Shown one piece after another: positions 1 to 39,269 of a stretch of 39,269 nucleotides of DNA. The first letter of the stretch is position 1, and the number at the start of each line of letters is the position of its first letter. Source of the DNA: a virus. The position numbers and the translations under genes were made by a program. The stretch is taken from the IMG/VR virus record IMGVR_UViG_3300005541_000012, positions 1 to 39,269 of that record. One strand, given 5' to 3'. The notes under the pieces are model-generated. The model was not told the origin of the DNA and ran no database searches. It saw only the letters and a list, made by a program, of their open reading frames with translations.

Positions 1-147
1 GCCCAACACCGTCACCAAATGCTTCGGCGTTTCGCGCTCGTCTTCAAGCGCGCCGATGTCCTTCTCGATTTCTCCGATACGGGCATCCGTCAGTCCGATT
101 CGCGCCTTGAGCACGTCGGCCGCCGATTCGATTCCGCTTTTCGCCAC
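1..147 (-). CDS. partial hypothetical protein, runs off left end
   Basis: A leftward reading frame opens with GTG at 147 and stays open to the window edge (49 codons). A GGAAGGA ribosome-binding sequence lies just upstream of the GTG. The N-terminus is VAKSGIESAADVLKARIGL followed by a charged helical stretch with IGEIEKDIGALEDERE, likely a short coiled coil. It follows the 169-336 gene with a 21-base gap and is probably co-transcribed with it. Function not recognised. Confidence 0.6.
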   Translation of the reverse strand, partial: MAKSGIESAADVLKARIGLTDARIGEIEKDIGALEDERETPKHLVTVLG

Positions 148-168
148 CGTCAGGTTCCTTCCGTTGGT

Positions 169-336
169 TTACGATAACGCACTCGGCTTTGTCGTCTGGA
201 TCAAGTGCATCGCAAGCACACGATGAAATGCGTGAGCGTCGCGCCGCCATTGCCAGTGCCGACCGAATGTCCGGTAGAGGGCGATGACGCGCGAGCGCAC
301 ATCGGCGCGGTGTTCGGCGAGTTGGCGATAATTCAT
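169..336 (-). CDS. small hypothetical protein, 55 aa
   Basis: ATG at 336 has a strong GGAGG seven bases upstream. The product is basic and rich in Arg/His (MNYRQLAEHRADVRSRVIAL at the N-terminus) and predicted helical. It is the first gene of the leftward unit, divergent from the Cro-like gene at 457, so it probably shares a regulatory region with it. No family recognised. Confidence 0.6.
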   Translation of the reverse strand: MNYRQLAEHRADVRSRVIALYRTFGRHWQWRRDAHAFHRVLAMHLIQTTKPSALS

Positions 337-389
337 GTCATCCTCCGATTTGAGACACGGTAAAATGCGGCGTCGGCAGAAGCAAGCGG

Positions 390-412
390 AAAATTGATCG
401 CCGCTCAATTTT
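390..412. promoter_or_regulatory. candidate operator dyad in divergent control region
   Basis: A perfect dyad AAAATTGA (390-397) and TCAATTTT (405-412) with a 7-base spacer lies between the leftward gene at 336 and the rightward Cro-like gene at 457. It sits directly upstream of a TTGACG hexamer at 417-422. Position between divergent genes and next to a repressor-like gene suggests the autoregulatory operator of that protein (inference). Confidence 0.45.
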
Positions 413-416
413 TTTA

Positions 417-446
417 TTGACGCTAAGTCCGGCCCGCGCATATCCT
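417..446 (+). promoter_or_regulatory. candidate promoter for the Cro-like gene
   Basis: TTGACG (417-422) is followed 17 bases later by a weak -10, ATATCC (440-445; TATCCT at 441-446 with 18-base spacing). Transcription would start within a few bases of the ATG at 457, and no Shine-Dalgarno is visible before that ATG. The message may be leaderless, like lambda cI from PRM. Confidence 0.4.
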
Positions 447-456
447 GCCGCTCACG

Positions 457-651
457 ATGACCGACGACGAGGCGATCGACAAACTGGGCGGCACCAACAA
501 GGTGGCCGAGCTTTTTGACGTGACCCCCGGCGCCGTCACCCATTGGCGATACGACGGCATCCCGCTCGCGCGGCGCTTTAAGTTCAAGAAGGCGCTCGAG
601 GCTGGCGGGATCACGGTGCCCGTCGATTTTGTCGAGCGCGCTGCACAATGA
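457..651 (+). CDS. Cro/CI-like small HTH regulator, 64 aa
   Basis: Short protein MTDDEAIDKLGGTNKVAELF followed by a helix-turn-helix (about residues 10-30: NKVAELFDVTPGAVTHWRYD) and the typical IPLARRFKFKKALE helix after it. Length and layout match Cro-type phage repressors that bind as dimers. It heads the early rightward unit and is divergent from the leftward genes, the usual place for an early switch. A dyad at 390-412 is its likely operator. No Shine-Dalgarno precedes the ATG. It could also be a YdaS-like antitoxin-type regulator. Confidence 0.7.
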   Translation: MTDDEAIDKLGGTNKVAELFDVTPGAVTHWRYDGIPLARRFKFKKALEAGGITVPVDFVERAAQ

Positions 652-690
652 GCACCCCTCGGCGATCCCTGGCGGTTCGCGCGGGGGTGA

Positions 691-727
691 GGCCGCCAGT
701 GTGGGCTAACCCTCCGTGCTGGCGGCC
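691..727 (+). other. hairpin between repressor and resolvase genes
   Basis: GGCCGCCAG (691-699) pairs perfectly with CTGGCGGCC (719-727) across a 19-base loop, just upstream of the resolvase ATG at 750. There is no T-run, so this is more likely a leader structure or attenuator than an intrinsic terminator. Confidence 0.4.
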
Positions 728-749
728 AATTTCTCAGGCGGTCGCTTGA

Positions 750-1217
750 ATGTTCCTTTCGCTTGATCTCGGCACGAACACCGGATGGGCCGTTGATGAC
801 GGCGGCCCGCTGGTCTCGGGTTCGATGAATTTCAAGCCCGGCCGGCACGAAGGCGGCGGCATGCGCTTCCTGCGGTTCAAGGAGTTCTTGAACGAGATGC
901 TGCGCAAGCACGGGCCGATCGAGGCGGTCTATTACGAAGAGGTGCGCAACCATAAGGGCGTCGACGCCGCGCACGTCTATGGCGGCCTGCACGCATTCCT
1001 GACGGCATGGTGCGAGCACAACAAGATCCCGTACCAAGGCGTCCCCGTCGGCGAGATCAAGCGCCACGCCGCCGGCAAAGGGAATTGCGGTAAGCCCGAG
1101 ATGATCGCGGCGATGCGCGCCAAGGGGCACCAGCATCTCAGCGACACCGACGATGACGAGGCCGACGCGCTGGCCATCGCGCATTGGCGCCGGTCGCGTT
1201 CAGCGAGGGCAGCATGA
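750..1217 (+). CDS. RuvC-like Holliday-junction resolvase, 155 aa
   Basis: RNase H-fold nuclease of the RuvC type. The first beta strand carries the catalytic Asp in FLSLDLGTNTGWA (D6). A second acidic site is YYEEV (E63/E64), and the C-terminal helix has DTDDDEADALAIA (D134-D139), matching the RuvC pattern D...E...DxxD. Length is typical of phage and bacterial RuvC. It likely cuts four-way junctions during replication and recombination, or debranches DNA before packaging. Its TGA overlaps the next ATG in ATGA, so translation is coupled to the GcrA-like fragment. Confidence 0.8.
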   Translation: MFLSLDLGTNTGWAVDDGGPLVSGSMNFKPGRHEGGGMRFLRFKEFLNEMLRKHGPIEAVYYEEVRNHKGVDAAHVYGGLHAFLTAWCEHNKIPYQGVPVGEIKRHAAGKGNCGKPEMIAAMRAKGHQHLSDTDDDEADALAIAHWRRSRSARAA

Positions 1218-1399
1218 ACCCGATGACCATCTGGACACCTGAGCTGATGGCGCAGCTCTGCGATCTATGGAAAGACGGACGATCATCTACGCTTGACGCC
1301 CGCCCGCGATCTGTTACACAGTTCTCAGGAGCGCGGTGGAGACGAGGAGTAGCTACCTCGTTAAAAGCCGTCAGGGGCCGCCGCCAACCGGAATTCTGA
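1214..1399 (+). pseudogene. truncated GcrA-like regulator, 61 aa
   Basis: ATG at 1214 overlaps the resolvase stop. The first 25 residues (MTIWTPELMAQLCDLWKDGRSS) resemble the N-terminal helix of GcrA-family cell-cycle regulators, which normally continue with a helix-turn-helix. Here the similarity ends after about codon 25, and the rest (STLDARPRSVTQFSG and on) looks non-protein-like and overlaps a promoter-like TTGACG and a structured RNA. I read it as a 3'-truncated gene. It could also be expressed as a short peptide. Confidence 0.5.
1293..1320 (+). promoter_or_regulatory. candidate promoter for the RNA element and replication genes
   Basis: TTGACG (1293-1298), a 16-base spacer and TACACA (1315-1320) lie inside the truncated GcrA-like frame, immediately before the structured element at 1328-1435. 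They would start a transcript reading into the replication genes. Confidence 0.35.
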
Positions 1400-1435
1400 A
1401 CTGGGTTCTGCCGCGCTCCGGTCTACCACCTCGTT
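1328..1435 (+). ncRNA. structured leader RNA, possible riboswitch
   Basis: GGAGCGCGG (1328-1336) pairs perfectly with CCGCGCTCC (1411-1419), closing a domain of about 92 bases. Inside, ACGAGG (1342-1347) can pair either with CCTCGT at 1356-1361 or with a second CCTCGT at 1429-1434. Two exclusive partners are typical of a switch. The loop GGAGTAGC followed by AAAGCCGTCA recalls conserved segments of yybP-ykoY (manganese) riboswitches, but other consensus parts are not clear, so identity is unproven. It lies in the 5' leader of the replication initiator. No known family is confirmed. Confidence 0.4.
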
Positions 1436-1504
1436 GGCGCGTAGTTGGCAATCCATGTTTAAAATTCCGCACACCCTCATTACGTCCTGCGCTGTGGCAG
1501 TTCT

Positions 1505-2317
1505 GTGACCGGGGACGGCTGGACACGTTCGTATCGCGCCCGCTGGAATCACCCTGTCTTTCGCACGCTCACGCATGCAGCGATCTGGGTGTGGATGACC
1601 GACACTGCCGCTTGGAAAGATACCAAAGTGCGGTTTTGTGATCGGCTCGTTGAGCTCAAGCGCGGGCAATTGATCACGTCCGAGCGCTTTTTGGCCGACG
1701 GTTTTGAAGTCGGCCGCATGGTGATTCGACGACTCATCGACAACATGGTGGCAGCACAGATGATAACCCACCATAGAGCCCACGGCGGAACCATTATAAC
1801 TATCTGTAATTATGACAAATATCAGTCTACGCAAGAATCTGGTAGCCCACCAGATATACCAAGTGTAGCCCATGACGAGCCCACGGGTAGCCCAAATAAG
1901 AAAGAAGATAAGAAGATAAGAAAGGAAGAAGAAGAATCTCTATTCCGCGATTGGTATGCGGCTTACCCGTTGAAGCGTGACCCCGGCAGGGCACTGCCTG
2001 CATACCGAGCAGCACTAAAACTCACGTCGCCCGACATCTTGATTGAGGCCGCAGTGCGCTACCGAGACGAATGCGCAGGAAAAGAGCCAAAATATATCAA
2101 GCATCCCACTACTTGGTTGCGCGCTAGGGCTTGGGAAAACGATCTGCTTCCAATAAACGGAGTTGTGAATGGAACAAGCCAAAAACTTACTCCCGCCGAA
2201 GGTCTCTTTGCCGGAGCTGCGATCGCCATCGAACGGCGGCAGCGCGAGCGCGAACAACGACAAGCTAATTGCGGCCAGGATATCGACCCTGATGTCCCAC
2301 TATTGGACCGCCGCTGA
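1505..2317 (+). CDS. phage replication initiator-like protein, 270 aa
   Basis: GTG start at 1505. Residues about 1-100 look like a winged-helix DNA-binding domain (LVELKRGQLITSERFLAD, RMVIRRLIDNMVAAQMI, then a strand TIITICNYDKYQ), the usual N-terminus of phage replication proteins. A Lys/Glu-rich linker (KKEDKKIRKEEEE) follows, then a C-terminal helical region (FRDWYAAYPLKRDPGRALPA, YIKHPTTWLRARAWEND) common in DnaD/replication-protein-like phage genes. It probably binds the phage origin and recruits the product of the next gene. Its 3' end overlaps that gene by 149 bases. Confidence 0.65.
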   Translation: MTGDGWTRSYRARWNHPVFRTLTHAAIWVWMTDTAAWKDTKVRFCDRLVELKRGQLITSERFLADGFEVGRMVIRRLIDNMVAAQMITHHRAHGGTIITICNYDKYQSTQESGSPPDIPSVAHDEPTGSPNKKEDKKIRKEEEESLFRDWYAAYPLKRDPGRALPAYRAALKLTSPDILIEAAVRYRDECAGKEPKYIKHPTTWLRARAWENDLLPINGVVNGTSQKLTPAEGLFAGAAIAIERRQREREQRQANCGQDIDPDVPLLDRR

Positions 2318-2936
2318 TTCGCCGGAGATACGCAGTCTCCAAATGGACGACTGGCTGAACGATCTCGGCGACTATCCTGCCATGTTTGTGACCGAGGCGT
2401 GCAAGCGGTGGCGCGAGACTCAGACACACCGTCCGACACCAGCCGATATCATTCGCCTGACGCGAGAAGCCAAGGATCGATGGGACCAAGATCACGCGCC
2501 GCGTCATGGGTTGGTCGGCGCCGCGTTCCCGTCGCTCGAGCACCGAGAAAGTTTGAGGCTCGGTAGCGGCGACGGTACGCGCTCGTTCAAGTCCCTTTCC
2601 GAGGACGAGCGGGCGTATTGGTACGCCTATATGTACGGGCAATGGATCGTTTACGAACTCGGCGAGCCACGTTTCGACCCTGACCGGAAGTACAAGAACG
2701 CGCAGCTCATCGATCAAGCTGTTGAATTTTGGCGCGGCATTCGGTTCGGACAGAGCCGCGGTGCCGTTGGCATTACCGCCAAAGAACAAGAGGCCGCCGA
2801 AGTCCGCGAGCGCTGGGCGCAAGATCACGGGTGCGACAGTTTCAAGCAGGCGCTGGCGATCGGGTTGCAGCTCATCGGGCGCCGCGACCATGTGGCCGAG
2901 GCGGCGGTTATAGCGCCCGAGATCGACGCCTTTTGA
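2169..2936 (+). CDS. replication-associated protein, possible helicase loader, 255 aa
   Basis: ATG at 2169 has GGAG six bases upstream but lies 149 bases inside the previous gene in another frame; a later in-frame ATG at 2292 is the alternative. The segment MDDWLNDLGDYPAMFVTEAC...PTPADIIRLTREA is like loader/replisome-organiser proteins (lambda P or G39P-like) that examine cell sections and are paired with an initiator. The remainder is helical, with FWRGIRFGQ and an Ala/Glu-rich helix. Position right after an initiator-like gene supports helicase loading. Function is inferred from layout, not a clear catalytic motif. Confidence 0.5.
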   Translation: MEQAKNLLPPKVSLPELRSPSNGGSASANNDKLIAARISTLMSHYWTAADSPEIRSLQMDDWLNDLGDYPAMFVTEACKRWRETQTHRPTPADIIRLTREAKDRWDQDHAPRHGLVGAAFPSLEHRESLRLGSGDGTRSFKSLSEDERAYWYAYMYGQWIVYELGEPRFDPDRKYKNAQLIDQAVEFWRGIRFGQSRGAVGITAKEQEAAEVRERWAQDHGCDSFKQALAIGLQLIGRRDHVAEAAVIAPEIDAF

Positions 2937-3192
2937 GTGTCGGTTTTGCTGGCGGCCGGCCAAGCACACCGTGAGGGTAGCGTGCGCGCAAGTCACGGGC
3001 GCCCAGTAGCACGCGAGCTGCGGCGCTGCGGCTGATGACGTAAAGGAGCGCGCCGACGACAGGCGGTGGCTCGCCGCGCTCCCATTTGGAAATCGTCGAG
3101 CCGCCCGATTCTCCCATGCGCAGCAGAACGGCCATGCCGGTCACGGATAGGCCGAGCCGGATCCTGATGGCGCGGGCTTCGTCGCCGGTCAT
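2908..3192 (-). CDS. XRE-family HTH regulator, 94 aa
   Basis: Helix-turn-helix protein: MTGDEARAIRIRLGLSVTGM then AVLLRMGESGGSTISKWERG, a clear XRE recognition helix with the SxxxISKWERG signature. The C-terminus is very basic (PPAKPTLKRRRSRAL). It is translationally coupled to the upstream gene by ATGA (3189-3192) and its 3' end overlaps the convergent replication gene by 29 bases. It may be a second repressor acting on the dispersed 18-bp operators, but nothing in the sequence proves which regulator binds them. Confidence 0.75.
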   Translation of the reverse strand: MTGDEARAIRIRLGLSVTGMAVLLRMGESGGSTISKWERGEPPPVVGALLYVISRSAAARVLLGARDLRARYPHGVLGRPPAKPTLKRRRSRAL

Positions 3193-3653
3193 TGAACTTC
3201 CATCTGTTGTCGCAGATTAATTGCTGCTACGGCGCTTGAATTCCAAATGCAACCGCTTGCGCAATCCCATCCGTAATACCAAAACGCGTCACCATCCAGC
3301 CGCCGCGACCAAATGTACGGCGTGATGATGATCCCATCGTATTTGGCCGCTACTTTCAGCCAATTAATACCGGCATGTGTCTCTCCGCCGTCGCGATAAA
3401 CGCGCGTGAAGTCGTCAATGTCATAAGCGCAGCATAAGCGCAGAATGTTAGCCGACGCGGCGATCGTAACGTCGTGAACATGGGTAAGGCGATCAAGGCC
3501 GAATGATTCGCCTTCGCACCATGATCGCCAATTTTGCTCGCAGGTATCGTCAGAAACCCAAAGACCGCGCGGCTTATAGATCATGCCGCAAGTCGTTTGC
3601 TCAACGGACCTTACGAGCTGCACGATCTGATCCGAATAATGGACAAGCTTCAC
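3189..3653 (-). CDS. conserved phage hypothetical protein, 154 aa
   Basis: I place the start at GTG 3653 (VKLVHYSDQIVQLV). The protein has KPRGLWVSDD, then ESFGLDRLTHVHDVTIA, and a C-terminal NWLKVAAKYDGIIITPYIWS...WYYGWDCASGCIW. I recognise this pattern from hypothetical proteins in alphaproteobacterial phages; no biochemical role is known to me. The fold may be ADP-ribosyltransferase-like (HYSD, KPRGLW, WDCASGCIW layout), which is speculative. Confidence 0.65.
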   Translation of the reverse strand: MKLVHYSDQIVQLVRSVEQTTCGMIYKPRGLWVSDDTCEQNWRSWCEGESFGLDRLTHVHDVTIAASANILRLCCAYDIDDFTRVYRDGGETHAGINWLKVAAKYDGIIITPYIWSRRLDGDAFWYYGWDCASGCIWNSSAVAAINLRQQMEVQ

Positions 3654-3657
3654 GGCG

Positions 3658-3759
3658 TCACCACAGCGCCCACGCGGCAATGGCATAGCTCGCGAGCCCG
3701 ATAGCGCAGCAGATGAGCACGGTGCGGGCGAAGTCGGAGACGGGCGGATGATTGTGCAT
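3658..3759 (-). CDS. small single-pass membrane protein, 33 aa
   Basis: ATG at 3759 gives MHNHPPVSDFARTVLICCAI followed by GLASYAIAAWALW. One hydrophobic helix fills nearly the whole C-terminal half. Lies four bases before the next gene in a tight leftward operon. No function recognised; small phage membrane proteins of this kind are common. Confidence 0.5.
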   Translation of the reverse strand: MHNHPPVSDFARTVLICCAIGLASYAIAAWALW

Positions 3760-3761
3760 GG

Positions 3762-4106
3762 TCAGGACTCCGATCGAAGGAGGGCGAGGGCGGCGCGGGC
3801 TTCCTTCACGCGCGCTAGCAGAACGGCGACATTCGTGTGTCCGCCGATCTCGGCCAGTTGCGAATCCCATTGCTCCCAGGCCGAGACTTCGTTGATAAGA
3901 TTCAAGAGCGATGTCGTCACCGCACCGTCCGGGGCGCAGGCGTTCACCAGTTGAATGACACGTTTTGCATTCGCCTCGCCGTTAATGCCGCCGATAATCA
4001 GCCCGTCATGGCTGCAAATCGGCCATTCGCCGTATCTTCGTGCATCCAACTTCCACGGCTCCGGCGTATGCTTCGCCTGCGTCTTGCTGCTCGTTGCGTC
4101 GTCCAT
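3762..4106 (-). CDS. conserved phage hypothetical protein, HTPxPW type, 114 aa
   Basis: Start chosen at ATG 4106 because GGAGGA stands seven bases upstream; a GTG at 4184 in the same frame overlaps the previous stop but lacks such a site. The protein contains KHTPEPWKLDARR and GGINGEANAKRVIQLVNAC, the layout of a small phage family with HTPGPW and NGEANARRIV motifs. The C-terminal half is helical. Function unknown. A 20-base stretch at 4077-4096 inside its 5' end is repeated at 4622-4641. Confidence 0.65.
   Translation of the reverse strand: MDDATSSKTQAKHTPEPWKLDARRYGEWPICSHDGLIIGGINGEANAKRVIQLVNACAPDGAVTTSLLNLINEVSAWEQWDSQLAEIGGHTNVAVLLARVKEARAALALLRSES
4077..4096. repeat. 20-bp direct repeat, copy 1
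   Basis: CTGCGTCTTGCTGCTCGTTG occurs here and at 4622-4641. On the minus strand both copies encode a TSSKTQ segment near the N-terminus of a leftward reading frame. Confidence 0.7.
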
Positions 4107-4180
4107 TTTTGTCCTCCGTTGCGTTATCGAGCATGGTGCTCGGTAGAGCCGGCGCATGATCGCGCCGACCCCGCCCAGCG

Positions 4181-4546
4181 TCACGCCGCCAGCTTGAGCA
4201 ATGCGAGCGCCGCCGTGCTATCGCCGCTTTCGAGCGCCGCGCGCGCCTGCTTCATGATCGCCGCGAGTGTCGGCTTTTTGATGCTCGCCACGGCGGCCGG
4301 CGTGTGCTCGACCTTGCCGACGCTGGGATGCTCGACCCAGCCACGCCGCACAACGCACGGAGGATAGGTGCGGCTCCAGTGGCCGTGATCCGGCCGCGAG
4401 TAGAGCGTTGCCACCACGCGCCGCCCGCGCTCGAAATCAATCGGCTTGCCCTCCGGCGACCAGAATGACGCTCGTCCCATTGTGCCGTCCCCAAACTCGG
4501 CGACGTAAACCGGCGCCGGGTAAATTCCGCGTTTGATCTTAGCCAT
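4181..4546 (-). CDS. hypothetical phage protein, 121 aa
   Basis: ATG at 4546 with GGAGGG upstream gives MAKIKRGIYPAPVYVAEFGD. The middle is basic and aromatic (RTYPPCVVRRGWVEHP) and the C-terminus is Ala-rich helix. The same frame extends upstream to ATG 4651, adding 35 residues with a TSSKTQHT segment like the neighbouring gene. That extension may be the remnant of a paralogue, and a 20-codon frame ends exactly on it (ATGA at 4648-4651). Either start is possible. Function unknown. Confidence 0.6.
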   Translation of the reverse strand: MAKIKRGIYPAPVYVAEFGDGTMGRASFWSPEGKPIDFERGRRVVATLYSRPDHGHWSRTYPPCVVRRGWVEHPSVGKVEHTPAAVASIKKPTLAAIMKQARAALESGDSTAALALLKLAA

Positions 4547-4621
4547 GCTTTCTAACCCTCCGTTCGATGCTCCGTCATTGGCGCACCATGCCGCGCGCGG
4601 GCTCCAGTCGCGCGCGGTGTG

Positions 4622-4641
4622 CTGCGTCTTGCTGCTCGTTG
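4622..4641. repeat. 20-bp direct repeat, copy 2
   Basis: Identical to 4077-4096. It lies in the in-frame 5' extension of the 4181-4546 gene and encodes TSSKTQ on the minus strand. Confidence 0.7.
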
Positions 4642-4647
4642 GGGAGG

Positions 4648-4710
4648 TCATGGGGACACCTCAACAGGCTTGCCTTCCTCGCCGAGACGATAAAGTGTCA
4701 TCGGCGTCAT
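4648..4710 (-). CDS. possible 20-aa leader or truncated gene
   Basis: ATG at 4710 encodes MTPMTLYRLGEEGKPVEVSP and stops in the ATGA at 4648-4651. The ribosome-binding site is poor. It may be the N-terminal remnant of a longer gene, or a coupling leader for the upstream start of the next gene. Confidence 0.3.
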   Translation of the reverse strand: MTPMTLYRLGEEGKPVEVSP

Positions 4711-4726
4711 CAAGGCCCAAAGGTTG

Positions 4727-4882
4727 TTAGGCTTCTCGCGCGCCGCCCTTTCGGGTTTCTCCGGTACGCCTCACCGCAGGTGAATGGTCTAACGCGCTCA
4801 CCTTAATCTTGGGCTTACGCCGCTCGCAGTACTCTGCGCCACAATCGCAATCCGATATTCCGCGTGGGCAATGTCCGGTCAT
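4727..4882 (-). CDS. small cysteine-rich protein, 51 aa
   Basis: ATG at 4882, with GGGAG eight bases upstream, encodes MTGHCPRGISDCDCGAEYCE and then a basic tail. Five Cys and one His in 20 residues (CPxG...DCxCGxxYCE) suggest a small zinc-binding knuckle. Similar Cys-rich minis occur in accessory regions of phages. It appears to be the first gene of the leftward unit that runs to 2908. Confidence 0.55.
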   Translation of the reverse strand: MTGHCPRGISDCDCGAEYCERRKPKIKVSALDHSPAVRRTGETRKGGAREA

Positions 4883-4905
4883 TGCTTCGACTCCCGCTCA
4901 TAGGT

Positions 4906-4937
4906 GAGAGCAGCGCGGCGGCAACCGCGCCGCTCTC
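4906..4937. other. long GC-rich hairpin between divergent genes
   Basis: 4906-4918 pairs with 4925-4937 over 13 positions with a single A/C mismatch, with a 6-base loop (CGGCAA). It sits between the leftward Cys-rich gene (4882) and the rightward gene (4979). No T-run follows. It could insulate the two units or bind a regulator. Confidence 0.45.
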
Positions 4938-4978
4938 TCGCATTCCCAGGATGCACAACCAACCTAGGAGCGAATGGC

Positions 4979-5536
4979 ATGGTTGACCTATCTGGCATTA
5001 GCTCGGCACTTTCGTCTATCAAGCTCGCTGGCGATATCGCGAAGACGATGATAGGTCTGCGCGACGCTCAAGCCTTCAATGCCAAGATGATCGAATTCCA
5101 ATCCGCGATTATCGATGCCCAAAACAGCGCACTTGCGGCGAATGAGGAGCGCGCGGCGCTGGTTGATCGCATACGCAAGCTTGAAAAAGAAGTGGCTGAT
5201 TTTAAAGCATGGGAAGCTCAAAAGCAGCGCTACAACCTTAAAAATTTGGGGTACGGAGCTATTGCTTACATGCTTAAGCCCGCTGAACGCGGCACCGAAC
5301 CACCGCATTGGGTGTGCGCACATTGCTTCCAAAAAGGACAGATTTATATTCTTCAATTCACAATTCATGGTGCCACGCGGAATAACGCTCGTCGGGGCTG
5401 GTTCTGTCCGTCATGCCACAAGTTCCTCGATCTCGCCTTTCGGTATCGGCGCGCCCGGAAGGTCCGAAGCGAACAACTCCGCGAGGTCAAAGCACTTCGG
5501 GTCAAAGCTCATCGGTGCATATATCCGTTGTCTTGA
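4979..5536 (+). CDS. conserved coiled-coil plus zinc-ribbon protein, 185 aa
   Basis: ATG at 4979 with GGAG nine bases upstream. The N-terminus is MVDLSGISSALSSIKLAGDI, followed by a coiled coil (EERAALVDRIRKLEKEVADF) and a C-terminal zinc ribbon with CAHC and CPSC. I recognise this family as a widespread hypothetical of alphaproteobacterial genomes and phages. It is the only rightward gene inside the leftward accessory region and has its own hairpin upstream, the arrangement of a moron gene expressed separately, perhaps from the prophage. Function unknown. The 3' end overlaps the convergent gene by 28 bases. Confidence 0.7.
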   Translation: MVDLSGISSALSSIKLAGDIAKTMIGLRDAQAFNAKMIEFQSAIIDAQNSALAANEERAALVDRIRKLEKEVADFKAWEAQKQRYNLKNLGYGAIAYMLKPAERGTEPPHWVCAHCFQKGQIYILQFTIHGATRNNARRGWFCPSCHKFLDLAFRYRRARKVRSEQLREVKALRVKAHRCIYPLS

Positions 5537-5691
5537 ATTTCGACGATGCGATGCTGCGGGTAGAACCGGAGCTTTGCCTGTTCCTGGAAGCCGCAATAAA
5601 TCCACACGCCCTCGACGCCCTGTTGGCGTAGCTCGCCACTCACGTCTTCTTTTGGTGCGGTCAGATAGACGCGGACATTGTGTCCAAGCAT
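5509..5691 (-). CDS. hypothetical phage protein, 60 aa
   Basis: Start at ATG 5691, which shares its A with the upstream stop (TGATG). Encodes MLGHNVRVYLTAPKEDVSGE, then GVEGVWIYCGFQEQAKLRFY and a final PQHRIVEIQDNGY. Predicted mostly beta strand. Resembles short phage hypotheticals ending in a YPxHRI motif. Function unknown. Confidence 0.6.
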   Translation of the reverse strand: MLGHNVRVYLTAPKEDVSGELRQQGVEGVWIYCGFQEQAKLRFYPQHRIVEIQDNGYMHR

Positions 5692-6059
5692 CACGGGCAC
5701 CACATGTGATCGGCGATACGGTGGTAGCCTTCCGGCCAGCCGCCGCCCAAAGCATTCGCGACCCGTTCAGCGTCTTCTTTCCGCACGAAGCGGATGGCCT
5801 TTAGGTTGTCGTGATCGAACCCCGTAGCCGCCCAATATTCCGGGCGCGACGGATCGGAGCGACCATGCTCAATCACCCAGCCGGTTTCTTCTCCCTGGCG
5901 GACCTCAATGGCATCGCACAGACGACTAATTACAGCGCATGCGTGGAGCAGGTCGCCAGGCATGCGCTCGATAGCGTCGCCGTCCTCTACCTGAGAGGGG
6001 ATCGGGCAAATCAGCATGCCGATGCGCCGGGCTTCGTCGATGAGTTCTCTGCTGATCAT
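5691..6059 (-). CDS. hypothetical phage protein, 122 aa
   Basis: Start ATG 6059 overlaps the upstream stop (ATGA). N-terminal helix MISRELIDEARRIGMLICPI; C-terminal WVIEHGRSDPSRPEYWAATG then a helix with RKEDAERVANALGG. The WVIE...YW...F.KEDAERVA pattern is common in small phage proteins. No known role. Confidence 0.6.
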   Translation of the reverse strand: MISRELIDEARRIGMLICPIPSQVEDGDAIERMPGDLLHACAVISRLCDAIEVRQGEETGWVIEHGRSDPSRPEYWAATGFDHDNLKAIRFVRKEDAERVANALGGGWPEGYHRIADHMWCP

Positions 6060-6271
6060 GGCGTATTCCATTTTGCTGTTGCGACTTTGTTAAGAGCATC
6101 GTGCGCGGCTTGGCGCGGATCGGCGCAGCCCTGTTCGATCATCATGAGCGCGAGCCCGTAGGTATCGGCGACCTTGCCGAGCCTAATTTCCCGATGCGAG
6201 ATGCAATCGCTCGGCACAACCTGTGCAAGTTCCAGATAGAGTTTGCAAAGTGTCTCTAAATCGTCGCTCAT
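6056..6271 (-). CDS. hypothetical phage protein, 71 aa
   Basis: MSDDLETLCKLYLELAQVVP with a following helical, acidic region and a GCADPRQAAHDALNKVA C-terminus. Coupled to the next gene by ATGA (6056-6059). The LYLELAxVVP motif recurs in small phage proteins of unknown function. Confidence 0.6.
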   Translation of the reverse strand: MSDDLETLCKLYLELAQVVPSDCISHREIRLGKVADTYGLALMMIEQGCADPRQAAHDALNKVATAKWNTP

Positions 6272-6324
6272 GTCTTCTCATCCGCTCCTATTCCGCCGCC
6301 ATCCGTTGCGCCCGCTCTGCCACT

Positions 6325-6528
6325 TCAATGTCTCCGCTCAAAGATCACACAATCGGCGCCAGCAATCGCGCGCGCCATCGCCACGGCGCCCGCATGATCG
6401 CTCGCCCAGCCGTAATCGCCGGCGCCTTTGCTTGACGGCCGCACCTGATAGCCGCCGTTCGCTGGCGTGAGATAAACCAACTCGCGCGGCTTGTGATCGG
6501 CCAAGAGGCCGGAAGGGATGAGGGTCAT
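6325..6528 (-). CDS. hypothetical phage protein, possibly frameshifted, 67 aa
   Basis: ATG 6528 overlaps the upstream stop (ATGA). Encodes MTLIPSGLLADHKPRELVYL...DYGWASDHAGAVAMARAIAG and ends DCVIFERRH. Directly after the stop, another frame continues with a protein-like IEVAERAQRMAAE until a TAG at about 6283. One base change would join them. It may be a real frameshift mutation, or the tail may be chance. Function unknown. Confidence 0.55.
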   Translation of the reverse strand: MTLIPSGLLADHKPRELVYLTPANGGYQVRPSSKGAGDYGWASDHAGAVAMARAIAGADCVIFERRH

Positions 6529-6899
6529 GGTTGCGCTCGCTGCCCGAGTTCCAGCGGCTCTTTCCCGACGAGGTTGCGTTGCAGCGGGTCCATGCCTCCA
6601 AGTTTTTCAATGACGGCGAGACAGGCACCAATCGCCTCGCAATATCCTTTCGCAACAAGGTCTTGTTCCAAGAACGTGCCGCCCAGCGAGTTGATCTCGT
6701 GCCACGCTTGATCGAGCATCCAAGTGCTTTCCGCCTCGCTGTTGAGGCCATTGCAAACGGCCGCTGCAACGGCGAGGTTGTCTTCGCGGGACAGTTCTCT
6801 TGCGCCAGTGGCGGCGACATCGATTCCATCGCGGCCAACCCAGCCCATCCCATCGTCGCCGCGCAATTCTCTAAAGCTGTACCCCTCTTTGTGGATCAT
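6525..6899 (-). CDS. hypothetical phage protein, 124 aa
   Basis: ATG 6899 with GGGAGG upstream, overlapping the previous stop (ATGA). Two regions: MIHKEGYSFRELRGDDG with a short Gly/Ala part, and a helical region including NLAVAAAVCNGLNSEAESTW and KGYCEAIGACLAVIEKLGGM. No recognised domain. Confidence 0.6.
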   Translation of the reverse strand: MIHKEGYSFRELRGDDGMGWVGRDGIDVAATGARELSREDNLAVAAAVCNGLNSEAESTWMLDQAWHEINSLGGTFLEQDLVAKGYCEAIGACLAVIEKLGGMDPLQRNLVGKEPLELGQRAQP

Positions 6900-7072
6900 G
6901 CGAGCCTCCCGATGCTGCGCGTGGCGATAAGGACGTTCGCCGCCGCTATGGGTGAAAAGCCCGACGCCAACAGGTGCGCGAGGCGTGATTGCTCTTCCGT
7001 GCTCAGGGTCGGCTCTTCGTCGCGCTTCGTGAGGGCCGTCTGTACTTTCGCGAAGAAACTGTCGTTTTTCAT
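6896..7072 (-). CDS. small hypothetical protein, 58 aa
   Basis: ATG 7072 with GGGAG ten bases upstream. Encodes MKNDSFFAKVQTALTKRDEE followed by STEEQSRLAHLLASGFSPIA and ATRSIGRLA, a compact helical protein with an HTH-like spacing. The stop is within ATGA shared with the next gene. Function unknown. Confidence 0.6.
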   Translation of the reverse strand: MKNDSFFAKVQTALTKRDEEPTLSTEEQSRLAHLLASGFSPIAAANVLIATRSIGRLA

Positions 7073-7085
7073 TGGGTGGACTCCC

Positions 7086-7169
7086 TCACAAAGTGACGCG
7101 CGAGGCGAGCGCTTCGGAAATCAAGCCGTCACGCGCCAGCATGTCCACGAAATCGACGCTCGTGACCAT
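7086..7169 (-). CDS. very small protein, 27 aa
   Basis: ATG 7169 lies one base after the previous stop, with GGAG inside the end of that gene. Encodes MVTSVDFVDMLARDGLISEA followed by LASRVTL. A single amphipathic helix. The strict spacing suggests translational coupling. Function unknown. Confidence 0.45.
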   Translation of the reverse strand: MVTSVDFVDMLARDGLISEALASRVTL

Positions 7170-7170
7170 T

Positions 7171-8364
7171 TCACCACTCCTTGATGGCAGTGAGATAAGC
7201 GATGGCGTGCTTGGACACGTCGCGGCCCTTGGCGCGAACTTCCGACGTGGAAGGAAATTCGCTCTTCCCGCCATAGGCCGACGTACCGAGAATGTGCCCG
7301 CCGCGCCAGCGGCCGACATATCCATCCGCCGCTTCGAGCAAGCGCAGCTTGCCGCCGCTTTTGTTTTTCTGGCATTCGCGCATTTCCTCAAGGATCGCGG
7401 GAATGTCGCCACCACCACGGCGTTGAGGGTGAACGAGCGCCGCGAACAGCGCAGTCGCAACGCCGCCGAACTCGCCGCGCACCATGCCGCCCAAGGTCGG
7501 CACTTCGCCGAAGGTCACGGGATCAAGGTATTCCATCGTGTCGAGATTGACCACGACGCGCTCTTGTCCTTGATCGACCTCGCTATCCAGCAAGCCGTGC
7601 CATTCGCCCGATGCCGGCGCCCGCGACCAATCGCGTTCGCTGATGCCGCAGCCGTTGAGGTAATCCCAGTCCTGCGACGTGTAGCCTTCGGCTGGAATGT
7701 AGCTCGCGATCGGCGGCGCCCAATCGCCCACGGCGATCTTCTGCGCTTTTGCCTTAACGCGGATCTTGCTGCGCCAGCCGTCGCCGAAATAGCGGACGGA
7801 GCACGCGCCCTCAAGAAACGCTGCGGCCATGTCACCAATGTCGGCATAGCTCGGATGATCGGGATGCTCGCGGTTGAACTCCTCCCAGCGCGCCAGCGCT
7901 TGCTCGAATTGAGCGCGGACCAATTGAGTGTGCCGCTTGGTGCCAGGTCGCGCCATATCCGAAGGGATGCGCCCAAAGCTGAGACTCATCGCCGAACTTT
8001 CGCTCAACGCCATGCCAGCATTGCGCTCGATATAATCGGCGAGCGTCGGCTTGTCGGCTTCGCGGTCAAGGCCCACGGCGCCGTAAAGCTCCGACAAGCG
8101 CGGACCGGACCAGCCGGGAATGTCGCCATCGTCGGCATAGTCGCCTTGCACGAGTACGCGCGTTGCCGCCCAGCGCCCGACGAAAGGCGAGCCGCCGCAA
8201 TCGGCCGGCATGTTGCCGCCGCGCTCAGTGACGAGCGCAAGCATCGCTTGAGGCGTCCCCGGCGTCGTGTAAAGCTGTTCGCCGGTCTTGAGACCACAAC
8301 CGAGTTGATGCGGCTCTAAACCCTCTTCGGCCTCGATCGAAACTGGCTTGTGATATTGACCCAT
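7171..8364 (-). CDS. conserved large phage hypothetical protein, 397 aa
   Basis: Start ATG 8364 with GGAG seven bases upstream. N-terminus MGQYHKPVSIEAEEGLEPHQ then LGCGLKTGEQ, a family I recognise only as hypothetical phage proteins with MGQYHKPVN... openings. Contains GRWAATRVLVQGDYADDGDI and a long central region with WRSKIRVKAKAQKIAVGDWA; the C-terminus includes GRWRGGHILGTSAYG. No catalytic motif visible. It is the largest gene of the leftward accessory unit. Confidence 0.7.
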   Translation of the reverse strand: MGQYHKPVSIEAEEGLEPHQLGCGLKTGEQLYTTPGTPQAMLALVTERGGNMPADCGGSPFVGRWAATRVLVQGDYADDGDIPGWSGPRLSELYGAVGLDREADKPTLADYIERNAGMALSESSAMSLSFGRIPSDMARPGTKRHTQLVRAQFEQALARWEEFNREHPDHPSYADIGDMAAAFLEGACSVRYFGDGWRSKIRVKAKAQKIAVGDWAPPIASYIPAEGYTSQDWDYLNGCGISERDWSRAPASGEWHGLLDSEVDQGQERVVVNLDTMEYLDPVTFGEVPTLGGMVRGEFGGVATALFAALVHPQRRGGGDIPAILEEMRECQKNKSGGKLRLLEAADGYVGRWRGGHILGTSAYGGKSEFPSTSEVRAKGRDVSKHAIAYLTAIKEW

Positions 8365-8452
8365 CTTAAGTCTCCGTGCCCCTGAGAACCCGCGAGGCGC
8401 CGGGGTCTGGCACTCACCAAGGCGCCCGCCGCAGCAGGCGCCGGAGTAAGGG

Positions 8453-8752
8453 TCAGGCGGCGCAACCAATCGACTGGCCGAATGCAGCTTGATAAGCAGC
8501 CTCGAAAGCCGCACTCGAAAGCCGCGCCTTCTTGTTGCCGCCGTCGATCGCGTTCAAGTGCTTTCCCGTCGTTGTGCTCCAATCGTTTTGCCGAACGACA
8601 ACGCGATCGCCGCACTTGCGAAAGGCAACCAGCGTGCGATAGGAGAAGTAGAAATCGTTGCCAGCGGCGTCCGTGAACACAAGCGCGTGCGCGCCGTAGT
8701 TACCGGACTGATAGTTGCCGTACACTTGCCAAGTCGGTAATGCGGTCTTCAT
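8453..8752 (-). CDS. hypothetical phage protein, 99 aa
   Basis: ATG 8752 with GGAGGG upstream encodes MKTALPTWQVYGNYQSGNYG...AHALVFTDAAGNDFYFSYRT with a C-terminal helix ending near FGQSIGCAA. Phage proteins of this layout (YGNYSSxNYGAHAL...FYFSYxTVVAF) are known only as hypotheticals, probably beta-rich. It is the first gene after the promoter at 8788-8816. Confidence 0.65.
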   Translation of the reverse strand: MKTALPTWQVYGNYQSGNYGAHALVFTDAAGNDFYFSYRTLVAFRKCGDRVVVRQNDWSTTTGKHLNAIDGGNKKARLSSAAFEAAYQAAFGQSIGCAA

Positions 8753-8787
8753 GTAACCCTCCATTTGCGCGGCGTCTCGATAACGGG

Positions 8788-8816
8788 AATGTAGGCGCGT
8801 CGCCTGAATTACGCAA
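8788..8816 (-). promoter_or_regulatory. candidate leftward promoter of accessory operon
   Basis: On the minus strand TTGCGT (8816-8811), a 17-base spacer and TACATT (8793-8788) precede the 8752 start by about 36 bases. The dyad operator at 8841-8858 lies about 25 bases upstream. Confidence 0.5.
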
Positions 8817-8840
8817 GCGCATAACGACGCAATTCCGCAC

Positions 8841-8858
8841 GATCACGGAAATGTGATC
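8841..8858. promoter_or_regulatory. dispersed operator, site 1
   Basis: GATCACGGAAATGTGATC, an 18-bp dyad with six-base perfect arms. One of five intergenic copies of the same pattern; this copy lies upstream of the leftward accessory promoter. Confidence 0.7.
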
Positions 8859-9402
8859 ATATCATGCGAGATTGTCGATTTTTCTGGACGGGCGGATTAA
8901 AGGCAGAGCATGCTCGCAAAAGCTTAGAGGCTCCGAAGAGCCCCCTTGCCGAGAACGGGCGAAGGTCATCAGCCTTCGCGGTCTCTGATGCACAACCGCG
9001 GCGACGGCGTGATCTGGATGTCCATTAGCACAAAATCAACCAAACCCGCAAGTCGCCCATGAGTAGGCGACACCGGGATCAAACCGACTGGCGCCGGCAG
9101 CAACTCACCAGGCCCTGATCTCGCGGAACCCGCGGGACAACGGACCGCGCACCGCACCGCCACCCAAGAAAAGACCGTCACATCGGAAAGGGTGCAACGC
9201 GCCAACGCCGCAGACGGATTAACCCCAAAGCCTACCAAGCGACAGACTTACCCCAAACTCTGCCCCGGCATACCCAGCGCCGCCCCGGAAGCTGGGTCCG
9301 CCCCTCTTTTCAACTCTTCCTTGGCCGCCGGAGTACGAGCCCGAAGGGCGGAGCGACTGTCTGAGCTTGCACATCGCCCAAATCGCATTTACCGTCCACA
9401 CC
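8859..9402. other. non-coding stretch with hairpins
   Basis: Contains two tidy hairpins: GGCTC-CGAA-GAGCC (8929-8942; a UUCG tetraloop when read leftward) and GCGAAGG/CCTTCGC (8959-8965/8973-8979). Two tiny rightward frames overlap by ATGA (8988-9062 and about 9059-9118) but have no ribosome-binding sites. From about 9000 the plus strand is rich in C and A. No convincing gene. Confidence 0.4.
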
Positions 9403-9690
9403 ATGCGAGCACAATGCACCGTCACCACCAGGCTAGGCGCCTCTGATACAAGGCGAATCAAGCAAATCGCCGCCCGCGAAGGAACCACCCCGAGCCGATT
9501 GCTTCGGAACCTGTTCAACAACGTGTACCCGCAGTCCACGTACCCTCTCGTCACGGTTGCACCGGCCACCACATACGTGCCCCCTCGCCAAATCGCGCCC
9601 TACGCAGGCGACGAACGAACCCGCCGGCCATGGGAACAACAAGCCGACCAGCAAGCCGAGCCGACAACCAAACGGCTTACCGACAACTAG
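9403..9690 (+). CDS. ribbon-helix-helix-like protein, 95 aa
   Basis: From ATG 9403: MRAQCTVTTRLGASDTRRIK followed by QIAAREGTTPSRLLRNLF. A strand (TVTTRL) plus two helices with REGTTPSRLL matches CopG/Arc-type RHH DNA-binding proteins. The C-terminal part is Pro/Gln/Thr-rich and probably disordered. An in-frame TTG at 9367 is an alternative start; neither has a clear Shine-Dalgarno. Could be a repressor acting on nearby sites. Confidence 0.55.
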   Translation: MRAQCTVTTRLGASDTRRIKQIAAREGTTPSRLLRNLFNNVYPQSTYPLVTVAPATTYVPPRQIAPYAGDERTRRPWEQQADQQAEPTTKRLTDN

Positions 9691-10175
9691 CCCAACAATC
9701 CCAACAACTTGCAAGCCAGTTGACTTTTAAATCAACACGCCACGCCAGCAAGAGAGACTGCGACAATCAACGCTTTCGCCGCCCGCTTTGAAAGGGGGTG
9801 ATGCCACATAACCCCGGAGACGCCGGCCGAGATAAGACGACGGCCCTAGCAACGATTGCGAGCTAGGGCCGAGTCGTGATGAAACCGCTGGCGAATCAAT
9901 GTGTTGCGCGTGACGGTGTTAAAAGACCGACACAGGATCGTGACGGTGCCGCGGCTCGAGCGGCGTCACGCCTGGCAGCCCCGGCCGAGTCGCCGGCGCC
10001 CGACCGCCGATGGGACGCGGCCCCATCGAAAATGTTTCGTCACAACGCCTTCCCCGTAAAAAAGTTTTCGCATACGTTGGGATATGATGGTAGGAATGGG
10101 TGATCTGGGATGCGTTTTGGCGTGTGATTTGGTAGGTGTACCTGGATGGGTTTGCGGGTCTACGTGGGGGTTTTG
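9691..10175. other. non-coding stretch before the methylase remnant
   Basis: Holds a GTTGA/TCAAC dyad at about 9718-9736 and a strong hairpin GGCCCTAGC/GCTAGGGCC (9842-9850/9862-9870). The plus strand changes from C/A-rich (9000-9760) to T/G-rich (10080-10200). A frame at about 9876-10103 has no ribosome-binding site and no protein-like content. Confidence 0.4.
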
Positions 10176-10283
10176 ATGCCGTTAGCGATAGACCTGTATT
10201 GCGGGCTTGGCGGGTGGGCGACGGACCCGAGAGCACTCCCCTTCGGTGCTCGATGCGCGAATCGGGTCCGGGTAATACCGTAG
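10176..10283 (+). pseudogene. remnant of a DNA cytosine methyltransferase
   Basis: A 35-codon frame starts MPLAIDLYCGLGGWATDP. AIDLYCGLGGWA is motif I (S-adenosylmethionine binding) of phage and bacterial C5-cytosine methylases, which normally run to 200 residues or more. Here it fails after about 15 residues and stops at 10283; no catalytic PC motif follows. The region just after also forms hairpins. A degraded gene piece is the simplest reading. Confidence 0.55.
10213..10269 (+). other. nested hairpin inside the methylase remnant
   Basis: GGACCCGA (10213-10220) pairs with TCGGGTCC (10262-10269), and inside it GAGCAC (10221-10226) pairs with GTGCTC (10236-10241). Well-formed helices where a methylase should continue suggest this is now a structured non-coding region. 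Confidence 0.4.
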
Positions 10284-10296
10284 GGGCGGCGCCCTC

Positions 10297-10314
10297 GATC
10301 ACGGGAACGTGATG
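10297..10314. promoter_or_regulatory. dispersed operator, site 2
   Basis: GATCACGGGAACGTGATG, one mismatch from a full 18-bp dyad. Lies upstream of the terminator and the tRNA array. Confidence 0.7.
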
Positions 10315-10373
10315 CTGGAGTTCAGAATGGTCATGGACGGGGAGGTTAGATTGGGTTATCGTCGGCGTTGACA

Positions 10374-10469
10374 TGATCGAGAAACCGACGACATCGCCGA
10401 TATCAGCCGCGCCCGAACATAATTGCGGGTATCGGTTGCCGGCGCGCGGGGTTCCGATGATCGGGTGAA
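10374..10469 (+). CDS. possible 31-aa peptide
   Basis: ATG 10374 follows TTGACA (10368-10373) and encodes MIEKPTTSPISAAPEHNCGY then RLPARGVPMIG. No ribosome-binding site close by. It ends just before an intrinsic terminator at 10494, so a short transcript could cover it. Weak candidate. Confidence 0.2.
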
Positions 10470-10493
10470 ATCATCGCCTGGTTGGAAGATCGG

Positions 10494-10527
10494 AACCCTC
10501 CGCAGAAAGTCGGAGGGTTTTTCTTTT
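10494..10527 (+). terminator. intrinsic terminator upstream of the tRNA array
   Basis: AACCCTCCG (10494-10502) pairs with CGGAGGGTT (10511-10519) across an 8-base loop, followed by TTTCTTTT. A textbook rho-independent terminator for rightward transcription. It separates the upstream region from the tRNA genes beginning at 10609. Confidence 0.85.
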
Positions 10528-10608
10528 AGACCCGGCAGGTTGGTGGAAGCCCCAGCTCGAGCGCCGAGACGTGTGCGGCCTGCGCAACAGCTATTTGTTT
10601 TTCGGTAT

Positions 10609-10681
10609 GGGCCGGGCGACGGGTCGCGGTCGATCCCTGCAAGATCGATGGCATAGGGTTCAACTCCCTGACGGTCCACCA
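10609..10681 (+). tRNA. tRNA-Ala(TGC)
   Basis: Acceptor GGGCCGG/ACGGTCC with the alanine-specific G3:U70 pair. Anticodon loop CCTGCAA has C33 instead of U33. Short D-loop CGGG; T-loop TTCAACT. CCA encoded. Confidence 0.85.
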
Positions 10682-10682
10682 T

Positions 10683-10757
10683 GCGGATATAGCTCAGTGG
10701 TCGAGCAGCGCGTTGCCAACGCGCCGATGAGGGGTTCGATTCCCCCTATCCGCTCCA
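10683..10757 (+). tRNA. tRNA-Gly(GCC)
   Basis: Canonical cloverleaf. Acceptor GCGGATA/TATCCGC, D-loop AGTGGTC, anticodon loop TTGCCAA, T-loop TTCGATT, U73, CCA encoded. Confidence 0.95.
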
Positions 10758-10761
10758 ACAC

Positions 10762-10856
10762 GGTCGCTGGCTCTGGTGAGCGGGTGCGCCTTATAAGCGC
10801 GCGAGAGCGGGCGGACGGCCTGCGACGGGTGGGTTCGACCCCCACGGCGACTACCA
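10762..10856 (+). tRNA. atypical long-arm tRNA, anticodon TAT (Ile?)
   Basis: Acceptor GGTCGCT/GGCGACT, T-arm GTGGG-TTCGACC-CCCAC and CCA are clear. Anticodon loop CTTATAA on TGCGC/GCGCG gives TAT (codon AUA). The D-arm is GCTC-TGGT-GAGC with a 4-base loop, and a long variable region of about 27 bases contains GCGGGC/GCCTGC. Isoleucine tRNAs are normally short-armed, so charging identity is uncertain. Confidence 0.6.
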
Positions 10857-10857
10857 A

Positions 10858-10929
10858 AGCGGGAAGCCTCAGAGGCCAGCGAGTCTCATAAACTCGCCAT
10901 AGAGGGTGCGACTCCCTCTCCCGCCACCA
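10858..10929 (+). tRNA. tRNA-Met(CAT) or Ile2
   Basis: Anticodon loop CTCATAA. Position 1:72 is an A-C mismatch, recalling initiators, but the anticodon stem CGAGT/ACTCG lacks the initiator GGG/CCC. Minimal D-arm (loop TCAGA: AG instead of GG) with T-loop TGCGACT (G55). CCA encoded. Confidence 0.75.
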
Positions 10930-10933
10930 ATCG

Positions 10934-11009
10934 GCCGACGTAGCAATGATGGTTCATGCACGCGCCTGAAGAGCGCAGGATCTCCGTTCGATCCGGAGCG
11001 TCGGCACCA
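10934..11009 (+). tRNA. tRNA-Phe(GAA)
   Basis: Acceptor GCCGACG/CGTCGGC. D-loop contains TGGTT, anticodon loop CTGAAGA, T-loop TTCGATC, A73, CCA encoded. Confidence 0.93.
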
Positions 11010-11012
11010 CTC

Positions 11013-11088
11013 GCGTCCTTAGTAGTTTGGGAACTGCCTTGGGCTTCCAACCCAATGATGCTCGGTTCGATTCCGGCAGGACGCTCCA
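11013..11088 (+). tRNA. tRNA-Gly(TCC)
   Basis: Acceptor GCGTCCT/AGGACGC. D-stem GTAG/CTGC with loop TTTGGGAA, anticodon loop CTTCCAA, T-loop TTCGATT, U73, CCA. Confidence 0.93.
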
Positions 11089-11094
11089 CGTTGA

Positions 11095-11170
11095 TCCCTA
11101 CAGACGAACATGGCGGACGTACCTGACTGTTAATCAGGGTAGCGAGGTTCGATTCCTCGGTAGGGAACCA
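11095..11170 (+). tRNA. tRNA-Asn(GTT)
   Basis: Acceptor TCCCTAC/GTAGGGA. D-loop AACATGGCGGA, anticodon loop CTGTTAA, T-arm CGAGG-TTCGATT-CCTCG, CCA. Confidence 0.93.
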
Positions 11171-11173
11171 ATT

Positions 11174-11246
11174 GCACCCGAGCTGAAGCCAGCAACGCGG
11201 TCTCCAAAACCGCCGTTCGTGGGAGCGTTACCTACCGGGTGTGCCA
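11174..11246 (+). tRNA. tRNA-Trp(CCA)
   Basis: Acceptor GCACCCG/CGGGTGT, G73. Anticodon loop CTCCAAA on GCGGT/ACCGC. Minimal D-arm GCTG-AAGC-CAGC lacks GG; T-loop AGCGTTA has A54, G55 and U58. D- and T-loops are changed together. CCA encoded. Confidence 0.85.
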
Positions 11247-11249
11247 ATT

Positions 11250-11324
11250 CGACCGCGAGCCAGCAAGTGCAGGCGTCGGTCTGCAAAACCGAATAGCGCG
11301 GTGCGATACCGCGGCGGTCGTCCA
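11250..11324 (+). tRNA. tRNA-Cys(GCA)
   Basis: Acceptor CGACCGC/GCGGTCG, U73 as expected for Cys. Anticodon loop CTGCAAA. D-loop AGCAAGTGCA has AG for GG; T-loop TGCGATA has G55. CCA encoded. Confidence 0.9.
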
Positions 11325-11325
11325 T

Positions 11326-11402
11326 GGCGATGCGACTCAGCTAGTGAAGAGGCCCGGCTGTGAACCGGGCACCGACGAGTGCAATCCTCGTGCATCGCCC
11401 CA
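11326..11402 (+). tRNA. tRNA-His(GTG)
   Basis: Encodes the histidine hallmark G-1 (11326) opposite C73. Acceptor GCGATGC/GCATCGC, anticodon loop CTGTGAA. D-loop AGCTAGTGAA has AG where AGCTGGT is usual; T-loop TGCAATC has G55. CCA encoded. Confidence 0.92.
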
Positions 11403-11407
11403 GTTAC

Positions 11408-11482
11408 GCCGTCATCGTTCAGTGGCAGGACAGCCGCCTTGTAAGCGGCTAACGGAGGTTCGATCCCATCCTGGCGGCACCA
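11408..11482 (+). tRNA. tRNA-Thr(TGT)
   Basis: Acceptor GCCGTCA/TGGCGGC, D-loop AGTGGCA, anticodon loop CTTGTAA, T-loop TTCGATC. T-stem has one internal mismatch. CCA encoded. Confidence 0.9.
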
Positions 11483-11485
11483 TTC

Positions 11486-11560
11486 GGCGGTTTAGAGGGT
11501 GGGCCCTCCGCGCGGCTCTGACCCGCGTAGAAGACAGTTCGATCCTGTCGACCGCTTCCA
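11486..11560 (+). tRNA. tRNA-Gln(CTG)
   Basis: Acceptor GGCGGTT/GACCGCT, D-stem GAGG/CCTC with loop GTGGGC, anticodon loop CTCTGAC on CGCGG/CCGCG, T-arm GACAG-TTCGATC-CTGTC, CCA. Confidence 0.9.
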
Positions 11561-11563
11561 TTT

Positions 11564-11637
11564 GGCGCGCTCGTTCAATAGCAGGACGCAAGCCTTTGAA
11601 GCTTGCTATCGTGGTGCAAATCCACGGCGCGCTTCCA
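11564..11637 (+). tRNA. tRNA-Gln(TTG)
   Basis: Acceptor GGCGCGC/GCGCGCT. Anticodon loop CTTTGAA on CAAGC/GCTTG. D-loop AATAGCA (usual form AATGGCA) and T-loop TGCAAAT, so GG to AG pairs with U55 to G55. CCA abuts the next tRNA with no spacer. Confidence 0.9.
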
Positions 11638-11714
11638 CGCCCGTTCGTCTAGCGGTTCTGGACATCCGCCTCTCAAGCGGAAGGTGTCGGGGTCAGCACC
11701 CACACGGGCGGCCA
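11638..11714 (+). tRNA. tRNA-Glu(CTC)
   Basis: Acceptor CGCCCGT/ACGGGCG, G73 usual for Glu. D-loop AGCGGTTCT, anticodon loop CTCTCAA. T-stem is weak (three firm pairs) and T-loop GTCAGCA has G54 and G58 but keeps U55-C56. CCA encoded. Confidence 0.85.
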
Positions 11715-11718
11715 TTTT

Positions 11719-11793
11719 GCGGGTGTGGCGCACGGCGACGCACGCGGGCTTAAACCCCAGCGGTTTAGGGTTCGACTCCCTACACCCGCACCA
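11719..11793 (+). tRNA. tRNA-Leu(TAA), short variable arm
   Basis: Acceptor GCGGGTG/CACCCGC, D-loop CACGGCGA, anticodon loop CTTAAAC with an imperfect stem (bulged A), T-arm TAGGG-TTCGACT-CCCTA, CCA. Lacks the long variable arm of bacterial leucine tRNAs. Confidence 0.75.
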
Positions 11794-11797
11794 ATTT

Positions 11798-11874
11798 GCG
11801 CGCGTATCCCAACCGGCAGAGGAACGACGTTGAGAACGTCGCGAGTGTGCGTTCGAATCGCACCGCGCGCACCA
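11798..11874 (+). tRNA. tRNA-Leu(GAG), short variable arm
   Basis: Acceptor GCGCGCG/CGCGCGC, D-loop CAACCGGCAGA, anticodon loop TTGAGAA on CGACG/CGTCG, five-base variable loop, T-loop TTCGAAT, A73, CCA. Confidence 0.9.
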
Positions 11875-11875
11875 T

Positions 11876-11953
11876 GCGCCCGTAGACCAATCGGTAGGAG
11901 TCATGACGTTCAGACCGTCAGCAGTGTCGGTTCGAATCCGACCGGGCGTACCA
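11876..11953 (+). tRNA. tRNA-Leu(CAG), short variable arm
   Basis: Acceptor GCGCCCG/CGGGCGT, D-loop CAATCGGTAGGA, anticodon loop TTCAGAC on TGACG/CGTCA, short variable loop, T-loop TTCGAAT, A73, CCA. Confidence 0.9.
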
Positions 11954-11959
11954 ATTCAA

Positions 11960-12045
11960 GGAGGGTGCCGGTGCATGGGCGCCAAACGGTCCCGAAAACC
12001 GTGGATGCTTTCGGGCATAGGGTTCGATTCCTTCACCCTCCGCCA
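11960..12045 (+). tRNA. tRNA-Ser(CGA)
   Basis: Acceptor GGAGGGT/ACCCTCC, G73 and a long variable arm, all serine features. Anticodon loop CCCGAAA on ACGGT/ACCGT has C33. T-loop TTCGATT. CCA encoded. Confidence 0.88.
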
Positions 12046-12050
12046 TTTCC

Positions 12051-12143
12051 GGAGCGCGCAAGCCGTCAGGCGACGGCGCTGGTTTGCTAAACCGTGCGTG
12101 CGGCGTTAAGTCGCATGGGTTTCGAATACCCGCCGCTCCGCCA
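12051..12143 (+). tRNA. tRNA-Ser(GCT)
   Basis: Acceptor GGAGCGC/CCGCTCC, G73, D-loop GTCAGGCGAC, anticodon loop TTGCTAA, long variable arm, T-loop TTCGAAT, CCA. Confidence 0.88.
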
Positions 12144-12146
12144 TTC

Positions 12147-12220
12147 GCCCCTGTAGCACAATGGTAGTGCATCGCTTTGGTAAGGCGAGGATCACGGGTC
12201 AGTACCGTGCCGGGGCTCCA
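12147..12220 (+). tRNA. tRNA-Thr(GGT)
   Basis: Acceptor GCCCCTG/CCGGGGC, D-arm GCAC-AATGGTA-GTGC, anticodon loop TTGGTAA. T-loop GTCAGTA carries G54 and G58 but retains U55-C56. CCA encoded. Confidence 0.9.
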
Positions 12221-12223
12221 TTC

Positions 12224-12308
12224 GAGTCGGGAAAGCTGATGGTTTCAGCGAGCGGTCTGTAAAATCGCGCCCTGCGGGGGAGCAGTTCGATTCTGCACCG
12301 GCTCACCA
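12224..12308 (+). tRNA. tRNA-Tyr(GTA)
   Basis: Acceptor GAGTCGG/CCGGCTC, D-arm GCTG-ATGGTTT-CAGC, anticodon loop CTGTAAA, long variable arm, T-loop TTCGATT, A73, CCA. Confidence 0.92.
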
Positions 12309-12309
12309 C

Positions 12310-12385
12310 GGTCCTTTAGCTCAACGGCTGAGAGCACGCGGCCGATAACCGCGCGATCACGGTTCGACCCCGTGAAGGACTACCA
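12310..12385 (+). tRNA. tRNA-Ile(GAT)
   Basis: Acceptor GGTCCTT/AAGGACT, D-arm GCTC-AACGGCTGA-GAGC, T-loop TTCGACC. Anticodon loop CCGATAA on CGCGG/CCGCG: C33 replaces the near-universal U33. CCA encoded. Confidence 0.92.
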
Positions 12386-12390
12386 ATGCG

Positions 12391-12465
12391 GGGGGCATAG
12401 CTCAATGGCAGAGCTACCGCCTCTTAAGCGGCAGACCGCGGGTTCGATTCCCCGTGCCCCTACCA
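12391..12465 (+). tRNA. tRNA-Lys(CTT)
   Basis: Acceptor GGGGGCA/TGCCCCT, D-loop AATGGCA, anticodon loop CTCTTAA, T-loop TTCGATT with a partly mismatched T-stem, A73, CCA. Confidence 0.9.
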
Positions 12466-12466
12466 T

Positions 12467-12541
12467 GCACCGTAAGCCAACTGTTGGAGGCCCCGCCCTG
12501 TCACGGCGGTTAGACGGGTTAGATCCCCGTACGGTGCGCCA
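12467..12541 (+). tRNA. tRNA-Asp(GTC)
   Basis: Acceptor GCACCGT/ACGGTGC, G73. Anticodon loop CTGTCAC. D-loop AACTGTTGGA has GT in place of GG and T-loop TTAGATC has A56, so U19-A56 can replace G19-C56. CCA encoded. Confidence 0.9.
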
Positions 12542-12546
12542 GTTTC

Positions 12547-12621
12547 CGGCGTGTAAGTCAGCAGCAGACGGAATGCTTTGGGAGCATTCAGACGGGGGTG
12601 CAAGTCCCTCCACGCCGACCA
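12547..12621 (+). tRNA. tRNA-Pro(TGG)
   Basis: Starts with C1:G72, typical of bacterial proline tRNAs. Anticodon loop TTTGGGA on AATGC/GCATT. D-loop AGCAGCA (AG for GG), T-loop TGCAAGT (G55). CCA encoded. Confidence 0.92.
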
Positions 12622-12624
12622 ATT

Positions 12625-12698
12625 GCCCATGTGCCGCCGAGACGGCGCCGACGGTCCTAACGTTGGGAAGCCGGGTTTGACTCCCGGCATGGGCTCCA
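12625..12698 (+). tRNA. tRNA-Arg(CCT)
   Basis: Acceptor GCCCATG/CATGGGC. Anticodon loop GTCCTAA. Small D-loop CCGAGA and T-loop TTTGACT: A19-U56 can replace G19-C56. CCA encoded. Confidence 0.88.
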
Positions 12699-12699
12699 G

Positions 12700-12775
12700 C
12701 GGGGCGTGGGTCAGCAGCTAGACCGCCTGTCTCGGACACAGGAAATCGCGAGTGCAAGTCTCGCCATCCCGACCA
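12700..12775 (+). tRNA. tRNA-Pro(CGG)
   Basis: C1:G72 start. Anticodon loop CTCGGAC on CCTGT/ACAGG. D-arm GGTC-AGCAGCTA-GACC (AG for GG), T-loop TGCAAGT (G55). One acceptor mismatch. CCA encoded. Confidence 0.9.
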
Positions 12776-12778
12776 TTT

Positions 12779-12852
12779 GGGCGATTAGTAGACTGGTAGA
12801 ACACCTGGCCTACACCCAGGAGAAGAGGGTTCGATTCCTTCATCGCCTACCA
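12779..12852 (+). tRNA. tRNA-Val(TAC)
   Basis: Acceptor GGGCGAT/ATCGCCT, D-loop ACTGGTA on a weak stem, anticodon loop CCTACAC on CCTGG/CCAGG with C33, T-loop TTCGATT, CCA. Confidence 0.9.
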
Positions 12853-12857
12853 TTTCG

Positions 12858-12931
12858 CGAGCGGTCGTCTAAGGAAGGACACTTGCCTTTCAAGCAGGGA
12901 AACGCGGGTTCAAATCCCGTCCGCTCGACCA
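12858..12931 (+). tRNA. tRNA-Glu(TTC)
   Basis: Acceptor CGAGCGG/CCGCTCG, D-loop AAGGAA, anticodon loop CTTTCAA, T-arm GCGGG-TTCAAAT-CCCGT, A73, CCA. Confidence 0.9.
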
Positions 12932-12934
12932 ATT

Positions 12935-13007
12935 GCCCCGTCCGGCGGACCCGGCGGCTCGGCTACGAACCGGGCTAGTGTGAGTTCGACTCTCTCACGG
13001 GGCTCCA
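12935..13007 (+). tRNA. tRNA-Arg(ACG)
   Basis: Acceptor GCCCCGT/ACGGGGC. Compact D-arm CCGG-CGGAC-CCGG, anticodon loop CTACGAA, T-loop TTCGACT, CCA. Shares the compact D-arm form with the next two Arg tRNAs. Confidence 0.9.
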
Positions 13008-13014
13008 TCTTCAC

Positions 13015-13086
13015 GGCCCATCCGGTGGAACCGGAGTTTGGTCTTCTAAACCGAAACAGCGGGTTCGATTCCTGCATGGGTCGCCA
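13015..13086 (+). tRNA. tRNA-Arg(TCT)
   Basis: Acceptor GGCCCAT/ATGGGTC. Compact D-arm CCGG-TGGAA-CCGG, anticodon loop CTTCTAA, T-loop TTCGATT, G73, CCA. Confidence 0.9.
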
Positions 13087-13089
13087 ATT

Positions 13090-13162
13090 GCGCTCGCCAG
13101 TGGATCTGGCACCTGGCCTCCGAAGCCGGGACGCGGTGGTTCGATTCCACTCGGGCGCTCCA
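13090..13162 (+). tRNA. tRNA-Arg(CCG)
   Basis: Acceptor GCGCTCG/CGGGCGC. Compact D-arm CCAG-TGGAT-CTGG, anticodon loop CTCCGAA on CTGGC/GCCGG, T-loop TTCGATT, CCA. Confidence 0.9.
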
Positions 13163-13165
13163 TTC

Positions 13166-13240
13166 GCGCGGTTGGTGCAACAGCAGACACGTCCGTCTCA
13201 AAAGCGGATTCGCCCGGAGCATTACCGGGACCGCGCACCA
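13166..13240 (+). tRNA. tRNA-Leu(CAA), short variable arm
   Basis: Acceptor GCGCGGT/ACCGCGC. Anticodon loop CTCAAAA. D-loop CAACAGCAGA (usual CAACGGCAGA) and T-loop AGCATTA (A54, G55, U58): both loops changed together. Variable loop of four bases. CCA encoded. Confidence 0.88.
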
Positions 13241-13245
13241 TCTCG

Positions 13246-13319
13246 GCCGGTGTGGTGTAATTCAGCATTACCGCCTTTTAAGCGGTCAGGTCTCGGCGAA
13301 ACTCCGGGCACCGGCACCA
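13246..13319 (+). tRNA. tRNA-Lys(TTT)
   Basis: Acceptor GCCGGTG/CACCGGC. Anticodon loop CTTTTAA on ACCGC/GCGGT. D-loop AATTCA has TC for GG and T-loop CGAAACT has G55-A56. CCA encoded. Confidence 0.87.
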
Positions 13320-13323
13320 TTTC

Positions 13324-13398
13324 GCTCCTGTAGTTCAATGGTAGAATAAGGCCCTCGTAAAGCTTAGATCGCGGGTTCGATTCCCCGCAGGAGCACCA
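13324..13398 (+). tRNA. tRNA-Thr(CGT), carries the HNH ribosome-binding site
   Basis: Acceptor GCTCCTG/CAGGAGC, D-loop AATGGTA, anticodon loop CTCGTAA with one stem mismatch, T-loop TTCGATT. The 3' acceptor strand contains AGGAG (13389-13393), six bases before the ATG of the HNH gene. Confidence 0.88.
13389..13393 (+). promoter_or_regulatory. ribosome-binding site inside tRNA acceptor stem
   Basis: AGGAG with a 6-base spacing to ATG 13400. It is paired with the 5' acceptor strand in the folded tRNA, and lost from the message if the tRNA is excised. Confidence 0.65.
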
Positions 13399-13399
13399 G

Positions 13400-14005
13400 A
13401 TGACCGTTGCGCACCGACACAAGCGAAGACCGCTGCAAACGCTGATCCTGAATGCCGACTATCGGCCACTTTCGACATGGCCGCTGTCGCTCATCCCGGC
13501 GCTCGATGCCGTTCACGCCTGGTATCGCGAGCGCGTCGATATCGTCGAGAATTGGCCTGACGAATATTTCCACTCGCCGAGCACCGAGATCGGCGTCCCG
13601 AAGGTTGTCGCGCTGCGCCAGTACGCGCCGGTCAATGCCGAGCCGAAATTTTGCCGGCGCTCGATCCTGTTGCGCGACCGTTACCGATGCCAGTATTGCG
13701 GCGAGCAGTTCGAATCGAAGGACTTGACCTTCGATCACGTCATCCCGCGGGCCCATGGCGGCACGACAGTCTGGGAAAATATTCTGTCCGCCTGCGTCAA
13801 CTGCAACGCGACGAAGAAGAACCAGGCGGCTAATCATAGTGGCCGAAAGGGCGTGCTCGTCGCGGATGGCCGGTTGCGCCCGCTGAAGATGCCGCGCCGG
13901 CCAACCTCGGCGGAGCTGTTGCGCGCCGGCTTGGAATTCCTGCCCAACGATGTCAGGGAAGATTTCGGTAGCTGGCTCTACTGGAACGCCGACCTTCACG
14001 CCTGA
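13400..14005 (+). CDS. HNH endonuclease, 201 aa
   Basis: Zinc-bound HNH nuclease: CQYC (C97, C100), catalytic core FDHVIPRAHGG (D112-H113), NILSACVNCNATKK (C132, C135). The N-terminal 80 residues (LNADYRPLSTWPLSLIPALD) match a widespread bacterial/phage HNH group. It starts one base after the last tRNA, using a Shine-Dalgarno within that tRNA. HNH enzymes near tRNA arrays may be free-standing homing nucleases, or may assist terminase by nicking; the position right after the tRNAs favours the first. Confident family call, open role. Confidence 0.85.
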   Translation: MTVAHRHKRRPLQTLILNADYRPLSTWPLSLIPALDAVHAWYRERVDIVENWPDEYFHSPSTEIGVPKVVALRQYAPVNAEPKFCRRSILLRDRYRCQYCGEQFESKDLTFDHVIPRAHGGTTVWENILSACVNCNATKKNQAANHSGRKGVLVADGRLRPLKMPRRPTSAELLRAGLEFLPNDVREDFGSWLYWNADLHA

Positions 14006-14019
14006 CCACAAAATCGACC

Positions 14020-14037
14020 GATCACGGAAACGTGAAC
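14020..14037. promoter_or_regulatory. dispersed operator, site 3
   Basis: GATCACGGAAACGTGAAC. The outer right arm is imperfect but the TCACG-CGTGA core is intact. Between the HNH gene and the next rightward gene. Confidence 0.65.
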
Positions 14038-14093
14038 GCGCTCGCCGCCGGGGCGTGGTAGTGATTGATCTGGACAACAGGAGATCGACGCAC

Positions 14094-14423
14094 ATGACGA
14101 GATTTCAGCGTGGCTTAGTGACGTGGGCGCTGGTAGTGGCCGGGATGGCGGCATCGGTGATGATCGCGCGGGCGGACGATGCAGTTGCCGCGGCGGCGCC
14201 AGCGGCAGCGGTGAACCCGCCGGCGCCGTGGCAGCCACCGCCGCAGACCGAGTTCACGGTGACGCTCTCGCCGGCATGCACCGGCCTGATGGAGGCGGTG
14301 CTACAACTCGCGCCGGTGAACATCTTCCAGCTCGGCGGCTGCTTTGCCGAGTTCGAGGGCCAGGTGAAGAAGAGCCGGGCCGACTGGGCGGCGGCGCATC
14401 CCGAGTCGAAGAAGAAGGAATAG
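14094..14423 (+). CDS. secreted Ala/Pro-rich small protein, 109 aa
   Basis: ATG 14094 has AGGAG upstream. A signal peptide is clear: MTRFQRGLVTWALVVAGMAA then SVMIARA with likely cleavage before DDAV. An Ala/Pro-rich linker (AAAAPAAAVNPPAPW) precedes TLSPACTGLMEAVLQLAP and a GGC motif; two Cys may form a disulphide. Basic C-terminus KKKE. Probably exported to the periplasm. Function unknown; a role in host envelope or superinfection control is possible. Confidence 0.6.
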   Translation: MTRFQRGLVTWALVVAGMAASVMIARADDAVAAAAPAAAVNPPAPWQPPPQTEFTVTLSPACTGLMEAVLQLAPVNIFQLGGCFAEFEGQVKKSRADWAAAHPESKKKE

Positions 14424-14462
14424 CAGGCCGCGTCGTGAGCGAGCTGTTCGATTGAGGGCGAG

Positions 14463-14633
14463 ATGAGCAAAGAGACCGAGGCTCTGCTATTGGAAATGTG
14501 CGAGGCCACGCTTGAGATTGTTGCTCGGGGCATGGAACAGATGATCGAGGAGAACCCATATCTCAATCCCGACGAGTTGGTCGCATTCGTGCGTTTTATC
14601 GCCAAAAATGCCGCCAAGCAGGAGCAGGGCTGA
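14463..14633 (+). CDS. small acidic helical protein, 56 aa
   Basis: ATG 14463 after GAGGGCGAG encodes MSKETEALLLEMCEATLEIV...MEEMIEENPYLNPDELVAF-like helices, acidic. Stop overlaps the next ATG (TGATG). No family recognised. Confidence 0.55.
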   Translation: MSKETEALLLEMCEATLEIVARGMEQMIEENPYLNPDELVAFVRFIAKNAAKQEQG

Positions 14634-14971
14634 TGGCGAAGCGGCCCGAGATGCCGAAGCTCGTGAAGATCGGCTACAAGGATTACGAGATTGTCGAGAT
14701 GACCGATCTCGAATCCGATCAGCACCGCGCCGCCGGCCAGACGATGCACTTGCTCGGCAAGATCAAGATCAATCTCGGCCCCGGCACGCGCGAGGCCGCC
14801 GAGACCTTGCACCACGAGATCATGCACGCGGTCTGGTGCATCTGGCACATCCCCGTCGACGTGAAGGAAGAGATCGCGGTGACATCGCTGAGCCTCGGCC
14901 TGTCGACAGTATGGCGCGACAATCCCGATGTCTTCGCGTGGATCGGCTACCATCTCCGCCACGGGACGTGA
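14633..14971 (+). CDS. HEXXH metallopeptidase-like protein, 112 aa
   Basis: Contains AAETLHHEIMHAVW: HEIMH (residues 61-65) is an HEXXH zinc-binding motif. The protein begins MAKRPEMPKLVKIGYKDYEI, then a beta part (GKIKINLGPGT) before the HEXXH helix, similar in layout to ImmA/SprT-like minimal metallopeptidases of phages. Could cleave a repressor or host protein. A third zinc ligand is plausible in the C-terminal helix (EEIAVTSL), E being typical. Activity not proven. Confidence 0.6.
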   Translation: MAKRPEMPKLVKIGYKDYEIVEMTDLESDQHRAAGQTMHLLGKIKINLGPGTREAAETLHHEIMHAVWCIWHIPVDVKEEIAVTSLSLGLSTVWRDNPDVFAWIGYHLRHGT

Positions 14972-14972
14972 G

Positions 14973-15308
14973 ATGACGCTGGCCGATCTCTACGCGCTGA
15001 TCACCAATTCGAACGGCGGCAGCGTCGATATCGACCGCCGCATGATCACGATGGTGCCGAGCAACGACAAATCCGGCTGGCCGTCGTTCAGCAAGGATGA
15101 TGCCTTCGCGTACATTCCGCCGGAGTGGGCGCTGTCCCGGCTGATGGAGTCGCCGACGACGGGACGATGGGCCGCGGCATTCGAGCGGCGACGTAACCGC
15201 GGCGAGGCATGCGAAGGCTTCGTGCAGGTCGCCGACATGGCGACGGCGCCGCTAGCGATATGCGCCTGCGCGGTACAGATTGCGCAGGGATGGGATCAAC
15301 CGTTTTGA
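14973..15308 (+). CDS. hypothetical protein, 111 aa
   Basis: MTLADLYALITNSNGGSVDI with beta-rich WPSFSKDDAFAYIPPEWALS and a helical end with ICACAVQIAQGWDQPF. One base after the previous stop, so likely coupled. No recognised domain. Confidence 0.55.
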   Translation: MTLADLYALITNSNGGSVDIDRRMITMVPSNDKSGWPSFSKDDAFAYIPPEWALSRLMESPTTGRWAAAFERRRNRGEACEGFVQVADMATAPLAICACAVQIAQGWDQPF

Positions 15309-15320
15309 GGAGATACCGAC

Positions 15321-15695
15321 ATGCTCGCTGATCTGCCGCTTGCCGATCCTATCCCGCAGAAAGACGCGCCAGCTCAAACGATGTGGGCGCTCGTGGAGAT
15401 TTTCGGGCATCGTCGGCACTATGGCCGCGTCAGCGAGGTTGAGCGCTTCGGCACTAAGATGATGCGTGTCGATGTGCCCGAGAAGCCGCCGGCCCCGCTT
15501 CTCGGCGAACCCGATGAGATATTCCGCACGTTCTTTTACGGCGGCGGGAGCATCTTCAGCATTACGCCGCTGACGGAAGAAGCGGCGCGCAAAGCGGCCG
15601 TTGAGATGTCGCGCGATTATCGGCCATTGCGAATTGGCTACGACGGCGATGATGATGATCGAGACGAAGACCGAGATGTTGACAAGCCGTTCTAA
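15321..15695 (+). CDS. conserved phage hypothetical protein, 124 aa
   Basis: ATG 15321 with GAGGAG upstream. Contains MWALVEIFGHRRHYGRVSEV then ERFGTKMMRVDVPE and FYGGGSIFSITPLTEEAARK. I recognise this from alphaproteobacterial phages (VEIMGHR...RVSEVERFG...YGGxSIF), with no known function. The acidic tail (DGDDDDRDEDRDVD) may mimic nucleic acid. Confidence 0.65.
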   Translation: MLADLPLADPIPQKDAPAQTMWALVEIFGHRRHYGRVSEVERFGTKMMRVDVPEKPPAPLLGEPDEIFRTFFYGGGSIFSITPLTEEAARKAAVEMSRDYRPLRIGYDGDDDDRDEDRDVDKPF

Positions 15696-15880
15696 TCGAC
15701 GCGCTGCTGAGGGGTGAGGGATGACCATCGATGACGTGAAGGCCAGGGATTGGCGCTCGTTCTCTGCGCTGCAAACCGTCTCAATCGCGCGTACAGACAA
15801 CCATCAAACACCGCTCGGTCGGAAAACCACCAGGCGAGCGGCGGCGTCAGGCGCGGTCCAGGTCCGGCCGTTGGTAAAGA

Positions 15881-15936
15881 GGCGTCCTGAACGGTGGGGA
15901 CCGAGCGGGGTGGCTCACCATCCCACCAAGGACGCC
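15881..15936 (+). ncRNA. long stacked hairpin before the recombinase
   Basis: Three helices stack: GGCGTCCT/AGGACGCC (15881-15888/15929-15936), GGTGGG/CCCACC (15893-15898/15922-15927) and GAGC/GCTC (15903-15906/15913-15916). The element spans 56 bases in a 333-base region without a good gene, right before an operator and the recombinase. Could be a terminator without T-run or a recombination/RNA element. Confidence 0.45.
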
Positions 15937-15946
15937 GACCGCCGCA

Positions 15947-15964
15947 CTTCACGAAAACGTGATG
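15947..15964. promoter_or_regulatory. dispersed operator, site 4
   Basis: CTTCACGAAAACGTGATG; core TCACG-AAAA-CGTGA intact. Sits 65 bases before the serine recombinase ATG, so it could repress that gene. Confidence 0.65.
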
Positions 15965-16028
15965 AGCATGAGTTCGCATGTGATGATATAGAGGCGCATC
16001 GATCCCCTCGAACTCGGCAGGTTCGGCA

Positions 16029-16727
16029 ATGGCACGGTATTTCGGTTATCTCAGGGCATCGACGCAGGATCAGGTCGCCGATGGCAAGACGACGCTCGAG
16101 GATCAGGAGCGGCGTGTGCGTGGCTCAGCGATGGCGCGCGGCGGCGAGATCGCGCGGGTGTTCTCGGACCCCGGCGTCTCGGGCTCCGTGCCGCTGGCCA
16201 AGCGTCCCGGCGGAACCGCATTGCTGGCCGAGCTCCGGCCCGGCGACATCGTGATCGCGGCGAAGCTCGACCGGCTGTTCCGGTCGGCATCCGACGCGCT
16301 GACCACCGTGGAAGCCCTACAGAAGCGCGGCATCGGGGTGATCCTCGCCGACATCGGCACGGACCCCGTGACCGAGAACGGCGCCGCCAAGCTGTTCTTC
16401 TCGATGCTGGCCGCGTTCGCCGAGTTCGAGCGGGGACGCATCGCGGAACGCATGGCGGACGGCCGGCGCGGCAAGAAGCGGCAGGGCGGCTTTACCGGCG
16501 GCGCGGTGCCCTACGGCTTCCGGGCCGAGGGCGTCGGGCGCGCCGCCGTGTTGCTACCGAACACCGACGAACAGCGCGTCATCGGCTTGGCCCGCGACGC
16601 CCGCTCAAGCGGCTCGACGGTGCGCGAGATCGCGCGTAGGCTGACCGAGGCTGGCATCGTCAGCCGCGCCGGTCGTCCGTTCGACCCGACGCAGGTTCAC
16701 CGGATGATCAAGGAGAGGGCTGCATGA
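16029..16727 (+). CDS. serine recombinase (resolvase/invertase family), 232 aa
   Basis: Resolvase domain: MARYFGYLRASTQDQVADGK with catalytic S11 and R9, then DPGVSGS, RPGDIVIAAKLDRLFRSASD and GRIAERMADGRRGKKRQGG, the conserved Arg region and arm. The C-terminal part (EQRVIGLARDARSSGSTVRE, IARRLTEAGI) is a helix-turn-helix. Small size matches DNA invertases/resolvases, not large integrases. It may resolve multimers, invert a segment or integrate the phage. It overlaps the next gene (ATGA). Confidence 0.85.
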   Translation: MARYFGYLRASTQDQVADGKTTLEDQERRVRGSAMARGGEIARVFSDPGVSGSVPLAKRPGGTALLAELRPGDIVIAAKLDRLFRSASDALTTVEALQKRGIGVILADIGTDPVTENGAAKLFFSMLAAFAEFERGRIAERMADGRRGKKRQGGFTGGAVPYGFRAEGVGRAAVLLPNTDEQRVIGLARDARSSGSTVREIARRLTEAGIVSRAGRPFDPTQVHRMIKERAA

Positions 16728-16903
16728 GACGCAAACCGACGACGAAGGCCGGCAAGCAAGCCAAGGCACACAAGGTCATGCGGGAGTACAAGCAGGGCAA
16801 GCTGCGCTCGGGCTCTGGCGGCAAGGTGACATCGCGCCGGCAAGCGGTCGCCATCGCCATGAGCGAGTCCGGCCAGTCGCGGAAGCGGAAGAAGCGGTCG
16901 TGA
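16724..16903 (+). CDS. DUF6496-like basic protein, 59 aa
   Basis: MRRKPTTKAGKQAKAHKVMR with KQGKLRSGSGGKVTSRRQAV and AIAMSESGQSRKRKKRS. The KVMxEYKxGxLxSGSGGKVxSRxQAxAIAMSEAG pattern is the DUF6496-type family common in phages and bacteria. Very basic, so possibly nucleic-acid binding. Coupled to both neighbours by ATGA and GTGA. Confidence 0.75.
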   Translation: MRRKPTTKAGKQAKAHKVMREYKQGKLRSGSGGKVTSRRQAVAIAMSESGQSRKRKKRS

Positions 16904-17184
16904 TCCGGGTTGCGGTCATCGCTGCCACGCTCGCGCTCGCCGGCTGCGCGACAACCTACCAGCCGCGCGTCGAGATGCCGCCGGGCCGCGAGGCCGCGTA
17001 TCACGACGATCTGGCCGTCTGTCGTGACCGCCTGCACGAGATCGCGTGGTCGCACCCACATATCCTGCCGCTGTACAGTCCGTCGCAGCTCGCCGACGAC
17101 GACTTCATGCTCGTCCAGCAAGTCGGCGGCGCGCAGGCGTTTTTGGACCGCTGCATGTCTCGGAGAGGGTGGAAGCTGTCGTGA
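16900..17184 (+). CDS. phage lipoprotein, 94 aa
   Basis: GTG 16900 in GTGA overlap. Signal peptide MIRVAVIAATLALAGCATTY with lipobox LAGC (C16), so likely lipid-anchored. The mature part is charged, with Cys pairs (DLAVCRDRL, LDRCMSRRGW). Not clearly Rz1 (not proline-rich, no partner). May act in superinfection exclusion or envelope alteration. Confidence 0.65.
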   Translation: MIRVAVIAATLALAGCATTYQPRVEMPPGREAAYHDDLAVCRDRLHEIAWSHPHILPLYSPSQLADDDFMLVQQVGGAQAFLDRCMSRRGWKLS

Positions 17185-17384
17185 ACATGGCCGATTTCTG
17201 GATTTGGGGCTGGTCTGACCACGCCCTGCCATTAGAGTGGTTCACTATCAGGCCCGTCGTTTCCGTGCTCCATATGGAAGACGGATCGATCAAGATCGTG
17301 AAGCCGCCACCACTAGCATTGCCGAAACCACGTGATGTTTTCCCGCGCGCCGCTATGCGCAATCATGGCCTGAAGCTTCCGTGA
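17181..17384 (+). CDS. hypothetical protein, 67 aa
   Basis: GTG at 17181 overlaps the previous stop (GTGA); ATG 17187 is the alternative. Encodes MADFWIWGWSDHALPLEWFT and a Pro-rich region IKIVKPPPLALPKPRDVFPR. Aromatic N-terminus may be membrane-peripheral. No family known. Confidence 0.5.
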   Translation: MNMADFWIWGWSDHALPLEWFTIRPVVSVLHMEDGSIKIVKPPPLALPKPRDVFPRAAMRNHGLKLP

Positions 17385-17977
17385 CCAAGCTGAATCTCGG
17401 CTGCGGCTTGAACGCCATCGACGGCGACGGCTGGATCAACGTCGACGCCTACGACGGTCCCGCCGTCGATGTCATCTGGGACTTGGAGGTCGTGCCGTGG
17501 CGGCTGGCCGGCGAAGGCGCCAATCTCGGCAAGTGCAAAATCCTGCCGCTCGGCGATGGCGAAGTCGATGAGGTCGCCTTGATCCACACCCTTGAACACA
17601 TCGGCCAAGCGTCGGCCCGGTTCATCTCGTTCATGATCGAACTCTATCGCGTGTCGGCACCCGGCGCGATCATCCGCATCCATGTCCCGCATCCCCGGCA
17701 CGATGACTTCCTCGGCGACCCGACCCATGTTCGTCCGGTCACGCCGCAGATGCTCGAACTGTTCTCCAAGAAGGCGAACCTCGCATGGCAGGCCGGCGGC
17801 TTCGCGAACACGCCGCTGGCACTCCGCCATGATGTCGATTTCGAGCTCCAACACGTCGAATACATCTTGGACGAGCGCTTCTCCGCCCACGAACGCAACG
17901 CCGCGCTCGACTATCAGTTCGCCCACGGCTTCAACGTCTGCCGCGAGATCCGGATGACTCTCATCGTCATCAAGTAG
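17381..17977 (+). CDS. SAM-dependent methyltransferase, 198 aa
   Basis: GTG 17381 in GTGA overlap. Begins VTKLNLGCGLNAIDGDGWIN: LNLGCG is motif I of class I methyltransferases. Then DVIWDLEVVPW and DEVALIHTLEHIG (motif with conserved H-LEH), followed by RIHVPHPRHDDF. Resembles phage methyltransferases of the FkbM/UbiE-like type acting on small molecules or sugars. The substrate cannot be told; modification of a glycan or DNA is possible. Confidence 0.75.
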   Translation: MTKLNLGCGLNAIDGDGWINVDAYDGPAVDVIWDLEVVPWRLAGEGANLGKCKILPLGDGEVDEVALIHTLEHIGQASARFISFMIELYRVSAPGAIIRIHVPHPRHDDFLGDPTHVRPVTPQMLELFSKKANLAWQAGGFANTPLALRHDVDFELQHVEYILDERFSAHERNAALDYQFAHGFNVCREIRMTLIVIK

Positions 17978-18037
17978 ACGTCGCTCCCAACCTATGCTAT
18001 GTCGTGGTAAGTGCTGCCACCGCATCGTGAGGGAGTG

Positions 18038-18223
18038 ATGCCGAGAGTCTACGCGACCAAGGGGGAGAACAAGCGGGATCGCTCGATCTCCGTGATGCTC
18101 ACCAAGTCGGAATACGAGAGCGTCCATGTTGCGGCTACGCGCTCGGGAATGACCGATTCCACCTATGTCCGCTGGATGCTGCTGCGAGCGGTGCCGGCGG
18201 CGGCGAAAGCGAAGGCGTCGTGA
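18038..18223 (+). CDS. ribbon-helix-helix-like small protein, 61 aa
   Basis: ATG 18038 with GAGGGAG just upstream. MPRVYATKGENKRDRSISVM then LTKSEYESVHVAATRSGMTD and STYVRWMLLRA: strand (RSISVML) followed by two helices with the MTDSTYVRWML turn typical of MobC/Arc-type RHH proteins. DNA-binding regulator or mobilisation-like factor. Overlaps the next GTG. Confidence 0.6.
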   Translation: MPRVYATKGENKRDRSISVMLTKSEYESVHVAATRSGMTDSTYVRWMLLRAVPAAAKAKAS

Positions 18224-18516
18224 AGGACGAGACGATCAAGCGGCTGGCGCAGGATATCGGTGACTATCGCATCCACGACAATTGGACCGCGCTCGACGCC
18301 ATCGCGGCTCTGAAGCTTCAGCAGGGCGGTGACACGCCGCGCAATTCGGTTATTCTGGCGGGCCGGTTCCTCGAAATGATGGCCAGGGACATCCTGGAAA
18401 CCGGCTACCTCCGCGACACCACCGCCGACGAGATGGCCGTCGATCAAGCAGCGGCCAAGCCTGAGAGTGCCGGCAAGGAAGCGCCGGACTGGAAAACGAA
18501 AAGGGGGCTGAGATGA
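18220..18516 (+). CDS. hypothetical protein, 98 aa
   Basis: GTG 18220 (GTGA overlap). Helical MKDETIKRLAQDIGDYRIHD (GTG read as Met) ... NWTALDAIAALKLQQGGDTP, and a charged tail. Coupled to the next gene by ATGA. No family recognised. Confidence 0.5.
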   Translation: MKDETIKRLAQDIGDYRIHDNWTALDAIAALKLQQGGDTPRNSVILAGRFLEMMARDILETGYLRDTTADEMAVDQAAAKPESAGKEAPDWKTKRGLR

Positions 18517-18890
18517 GTTCACCGGACATCTGGCGCGTGATGGTCTTCATCAGCGGGCACGAGAACCCGATCGCGCTCACCTTCAACGGCGAGAACATTG
18601 CGCGGAAGGCCAAGAAGGATCTGACCGATCCCGGCAGCATTCCCGTCTCTGGCGGCCAGGCCATCGGAGCGTTCATTGATGTCGCCGACCAATACGGCTG
18701 CGAGCTCACCGTCCGCTACGCCGATGTCCAAGGCGCGTTCCTCAGCCACGTCGCGCAGGAGCTCGAAGGCAACGTGTTGGTCTCTCTCGCCCAAGCCCGC
18801 GCGCAAGCCAAGGCCAACCGCGACGCGCAAAACGATGCGACCATCAACTCGCCGCTCGCTCGGCCCACAATGATGATGTCGCGAGGCTGA
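18513..18890 (+). CDS. hypothetical protein, 125 aa
   Basis: MSSPDIWRVMVFISGHENPI with a beta strand LTFNGENIARKAKKDL and ELTVRYADVQGAFLSHVAQE. Ala-rich helix near the end. Sits between RHH-type genes and the J-domain gene. Unknown function. Confidence 0.5.
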   Translation: MSSPDIWRVMVFISGHENPIALTFNGENIARKAKKDLTDPGSIPVSGGQAIGAFIDVADQYGCELTVRYADVQGAFLSHVAQELEGNVLVSLAQARAQAKANRDAQNDATINSPLARPTMMMSRG

Positions 18891-18891
18891 C

Positions 18892-19518
18892 GTGACCGAT
18901 CTCTATGCCGTCCTCGGGATCGAGCGAACGGCGACCACCGCCGATGTCCGAAAGGCGTACCGACGCATGGCCAAGAAGGCGCACCCCGACGCCGGCGGCA
19001 GCGACAAGCAATTCGCGCTGATCCGGCTCGCCCATGATGTGCTGACCGATCCGGCGCGGCGCCAGAAGTACGACGAGACCGGCAATATCGAGTTGAAGCC
19101 CGTCGACAACGCGCTCGGCGAGGCGCTGCAACAGGTCAAGATCGCTCTCGATCACGTCATCACGGTCTGCTTGCAGCGCCGCATGGAGCCGGAAACGGTC
19201 GATGTCATCGCCGATGCGACCCGCTATCTCCGCGACAAGATCGCCGAGGGCGAGCAGGCCAACGCCAAGACCAAGCACGAGATGGACAAGGGCCGCAAGT
19301 TCGTCAAGCGCTTCAAGGGCAAGAAGAAAAAGCCGAACCTGATTACGCCGCTGTTCGAGCAGCAATTCGCGCAGGGCGACCAGATCATCGCGAACAACAA
19401 TCGCTCGATCGCCAGCATGAAGCGCGCCATCGAGATCCTGAAGGATCACGAGTTCGATTGGTCCGCGGCGGAAACGAGCTATGCTTCGCCGATGATGGCA
19501 GCTATCTCACGCTGGTAA
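18892..19518 (+). CDS. J-domain (DnaJ-like) co-chaperone, 208 aa
   Basis: Residues 1-70 form a J domain: MTDLYAVLGIERTATTADVR then RRMAKKAHPDAGGSDKQFAL; the HPD tripeptide (31-33) stimulates the ATPase of host DnaK. The remainder is charged and coiled-coil-like, with a very basic patch KRFKGKKKKPN. It has no zinc-finger or C-terminal domain of full DnaJ. Located directly before terminase, it may bring DnaK to capsid or terminase assembly, or to replication complexes. Confidence 0.85.
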   Translation: MTDLYAVLGIERTATTADVRKAYRRMAKKAHPDAGGSDKQFALIRLAHDVLTDPARRQKYDETGNIELKPVDNALGEALQQVKIALDHVITVCLQRRMEPETVDVIADATRYLRDKIAEGEQANAKTKHEMDKGRKFVKRFKGKKKKPNLITPLFEQQFAQGDQIIANNNRSIASMKRAIEILKDHEFDWSAAETSYASPMMAAISRW

Positions 19519-19519
19519 C

Positions 19520-21433
19520 ATGGCCGGTCGCCGCTCACGCAGCAAAACGAAATGGCTCGATGTCTTCCTCGAGTTCGTCCGCGATCTCCGAATCGACAGC
19601 AAGGAGGAGACCGCCGAGGACGACAAGGGCACGCCGCTGAACCTGTGGGGATCGCAGCGGCGGTTCTTGGAAAATCTCGCTATTGGGCTCGAAAAAGACA
19701 TCAGGACATTCATTTGTCTTAAGAGCCGCCAATTGGGCTGTACGACGATTTCGCTCGCCATCGATGTTTTCTGGATGGCCATGTACCCCGGCACCAAGGG
19801 CGCGCTCGTCGTCGATACCGAGGCCAACCGAGAAGACTTCCGTCGCACGCTGCGCCGCTACATCAACAGCTTCCCGCAAGGCTATTTCGGCGAAGACTTC
19901 CGCATCATCAAAGGCGGCGACAACAAAGACGGCATGACGTTTTCGAACGGCAGCAAGCTCGTGTTTCTTGTCGCCGGCAAATCGAAGACGCGCGTGAACT
20001 GGGGCGAGGGCAAGGGCTTCTCTTTCGCGCATCTTAGCGAGGTTTCCAAATACGGCAGCGTCGAAGGTTTGAAGAACTTCGAGGAAGCACTGGCGCAGAA
20101 AAACCCTGACCGGCTCGTGATATACGAGTCGACAGCGAATGGCTTCAACTTCTTCCGCGACCGTTGGCTCGAAGCCAAGTCCGATCCCTTCGTTCAGCAC
20201 GCTTTCTTCATCGGCTGGTGGGCGAATCCGATGAACAGCATCAGCCGTGACGATCCGCGGTTCGATCAGTTCGGCACCAAGTATGCCAGCGGTGAGGAAC
20301 GCGAGTTGATCAAGGCGGTGCTGGATCAGTACGAGCATCGGGTGACGCCGGAACAACTCTGCTGGTATCGCTGGCGCGAGGCGCAGGCCGCTAAGTCCGG
20401 CGCCGATCTGCTCGATCAAAACCAGCCATGGGTCGAGCAGCAGGCGTTCATCGCGACCGGCTTCTCGTTCTTCCAAATCCGCAAGATCAGCGAGGACTTG
20501 CAGCGGTTGTCGGCCGGCGGCCCAGAGGAATCGCAGTTTCTCGGCTATCGGTTCGAATGCGAGAACGATTTTTTCGCGATGAAGATGTTGCAGGAGACCG
20601 AGGATGTCGATCGTGTCCAACTTCGCGTATGGGACACGCCCGTGCCTGGCGGGAAGTATGTCATCGGGGCTGATCCGGCCTACGGTCGTAACGCACATAA
20701 GGATCGTCACGCATGCTCGATTTGGCGATGCTTCGCCGATCATCTCGTCCAAGTCGCTGAGTTTGCCGCTGCCGATATCGAGGTCAAACATTTTGCCTGG
20801 ATCCTCGCGTTTCTGGCCGGTGCGTATTCCGACTGCATGGTCAACATTGAACTCGCCGGCCCTGGTCGCATGATCATGCCGGAGTGGGATCATATCCGCG
20901 GCATGCTGGTCTCCGAGCACTACGCCGCGAAGGTGAAGAATTGGAGCTGGGACGATGCGCTCAACAATGCGCGCTGGTATCTCTATCACCGGCCCGACTC
21001 GCCCGGTCCCGGCTTCGCGTACAATTTCGAAGGCGGCTGGCGCACGATCCAAATGGTGTTCCACCAGTTCCGCGGCGCCTATTCGACCGGCGAGCTCGTG
21101 CTGAAGTCGGTCAAGCTGCTGCACGAGATGCGGATCGTGGTGCAGGAAGGCGAGCACATCGGAGCGCCGGAATCGCGCAACGAGGACAGCAAGGACGATC
21201 GGGTCTATGCTGCGGCGCTGGCGAACCGATCGTGGATCGACTGGCGCCGCGCCGAGTTGATGGCCGAAGGCAAGATGTACAAGGCCGTCATGGAGGAGGA
21301 GAGCGGCAAGGCGTCGCTGCAGACGCAGCGGCTCAACCGTGTGGTCTATAATTTCTTCCGGCGCGCGGAGGAGGAGGTTGATGATTTTCCCGATCTTCGT
21401 CCGCGTTGGAAAACGGACAGGGGGCTGGCATGA
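19520..21433 (+). CDS. terminase large subunit, 637 aa
   Basis: DNA-packaging motor. N-terminal ATPase: IRTFICLKSRQLGCTTISLA, with Walker A-like KSRQLGCTT (68-76), and Walker B region near GALVVDTEANRED; SVSKYG-type and IYESTANGFN motifs follow (RLVIYESTANGFNFFRDRW). C-terminal nuclease: YVIGADPAYG (Asp near residue 384) and acidic EDSKDDRVYAAALA. Length and motifs match terminase large subunits. No small subunit is obvious in the window; the J-domain protein precedes it. Coupled to the next gene by ATGA. Confidence 0.9.
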   Translation: MAGRRSRSKTKWLDVFLEFVRDLRIDSKEETAEDDKGTPLNLWGSQRRFLENLAIGLEKDIRTFICLKSRQLGCTTISLAIDVFWMAMYPGTKGALVVDTEANREDFRRTLRRYINSFPQGYFGEDFRIIKGGDNKDGMTFSNGSKLVFLVAGKSKTRVNWGEGKGFSFAHLSEVSKYGSVEGLKNFEEALAQKNPDRLVIYESTANGFNFFRDRWLEAKSDPFVQHAFFIGWWANPMNSISRDDPRFDQFGTKYASGEERELIKAVLDQYEHRVTPEQLCWYRWREAQAAKSGADLLDQNQPWVEQQAFIATGFSFFQIRKISEDLQRLSAGGPEESQFLGYRFECENDFFAMKMLQETEDVDRVQLRVWDTPVPGGKYVIGADPAYGRNAHKDRHACSIWRCFADHLVQVAEFAAADIEVKHFAWILAFLAGAYSDCMVNIELAGPGRMIMPEWDHIRGMLVSEHYAAKVKNWSWDDALNNARWYLYHRPDSPGPGFAYNFEGGWRTIQMVFHQFRGAYSTGELVLKSVKLLHEMRIVVQEGEHIGAPESRNEDSKDDRVYAAALANRSWIDWRRAELMAEGKMYKAVMEEESGKASLQTQRLNRVVYNFFRRAEEEVDDFPDLRPRWKTDRGLA

Positions 21434-21675
21434 ACGAATGGAAGCCGATCGAGACGGGTCCAAAGGACGGTACTTACGTCCTGTTATTTTACCCCACCTA
21501 TAAGCTTCACGTTCGCATCGGAAATTATGAAAAGAGAGAAGAATTTGTGAACGGAAAACTTAAATATTCCAAGGAGCACTGGAAGTGTGACGTCATGTCC
21601 ATGCCGGGTTGCGACCCGCAGCCTACGCACTGGATGCCGCTGCCGGAACCGCCCGAGAAGGAAAATGCACCATGA
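21430..21675 (+). CDS. DUF551-like small protein, 81 aa
   Basis: ATG 21430 in ATGA overlap with terminase. MNEWKPIETGPKDGTYVLLF ... and QPTHWMPLPEPP: the W-x-P-I-E-T-G-P-x-D-G and P-T-H-W-M-P-L-P-x-P-P motifs are those of DUF551 phage proteins. Function unknown. Its base use is more A-rich than its neighbours'. Confidence 0.7.
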   Translation: MNEWKPIETGPKDGTYVLLFYPTYKLHVRIGNYEKREEFVNGKLKYSKEHWKCDVMSMPGCDPQPTHWMPLPEPPEKENAP

Positions 21676-21965
21676 ACGAACCCAAGCACGCAACCGGCCC
21701 GAAGGTGAAGCTGCAGGATGATGTCGCCTCCAAGCCGCCGCCGGAGCCGACGCAGCCGAAGTACGAGCCGATGGAGACCGCGCGAAAGGATGGCTTGCAA
21801 CTTGTCGTGACCAACGGCAAGGGCGCTGAGGTCGAAGCGCGCTGGCACCGCACCCGGCGCTACGATGTCCGCAAATCCATGTGGGTCGAGGACGGCTTCT
21901 GGAAGATGGTCATGACCGGCGAGCGGCTTCCGTTCGAGCCGACGGGGTGGAGGAAGATCGCTTGA
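21672..21965 (+). CDS. hypothetical protein, 97 aa
   Basis: MNEPKHATGPKVKLQDDVAS, Pro-rich linker, then a compact domain (ARWHRTRRYDVRKSMWVEDG, FWKMVMTGERLPFEPTGW). The second part recalls DUF551-like folds. ATGA overlap with previous gene and TTGA with the next. Confidence 0.5.
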   Translation: MNEPKHATGPKVKLQDDVASKPPPEPTQPKYEPMETARKDGLQLVVTNGKGAEVEARWHRTRRYDVRKSMWVEDGFWKMVMTGERLPFEPTGWRKIA

Positions 21966-22270
21966 GCAAGTGGAAGTGGATCGACGGCCTGTGGAAGCCT
22001 GCCGACAAGGTTGACCTGTCGCGTCGGTCATTCTTGCGCGGTGCCGGCATCGTGCTCGCTGCGCCGGTGATCGTCAAAGCCGCATCGCTGATGCCGATAT
22101 CGTCGTTCGAAAGCCTCGAGTTCTCTGGGTTTGAAAGTCGTATACCGCTTGGTCAATTGGTCGATATGGACGAACTGTCGGCCCTGACCAGGAAGGCGTT
22201 CATCCCGCGGATTTTCGTCCAAATTTATCGCTCTAATCCGCTAATAGAAATGATGGCGGCACAGACATGA
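21962..22270 (+). CDS. twin-arginine-signal protein with capsid-like segments, 102 aa
   Basis: TTG 21962 overlaps the previous stop. Residues 20-45 show a Tat motif, SRRSFLRGAG, and a hydrophobic stretch. Residues 54-67 (FSGFESRIPLGQLV) match the tail of this phage's capsid protein (FSGFESQIPVGQIS), and residues 72-102 (SALTRKAFIPRIFVQIYRSN) match its N-terminus (AALTRRAFIPSVFVQIYQAH). The order is capsid tail then capsid head, as at a tandem-gene junction. May be a decayed second capsid copy fused to a Tat leader, or a real interacting protein. Confidence 0.6.
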   Translation: MSKWKWIDGLWKPADKVDLSRRSFLRGAGIVLAAPVIVKAASLMPISSFESLEFSGFESRIPLGQLVDMDELSALTRKAFIPRIFVQIYRSNPLIEMMAAQT

Positions 22271-22755
22271 TCTACGTCCTGACCATGCGCTGCACGAAGT
22301 GCGGGCTGAAGTGGAAGCAGCGCAGCAAGACGCAGCACCCGAAGCGGTCACGTTGTCCAAACGCGGAGTGTGGAAAGATAAACCGCGAGATCGGCTTCGA
22401 CCCGACTGGCACTGCTCCGGCCATCGGCGGCTCGATCATGACGCGCGCGATCGACAAGACCGCGCAGATCGTCATGGAGGACCACAAGCTGAGCGACTTG
22501 CGCGATAATGTGCGCGAGGGCGACATCATGGCGCCGAAGCTACCGGCGGCACAGCAGCAGATGGCGGATTCGCTATTCAATCCGGCGGCGAACCCGCGGC
22601 TCAGCGGTCTCAGGAAACGGCAGCTCGATCATCTCGGCCGGCGCGCGCTCGCCGGGGCGTTCCGAGACATCGCGCTCGATGTCAAGGGCGTATTGCCAGA
22701 TAATCGCGTTGGACTTCGGGTCGCGCGGACTGAGAAGCTGAAACAAGGGCAATAG
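22267..22755 (+). CDS. zinc-ribbon protein, 162 aa
   Basis: ATGA overlap start. N-terminal zinc ribbon MIYVLTMRCTKCGLKWKQRS then HPKRSRCPNAECGKIN, with CTKC and CPNAEC. The remaining 120 residues are helical (HKLSDLRDNVREGDIMAPKL). Could bind nucleic acid. Its last 74 bases overlap the convergent glycosyltransferase gene. Confidence 0.55.
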   Translation: MIYVLTMRCTKCGLKWKQRSKTQHPKRSRCPNAECGKINREIGFDPTGTAPAIGGSIMTRAIDKTAQIVMEDHKLSDLRDNVREGDIMAPKLPAAQQQMADSLFNPAANPRLSGLRKRQLDHLGRRALAGAFRDIALDVKGVLPDNRVGLRVARTEKLKQGQ

Positions 22756-23725
22756 CGCGCTCGGTCTCGGCCATCACGCGGGCTACCGAGATCGCCGACG
22801 TGCAGGCCGCCTTGTCGTCGATCTGAGGACAGTCACCTTTCCGATGCCGTAACCGCAGGCACGGCGCGCACGGCAGCTCGGCACTGATCGAAACCGTGTT
22901 CTTCCAATCCCGCGAGATGTTCGTCGGCGTGTTGTGGGTCAGCATGATGATCTTGCGGTTCGGCCGCATCGCCGCGGCGTTGAGCAAGCTGGTGTCAGGG
23001 CCGATCAAAACATCGACTTGGCACGCCATTGTCAGGCTCATCCGCACCGGCGCCGAGATCATCGACATGATTTCGAAGCCGGGACAGTCCAAATCGCCGA
23101 TTTTTGCCTCGATTTCGGCCAAAATGTCGCGTTCGATCAGCATATCCTGCGCTTCTAGAGCGCCTAAAAGAACCAGCCTGATCCGGTACTTTTTCAGCAA
23201 TTCTGCGCAGAAATCGGGCAAAAAACGCCACTTTTTGAACTCGTGCGATCCGGAAAGCGCAATCCCGACGCTCAAACAGCCTTGGATCGCCGCGGCGACA
23301 TCGAATTTCTCATCGTCGGTCTCGTAGAACCACTGCCGATTGCGCCGGAAGGGCACTTGCGAGAGCAGATGCTGGCGCTCGACGTAGTTCATCGTGCCGT
23401 AGATGGACTTCCGTACCGGATGCGGCAGGTAATAGTTCCGGTTGATGGGTTCGAGCGCGATCTCGCCTTCGACCGAGTAATTGAGATTCGCGACGAGATC
23501 GTATCCCGCCGTCGTCTCGGCGAGATATTGACCATAATCGTTGTCCCTGATCTTCGGCGGGCCGGTATCGATCCGAGCGATATGTGGGTCGTGCCGCAGC
23601 ACCTCTTCGCCGATGGGCGATGTCAGCAGGTCAACCTCGTATCCGGCGTCGTGAAGCTCGGCGATCGGCGATGACGCCTGAAGCGCGTCGCCGATGCTGG
23701 CGTAGCGAATGACGATGGCTCTCAC
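22682..23725 (-). CDS. GT9 glycosyltransferase (heptosyltransferase-like), 347 aa
   Basis: GTG 23725 with GGAG upstream; N-terminus VRAIVIRYASIGDALQASSP, the start of family 9 transferases (IRYxSxGD). Later: GSHEFKKWRFLPDFCAELLK, VRMSLTMACQVDVLIGPDTS and LLNAAAMRPNRKIIMLT, matching the donor-binding GPDTGxxH-type region (here GPDTSLLN). A C-terminal APCLRLRHRKGDCP Cys cluster is present. It probably adds a sugar to lipopolysaccharide core or a similar glycan and so could change the host receptor. An accessory cargo gene on the opposite strand to packaging genes. Confidence 0.75.
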   Translation of the reverse strand: MRAIVIRYASIGDALQASSPIAELHDAGYEVDLLTSPIGEEVLRHDPHIARIDTGPPKIRDNDYGQYLAETTAGYDLVANLNYSVEGEIALEPINRNYYLPHPVRKSIYGTMNYVERQHLLSQVPFRRNRQWFYETDDEKFDVAAAIQGCLSVGIALSGSHEFKKWRFLPDFCAELLKKYRIRLVLLGALEAQDMLIERDILAEIEAKIGDLDCPGFEIMSMISAPVRMSLTMACQVDVLIGPDTSLLNAAAMRPNRKIIMLTHNTPTNISRDWKNTVSISAELPCAPCLRLRHRKGDCPQIDDKAACTSAISVARVMAETERAIALVSASQSARPEVQRDYLAIRP

Positions 23726-23943
23726 GGTGTGTGCTCCCACACGGGACCGTAGGCCCACGCCTCGCCGCCATGCTCGGCGACAATGGCGCGAACCAAATAC
23801 TCGGCCTGAGAGTGAGAATAGATCGAGGTATGTACAAGGCCGGCGAAGCCATCGCGGCGCGCGTGAATTTCCCAGCGCCAGTGACCACGTTTAGCGCCCA
23901 TCGGTGGCCGACGGGGCGGGGGCTGAACGGCGGTTTTATCCAT
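23722..23943 (-). CDS. hypothetical protein, 73 aa
   Basis: MDKTAVQPPPRRPPMGAKRG then HWRWEIHARRDGFAGLVHTS and AYGPVWEHTP. GTGA overlap with the glycosyltransferase. Likely beta-rich. The C-terminal GPVW motif is shared with other small phage proteins. Unknown function. Confidence 0.55.
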   Translation of the reverse strand: MDKTAVQPPPRRPPMGAKRGHWRWEIHARRDGFAGLVHTSIYSHSQAEYLVRAIVAEHGGEAWAYGPVWEHTP

Positions 23944-24196
23944 TGCCTTGTGACTTGCTGAGATTGGCCAAGACCTCGGCGTTGCCGACCTCGATGTTTC
24001 TCGCGACGATTTCCATCGCCATGTCCGGCCTCATGGTGCGCTGGTCCTGCATGGCGATGATCTGGCCGACGAGATGAGCGGCGAGCGCGAGCATCTCCTT
24101 CTTGTCGAGATGGCCGGCGTGCTTGTCCAACAGCGCAATGGCGTCCGTACGAAACGCGTGGTGCTCGGCGGAGGGCACGATAGCCCTCTCCTTCAC
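23936..24196 (-). CDS. hypothetical protein, 86 aa
   Basis: GTG 24196 in a GTGA overlap. Helical: MKERAIVPSAEHHAFRTDAI then LLDKHAGHLDKKEMLALAAH. Length and composition typical of small phage helical proteins. Overlaps the next start by 8 bases. Confidence 0.55.
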   Translation of the reverse strand: MKERAIVPSAEHHAFRTDAIALLDKHAGHLDKKEMLALAAHLVGQIIAMQDQRTMRPDMAMEIVARNIEVGNAEVLANLSKSQGNG

Positions 24197-24675
24197 GTCC
24201 CCACCCTCTCCTCGCTGTCGGCCCAGACGAACTCGCCGCCGGCGCCGACGGGGAAATGCGCGCCGCAGCCGCAGCAGAAGGTGCCGCCGTAGAATTTGGG
24301 GTCGCGTGCGTAGGTCTCGGCGATCGCCCGGCTCATGGTCGTGAGCGTGCGGCAGCCCTTGCCTATCTTGTCGATCTCGGCCTGCGTCCAGAACCGGCCG
24401 AGCGCGCCGCCGGGCGGGTATTCCTCGAATTTCACGTAGCCGTATTGGTCGTAGCGCTCGTGCTCCTCGGCGGTGATGTCACGCAGCGGATTCGCAGGCC
24501 CGACAGTACCAACGTGGACGTAGCTGCGCCGAACTGGCCGCACAAAGCCCTTGGCGCGCTCCTCTTCGGCGAGAACAACATAGTCCTGCTGTTGGCCGTT
24601 CGGCTTGAGATTGGTGTGCTCGGGATAAATCTCAGTCCCTTCCACAAGCGTTGTGCGAGGAGCCTCGGCGGTCAA
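24193..24675 (-). CDS. hypothetical protein with cysteine motif, 160 aa
   Basis: Starts at TTG 24675 after GGGGGATAACAA. MTAEAPRTTLVEGTEIYPEH, a long charged middle (VRPVRRSYVHVGTVGPANPL), then a C-terminal FCCGCGAHFPVGAGG, probably a metal-binding loop. First gene of the leftward glycosyltransferase unit. Function unknown. Confidence 0.55.
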   Translation of the reverse strand: MTAEAPRTTLVEGTEIYPEHTNLKPNGQQQDYVVLAEEERAKGFVRPVRRSYVHVGTVGPANPLRDITAEEHERYDQYGYVKFEEYPPGGALGRFWTQAEIDKIGKGCRTLTTMSRAIAETYARDPKFYGGTFCCGCGAHFPVGAGGEFVWADSEERVGT

Positions 24676-24759
24676 TTGTTATCCCCCATGGTTCATCAAC
24701 AGGATGAGCGAGATCATAACATCCGTACTAGCGGATTGTCGCACTTGCAAGCCCGCCGA

Positions 24760-24777
24760 GATCACGAAATCGTGATC
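24760..24777. promoter_or_regulatory. dispersed operator, site 5
   Basis: GATCACGAAATCGTGATC, a fully perfect 18-bp dyad (AAAT-type centre). Upstream of the leftward unit starting at 24675 and near a TATGAT -10-like sequence for that unit. Confidence 0.75.
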
Positions 24778-24860
24778 GGCGCAACTTTCCGTTGCTATGC
24801 CGCGGAATAGGGTCCATGGTGGGGATGCGTCTCACCAACGCACTTTTCCTCCCTGAACTT

Positions 24861-24882
24861 GGCCCGGCGCTACGACCGGGCC
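24861..24882 (-). terminator. hairpin after the portal gene
   Basis: GGCCCGG (24861-24867) pairs with CCGGGCC (24876-24882), 8-base loop, directly downstream of the portal stop on the minus strand. A T-rich tail is not strong, so a weak or rho-dependent terminator is likely. Confidence 0.55.
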
Positions 24883-24888
24883 ATTTAG

Positions 24889-26664
24889 TCAATGCGGCTT
24901 GGTCTTCCCAGCGCCCCTCGCCGCGATCTCGGGATGCGCGGCCAAGAATGCGGCCTGCTCGGCTTCGCGGCGCTCGATGTCGGCGATGAGCGCTTCGGGA
25001 TCGGGCGCATCGACGTGGCGCACCACCTCTTCCTTCGACATGGCACCGATCTTGAACAGGTCGAACGCGAGGCCGCGCGCTTCCTGCGCAAAGGCCGGCG
25101 ACGATGAATGCGAGTCCACGGTGACGCGGACATTCGAAGGCAGATTGCCATAGAGGAAATGCACCGGCACGAGTCCCGGCGCTGGGGCCATATAGATTTC
25201 GCTCGGCTGCTCGGCTTCGATGCCGGCGAACTTCTGCGGCACCCAGGCCGTGAGCTTGTCGGCGTTGTGCGCCTTCTGGATGTCGAGCGCGAGCCCGCCG
25301 AACTTCTCGACGTTGCGCTCGATCAGCACCGCACGATCCTTGAAGCGCGGCGAGAACATCCGCACCAGCGTCTCGGCATGCGCCTGCGACCGGACACCGG
25401 CCTCGCCGCGGCCCTTCGCGATCGGCGGCAGACCACCCATCTCGTCGAACATCCGTTCGTATTCGTGCAGCGCTTGGAACAGGTCTTGGTCGAGCGGCGG
25501 CGTCATGTTCTCGATCTTGGCGTTCGGATTGCTGTCGGCGAAATACCCGCCCGGCCGGCTAAGCCGTGACAGTGCGAGCTGGTTGACGCCCGTGGTGCCG
25601 GTGAATTTCTTCGGCGGGTCTTCCTGCATCCGCAACAGACCATTGATGCCGTTGATGCGGGAGTTGATCGCGATCTGAAGCAGCGCGACGTTATCGATCT
25701 CGGAGCGACCCCAGTAGTAATTATCGATCGGATTGGCGCAGAACTCGACGAAGGGATGATGCCCCTTCAGATGCTCGTTGCTCCTGCCAGTTGACGGATT
25801 GTAAGCGAACGCGTTGCAGATGAAGTCCTCGCCCAGGATCATCAGCTTGTCGCCGATCATCTGGAACGTCGCCCAGTCCTCCCTCTCGGTATCCCACACC
25901 CAAAGCTCGTCGAGCCGCAGCAAGGTCTGCATGACACGCGGCGACAGCTTCGGCGACGGGCCGCCCATCCAGTCCACGATGCCGCGGGTATTGTTCGGCG
26001 TCCCGCTGCCCTGCGGCTGAAACGGATAGAGGCCGCCGATGATGATCTGCTTCATCGCGGCCTCGTCCTTGGGGTCGTCGCCCTTCCCCGGACGCATGTA
26101 CATCTTCGCCTTGCGCATGATCTCGGCGCGGTTCGAGTTGTTCCAGACGCGGCGCTCGAGTTGGTACGGCGTGATGTACGTCGAATGGACGAACGCCTCC
26201 ATGTTCTCGTCAAGATGACCGAGATTTTCCTGCAGGACACCCATCGCCTCGGGCTGCACCAGATAGGGATGCAATTCGCCGCGGTCGACGAGCAGCTTCG
26301 CGAACGCCTTGCCCTTGACCAGCGACCACAGCACGCCGTCGGAGATCAGGGTATCGCTGTCGGACTGGCGGATCTTGCTGTGCAGATCGGACGCCGCCGC
26401 CGTGCCCTTCGCACGATCAACCGGATTCGGCGCTCCATAAAACTCGACGTTAAAGCGCAAGCCTACCGGCGAATAGAGCAGCGAGTTGAGATCGTCGAGA
26501 TAGGCAAAAGTCTTGTTGTAAATCGCCGCGTCGCCGCCCTCATCGCCGCTGAGAAATACATTGCGATAGGAGATGCCGCGGTCGATGCGCTCCCGCCGCG
26601 ATATCAGACAGTCCTCGATCAATTCCGATGCGAATTTGGCGAGACGAGAGCGCGGGATGCGCAT
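24889..26664 (-). CDS. portal protein, 591 aa
   Basis: Long protein starting MRIPRSRLAKFASELIEDCL, with HHPFVEFCANPIDNYYWGRS, then DNVALLQIAINSRINGINGL, a C-terminal wing and helical ring, and an Ala/Glu-rich end. Length and segments fit portals of short-tailed phages, which form the dodecamer through which DNA enters. It lies on the minus strand although terminase and capsid genes are on the plus strand, which is unusual. RBS is weak (GGATGG). Confidence 0.75.
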   Translation of the reverse strand: MRIPRSRLAKFASELIEDCLISRRERIDRGISYRNVFLSGDEGGDAAIYNKTFAYLDDLNSLLYSPVGLRFNVEFYGAPNPVDRAKGTAAASDLHSKIRQSDSDTLISDGVLWSLVKGKAFAKLLVDRGELHPYLVQPEAMGVLQENLGHLDENMEAFVHSTYITPYQLERRVWNNSNRAEIMRKAKMYMRPGKGDDPKDEAAMKQIIIGGLYPFQPQGSGTPNNTRGIVDWMGGPSPKLSPRVMQTLLRLDELWVWDTEREDWATFQMIGDKLMILGEDFICNAFAYNPSTGRSNEHLKGHHPFVEFCANPIDNYYWGRSEIDNVALLQIAINSRINGINGLLRMQEDPPKKFTGTTGVNQLALSRLSRPGGYFADSNPNAKIENMTPPLDQDLFQALHEYERMFDEMGGLPPIAKGRGEAGVRSQAHAETLVRMFSPRFKDRAVLIERNVEKFGGLALDIQKAHNADKLTAWVPQKFAGIEAEQPSEIYMAPAPGLVPVHFLYGNLPSNVRVTVDSHSSSPAFAQEARGLAFDLFKIGAMSKEEVVRHVDAPDPEALIADIERREAEQAAFLAAHPEIAARGAGKTKPH

Positions 26665-26705
26665 CTGAATACCATCCCATTACATGAGAGGTTATAGTAG
26701 GTACT

Positions 26706-26721
26706 TCAATTTGTATTGACG
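26706..26721 (+). promoter_or_regulatory. candidate rightward late promoter and dyad
   Basis: TTGACG at 26716-26721 lies between the portal gene and the rightward late genes; a TATACC at 26737-26742 (15-base spacing) is the best -10. The dyad TCAAT-TTGT-ATTGA (26706-26719) overlaps the -35. Confidence 0.35.
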
Positions 26722-26808
26722 TTTTTCGGTTTTGTCTATACCGCTGGTGGTAGTCCTGTTTCGGGACAGCCCGGTTTCAGTCTCTCGGGCGCAACCAAGG
26801 AGATCGAC

Positions 26809-26862
26809 ATGAACGAAGTCGCCGGAAAGCGCTTCCGTCGTCGGAAGCACAAGCGCAAGTAA
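26809..26862 (+). CDS. 17-residue basic peptide
   Basis: ATG 26809 follows a strong AAGGAG at a good distance and encodes MNEVAGKRFRRRKHKRK, with 10 Lys/Arg residues. It has its own promoter region and is followed by a large hairpin (26864-26911). Too small for standard gene callers but well placed for translation. May bind DNA, RNA or the capsid interior, or act as a signal peptide-like regulator. Confidence 0.5.
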   Translation: MNEVAGKRFRRRKHKRK

Positions 26863-26863
26863 G

Positions 26864-26911
26864 CCGAGACGCGGGCACTGGCTGCCTCATCGGCCCCGGT
26901 GCCCGCCTCGG
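26864..26911 (+). other. strong hairpin after the basic peptide
   Basis: CCGAG (26864-26868) plus GCGGGCAC (26871-26878) pair with GTGCCCGC (26899-26906) plus CTCGG (26907-26911), with a 2-base bulge and 20-base loop. It lies between the 17-residue peptide and the next gene at 26930 and may limit read-through or protect the message. Confidence 0.5.
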
Positions 26912-26929
26912 TCTTGGAGAGAATTTTCG

Positions 26930-27325
26930 ATGCAGGCGCCTGGCTCGCCGCCGATTCCCCCGCAACTCGCAGGTCCGCCCGGACCTACCGGACCCGTGAC
27001 GGCTCCGTCGCCGATGTTGGGGCAAGGCGCCAGCGCCATGTCAGAGGTACGAAACGCGCTGGTGGCGCTGCAAAAAGCGCTCCCGATGATCCCGATGGGC
27101 AGCGATCTGCACAAGGCCGTCCTCAAGGCCGTCGGCGACATCGGCAAGCATCTCGACCCCGCCGACAAAGAAGCCAACAAGGGCATTGACATCCAGACAT
27201 TGCTGCAACAGGCGAAGGCCCAATCGCAGGCCGCGCCTCAAGCCGCGCTGTTGAAGGCCATGGGCGGTGGCGCCGCCGCTCCTCCCCCTGCGGGCGCCGC
27301 GCCGCCGCCTCAACTCGCCGCGTAA
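26930..27325 (+). CDS. Pro/Gly-rich head-associated protein, 131 aa
   Basis: ATG 26930 with GGAGAG upstream. Disordered Pro/Gly-rich ends flank a helical middle: MSEVRNALVALQKALPMIPM and KAVGDIGKHLDPADKEANKG. Immediately before scaffold genes, so probably a morphogenesis factor. No named family recognised. Confidence 0.5.
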   Translation: MQAPGSPPIPPQLAGPPGPTGPVTAPSPMLGQGASAMSEVRNALVALQKALPMIPMGSDLHKAVLKAVGDIGKHLDPADKEANKGIDIQTLLQQAKAQSQAAPQAALLKAMGGGAAAPPPAGAAPPPQLAA

Positions 27326-27337
27326 CAGGAGACCGTC

Positions 27338-27529
27338 ATGAGCACAGGCCGCACGCCGAAAGCCTACGTGAACGATGTCATGCAGGACAACAACACGATG
27401 AAGTACGTCAACGAAGGCGACTTCGCCGAACTCGAGATCGGCGGCCGTCCGTCCGGCAAGCCGAAGCAGGCCGGCAGCAAGGGCATGGGCCTCGATCACG
27501 TCGGCGGCTCTCAGGGGAATAAGGGCTGA
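27338..27529 (+). CDS. hypothetical small late protein, 63 aa
   Basis: MSTGRTPKAYVNDVMQDNNT then NEGDFAELEIGGRPSGKPKQ. Two bases before scaffold start. May be a minor head protein. Unknown. Confidence 0.5.
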   Translation: MSTGRTPKAYVNDVMQDNNTMKYVNEGDFAELEIGGRPSGKPKQAGSKGMGLDHVGGSQGNKG

Positions 27530-27531
27530 TC

Positions 27532-28128
27532 ATGGCCGACACTCCGCAGCCCGCGACACAGGCCCAGATCCGCGCCAAGGAACTGCTCGACAAGATTTGG
27601 GGCGATCCCGACATCGGCGCCAAGGTCCGCGCCGCCGCGAAGGCCACCTTCCCCGACATCACGCTGCCCGACGAGCAAGTGGCGCCGGTCATCGCGCCGA
27701 TCCGCGCCGAGCTCGACGAACTCCGGGCCGCGAACAAGAAGCTCGTCGAGGACGCCGAGAAGCGCGCCAAGGACGAGGCCGACAAAGCCGCAGCCAGCAG
27801 CTTCGAAAAGAAGCTCGCCGACGCCCGCGCCAAGTTCAACCTCACCGACGAAGGCGTGGCCAAGGTGCTCGCCCGGATGAAGGAGACCGGCAACTTCACC
27901 GATGTCGAATCGACGGCCGCGCTCATCGTCTCGCAGATGCCGGCGCCGAAGCCGACCACCGGCCCGTCATGGTTGCCGCAGAGCATGAACCTGTTCGGCT
28001 CGCAGGAGCACGACGAGAAATTCGAGAAGCTTCACCGCAATCCGCTCGGCTACATGGACGACGAGCTCCGCGCTTTCGTCGCCGACCCCGATGGTTACGT
28101 GAAGGAAACCTTCGGCAACGCGGCCTGA
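27532..28128 (+). CDS. scaffold protein, 198 aa
   Basis: Starts MADTPQPATQAQIRAKELLD. Residues about 60-115 form a coiled coil (RAELDELRAANKKLVEDAEK). The C-terminus has LHRNPLGYMDDELRAFVADP. Placed directly before the capsid gene, the classic scaffold position. It should guide procapsid assembly and leave afterwards. No protease domain is visible, so it is probably not self-cleaving. Confidence 0.7.
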   Translation: MADTPQPATQAQIRAKELLDKIWGDPDIGAKVRAAAKATFPDITLPDEQVAPVIAPIRAELDELRAANKKLVEDAEKRAKDEADKAAASSFEKKLADARAKFNLTDEGVAKVLARMKETGNFTDVESTAALIVSQMPAPKPTTGPSWLPQSMNLFGSQEHDEKFEKLHRNPLGYMDDELRAFVADPDGYVKETFGNAA

Positions 28129-28153
28129 GCCCGCGGCAGAGGAGACTTAGGCA

Positions 28154-29224
28154 ATGGCGTTCCCAACGACAGTCGTCCCGCCCATCACCGGCTCCGGCCT
28201 CGTCCCCGGCGGCGCGCTGGGCGCACAGTTGGCGGCCCTAACTAGAAGGGCGTTTATACCGTCCGTTTTCGTCCAAATCTACCAAGCACACCCATTGCTG
28301 AGCTTGGTGATGTCCAACGCGCAGACGGCGCGCGGCGGCATCAGCCAGGTGACCATCCCGGCGCAGGGCCAGTCGTTCGTCCAGTTCAATTGGGGCAGCT
28401 TCGCGGGCGACTTCCCGATGCCGACGGACGCCGCGGCGATCCAGAACGCGCAGTTCAACCTCAAACTCGGCATGGTGCCGATCGGCTTCTTCGGGATGGA
28501 AGCGATCTTGCAGTCGAGCGAGGTGGTGATCCCGAAGCTGCGGGCCGTGATGTCGGACGCCGCCGTGGTCATCAAGCAGGCTTACGCGCAGGCGCTTTAC
28601 ACCAACAACACCGGCAATCCGTCGGCGTGGGATTCGCTGGCGAACGCCTATGACGACGGCACCAACTCGCCGACCTATGGCGGCATCGCACGCGCCGGCA
28701 ATACGTGGTGGAACGGGCAACTGATCCAGTCCGCCGGCAACGGGCCGACAAGCCGTGTCGGCATGGCGCAGCTCATGACGCGTGTCATGTCCGGTGCCGG
28801 CGGCGAGGCCGGCGACTTCGCGGTGATGAACCCCGCGAACTGGGCCGTGCTGATGGGCGACTTCATGAACCTCGAGATGTTCACGACGCGCCCGCGCTCG
28901 ATCTACGACAAGGATGATGTCGTCAACGCCGGCTTCCGCGCGATCCGCGTCGTCGACACGCCGATCTTCCCCGACCCATTCTGCCCGGTCGGCGAGATGT
29001 ACATCATCAATTCACGCTACCTCGCGCTCTACATGTCGGAATACGCGCCGATGACGTTCAGCGGCTTCGAGTCGCAGATCCCGGTCGGCCAGATTTCCGA
29101 CATCGGTGTGCTGATCTCGTGCGCCGATCTCGTCTGCGCGAAGCCGTCATCGGGCGCGCACATCACCGGAATTACCGGCGTGGCTTGGCCGAACGTGCCT
29201 GGCACCGTGCCGGCCGTGATCTAA
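28154..29224 (+). CDS. major capsid protein, 356 aa
   Basis: N-terminus MAFPTTVVPPITGSGLVPGG then AALTRRAFIPSVFVQIYQAH; the middle includes GMEAILQSSEVVIPKLRAVM and MSGAGGEAGDFAVMNPANWA; the end has APMTFSGFESQIPVGQISDI. Size, composition and place after a scaffold identify it as the capsid protein. The order scaffold-capsid-head proteins is standard. It is a P22/podovirus-type capsid by context; the exact fold cannot be told. Confidence 0.85.
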   Translation: MAFPTTVVPPITGSGLVPGGALGAQLAALTRRAFIPSVFVQIYQAHPLLSLVMSNAQTARGGISQVTIPAQGQSFVQFNWGSFAGDFPMPTDAAAIQNAQFNLKLGMVPIGFFGMEAILQSSEVVIPKLRAVMSDAAVVIKQAYAQALYTNNTGNPSAWDSLANAYDDGTNSPTYGGIARAGNTWWNGQLIQSAGNGPTSRVGMAQLMTRVMSGAGGEAGDFAVMNPANWAVLMGDFMNLEMFTTRPRSIYDKDDVVNAGFRAIRVVDTPIFPDPFCPVGEMYIINSRYLALYMSEYAPMTFSGFESQIPVGQISDIGVLISCADLVCAKPSSGAHITGITGVAWPNVPGTVPAVI

Positions 29225-29236
29225 GGAGAAGAAGCG

Positions 29237-30319
29237 ATGCTTTTCAGCGGTCCAGGCGTCAATCCCTCCCTCAAGGGGCTTGCCTCCAACGTCGTCGAGC
29301 TTCAGGCCGGGCAGGTTTGGCCGCTTACGCCTTCGGGCTGGTACAACTGCCGCACCGGCAAGTATACCGTCATTCAGGAATACGACCCGATCACGACGAC
29401 GTGGCGCACCGTCGGCGGCGGGCCGAGTTCGGGTGGCATCGACTTCTTCTACTCCGATTCCAACAACTATCGCCTCGCCAACCAGAGCGGTTGCGTGGTC
29501 GGTGCGCGCGTCGTCACTGCAGGCTCGGGCTATACCTCGACGCCGATCGCGACCGTCAGCGCCGGCGGCGCGATCTTCAAGCCGATCATCGGTGGACTCG
29601 TCAATACCACCGTGACGGTCACCAACGGCGGCACGAACTACACCTACCCGCCGATGGTCATCTTCTCGGCGCCGCCGTCGCCGGGTGTCCAGGCGACCGG
29701 GTATGCGACACTGACCTCGGGTGTGGTGTCGAGCGTCACCGTGGGCGACCAGGGCGCCGGCTATGTGACCGCGCCGACCGTGACCTTCATCAACGACCCG
29801 CGCGAAGGGTTGAACGGTGTCGGCATCGGCTCCGGCGCCGCGGCGTTCACGACCCTGACCGGCGCCGGCACGCTGGCGGCGCTGCTCTGCGTCGACCACG
29901 GCAACCCCGTGACCTCGCTGCCGACCGTCACCATGAGCGGCGGCGGCTCGTCCTCGCAGGGAACCGCGGTCCTCATCCCGAACTTCGCGCTGACTGGCTT
30001 CAGCTTCGTCTCGAACTCGTCGGGTGCGGGCTATGCCGGCTCGGTGCTGATCTCGGCCTTCGGCGGCTTCACGACCTCGACGGCGGCGTACTTGAACCCG
30101 ACGATCGAGCAGAACCTCGTCCATGGCCGCGCCGGTCAGATCGTCTCGCTACTGACGGGTTCGGCGCTGACGACCTCGGGCCTGACCGTCAACGATGGCG
30201 GCTCCTATCCGGGTGTCCCGTCGTGGATCAGCTACTACAACACGCCGCCCGCGACCGCCGCGAGCTTGACGATGACGGTCGGCGGACAGAACGACGTGTC
30301 GATCGTCCTGACCACCTGA
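29237..30319 (+). CDS. head-decoration/fibre protein with GSGYT repeats, 360 aa
   Basis: MLFSGPGVNPSLKGLASNVV then a repeat region (about residues 90-190) with GSGYTSTPIATVS, GGTNYTYPPMVIF and GAGYVTAPTVTFI, each about 30-40 residues with a beta-sandwich-like pattern. It has Gly/Ser/Thr-rich beta character throughout. Similar repeats occur in the tail-hub protein at 31421. Likely on the outside of the capsid, binding host surface sugars or stabilising the head. Confidence 0.65.
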   Translation: MLFSGPGVNPSLKGLASNVVELQAGQVWPLTPSGWYNCRTGKYTVIQEYDPITTTWRTVGGGPSSGGIDFFYSDSNNYRLANQSGCVVGARVVTAGSGYTSTPIATVSAGGAIFKPIIGGLVNTTVTVTNGGTNYTYPPMVIFSAPPSPGVQATGYATLTSGVVSSVTVGDQGAGYVTAPTVTFINDPREGLNGVGIGSGAAAFTTLTGAGTLAALLCVDHGNPVTSLPTVTMSGGGSSSQGTAVLIPNFALTGFSFVSNSSGAGYAGSVLISAFGGFTTSTAAYLNPTIEQNLVHGRAGQIVSLLTGSALTTSGLTVNDGGSYPGVPSWISYYNTPPATAASLTMTVGGQNDVSIVLTT

Positions 30320-30378
30320 TAGACGCGGGGCGCGCGGAGATACGCGTCCCGCGAGCCCTCTGATCCGAGAGGGCCTTG

Positions 30379-31182
30379 ATGGGTCTCCAGTTCTATATCC
30401 AAGACGCGCAGGCACTACTGCACGATCAGTCGGCACTGTTCACCAGCGTCTCGACCCTTACTCGATGGATAAATTTGGGCCGCCGCGAGACGGCGCGGCT
30501 CACCGGCTGCATCCAGCGCGTCATCATGGGGCAGTCGGCATTCGGCGCCAGCGCGCAGCCGGGCTCGTTCATCCCCGGCGCGTCGCAGCCCGGCGCACTG
30601 CCAGGGGCGCAGCCCAACGCCAATCTCAACGCCAACGCGACACAGAACAGCTTCACGACGATCGTCGGGGTCGAGCGCTACCCCTATATCGGCTTCGCGA
30701 ACAGCTATCTCACGGCGCAGTACGCCGGTTTGCGCGGCATCAGCGACACCATCAGCGTGTCCGTGAGCTATGGCGGGACGCCGCGGCCGTCGCTGGTATG
30801 GATGCCGTGGGACACGTTTCAAGCCTATTGCCGGGCGTATTCCGTGCTCACGGAGTCGTTTCCGGCGGCGTGGTCGACGTTCAATGACGGCGAGGCCGGC
30901 GAAGTCTGGATGTTCCCGGTGCCGATGCAGGGCCTTGAGATGGAGTGGCTGACGTTTTGCGTGCCAGCGGACTTGAACACCGACAGCGATTTCGACGCCA
31001 TCCCGACCGGCTTTCAGAACGCGGTCAAATTCTTCGCCGCCGGCATGGGCTTCATGACAAAGCAGCGGCCGATGGATGCTCGGGTGCATTTCGACATGTT
31101 CCTCAACGCGCTGGGCGTCGGCAGCTATGCGCGCGATAGCGGTAAGACCGGGAACTACTACCCGCAGGTCTTCCGGCGATGA
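30379..31182 (+). CDS. P22 gp4-like head-tail connector, 267 aa
   Basis: ATG 30379. MGLQFYIQDAQALLHDQSAL...TRWINLGRRETARLTGC; then a low-complexity insertion (Gly/Gln/Asn/Ala) and a beta/helix part ending RVHFDMFLNALGVGSYAR. Order after the decoration gene and before the gp10-like hub matches gp4 in P22-like phages, which caps the portal. Assignment rests mostly on position and size. Confidence 0.55.
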   Translation: MGLQFYIQDAQALLHDQSALFTSVSTLTRWINLGRRETARLTGCIQRVIMGQSAFGASAQPGSFIPGASQPGALPGAQPNANLNANATQNSFTTIVGVERYPYIGFANSYLTAQYAGLRGISDTISVSVSYGGTPRPSLVWMPWDTFQAYCRAYSVLTESFPAAWSTFNDGEAGEVWMFPVPMQGLEMEWLTFCVPADLNTDSDFDAIPTGFQNAVKFFAAGMGFMTKQRPMDARVHFDMFLNALGVGSYARDSGKTGNYYPQVFRR

Positions 31183-31421
31183 TCAATCAGACCGCCAGCA
31201 CCGTCCTGCTCGCGAAGCAGATGCTCATGGACTTGGACCGTGGCCGCGTCACGACCACCGTCGAGACGGCGACGATGGAACGGATATTGCGGACGCTGGT
31301 GCAGCTCGGACTCGGCGACGACAATTCTCTGAAGCATGGCGAGGCGCATGCCCGTGCCGTCACCGGCCGCATCGGACAAGTGGCGCAGGCGATGGAGCAG
31401 CGTGACAAGGCACGGTCCTAA
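31179..31421 (+). CDS. hypothetical small late protein, 80 aa
   Basis: ATGA overlap. MINQTASTVLLAKQMLMDLD, helical throughout with ARAVTGRIGQVAQAMEQRDK. May be a tail chaperone or connector partner. Coupled to the tail-hub gene whose ATG lies at its stop. Confidence 0.5.
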   Translation: MINQTASTVLLAKQMLMDLDRGRVTTTVETATMERILRTLVQLGLGDDNSLKHGEAHARAVTGRIGQVAQAMEQRDKARS

Positions 31422-33745
31422 TGGTCGACCAGCCGCAGCAGATCGCCCAACTCAGCGCCAAGGCGCAGGAACAGCTAGGCTTCGTCGCCGGCACGAAATT
31501 CTATAGCCCGTTTCCGTTCGCCGGGATGAACACGTCGGCGTCACGACCGGCGATCGACGACAAGCAATTCTCGCTTATCGAAAACTTCATCCGCGTCGGC
31601 GACGGCAATCTCAGGACGGCCTGGGATATCGGCCCGGCGGTGTTCACGGCGGCCGACAGCAAAACCATCCTCTCGATGTTCTTCTTCAATATCGGCTCCG
31701 ATGTCGACCGGATCGTGGTTTTTTACACCGATGGCACGGCGGTCCAGTACGACATCGAGATCAACGCGACGACGACGATCTCATCGACGGCGAGCACGTT
31801 CTACACCGTCGGCAGTCCGATCCCGGCCTGTGTCCAATGGGGGTCGCAATACGTCATCATCGCCAACAACATCACGCCCAATTCCTACTGGATTTGGGAC
31901 GGCACCATTCTTTACAGCGCCGGCTCGATCGGGCCGACCGTCGACATCACCAGCGGCGGCAACGGCTACTCATCGGCGCCGACTGTAACTGCGTTTGGCG
32001 GCAGCGGCAGCGGCATCACTGCAACCGCGATCGTCGCCGACGGTGCGGTGGTCGCGGTCAACATCACCAATCCCGGCTCTAACTATTTGCCCGGCGACAC
32101 CGTTCAATTCCACTTCACCGGCGGCGGCAGCGACACCGGCGCAATCCTGACGGCGGTTCTGGCGACCGGCACCATCGGGCACATCACGTTGCTCGGCGGC
32201 GGCAGCGGCTTCACCGCCGGCACTTACGCGCTCGGCATCACGGGTGGCGGCGGTAGCGGTGCAGCGGGCACCTATACCGTCGATTCGAGCCTTTCCGTCG
32301 TCAGCATCAATCTGACCTCAGGCGGCAGCGGCTATACCTCGGCGCCGACGATCAGCTTCCCGTCCGGAGGAGGCAGCGGCGCAACCGCGCAAGCCATCCT
32401 CAATCCCGGCACGGTCGCGTCGGTGACCGTCGTCAATGGCGGAACCGGCTATAACACGACGCCGACCATTACGTTCGTGGGCGGCGGCGGCAGCGGTGCC
32501 ACTGCGGTTTGCAACGTCGCGGCAGGCGTCATCACTACGGTGAGCGTGACCAACGGCGGCAGCGGATATACCTCCGCACCGGCGGTCGAAGTGCAGTCCG
32601 GCGTTAACAACGCCGCGACGGCAATGGCGGAATTGATGCCGTTCGGCGTCAGCGGCACGTCGATCGAGACGTTCCTGCAACGGGTGTGGCTGCCCTTCCC
32701 CAATCATCAGGGTCCGCAACAGAATGGCGGCGTCTTTCTAGTGAGTGCACCGGAAAGTTTGACCGACTTCGCGACCTCCGATGGTGGCCTGCTGTTCACA
32801 TCGACCGATCGCTTCCTGCGCGCCAATTTCGTCAATATCCGGCAGTCCAACGGCTATCTCTATCCGATGGGCGACTCGTCGATCGATGTCATTTCGAATG
32901 TCAACACCTCGGGATCTCCGGTCACGACGACCTTCAACTTTCAGAACGTCGACCCGCAGATCGGCGCCACTTGGCGAGATAGCGTGCAGGACTTCAGCAC
33001 CACGATCCTGTTCGCCAACACGCTGGGCGTCTTCGGCGTTTACGGCGGCCGTGCGGTCAAAGTGTCGAAAGACATGGATGATATTTTCCTTCATGCCATC
33101 CTGCCGCCGTCGCCCGGCGCGCTGACGCCTTCATCGGCAACCGCCTCGATCTTCAACATCAAGCACTATCTGCTTCTGATGACGATCACCGACCCGCAGA
33201 CCGGCTCGCCGCGGAACGTCATGCTGGGCTGGAACGAGCAGACGTGGAGCATTCTCTCGCAATCGACCAGCCTGACCTATATCGCGACGCAGGAAATCGC
33301 ATCGAACCTGATGGCGTGGGGCACCGACGGCACGCACATCTATCAGCTTTTCGCGCAGCCGAGCGCAACGCTGAAGAAGACGTTGCAGACCAAATCCTAT
33401 GGGCTCGCTACCGACTTCCTGTTCAAGGACTTGCTCGGCTTCTATATGCAGGGGCAGGACAAATCGGTGGGTCTGTCGGGCATCAATTGCTCGGTGAGCT
33501 TCGATGTTTCCGGCATGGCGGTGCAACCGGTCAATCCGTCGTTGCCCTCGGTGCCATCGACCACGTTGTCGCCGCTGTTCGTCTCTCCGTCGTTCCAAGC
33601 ACCGCCGCCGTATTGGCCAGTGTTCGGCACGGGAACTGGAGGCGTGCCCTTCCTCAATATCGGTGCGACGCTCACCACCACATCGCCCGACTTCGCGCTC
33701 GCAAATCTGATATTGTCCTATTCGGATATCTCGGCTTACCAGTGA
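31421..33745 (+). CDS. gp10-like tail hub with inserted GGSGYT repeats, 774 aa
   Basis: N- and C-terminal parts resemble P22 gp10-type DNA-stabilisation/tail-hub proteins: KFYSPFPFAGMNTSASRPAI ... NLRTAWDIGPAVFTAADSKT, and LFTSTDRFLRANFVNIRQSN, then a beta-propeller-like stretch. Residues about 174-406 are six repeats of the form GGSGYTSAPTITF, separated by Gly-rich strands. These repeats interrupt the propeller. The insertion may project outwards to contact the host. Regular repeats are well preserved, arguing for function. Confidence 0.7.
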   Translation: MVDQPQQIAQLSAKAQEQLGFVAGTKFYSPFPFAGMNTSASRPAIDDKQFSLIENFIRVGDGNLRTAWDIGPAVFTAADSKTILSMFFFNIGSDVDRIVVFYTDGTAVQYDIEINATTTISSTASTFYTVGSPIPACVQWGSQYVIIANNITPNSYWIWDGTILYSAGSIGPTVDITSGGNGYSSAPTVTAFGGSGSGITATAIVADGAVVAVNITNPGSNYLPGDTVQFHFTGGGSDTGAILTAVLATGTIGHITLLGGGSGFTAGTYALGITGGGGSGAAGTYTVDSSLSVVSINLTSGGSGYTSAPTISFPSGGGSGATAQAILNPGTVASVTVVNGGTGYNTTPTITFVGGGGSGATAVCNVAAGVITTVSVTNGGSGYTSAPAVEVQSGVNNAATAMAELMPFGVSGTSIETFLQRVWLPFPNHQGPQQNGGVFLVSAPESLTDFATSDGGLLFTSTDRFLRANFVNIRQSNGYLYPMGDSSIDVISNVNTSGSPVTTTFNFQNVDPQIGATWRDSVQDFSTTILFANTLGVFGVYGGRAVKVSKDMDDIFLHAILPPSPGALTPSSATASIFNIKHYLLLMTITDPQTGSPRNVMLGWNEQTWSILSQSTSLTYIATQEIASNLMAWGTDGTHIYQLFAQPSATLKKTLQTKSYGLATDFLFKDLLGFYMQGQDKSVGLSGINCSVSFDVSGMAVQPVNPSLPSVPSTTLSPLFVSPSFQAPPPYWPVFGTGTGGVPFLNIGATLTTTSPDFALANLILSYSDISAYQ

Positions 33746-33755
33746 GGTAGCAGTC

Positions 33756-34061
33756 ATGGCCAAGAAGACACGCAAAGAGGAGACGGTATCGCTGATGCCG
33801 ATGCCGGGGTTCGAGCCGCGACCGGACGGGAACACGAAGGGAAATCCCGGCGTGCCCGTCAGCGGGCCCGCGCGGGCACGAAAGCTCGATTTCGAGGGCA
33901 TGATCGGCGCCGGTGAGAACGTCACCGGATTTGAGGCGCAGACGGCCAACGGCACGGCGCGGGCCGGCGATCATCCCGGCTACAATCAGGAAAGCAAATA
34001 CACGATGCCCGAGGCACAGAAGCGGGGGCCGTGGGCGAGGGGGAACCGGAGCGGGGAATGA
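33756..34061 (+). CDS. hypothetical small late protein, 101 aa
   Basis: MAKKTRKEETVSLMPMPGFE, Pro/Gly-rich, basic and likely disordered, ending in WARGNRSGE. Overlaps next gene (ATGA). Unknown; may be a minor virion or DNA-binding protein. Confidence 0.5.
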   Translation: MAKKTRKEETVSLMPMPGFEPRPDGNTKGNPGVPVSGPARARKLDFEGMIGAGENVTGFEAQTANGTARAGDHPGYNQESKYTMPEAQKRGPWARGNRSGE

Positions 34062-34387
34062 TCGCGGCGCTGCTCAACATCCCGAAGACGCCCGAGGAAT
34101 GGCTCAGATGGGGCTGGCATCACGCCGAGCATCATCAGGAGATCCAACAGGCCATCGCCAAGCAGGGCGTCAATCTCACGATTTACGTGCTCTACCCGCT
34201 GCCGGAAGAGGATGTCGGCGGCTGGCTATTGCGGCACCAGCAGACTCATCTCGACATGGATGGCGCGTTGGGGTTGCAGAGCGTAGACTTGCAGGGCGTC
34301 GATCTCAAAGACGAGCGGCAATTGCAGGCGTGGATATGGTCGAACTATCTCGAGCACCAAGCGGCGGGAGCGAAGCTCCGGATTTAG
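34058..34387 (+). CDS. hypothetical late protein, 109 aa
   Basis: ATG 34058 in ATGA overlap. MIAALLNIPKTPEEWLRWGW and HHAEHHQEIQQAIAKQGVNL, then VYP-type strand (LTIYVLYPLPEEDVGGWLLR). Predicted alpha/beta. Unknown role, between hub and acetyltransferase-like genes. Confidence 0.5.
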   Translation: MIAALLNIPKTPEEWLRWGWHHAEHHQEIQQAIAKQGVNLTIYVLYPLPEEDVGGWLLRHQQTHLDMDGALGLQSVDLQGVDLKDERQLQAWIWSNYLEHQAAGAKLRI

Positions 34388-34395
34388 GACGGGTG

Positions 34396-35148
34396 ATGAT
34401 CCAGCGGCAGACCGACGCGGCATTCATCAATCAGGTGTTGAACCATCCGAAGGTGCGGCCTTACGTGGCGTCGGCCAATGAGGGCGTCATCGACATCACT
34501 CCGGCCGTCGAGAACAAGCTGAACGTGCTGCTGATGGGCGAGTTCGGGGGTTGCATGTTCTTTTGGGTGCAGCCCGGCATGTATGAAGTCCATACGCAGG
34601 TCTTGCCCGAGGGCCGCGGAAAATGGACGAAGGCGATGACGGCGGCGTGCGTCCATCACATGTTCACCCGCACCGATTGCTTCGACATCATCACCCGCGT
34701 GCCGGATGGCCATATCGCGGCCAAAGCGGCGGCGATCCAGCAAGGCATGACTCACGAGTTTACCCGGCCGGCGGAATGCAAATGGCTGGGCGAGATCGTT
34801 GACGCGCACATCTACTCGTTCCGCATTCAGGACTGGGCGAGAACCGCGCCCTACCTCGTCGAGATCGGCGAGATGTTGCACCAGCGTATGCACGAGGAAG
34901 CAAAGCGTCTCGGGATCACCGCGACGCCGCATGCCAACGACGAGAACCACAATCGCTATCTCGGCGTCGCCTACGAGATGGCGGCGAACGGCCACCCGAT
35001 GAAGGCGCTGCAATGGTATAACCGCTGGGCTATCGTGTCCCGGCACAAGCCGATTTCGCTGGTCGCGCTCGAGCCGCCGACCTTCGCCTTCGATATCGGG
35101 CTGATGAAACTGATCAACGGCGACATCGAGGTGAGCCTGCCATGTTGA
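34396..35148 (+). CDS. GNAT/DUF2824-like virion protein, 250 aa
   Basis: ATG 34396. Contains LLMGEFGGCMFFWVQPGMYE and VHTQVLPEGRGKWTKAMTAA, then DCFDIITRVPDGHIAAKAAA with GMTHEF, the strand/helix order of a GNAT acetyltransferase fold with HTxxxPEGRG as acetyl-CoA-loop-like. Proteins like this (DUF2824) occur beside internal virion proteins in podoviruses. May be catalytically inactive structural protein. Confidence 0.6.
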   Translation: MIQRQTDAAFINQVLNHPKVRPYVASANEGVIDITPAVENKLNVLLMGEFGGCMFFWVQPGMYEVHTQVLPEGRGKWTKAMTAACVHHMFTRTDCFDIITRVPDGHIAAKAAAIQQGMTHEFTRPAECKWLGEIVDAHIYSFRIQDWARTAPYLVEIGEMLHQRMHEEAKRLGITATPHANDENHNRYLGVAYEMAANGHPMKALQWYNRWAIVSRHKPISLVALEPPTFAFDIGLMKLINGDIEVSLPC

Positions 35149-36470
35149 ACGAACGCCTGTTCAAGGACTTCGAGGCTCGCCGGTTCTGCTCCTTCGGCAT
35201 CACCGAAACGATAACCGCCGCGCTCGTGAGCGTTGTCGGAGAAACCGCTGCGGAAATTGCTGCGCCGGCTCTGCTCGGCGCTGCCGGCGGCGCGACGTTA
35301 TCAGGGTTGACGGGTGGCGATCCTCTCAAAGGCACGATTTTTGGCGCGATCTCGGGCGGCCTGGGTGGCGCCGGTGGAATTTTGGGCACCGAAGCCGGCA
35401 TCGGCTCGACGGCTGGGACGGTGCTCGGCGGCGCTGCCGGCGGCGCATTGGGGAGCGCCGTCACGGGCGGCAAGCCGCTTACTGGCGCGCTGGAAGGTGC
35501 TGCCGGTGGCGCCCTCAGCTCCGCCCTGTCATCGGGCACGACGCCATCGGGCAGCACGCCAGGCGCAGCCGCAGCGGGCGGTGGGGGCGGTCCCGGTGGT
35601 GGCACGGCCCCAGCACCGGCCTCGGTGCCGATCACGTCGCCCGACATCCTCTCCGGCGATACCGCGAGCGTGCTGTCGGGTGGCGGCGGTGCGCCGGTAG
35701 TGACCGCGCCGGGTGCCTCGCCACCTACGGGATCGGTGCCGCTGGGCACCACGGGAGCGCCTGGGGCTACGTCCAGTGGCCTCGGCAGCGTTTCGTTGAC
35801 GCCTTCGTTCAGTGCTCAGGTGGCCGGGGAAACTGCGGGCGGGACTCCCGGCGCTACTCCCTATGCGCCCGCAACCGGAGCGCTCGTCAGCAACGCGCTC
35901 GGCGGCGATACCGGCGGCGGGGCTGGTGCGGGCGGCGGCGGAGGTGCAACTGCGGCACCGGCAGCAGGCGGCGGCGGCTTCCTCAGCAAGCTGACCAGCC
36001 CCGGCGCGCTGATCGGTGCCGCCGGACTCGGTTTCGAAGCTCTTAATGCCAACAAGCCGGCACCGAACCAGCCGCAAATTCAGGCGCAGGCCAACCAACT
36101 TGCTTTCCAGGGCAACCAGCTTCAGTCGTTCCTGACCTCGGGGACGCTACCGGCGGGGGTACAGCAATCGCTCACGACGGCCGGCAATGACGCCAAGGCG
36201 ACGATCCGCAGCGAATACGCCGCCCGCGGCATGAGCGGATCGTCGGCGGAACAGCAGGATTTGGCCAATGTCGATGCCCGTATCGCCTCGCAGGGGGCCA
36301 CGATCGCCACCAATCTGTTGCAGACCGGCGTGCAGGAAACGAACCTCTCGTCACAGCTCTATGGAGAGTTGATGAATTTCGCGATCCAGCAGGACAATGC
36401 GCTGGGCTCCGCGATCTCCGGCTTCGCGATTGCCGCCGCGGGTGGTATCCCCAACCTGAAGGTGGCATGA
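35142..36470 (+). CDS. Gly/Ala-rich DNA-ejection protein, 442 aa
   Basis: Starts MLNERLFKDFEARRFCSFGI. Residues about 25-150 are hydrophobic Gly-rich (LLGAAGGATLSGLTGGDPLK, GTIFGAISGGLGGAGGILGT), able to span membranes, followed by Pro/Gly/Thr disorder and a helical C-terminus (RSEYAARGMSGSSAEQQDLA). Layout resembles P22 gp7/gp20-class proteins that pass into the host envelope during DNA entry. Seven-base overlap with the previous gene. Confidence 0.55.
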   Translation: MLNERLFKDFEARRFCSFGITETITAALVSVVGETAAEIAAPALLGAAGGATLSGLTGGDPLKGTIFGAISGGLGGAGGILGTEAGIGSTAGTVLGGAAGGALGSAVTGGKPLTGALEGAAGGALSSALSSGTTPSGSTPGAAAAGGGGGPGGGTAPAPASVPITSPDILSGDTASVLSGGGGAPVVTAPGASPPTGSVPLGTTGAPGATSSGLGSVSLTPSFSAQVAGETAGGTPGATPYAPATGALVSNALGGDTGGGAGAGGGGGATAAPAAGGGGFLSKLTSPGALIGAAGLGFEALNANKPAPNQPQIQAQANQLAFQGNQLQSFLTSGTLPAGVQQSLTTAGNDAKATIRSEYAARGMSGSSAEQQDLANVDARIASQGATIATNLLQTGVQETNLSSQLYGELMNFAIQQDNALGSAISGFAIAAAGGIPNLKVA

Positions 36471-36471
36471 C

Positions 36472-37773
36472 ATGCCCGACGCCCTGACGCCCGACACGTC
36501 CTCTCCGCTCGATGCCGGCTCCGCGGCGTCATCGATCATGTCCGCCGGCAAGGCCACGTCGGGCAAGATCGACAATCTGGTCACCGAGAGCGAGCAACAA
36601 TTGGCGGCAAACCGCGCCAAGGAAGACGCCCTTGTGCCGCCGAAACTCGACATCCCGCCGCCGCCCACGACGCAGGCGCGTAGCCCGCTGCAAGCCTTCG
36701 GCTCGTCGGCCGGTCTGCTCGCCGTGCTCGGCGGGCTGATCACCCGGCAGCCGCTCAAGAACTCGCTCAATGCCGCGACCGGCGTCATGACCGCCTACCG
36801 GGCACAGGACATGGCCGCGGCGCAGCAACAATTCGATGTCTGGAAGGCGAACACCTCGAACGCGATCAAACTCGCCGAGTTCGAGCAGAACGCCTATCGC
36901 GCCGCGATCGAGAAGTATCAGGGCGACGATCGCGCCATCATCGCGAACCTCCAGGCGCAGGGGCACGCCTTCGAAAACCAGCTCATGGCGAATGTCAGCA
37001 CCGTCGCCGATGCCGAGAAGATCATCAATGAGCAGAAGCGGCTGACGAACGATCTGCAAAAGAGCATGGGCGATATCGAGAAGCAAAAGGCGCTCAAGGA
37101 CGCCATCGATCAGTTGCGCGGCTCGCCGGAATTTCAGAACGCGACGCCGCAAGGCAAAATGCAGCAGTTGCAGGGCGTCTTCCAGCAGCATCCCGAGACC
37201 TTGGCGCAGATGGAGGCGGGCATCGTTCAAAATCGCTCCGCCTCGTTGCAACAGCAGGGCGTGCCCAAGGACAAAGCCGATCAGCAGGCGCTCAAGGAAG
37301 TGCAGGCGATCATTCATCCGCAGACGAGTTCGGAAGCCAAGGCCGCGCAGGCGACGAAGCAGATCGATACGCTGACCAAGCAGGCCGACGATCTTCTCGC
37401 TCAGATCGAAGCCAATCCCGAAGTGGCGGGGACAAGAGGCAAAGTGCTTGGCACCTGGGAAACACTAAAGGGTGTGGCCAACCCATGGGCCAAAACCGAT
37501 CCGGCTTTTCAAAAATTTGAGACGGATATGATCAATTTCCGCACCGAGGCCAATCTCGCGATCTCGACCAGCAAATATCTCAGCCGGGAGCGCGCCCTAC
37601 AAATCCAAAAGGCATTGCCGGGATTGGAGAGCTTCACCAGCGCTCAAGACGCGAAGGCGGCGATCTCGGCCGTCAAAAGCCTGATCCAAGGCGCAAAAAA
37701 CGATCTGCCGACCGAAGGCGAGGGCGTGCAAAATCTGACGGACGACGAACTCCGAAAACAATTGGGGCTGTGA
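36472..37773 (+). CDS. coiled-coil internal virion/ejection protein, 433 aa
   Basis: MPDALTPDTSSPLDAGSAAS with a hydrophobic segment (FGSSAGLLAVLGGLITRQPL) and then long helices with Gln/Glu/Lys-rich coiled coil (AEKIINEQKRLTNDLQKSMG, and later SEAKAAQATKQIDTLTKQAD). It ends NLTDDELRKQLGL. Between a Gly-rich ejection protein and a very large one, the three genes fit the trio of podovirus ejection proteins. Confidence 0.6.
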   Translation: MPDALTPDTSSPLDAGSAASSIMSAGKATSGKIDNLVTESEQQLAANRAKEDALVPPKLDIPPPPTTQARSPLQAFGSSAGLLAVLGGLITRQPLKNSLNAATGVMTAYRAQDMAAAQQQFDVWKANTSNAIKLAEFEQNAYRAAIEKYQGDDRAIIANLQAQGHAFENQLMANVSTVADAEKIINEQKRLTNDLQKSMGDIEKQKALKDAIDQLRGSPEFQNATPQGKMQQLQGVFQQHPETLAQMEAGIVQNRSASLQQQGVPKDKADQQALKEVQAIIHPQTSSEAKAAQATKQIDTLTKQADDLLAQIEANPEVAGTRGKVLGTWETLKGVANPWAKTDPAFQKFETDMINFRTEANLAISTSKYLSRERALQIQKALPGLESFTSAQDAKAAISAVKSLIQGAKNDLPTEGEGVQNLTDDELRKQLGL

Positions 37774-39269
37774 ATGGCCGATCTCTCCACGGCTGAGGAT
37801 CTGCTGAGCGCGCGCCGCTCCGTTGTCGAGGCCAATCCCGGCTCATTCATGATCTCGCCCGCCGAAGCGCAGGCGCAAGCCACCGACTTGCGCGAGATCG
37901 CGGCGAGGCGAGGCACCAAGGATACGAAGAAAGGCGATGAGGGCGGAAAGGCCGGCGACTCCGGGGTGCAGCCCCAATTCGGCAAAGATGAATTGCTGGC
38001 TGAGGCTTACCGCCGCGGCATTTTGTCGCCAGAGAAAAAAGCCGCCTACGAAGAGGCGCAACGCCGCGGGCTGGTGAAGCAGAAGACCGACGACGGCAAG
38101 GAGATCGCGCCCGATCCGCGCAATCCGAACCGCGTCATCATCACCGACACCAAGACCGGCGAAAGCGTGACGATGACCAAGCCGGAACTCAAGTTCGGCG
38201 AGTCCGTCCGCAAACTGCTCGGCCCCGAGCATGGCCCGCTGCCCGATGTCGATTACGACAGCGGCACCGATTGGGTCGACAAGGTGGCGCTCGATCAAGC
38301 CGACAACGAGAAGGAGAAGCGGCTTTATCTCGATCAGCGCTACGGCAAGGCCAACGTCCAGCAGGATCCCAACGGCATCTTCTACGTCATCAAGGGCGGC
38401 AAGAAGGTGGCGCCGGGCGGCGGCGGCTTCATGGCGCGGTTCAGCGCCGATGTCGTCGCCGAAGGGCCGGTGTTTGCTGGCGCAACGGGCGGCGCCGTGC
38501 TCGGCGGTGGCCTCGGCGGGCCTCCGGGCGCCGCGGGCGGGGCCGCGATCGGCGGCGCGCTGGGCAAGGAAACGATCGAAACATCGAAGCGCCTGCGCGG
38601 CGTCTCGAGCAAGACGCCCGGCGAGGAGGCGGCGGCGGTCGGCCGTGCCGGCTTGGAGATGGGCGGGTCCGAACTCGGCGGGCAGGCAATCTCCCGCGCG
38701 GTCGGGCGAATGACGGCGGGTGCCGTGCCGGCCAAGGCTTCCGGCACCACGCCCGAAACTCGCCGTCTTTCCGCCATCACGACCGAGGGAGGCGCCGCGC
38801 CGCCGATCCGCTCGGCATTGCCCGACATGCGGGTGACCCAGTTCCATCAGGCGCTCGGCGAAAAGCTCGCTGGTTCGATGATCGAGACCAAGAATCTCAG
38901 CTACATCGAGCAGGAGATGCACGCGTTGCTGAAAAGCGCCGGGTTCGAGGATCATGAAATCCCGGCGGCGATGGCGGAAATCCTGAACCCGTCCGCGGCA
39001 CTCTCGACGGCCGATCTCGGCAAGGAACTCGGGACCAACGTTCAGCTTTACACCAAGGGCTTGCAGACCGCCGCCGATGCCGCTAGAGACTCCGCCGAGA
39101 ACACGCTTGAGCGCCAACTCGCTCAGATCAAGGTGCTGGTGAAGGAACGCAAGGCGGCCGGCGATCTGGCACCCGATGTCGCCGATGCCATCATGACCGC
39201 GCGCAAGGAGTTTTCCCGCTCGATGCAGCGCATCTATGGCCGGATCGACGATCTGGTCGGCGACCAGCC
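37774..39269 (+). CDS. large ejection protein, 5' part, runs off right end
   Basis: ATG 37774 follows the previous stop directly. At least 498 codons: MADLSTAEDLLSARRSVVEA, Lys/Glu-rich first 120 residues, DYDSGTDWVDKVALDQADNE, then a Gly/Ala-rich hydrophobic region (GATGGAVLGGGLGGPPGAAG) able to cross a membrane and a long helical region. The third and largest of the putative ejection proteins; no lytic transglycosylase motif is visible in the part seen. Confidence 0.6.
   Translation, partial: MADLSTAEDLLSARRSVVEANPGSFMISPAEAQAQATDLREIAARRGTKDTKKGDEGGKAGDSGVQPQFGKDELLAEAYRRGILSPEKKAAYEEAQRRGLVKQKTDDGKEIAPDPRNPNRVIITDTKTGESVTMTKPELKFGESVRKLLGPEHGPLPDVDYDSGTDWVDKVALDQADNEKEKRLYLDQRYGKANVQQDPNGIFYVIKGGKKVAPGGGGFMARFSADVVAEGPVFAGATGGAVLGGGLGGPPGAAGGAAIGGALGKETIETSKRLRGVSSKTPGEEAAAVGRAGLEMGGSELGGQAISRAVGRMTAGAVPAKASGTTPETRRLSAITTEGGAAPPIRSALPDMRVTQFHQALGEKLAGSMIETKNLSYIEQEMHALLKSAGFEDHEIPAAMAEILNPSAALSTADLGKELGTNVQLYTKGLQTAADAARDSAENTLERQLAQIKVLVKERKAAGDLAPDVADAIMTARKEFSRSMQRIYGRIDDLVGDQ

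What the first reader, a model, noticed from the sequence alone, without database searches (positions are those of the whole stretch)
10858..13319. Coordinated D-loop/T-loop changes in eleven tRNAs: alternative elbow contacts
In canonical tRNA, G18 contacts position 55 and G19 pairs with C56. Here eleven tRNAs lack GG in the D-loop, and all eleven are also changed at 55/56. Eight (Met, Trp, Cys, His, Gln-TTG, Pro-TGG, Pro-CGG, Leu-CAA) have AG with G55-C56. Asp has GU with U55-A56 and Arg-CCT has GA with U55-U56, both restoring a 19:56 pair. Lys-TTT has UC with G55-A56. The other 24 keep both GG and U55-C56. Such covariation argues for functional tRNAs under selection. Loss of U55 also removes the site of the universal pseudouridine made by TruB.
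Basis: partly seen in the sequence, partly recalled or inferred. Interest (0 to 1): 0.88.

Follow-up and report, generated by a model that had tools for sequence, protein, structure and literature searches.

The report
Second, swapped-pair form of tRNA elbow
About a third of the 35 tRNA genes in this virus hold the two loops of the tRNA "elbow" together with a swapped set of base contacts, and the same swap, always made on both sides at once, turns up in many other phages, in bacterial tRNA arrays and in the apparently only histidine and phenylalanine tRNAs of some gut bacteria.

Summary
The virus contig carries 35 tRNA genes (about 10609-13398). Eleven lack G18-G19, and exactly those eleven lack U55-C56. 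I tested the coupling on unrelated sequences. In 371 non-redundant tRNAs from phage and bacterial arrays, 350 carry the 18-19 dinucleotide predicted from 55-56 (2,000 shuffles: mean 183, maximum 212). In a forward test that fixed only the D-arm, A18-G19 was followed by G55-C56 in 34 of 34 tRNAs, and G18-A19 by U55-U56 in 30 of 36. No A18-U55 tRNA was seen. Positions 54 and 58 also change together (U-A, G-G, A-U, C-A), as do 8 and 14. A Bacilli MAG with a nearly full tRNA set has one tRNA-His and one tRNA-Phe, both with the A18/G55 elbow; close relatives have G18/U55 in the same His gene. Best reading: a functional alternative elbow (A18·G55 for G18·Psi55, with 19:56 kept complementary), reached by compensatory change and common in mobile tRNA arrays. 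That it evolved to dodge TruB or host nucleases is unproven: both forms coexist in most arrays, without amino-acid focus. New variant of a known kind; it makes tRNA tertiary contacts visible by covariation.

The parts
10609..13398 (+). array of 35 tRNA genes, all 20 amino acids, CCA encoded
   Evidence: ARAGORN finds 24, Rfam at gathering 16
10858..10929 (+). tRNA-Met(CAT): A18-G19 (short D-arm, inferred) / G55-C56
   Evidence: and sequence
11174..11246 (+). tRNA-Trp(CCA): A18-G19 (shifted D-arm, inferred) / A54-G55-C56-G57-U58
   Evidence: and sequence
11250..11324 (+). tRNA-Cys(GCA): A18-G19 / G55-C56; U73
11326..11402 (+). tRNA-His(GTG): A18-G19 / G55-C56; G-1 and C73 present
11564..11637 (+). 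tRNA-Gln(TTG): A18-G19 / G55-C56
11638..11714 (+). tRNA-Glu(CTC): canonical 18-19/55-56 but G54/G58
12147..12220 (+). tRNA-Thr(GGT): canonical 18-19/55-56 but G54/G58
12467..12541 (+). tRNA-Asp(GTC): G18-U19 / U55-A56
12547..12621 (+). tRNA-Pro(TGG): A18-G19 / G55-C56; C1:G72, A73
12625..12698 (+). tRNA-Arg(CCT): G18-A19 (shifted D-arm) / U55-U56
   Evidence: and sequence
12700..12775 (+). tRNA-Pro(CGG): A18-G19 / G55-C56
13166..13240 (+). tRNA-Leu(CAA): A18-G19 / A54-G55-C56-A57-U58
13246..13319 (+). tRNA-Lys(TTT): D-loop AAUUCA, read as U18-U19 / C54-G55-A56
   Evidence: and sequence

Best explanation
These are decoding tRNAs with an alternative elbow. The universal contacts G18·Psi55 and G19-C56 are replaced by other matched pairs. 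Most often A18 faces G55 with G19-C56 kept; less often 19:56 changes to U-A, A-U or C-G; and the T-loop closing pair U54·A58 can become G·G, A·U or C·A. Shown: the positions change together, in many unrelated arrays and in housekeeping tRNAs. Inferred: A18 still slots between 57 and 58 and pairs with G55, so the L-shape and the outer 19:56 face are kept; U55, and often U54 and G18, are then no longer available to TruB, TrmA and TrmH. The most likely driver is compensatory drift between structurally equivalent states, tolerated most in mobile, stand-by tRNA arrays. The array itself most likely keeps translation going when host tRNAs run short or are damaged (inferred from published work on arrays).
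For: Window: 11/11 against 0/24. Pooled arrays: 350 of 371 obey the 55-56 to 18-19 rule, shuffle mean 183, maximum 212 in 2,000. In 7-nt D-loops: AG/GC 55, GG/UC 42, AU/GA 4, GA/UU 2, GU/UA 1, no A18-U55. Forward test with the T-loop left free: A18G19 gives G55C56 34/34; G18A19 gives U55U56 30/36; G18C19 gives U55G56 3/4. A mutual-information scan of the annotated positions ranks 54:58 and 18:55 highest among non-helix pairs, ahead of 15:48, 19:56 and 8:14. Function: Bacilli MAG G004 has 40 distinct tRNAs with one His and one Phe, both A18/G55, with the His gene beside a chromosomal aminopeptidase gene and TruB present. In its order 123 of 147 genomes have a His match, canonical GTTC in nearly all and GTGC only in G001, G004 and G028; 23 of 23 canonical His checked have GG. 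The nearest relatives share most of the D-arm and anticodon arm and differ at both 18 and 55.
Against: No structure, aminoacylation or expression data could be produced here. The 19:56 coupling is strong but not complete: G18U19 gave U55A56 in only 2 of 10, and 21 of 371 tRNAs break the rule, some because 18 is C or U facing G55 or because the register is uncertain. The first large sample was taken from contigs chosen for a G55 tRNA-His; those His were removed, but contig choice may still inflate frequencies. MAGs are incomplete, so 'only tRNA-His' could fail. D-arm registers of Met, Trp and Arg-CCT are inferred. Why the switch happens (drift) is the least supported step.
Confidence: 0.8

Rival explanations
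1. Adaptive evasion: the altered elbow protects virus and array tRNAs from host modification enzymes or from tRNases that recognise or cut the T-loop (T54/Psi55), so they stay intact when host tRNAs are destroyed.
For: A tRNase toxin cutting the T-loop between T and pseudouridine is described (PMC9086364). Jumbo-phage tRNA arrays are proposed to counter tRNA-cutting defences (PMC7824862). Array neighbours include RtcB and Ro60/TROVE genes. Loss of U55 and U54 necessarily removes TruB and TrmA targets.
Against: 24 of 35 tRNAs in the same array keep the canonical elbow, and 46 of 81 contigs carry both types. G55 is spread over most amino acids rather than a targeted set. A close relative of the virus has a 28-tRNA array whose tRNAs read by my scan all have canonical elbows. 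Housekeeping tRNAs of Bacilli use the same elbow with TruB present.
Confidence: 0.2
2. The elbow variants are decaying or non-decoding tRNA-like genes.
For: Several D-arms are short or shifted (Met, Trp, Arg-CCT) and some genes score low with Rfam or are missed by ARAGORN.
Against: Decay would not give matched 18:55, 19:56 and 54:58 changes. Stems, U33, CCA ends and aminoacylation identity bases (His G-1:C73, Pro C1:G72/A73, Cys U73) are kept. Bacterial genomes appear to rely on such tRNAs.
Confidence: 0.05
3. The coupling reflects common descent only: one ancestral A18/G55 tRNA was duplicated and its anticodon changed, with no structural link between the loops.
For: tRNA genes in arrays can duplicate and change anticodon, and related sequences inflate covariation.
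Against: Near-identical sequences were removed; the elbow occurs in most isoacceptor families of unrelated contigs. Related pairs differ at both positions at once: L152/L155 Phe and the Bacilli His. Other combinations (AU/GA, GA/UU, GU/UA, GC/UG) show the same logic. No tree was built.
Confidence: 0.06

Closest known systems
Canonical tRNA elbow (G18·Psi55, G19-C56, T54·A58)
   Same: same positions, same T-loop and D-loop architecture, 19:56 kept complementary
   Different: 18:55 is A·G (or C-G/U·G) instead of G·U; 54:58 may be G·G, A·U or C·A; no Psi55 site
Suppressor tRNAs selected from D/T-loop libraries (Steinberg group: Zagryadskaya et al. 2003, PMC165963; Doyon et al. 2004), recalled from memory, text not held
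   Same: as recalled, functional tRNAs with purine-purine 54-58 pairs such as G54-G58 and altered loop-loop contacts
   Different: laboratory selections of an E. coli suppressor; here natural genes in phages, arrays and housekeeping sets
Eukaryotic tRNA-Ala(AGC) and initiator tRNA with A54/A58 (PMC7566577)
   Same: coordinated change of tertiary pairs 54:58 and 15:48
   Different: the passages read do not report changes at 18:55 and 19:56; different pairs, different organisms
Phage and bacterial tRNA arrays (PMC6409571, PMC5966550; Anabaena trn operon PMC10272220)
   Same: dense arrays of tRNA genes on viruses or mobile elements
   Different: term searches of the two survey texts found no mention of the T-loop or non-canonical elbows

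Membership tests
tRNA (Rfam RF00005) | cloverleaf with 7/3-4/5/5 bp stems, 7-nt anticodon and T-loops, CCA end | tested here: met
   16 of 35 also reach the Rfam gathering score
tRNA with canonical elbow | conserved G18-G19 and U55-C56 | tested here: not met
   11 of 35 lack both; replaced by matched alternatives
tRNA (Rfam RF00005) | aminoacylation and decoding | not testable with these tools
   indirect: the only His and Phe detected in a Bacilli MAG have this elbow
Phage tRNA array | many adjacent tRNA genes with short spacers on a virus genome | tested here: met
   35 genes in 2.8 kb on a contig with terminase and major head protein
T-loop motif (54-58) | U54·A58 trans Watson-Crick/Hoogsteen closing pair or substitute | tested here: inconclusive
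   31 of 35 keep U54/A58 or C54/A58; G/G and A/U covary in the pooled set, but geometry was not determined
Non-decoding tRNA-like elements | loss of U33, anticodon or CCA | tested here: not met
   all eleven variants keep U33 and CCA in the parse

The most novel reading that the evidence does not exclude
The A18·G55 elbow is a selected device: by dropping U55, G18 and often U54 together it makes viral tRNAs invisible to host elbow-modifying enzymes and to tRNases that read or cut the T-loop, and some bacteria have fixed it in essential tRNAs for the same reason.
Probability: 0.17. Interest if true: 0.92.

Novelty: new variant of a known kind. Interest (0 to 1): 0.8.

Why it matters
G18, G19, U55 and C56 are textbook invariants, so they could hardly be tested by covariation. 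Here nature supplies hundreds of tRNAs in which they vary in matched pairs, giving comparative evidence for the elbow contacts and a rule for alternatives. It removes the universal pseudouridine-55 site from what look like working tRNAs, which makes the purpose of Psi55 and T54 testable in natural molecules. It offers elbow sets for orthogonal tRNA design, and it explains why standard tools miss part of viral arrays: ARAGORN missed 4 of the 11 variants here and Rfam at gathering missed 7.

Tried and rejected
TerL search of IMG/VR gave no relatives; the major head protein did. The first His pattern was too loose and most of its loci held no cloverleaf; a tighter one worked. BLAST of the array against phages and plasmids gave only matches of one to three tRNAs. 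Named phage arrays of Caulobacter RB23, Salmonella SPAsTU and Streptomyces FlowerPower and CeilingFan showed only canonical T-loops among the tRNAs read, apart from one spurious RB23 hit. I rejected a fixed trait of the virus clade because relative G009 has a canonical array and 15 of 20 relatives show no tRNA. I rejected isoacceptor-specific evasion because of the broad amino-acid spread. A canonical-looking tRNA-His match in G027 was not a cloverleaf but coding-like sequence. A tree of the tRNAs was not built.
Full report
WHAT IS THERE. The window is a 39,269-base IMG/VR virus record with a terminase large subunit (19520-21433), a major head protein (28154-29224), a serine recombinase (16029-16727) and an HNH endonuclease gene directly after the array. 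Between about 10609 and 13398 lie 35 tRNA genes in one orientation, each ending in encoded CCA, together covering all 20 amino acids. ARAGORN finds 24 and Rfam at gathering 16.

THE OBSERVATION. Eleven tRNAs lack G18-G19 and the same eleven lack U55-C56. Eight have A18-G19 with G55-C56, Asp has G18-U19/U55-A56, Arg-CCT has G18-A19/U55-U56, and Lys-TTT reads best as U18-U19/G55-A56. The naive chance of an 11/11 against 0/24 split is 2.4e-9. Four tRNAs also change 54:58 (Glu-CTC and Thr-GGT to G/G; Trp and Leu-CAA to A/U). D-arms of Met, Trp and Arg-CCT are shifted, so their position 18/19 is inferred.

INDEPENDENT TEST 1. Predictions were written down before the large sample was collected. A His pattern with G55 in IMG/VR gave 42 loci, and the same pattern in GTDB genomes gave 45, mostly Verrucomicrobiota arrays. 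After removing the His used as bait and near-duplicates, an elbow-blind cloverleaf scan left 371 tRNAs, including 12 of the window and 28 of Erythrobacter and Caulobacter phages. In 7-nt D-loops, where the register is clearest, AG/GC occurs 55 times, GG/UC 42, AU/GA 4, GA/UU 2 and GU/UA 1; A18 with U55 never occurs. Over all loop lengths 350 of 371 obey the rule, against a mean of 183 and maximum of 212 in 2,000 shuffles within D-loop length. Among the annotated position pairs outside helices, mutual information ranks 54:58 and 18:55 highest, with 15:48, 19:56 and 8:14 also high. 54:58 is U/A 284, G/G 34, A/U 28, C/A 16; 8:14 shows a similar series (U/A 278, A/A 34, G/G 17, A/U 15).

INDEPENDENT TEST 2, T-LOOP LEFT FREE. 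I searched IMG/VR for a fixed consensus D-arm with different 18-19 bases and read the T-loop of whatever cloverleaves followed. A18G19: G55C56 in 34 of 34. G18A19: U55U56 in 30 of 36. G18C19: U55G56 in 3 of 4. G18U19: U55A56 in only 2 of 10, with 7 UC; several of those lack U33 and may not be decoding tRNAs. So 18:55 coupling has no exception in the A18 sample, and 19:56 coupling is strong but not absolute.

FUNCTION. Seven Bacilli MAGs carry a tRNA-His with A18G19/G55C56 outside any array. In one of them (G004) the Rfam search gave 44 matches, which resolve to 40 distinct tRNAs with exactly one His and one Phe; both have A18/G55 (Phe also C54/C58), and Pro-CGG has G18A19/U55U56. The His gene sits beside an M18 aminopeptidase gene in two of these genomes, and TruB is present. 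In the order of G004, 123 of 147 genomes have a match; only G001, G004 and G028 have GUGC, while nearly all others have GUUC. All 23 canonical His that I could read have GG, and the nearest share most of the D-arm and anticodon arm with the variant while differing at both 18 and 55. MAG incompleteness is the main caveat. G003 has a second, canonical His on a contig with a cluster of tRNAs.

DISTRIBUTION. Of 20 virus records with a related head protein, 5 have tRNAs; the one with a large array (28 genes) has canonical elbows in all tRNAs read. Two cultured phages carry the alternative elbow: Erythrobacter phage vB_EliS-L02 (Cys A18-U19/G55-A56, Val A18-G19/G54-G55-C56-A57-G58) and Salicola phage SCTP-2 (Lys). 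Chthoniobacter flavus has dispersed, high-scoring tRNAs in addition to its array, so the array is extra there.

MECHANISM. Shown: coupled change at 18:55, 19:56 and 54:58. Inferred: A18 takes the place of G18 between 57 and 58 and bonds to G55; the outer 19:56 pair, part of the elbow that RNase P, the ribosomal L1 stalk and T-boxes contact (PMC4810234, PMC4919913), is preserved by complementary change. The simplest driver is compensatory drift between equivalent states. Evasion of T-loop cutters (one such tRNase is described, PMC9086364) is possible, but both elbow types share most arrays (46 of 81 contigs) and no amino-acid focus is seen.

NOVELTY. I found no description of natural A18/G55 tRNAs in the papers searched, but the library lacks most subscription journals, and I recall laboratory suppressor selections with G54-G58 and altered loop contacts that I could not read. 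I therefore call it a new variant of a known kind.

Noticed in passing
L359:13135-14169 and 10142-12103 (Chthoniobacter flavus array): A Ro60/TROVE gene and a Lon-protease-domain gene lie beside the elbow-variant tRNA array; a Streptomyces phage with many tRNAs also has a Ro-like gene, and Erythrobacter phage arrays lie near RtcB and HslV genes.
   Followed up: partly
L523, L571, L572, L603: tRNA-like cloverleaves with D-loop AGYGTTA and no U33 (loops such as TGTTTAA, TAAATAA, AGAAAAA), possibly non-decoding tRNA mimics.
   Followed up: no
window 10609-13398 and pooled set: Positions 8:14 show an alternative series (U/A, A/A, G/G, A/U) much like that of 54:58, both being U·A trans pairs in canonical tRNA.
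   Followed up: partly
window 24889-26664, minus strand: A 591-aa ORF with strong coding signal lies on the opposite strand within the structural gene block and has no PHROGs match.
   Followed up: no
G003:C89:4142-4837 (L841, L803): A cluster of tRNAs in a Bacilli MAG includes a canonical tRNA-His without encoded CCA, while the lone chromosomal-type His has the A18/G55 elbow.
   Followed up: partly
L130, L145, L147, L155 and Gly tRNAs of G004: T-loop TCCGA (C55) together with G18-G19, suggesting a further 18:55 pair type, G18-C55.
   Followed up: no
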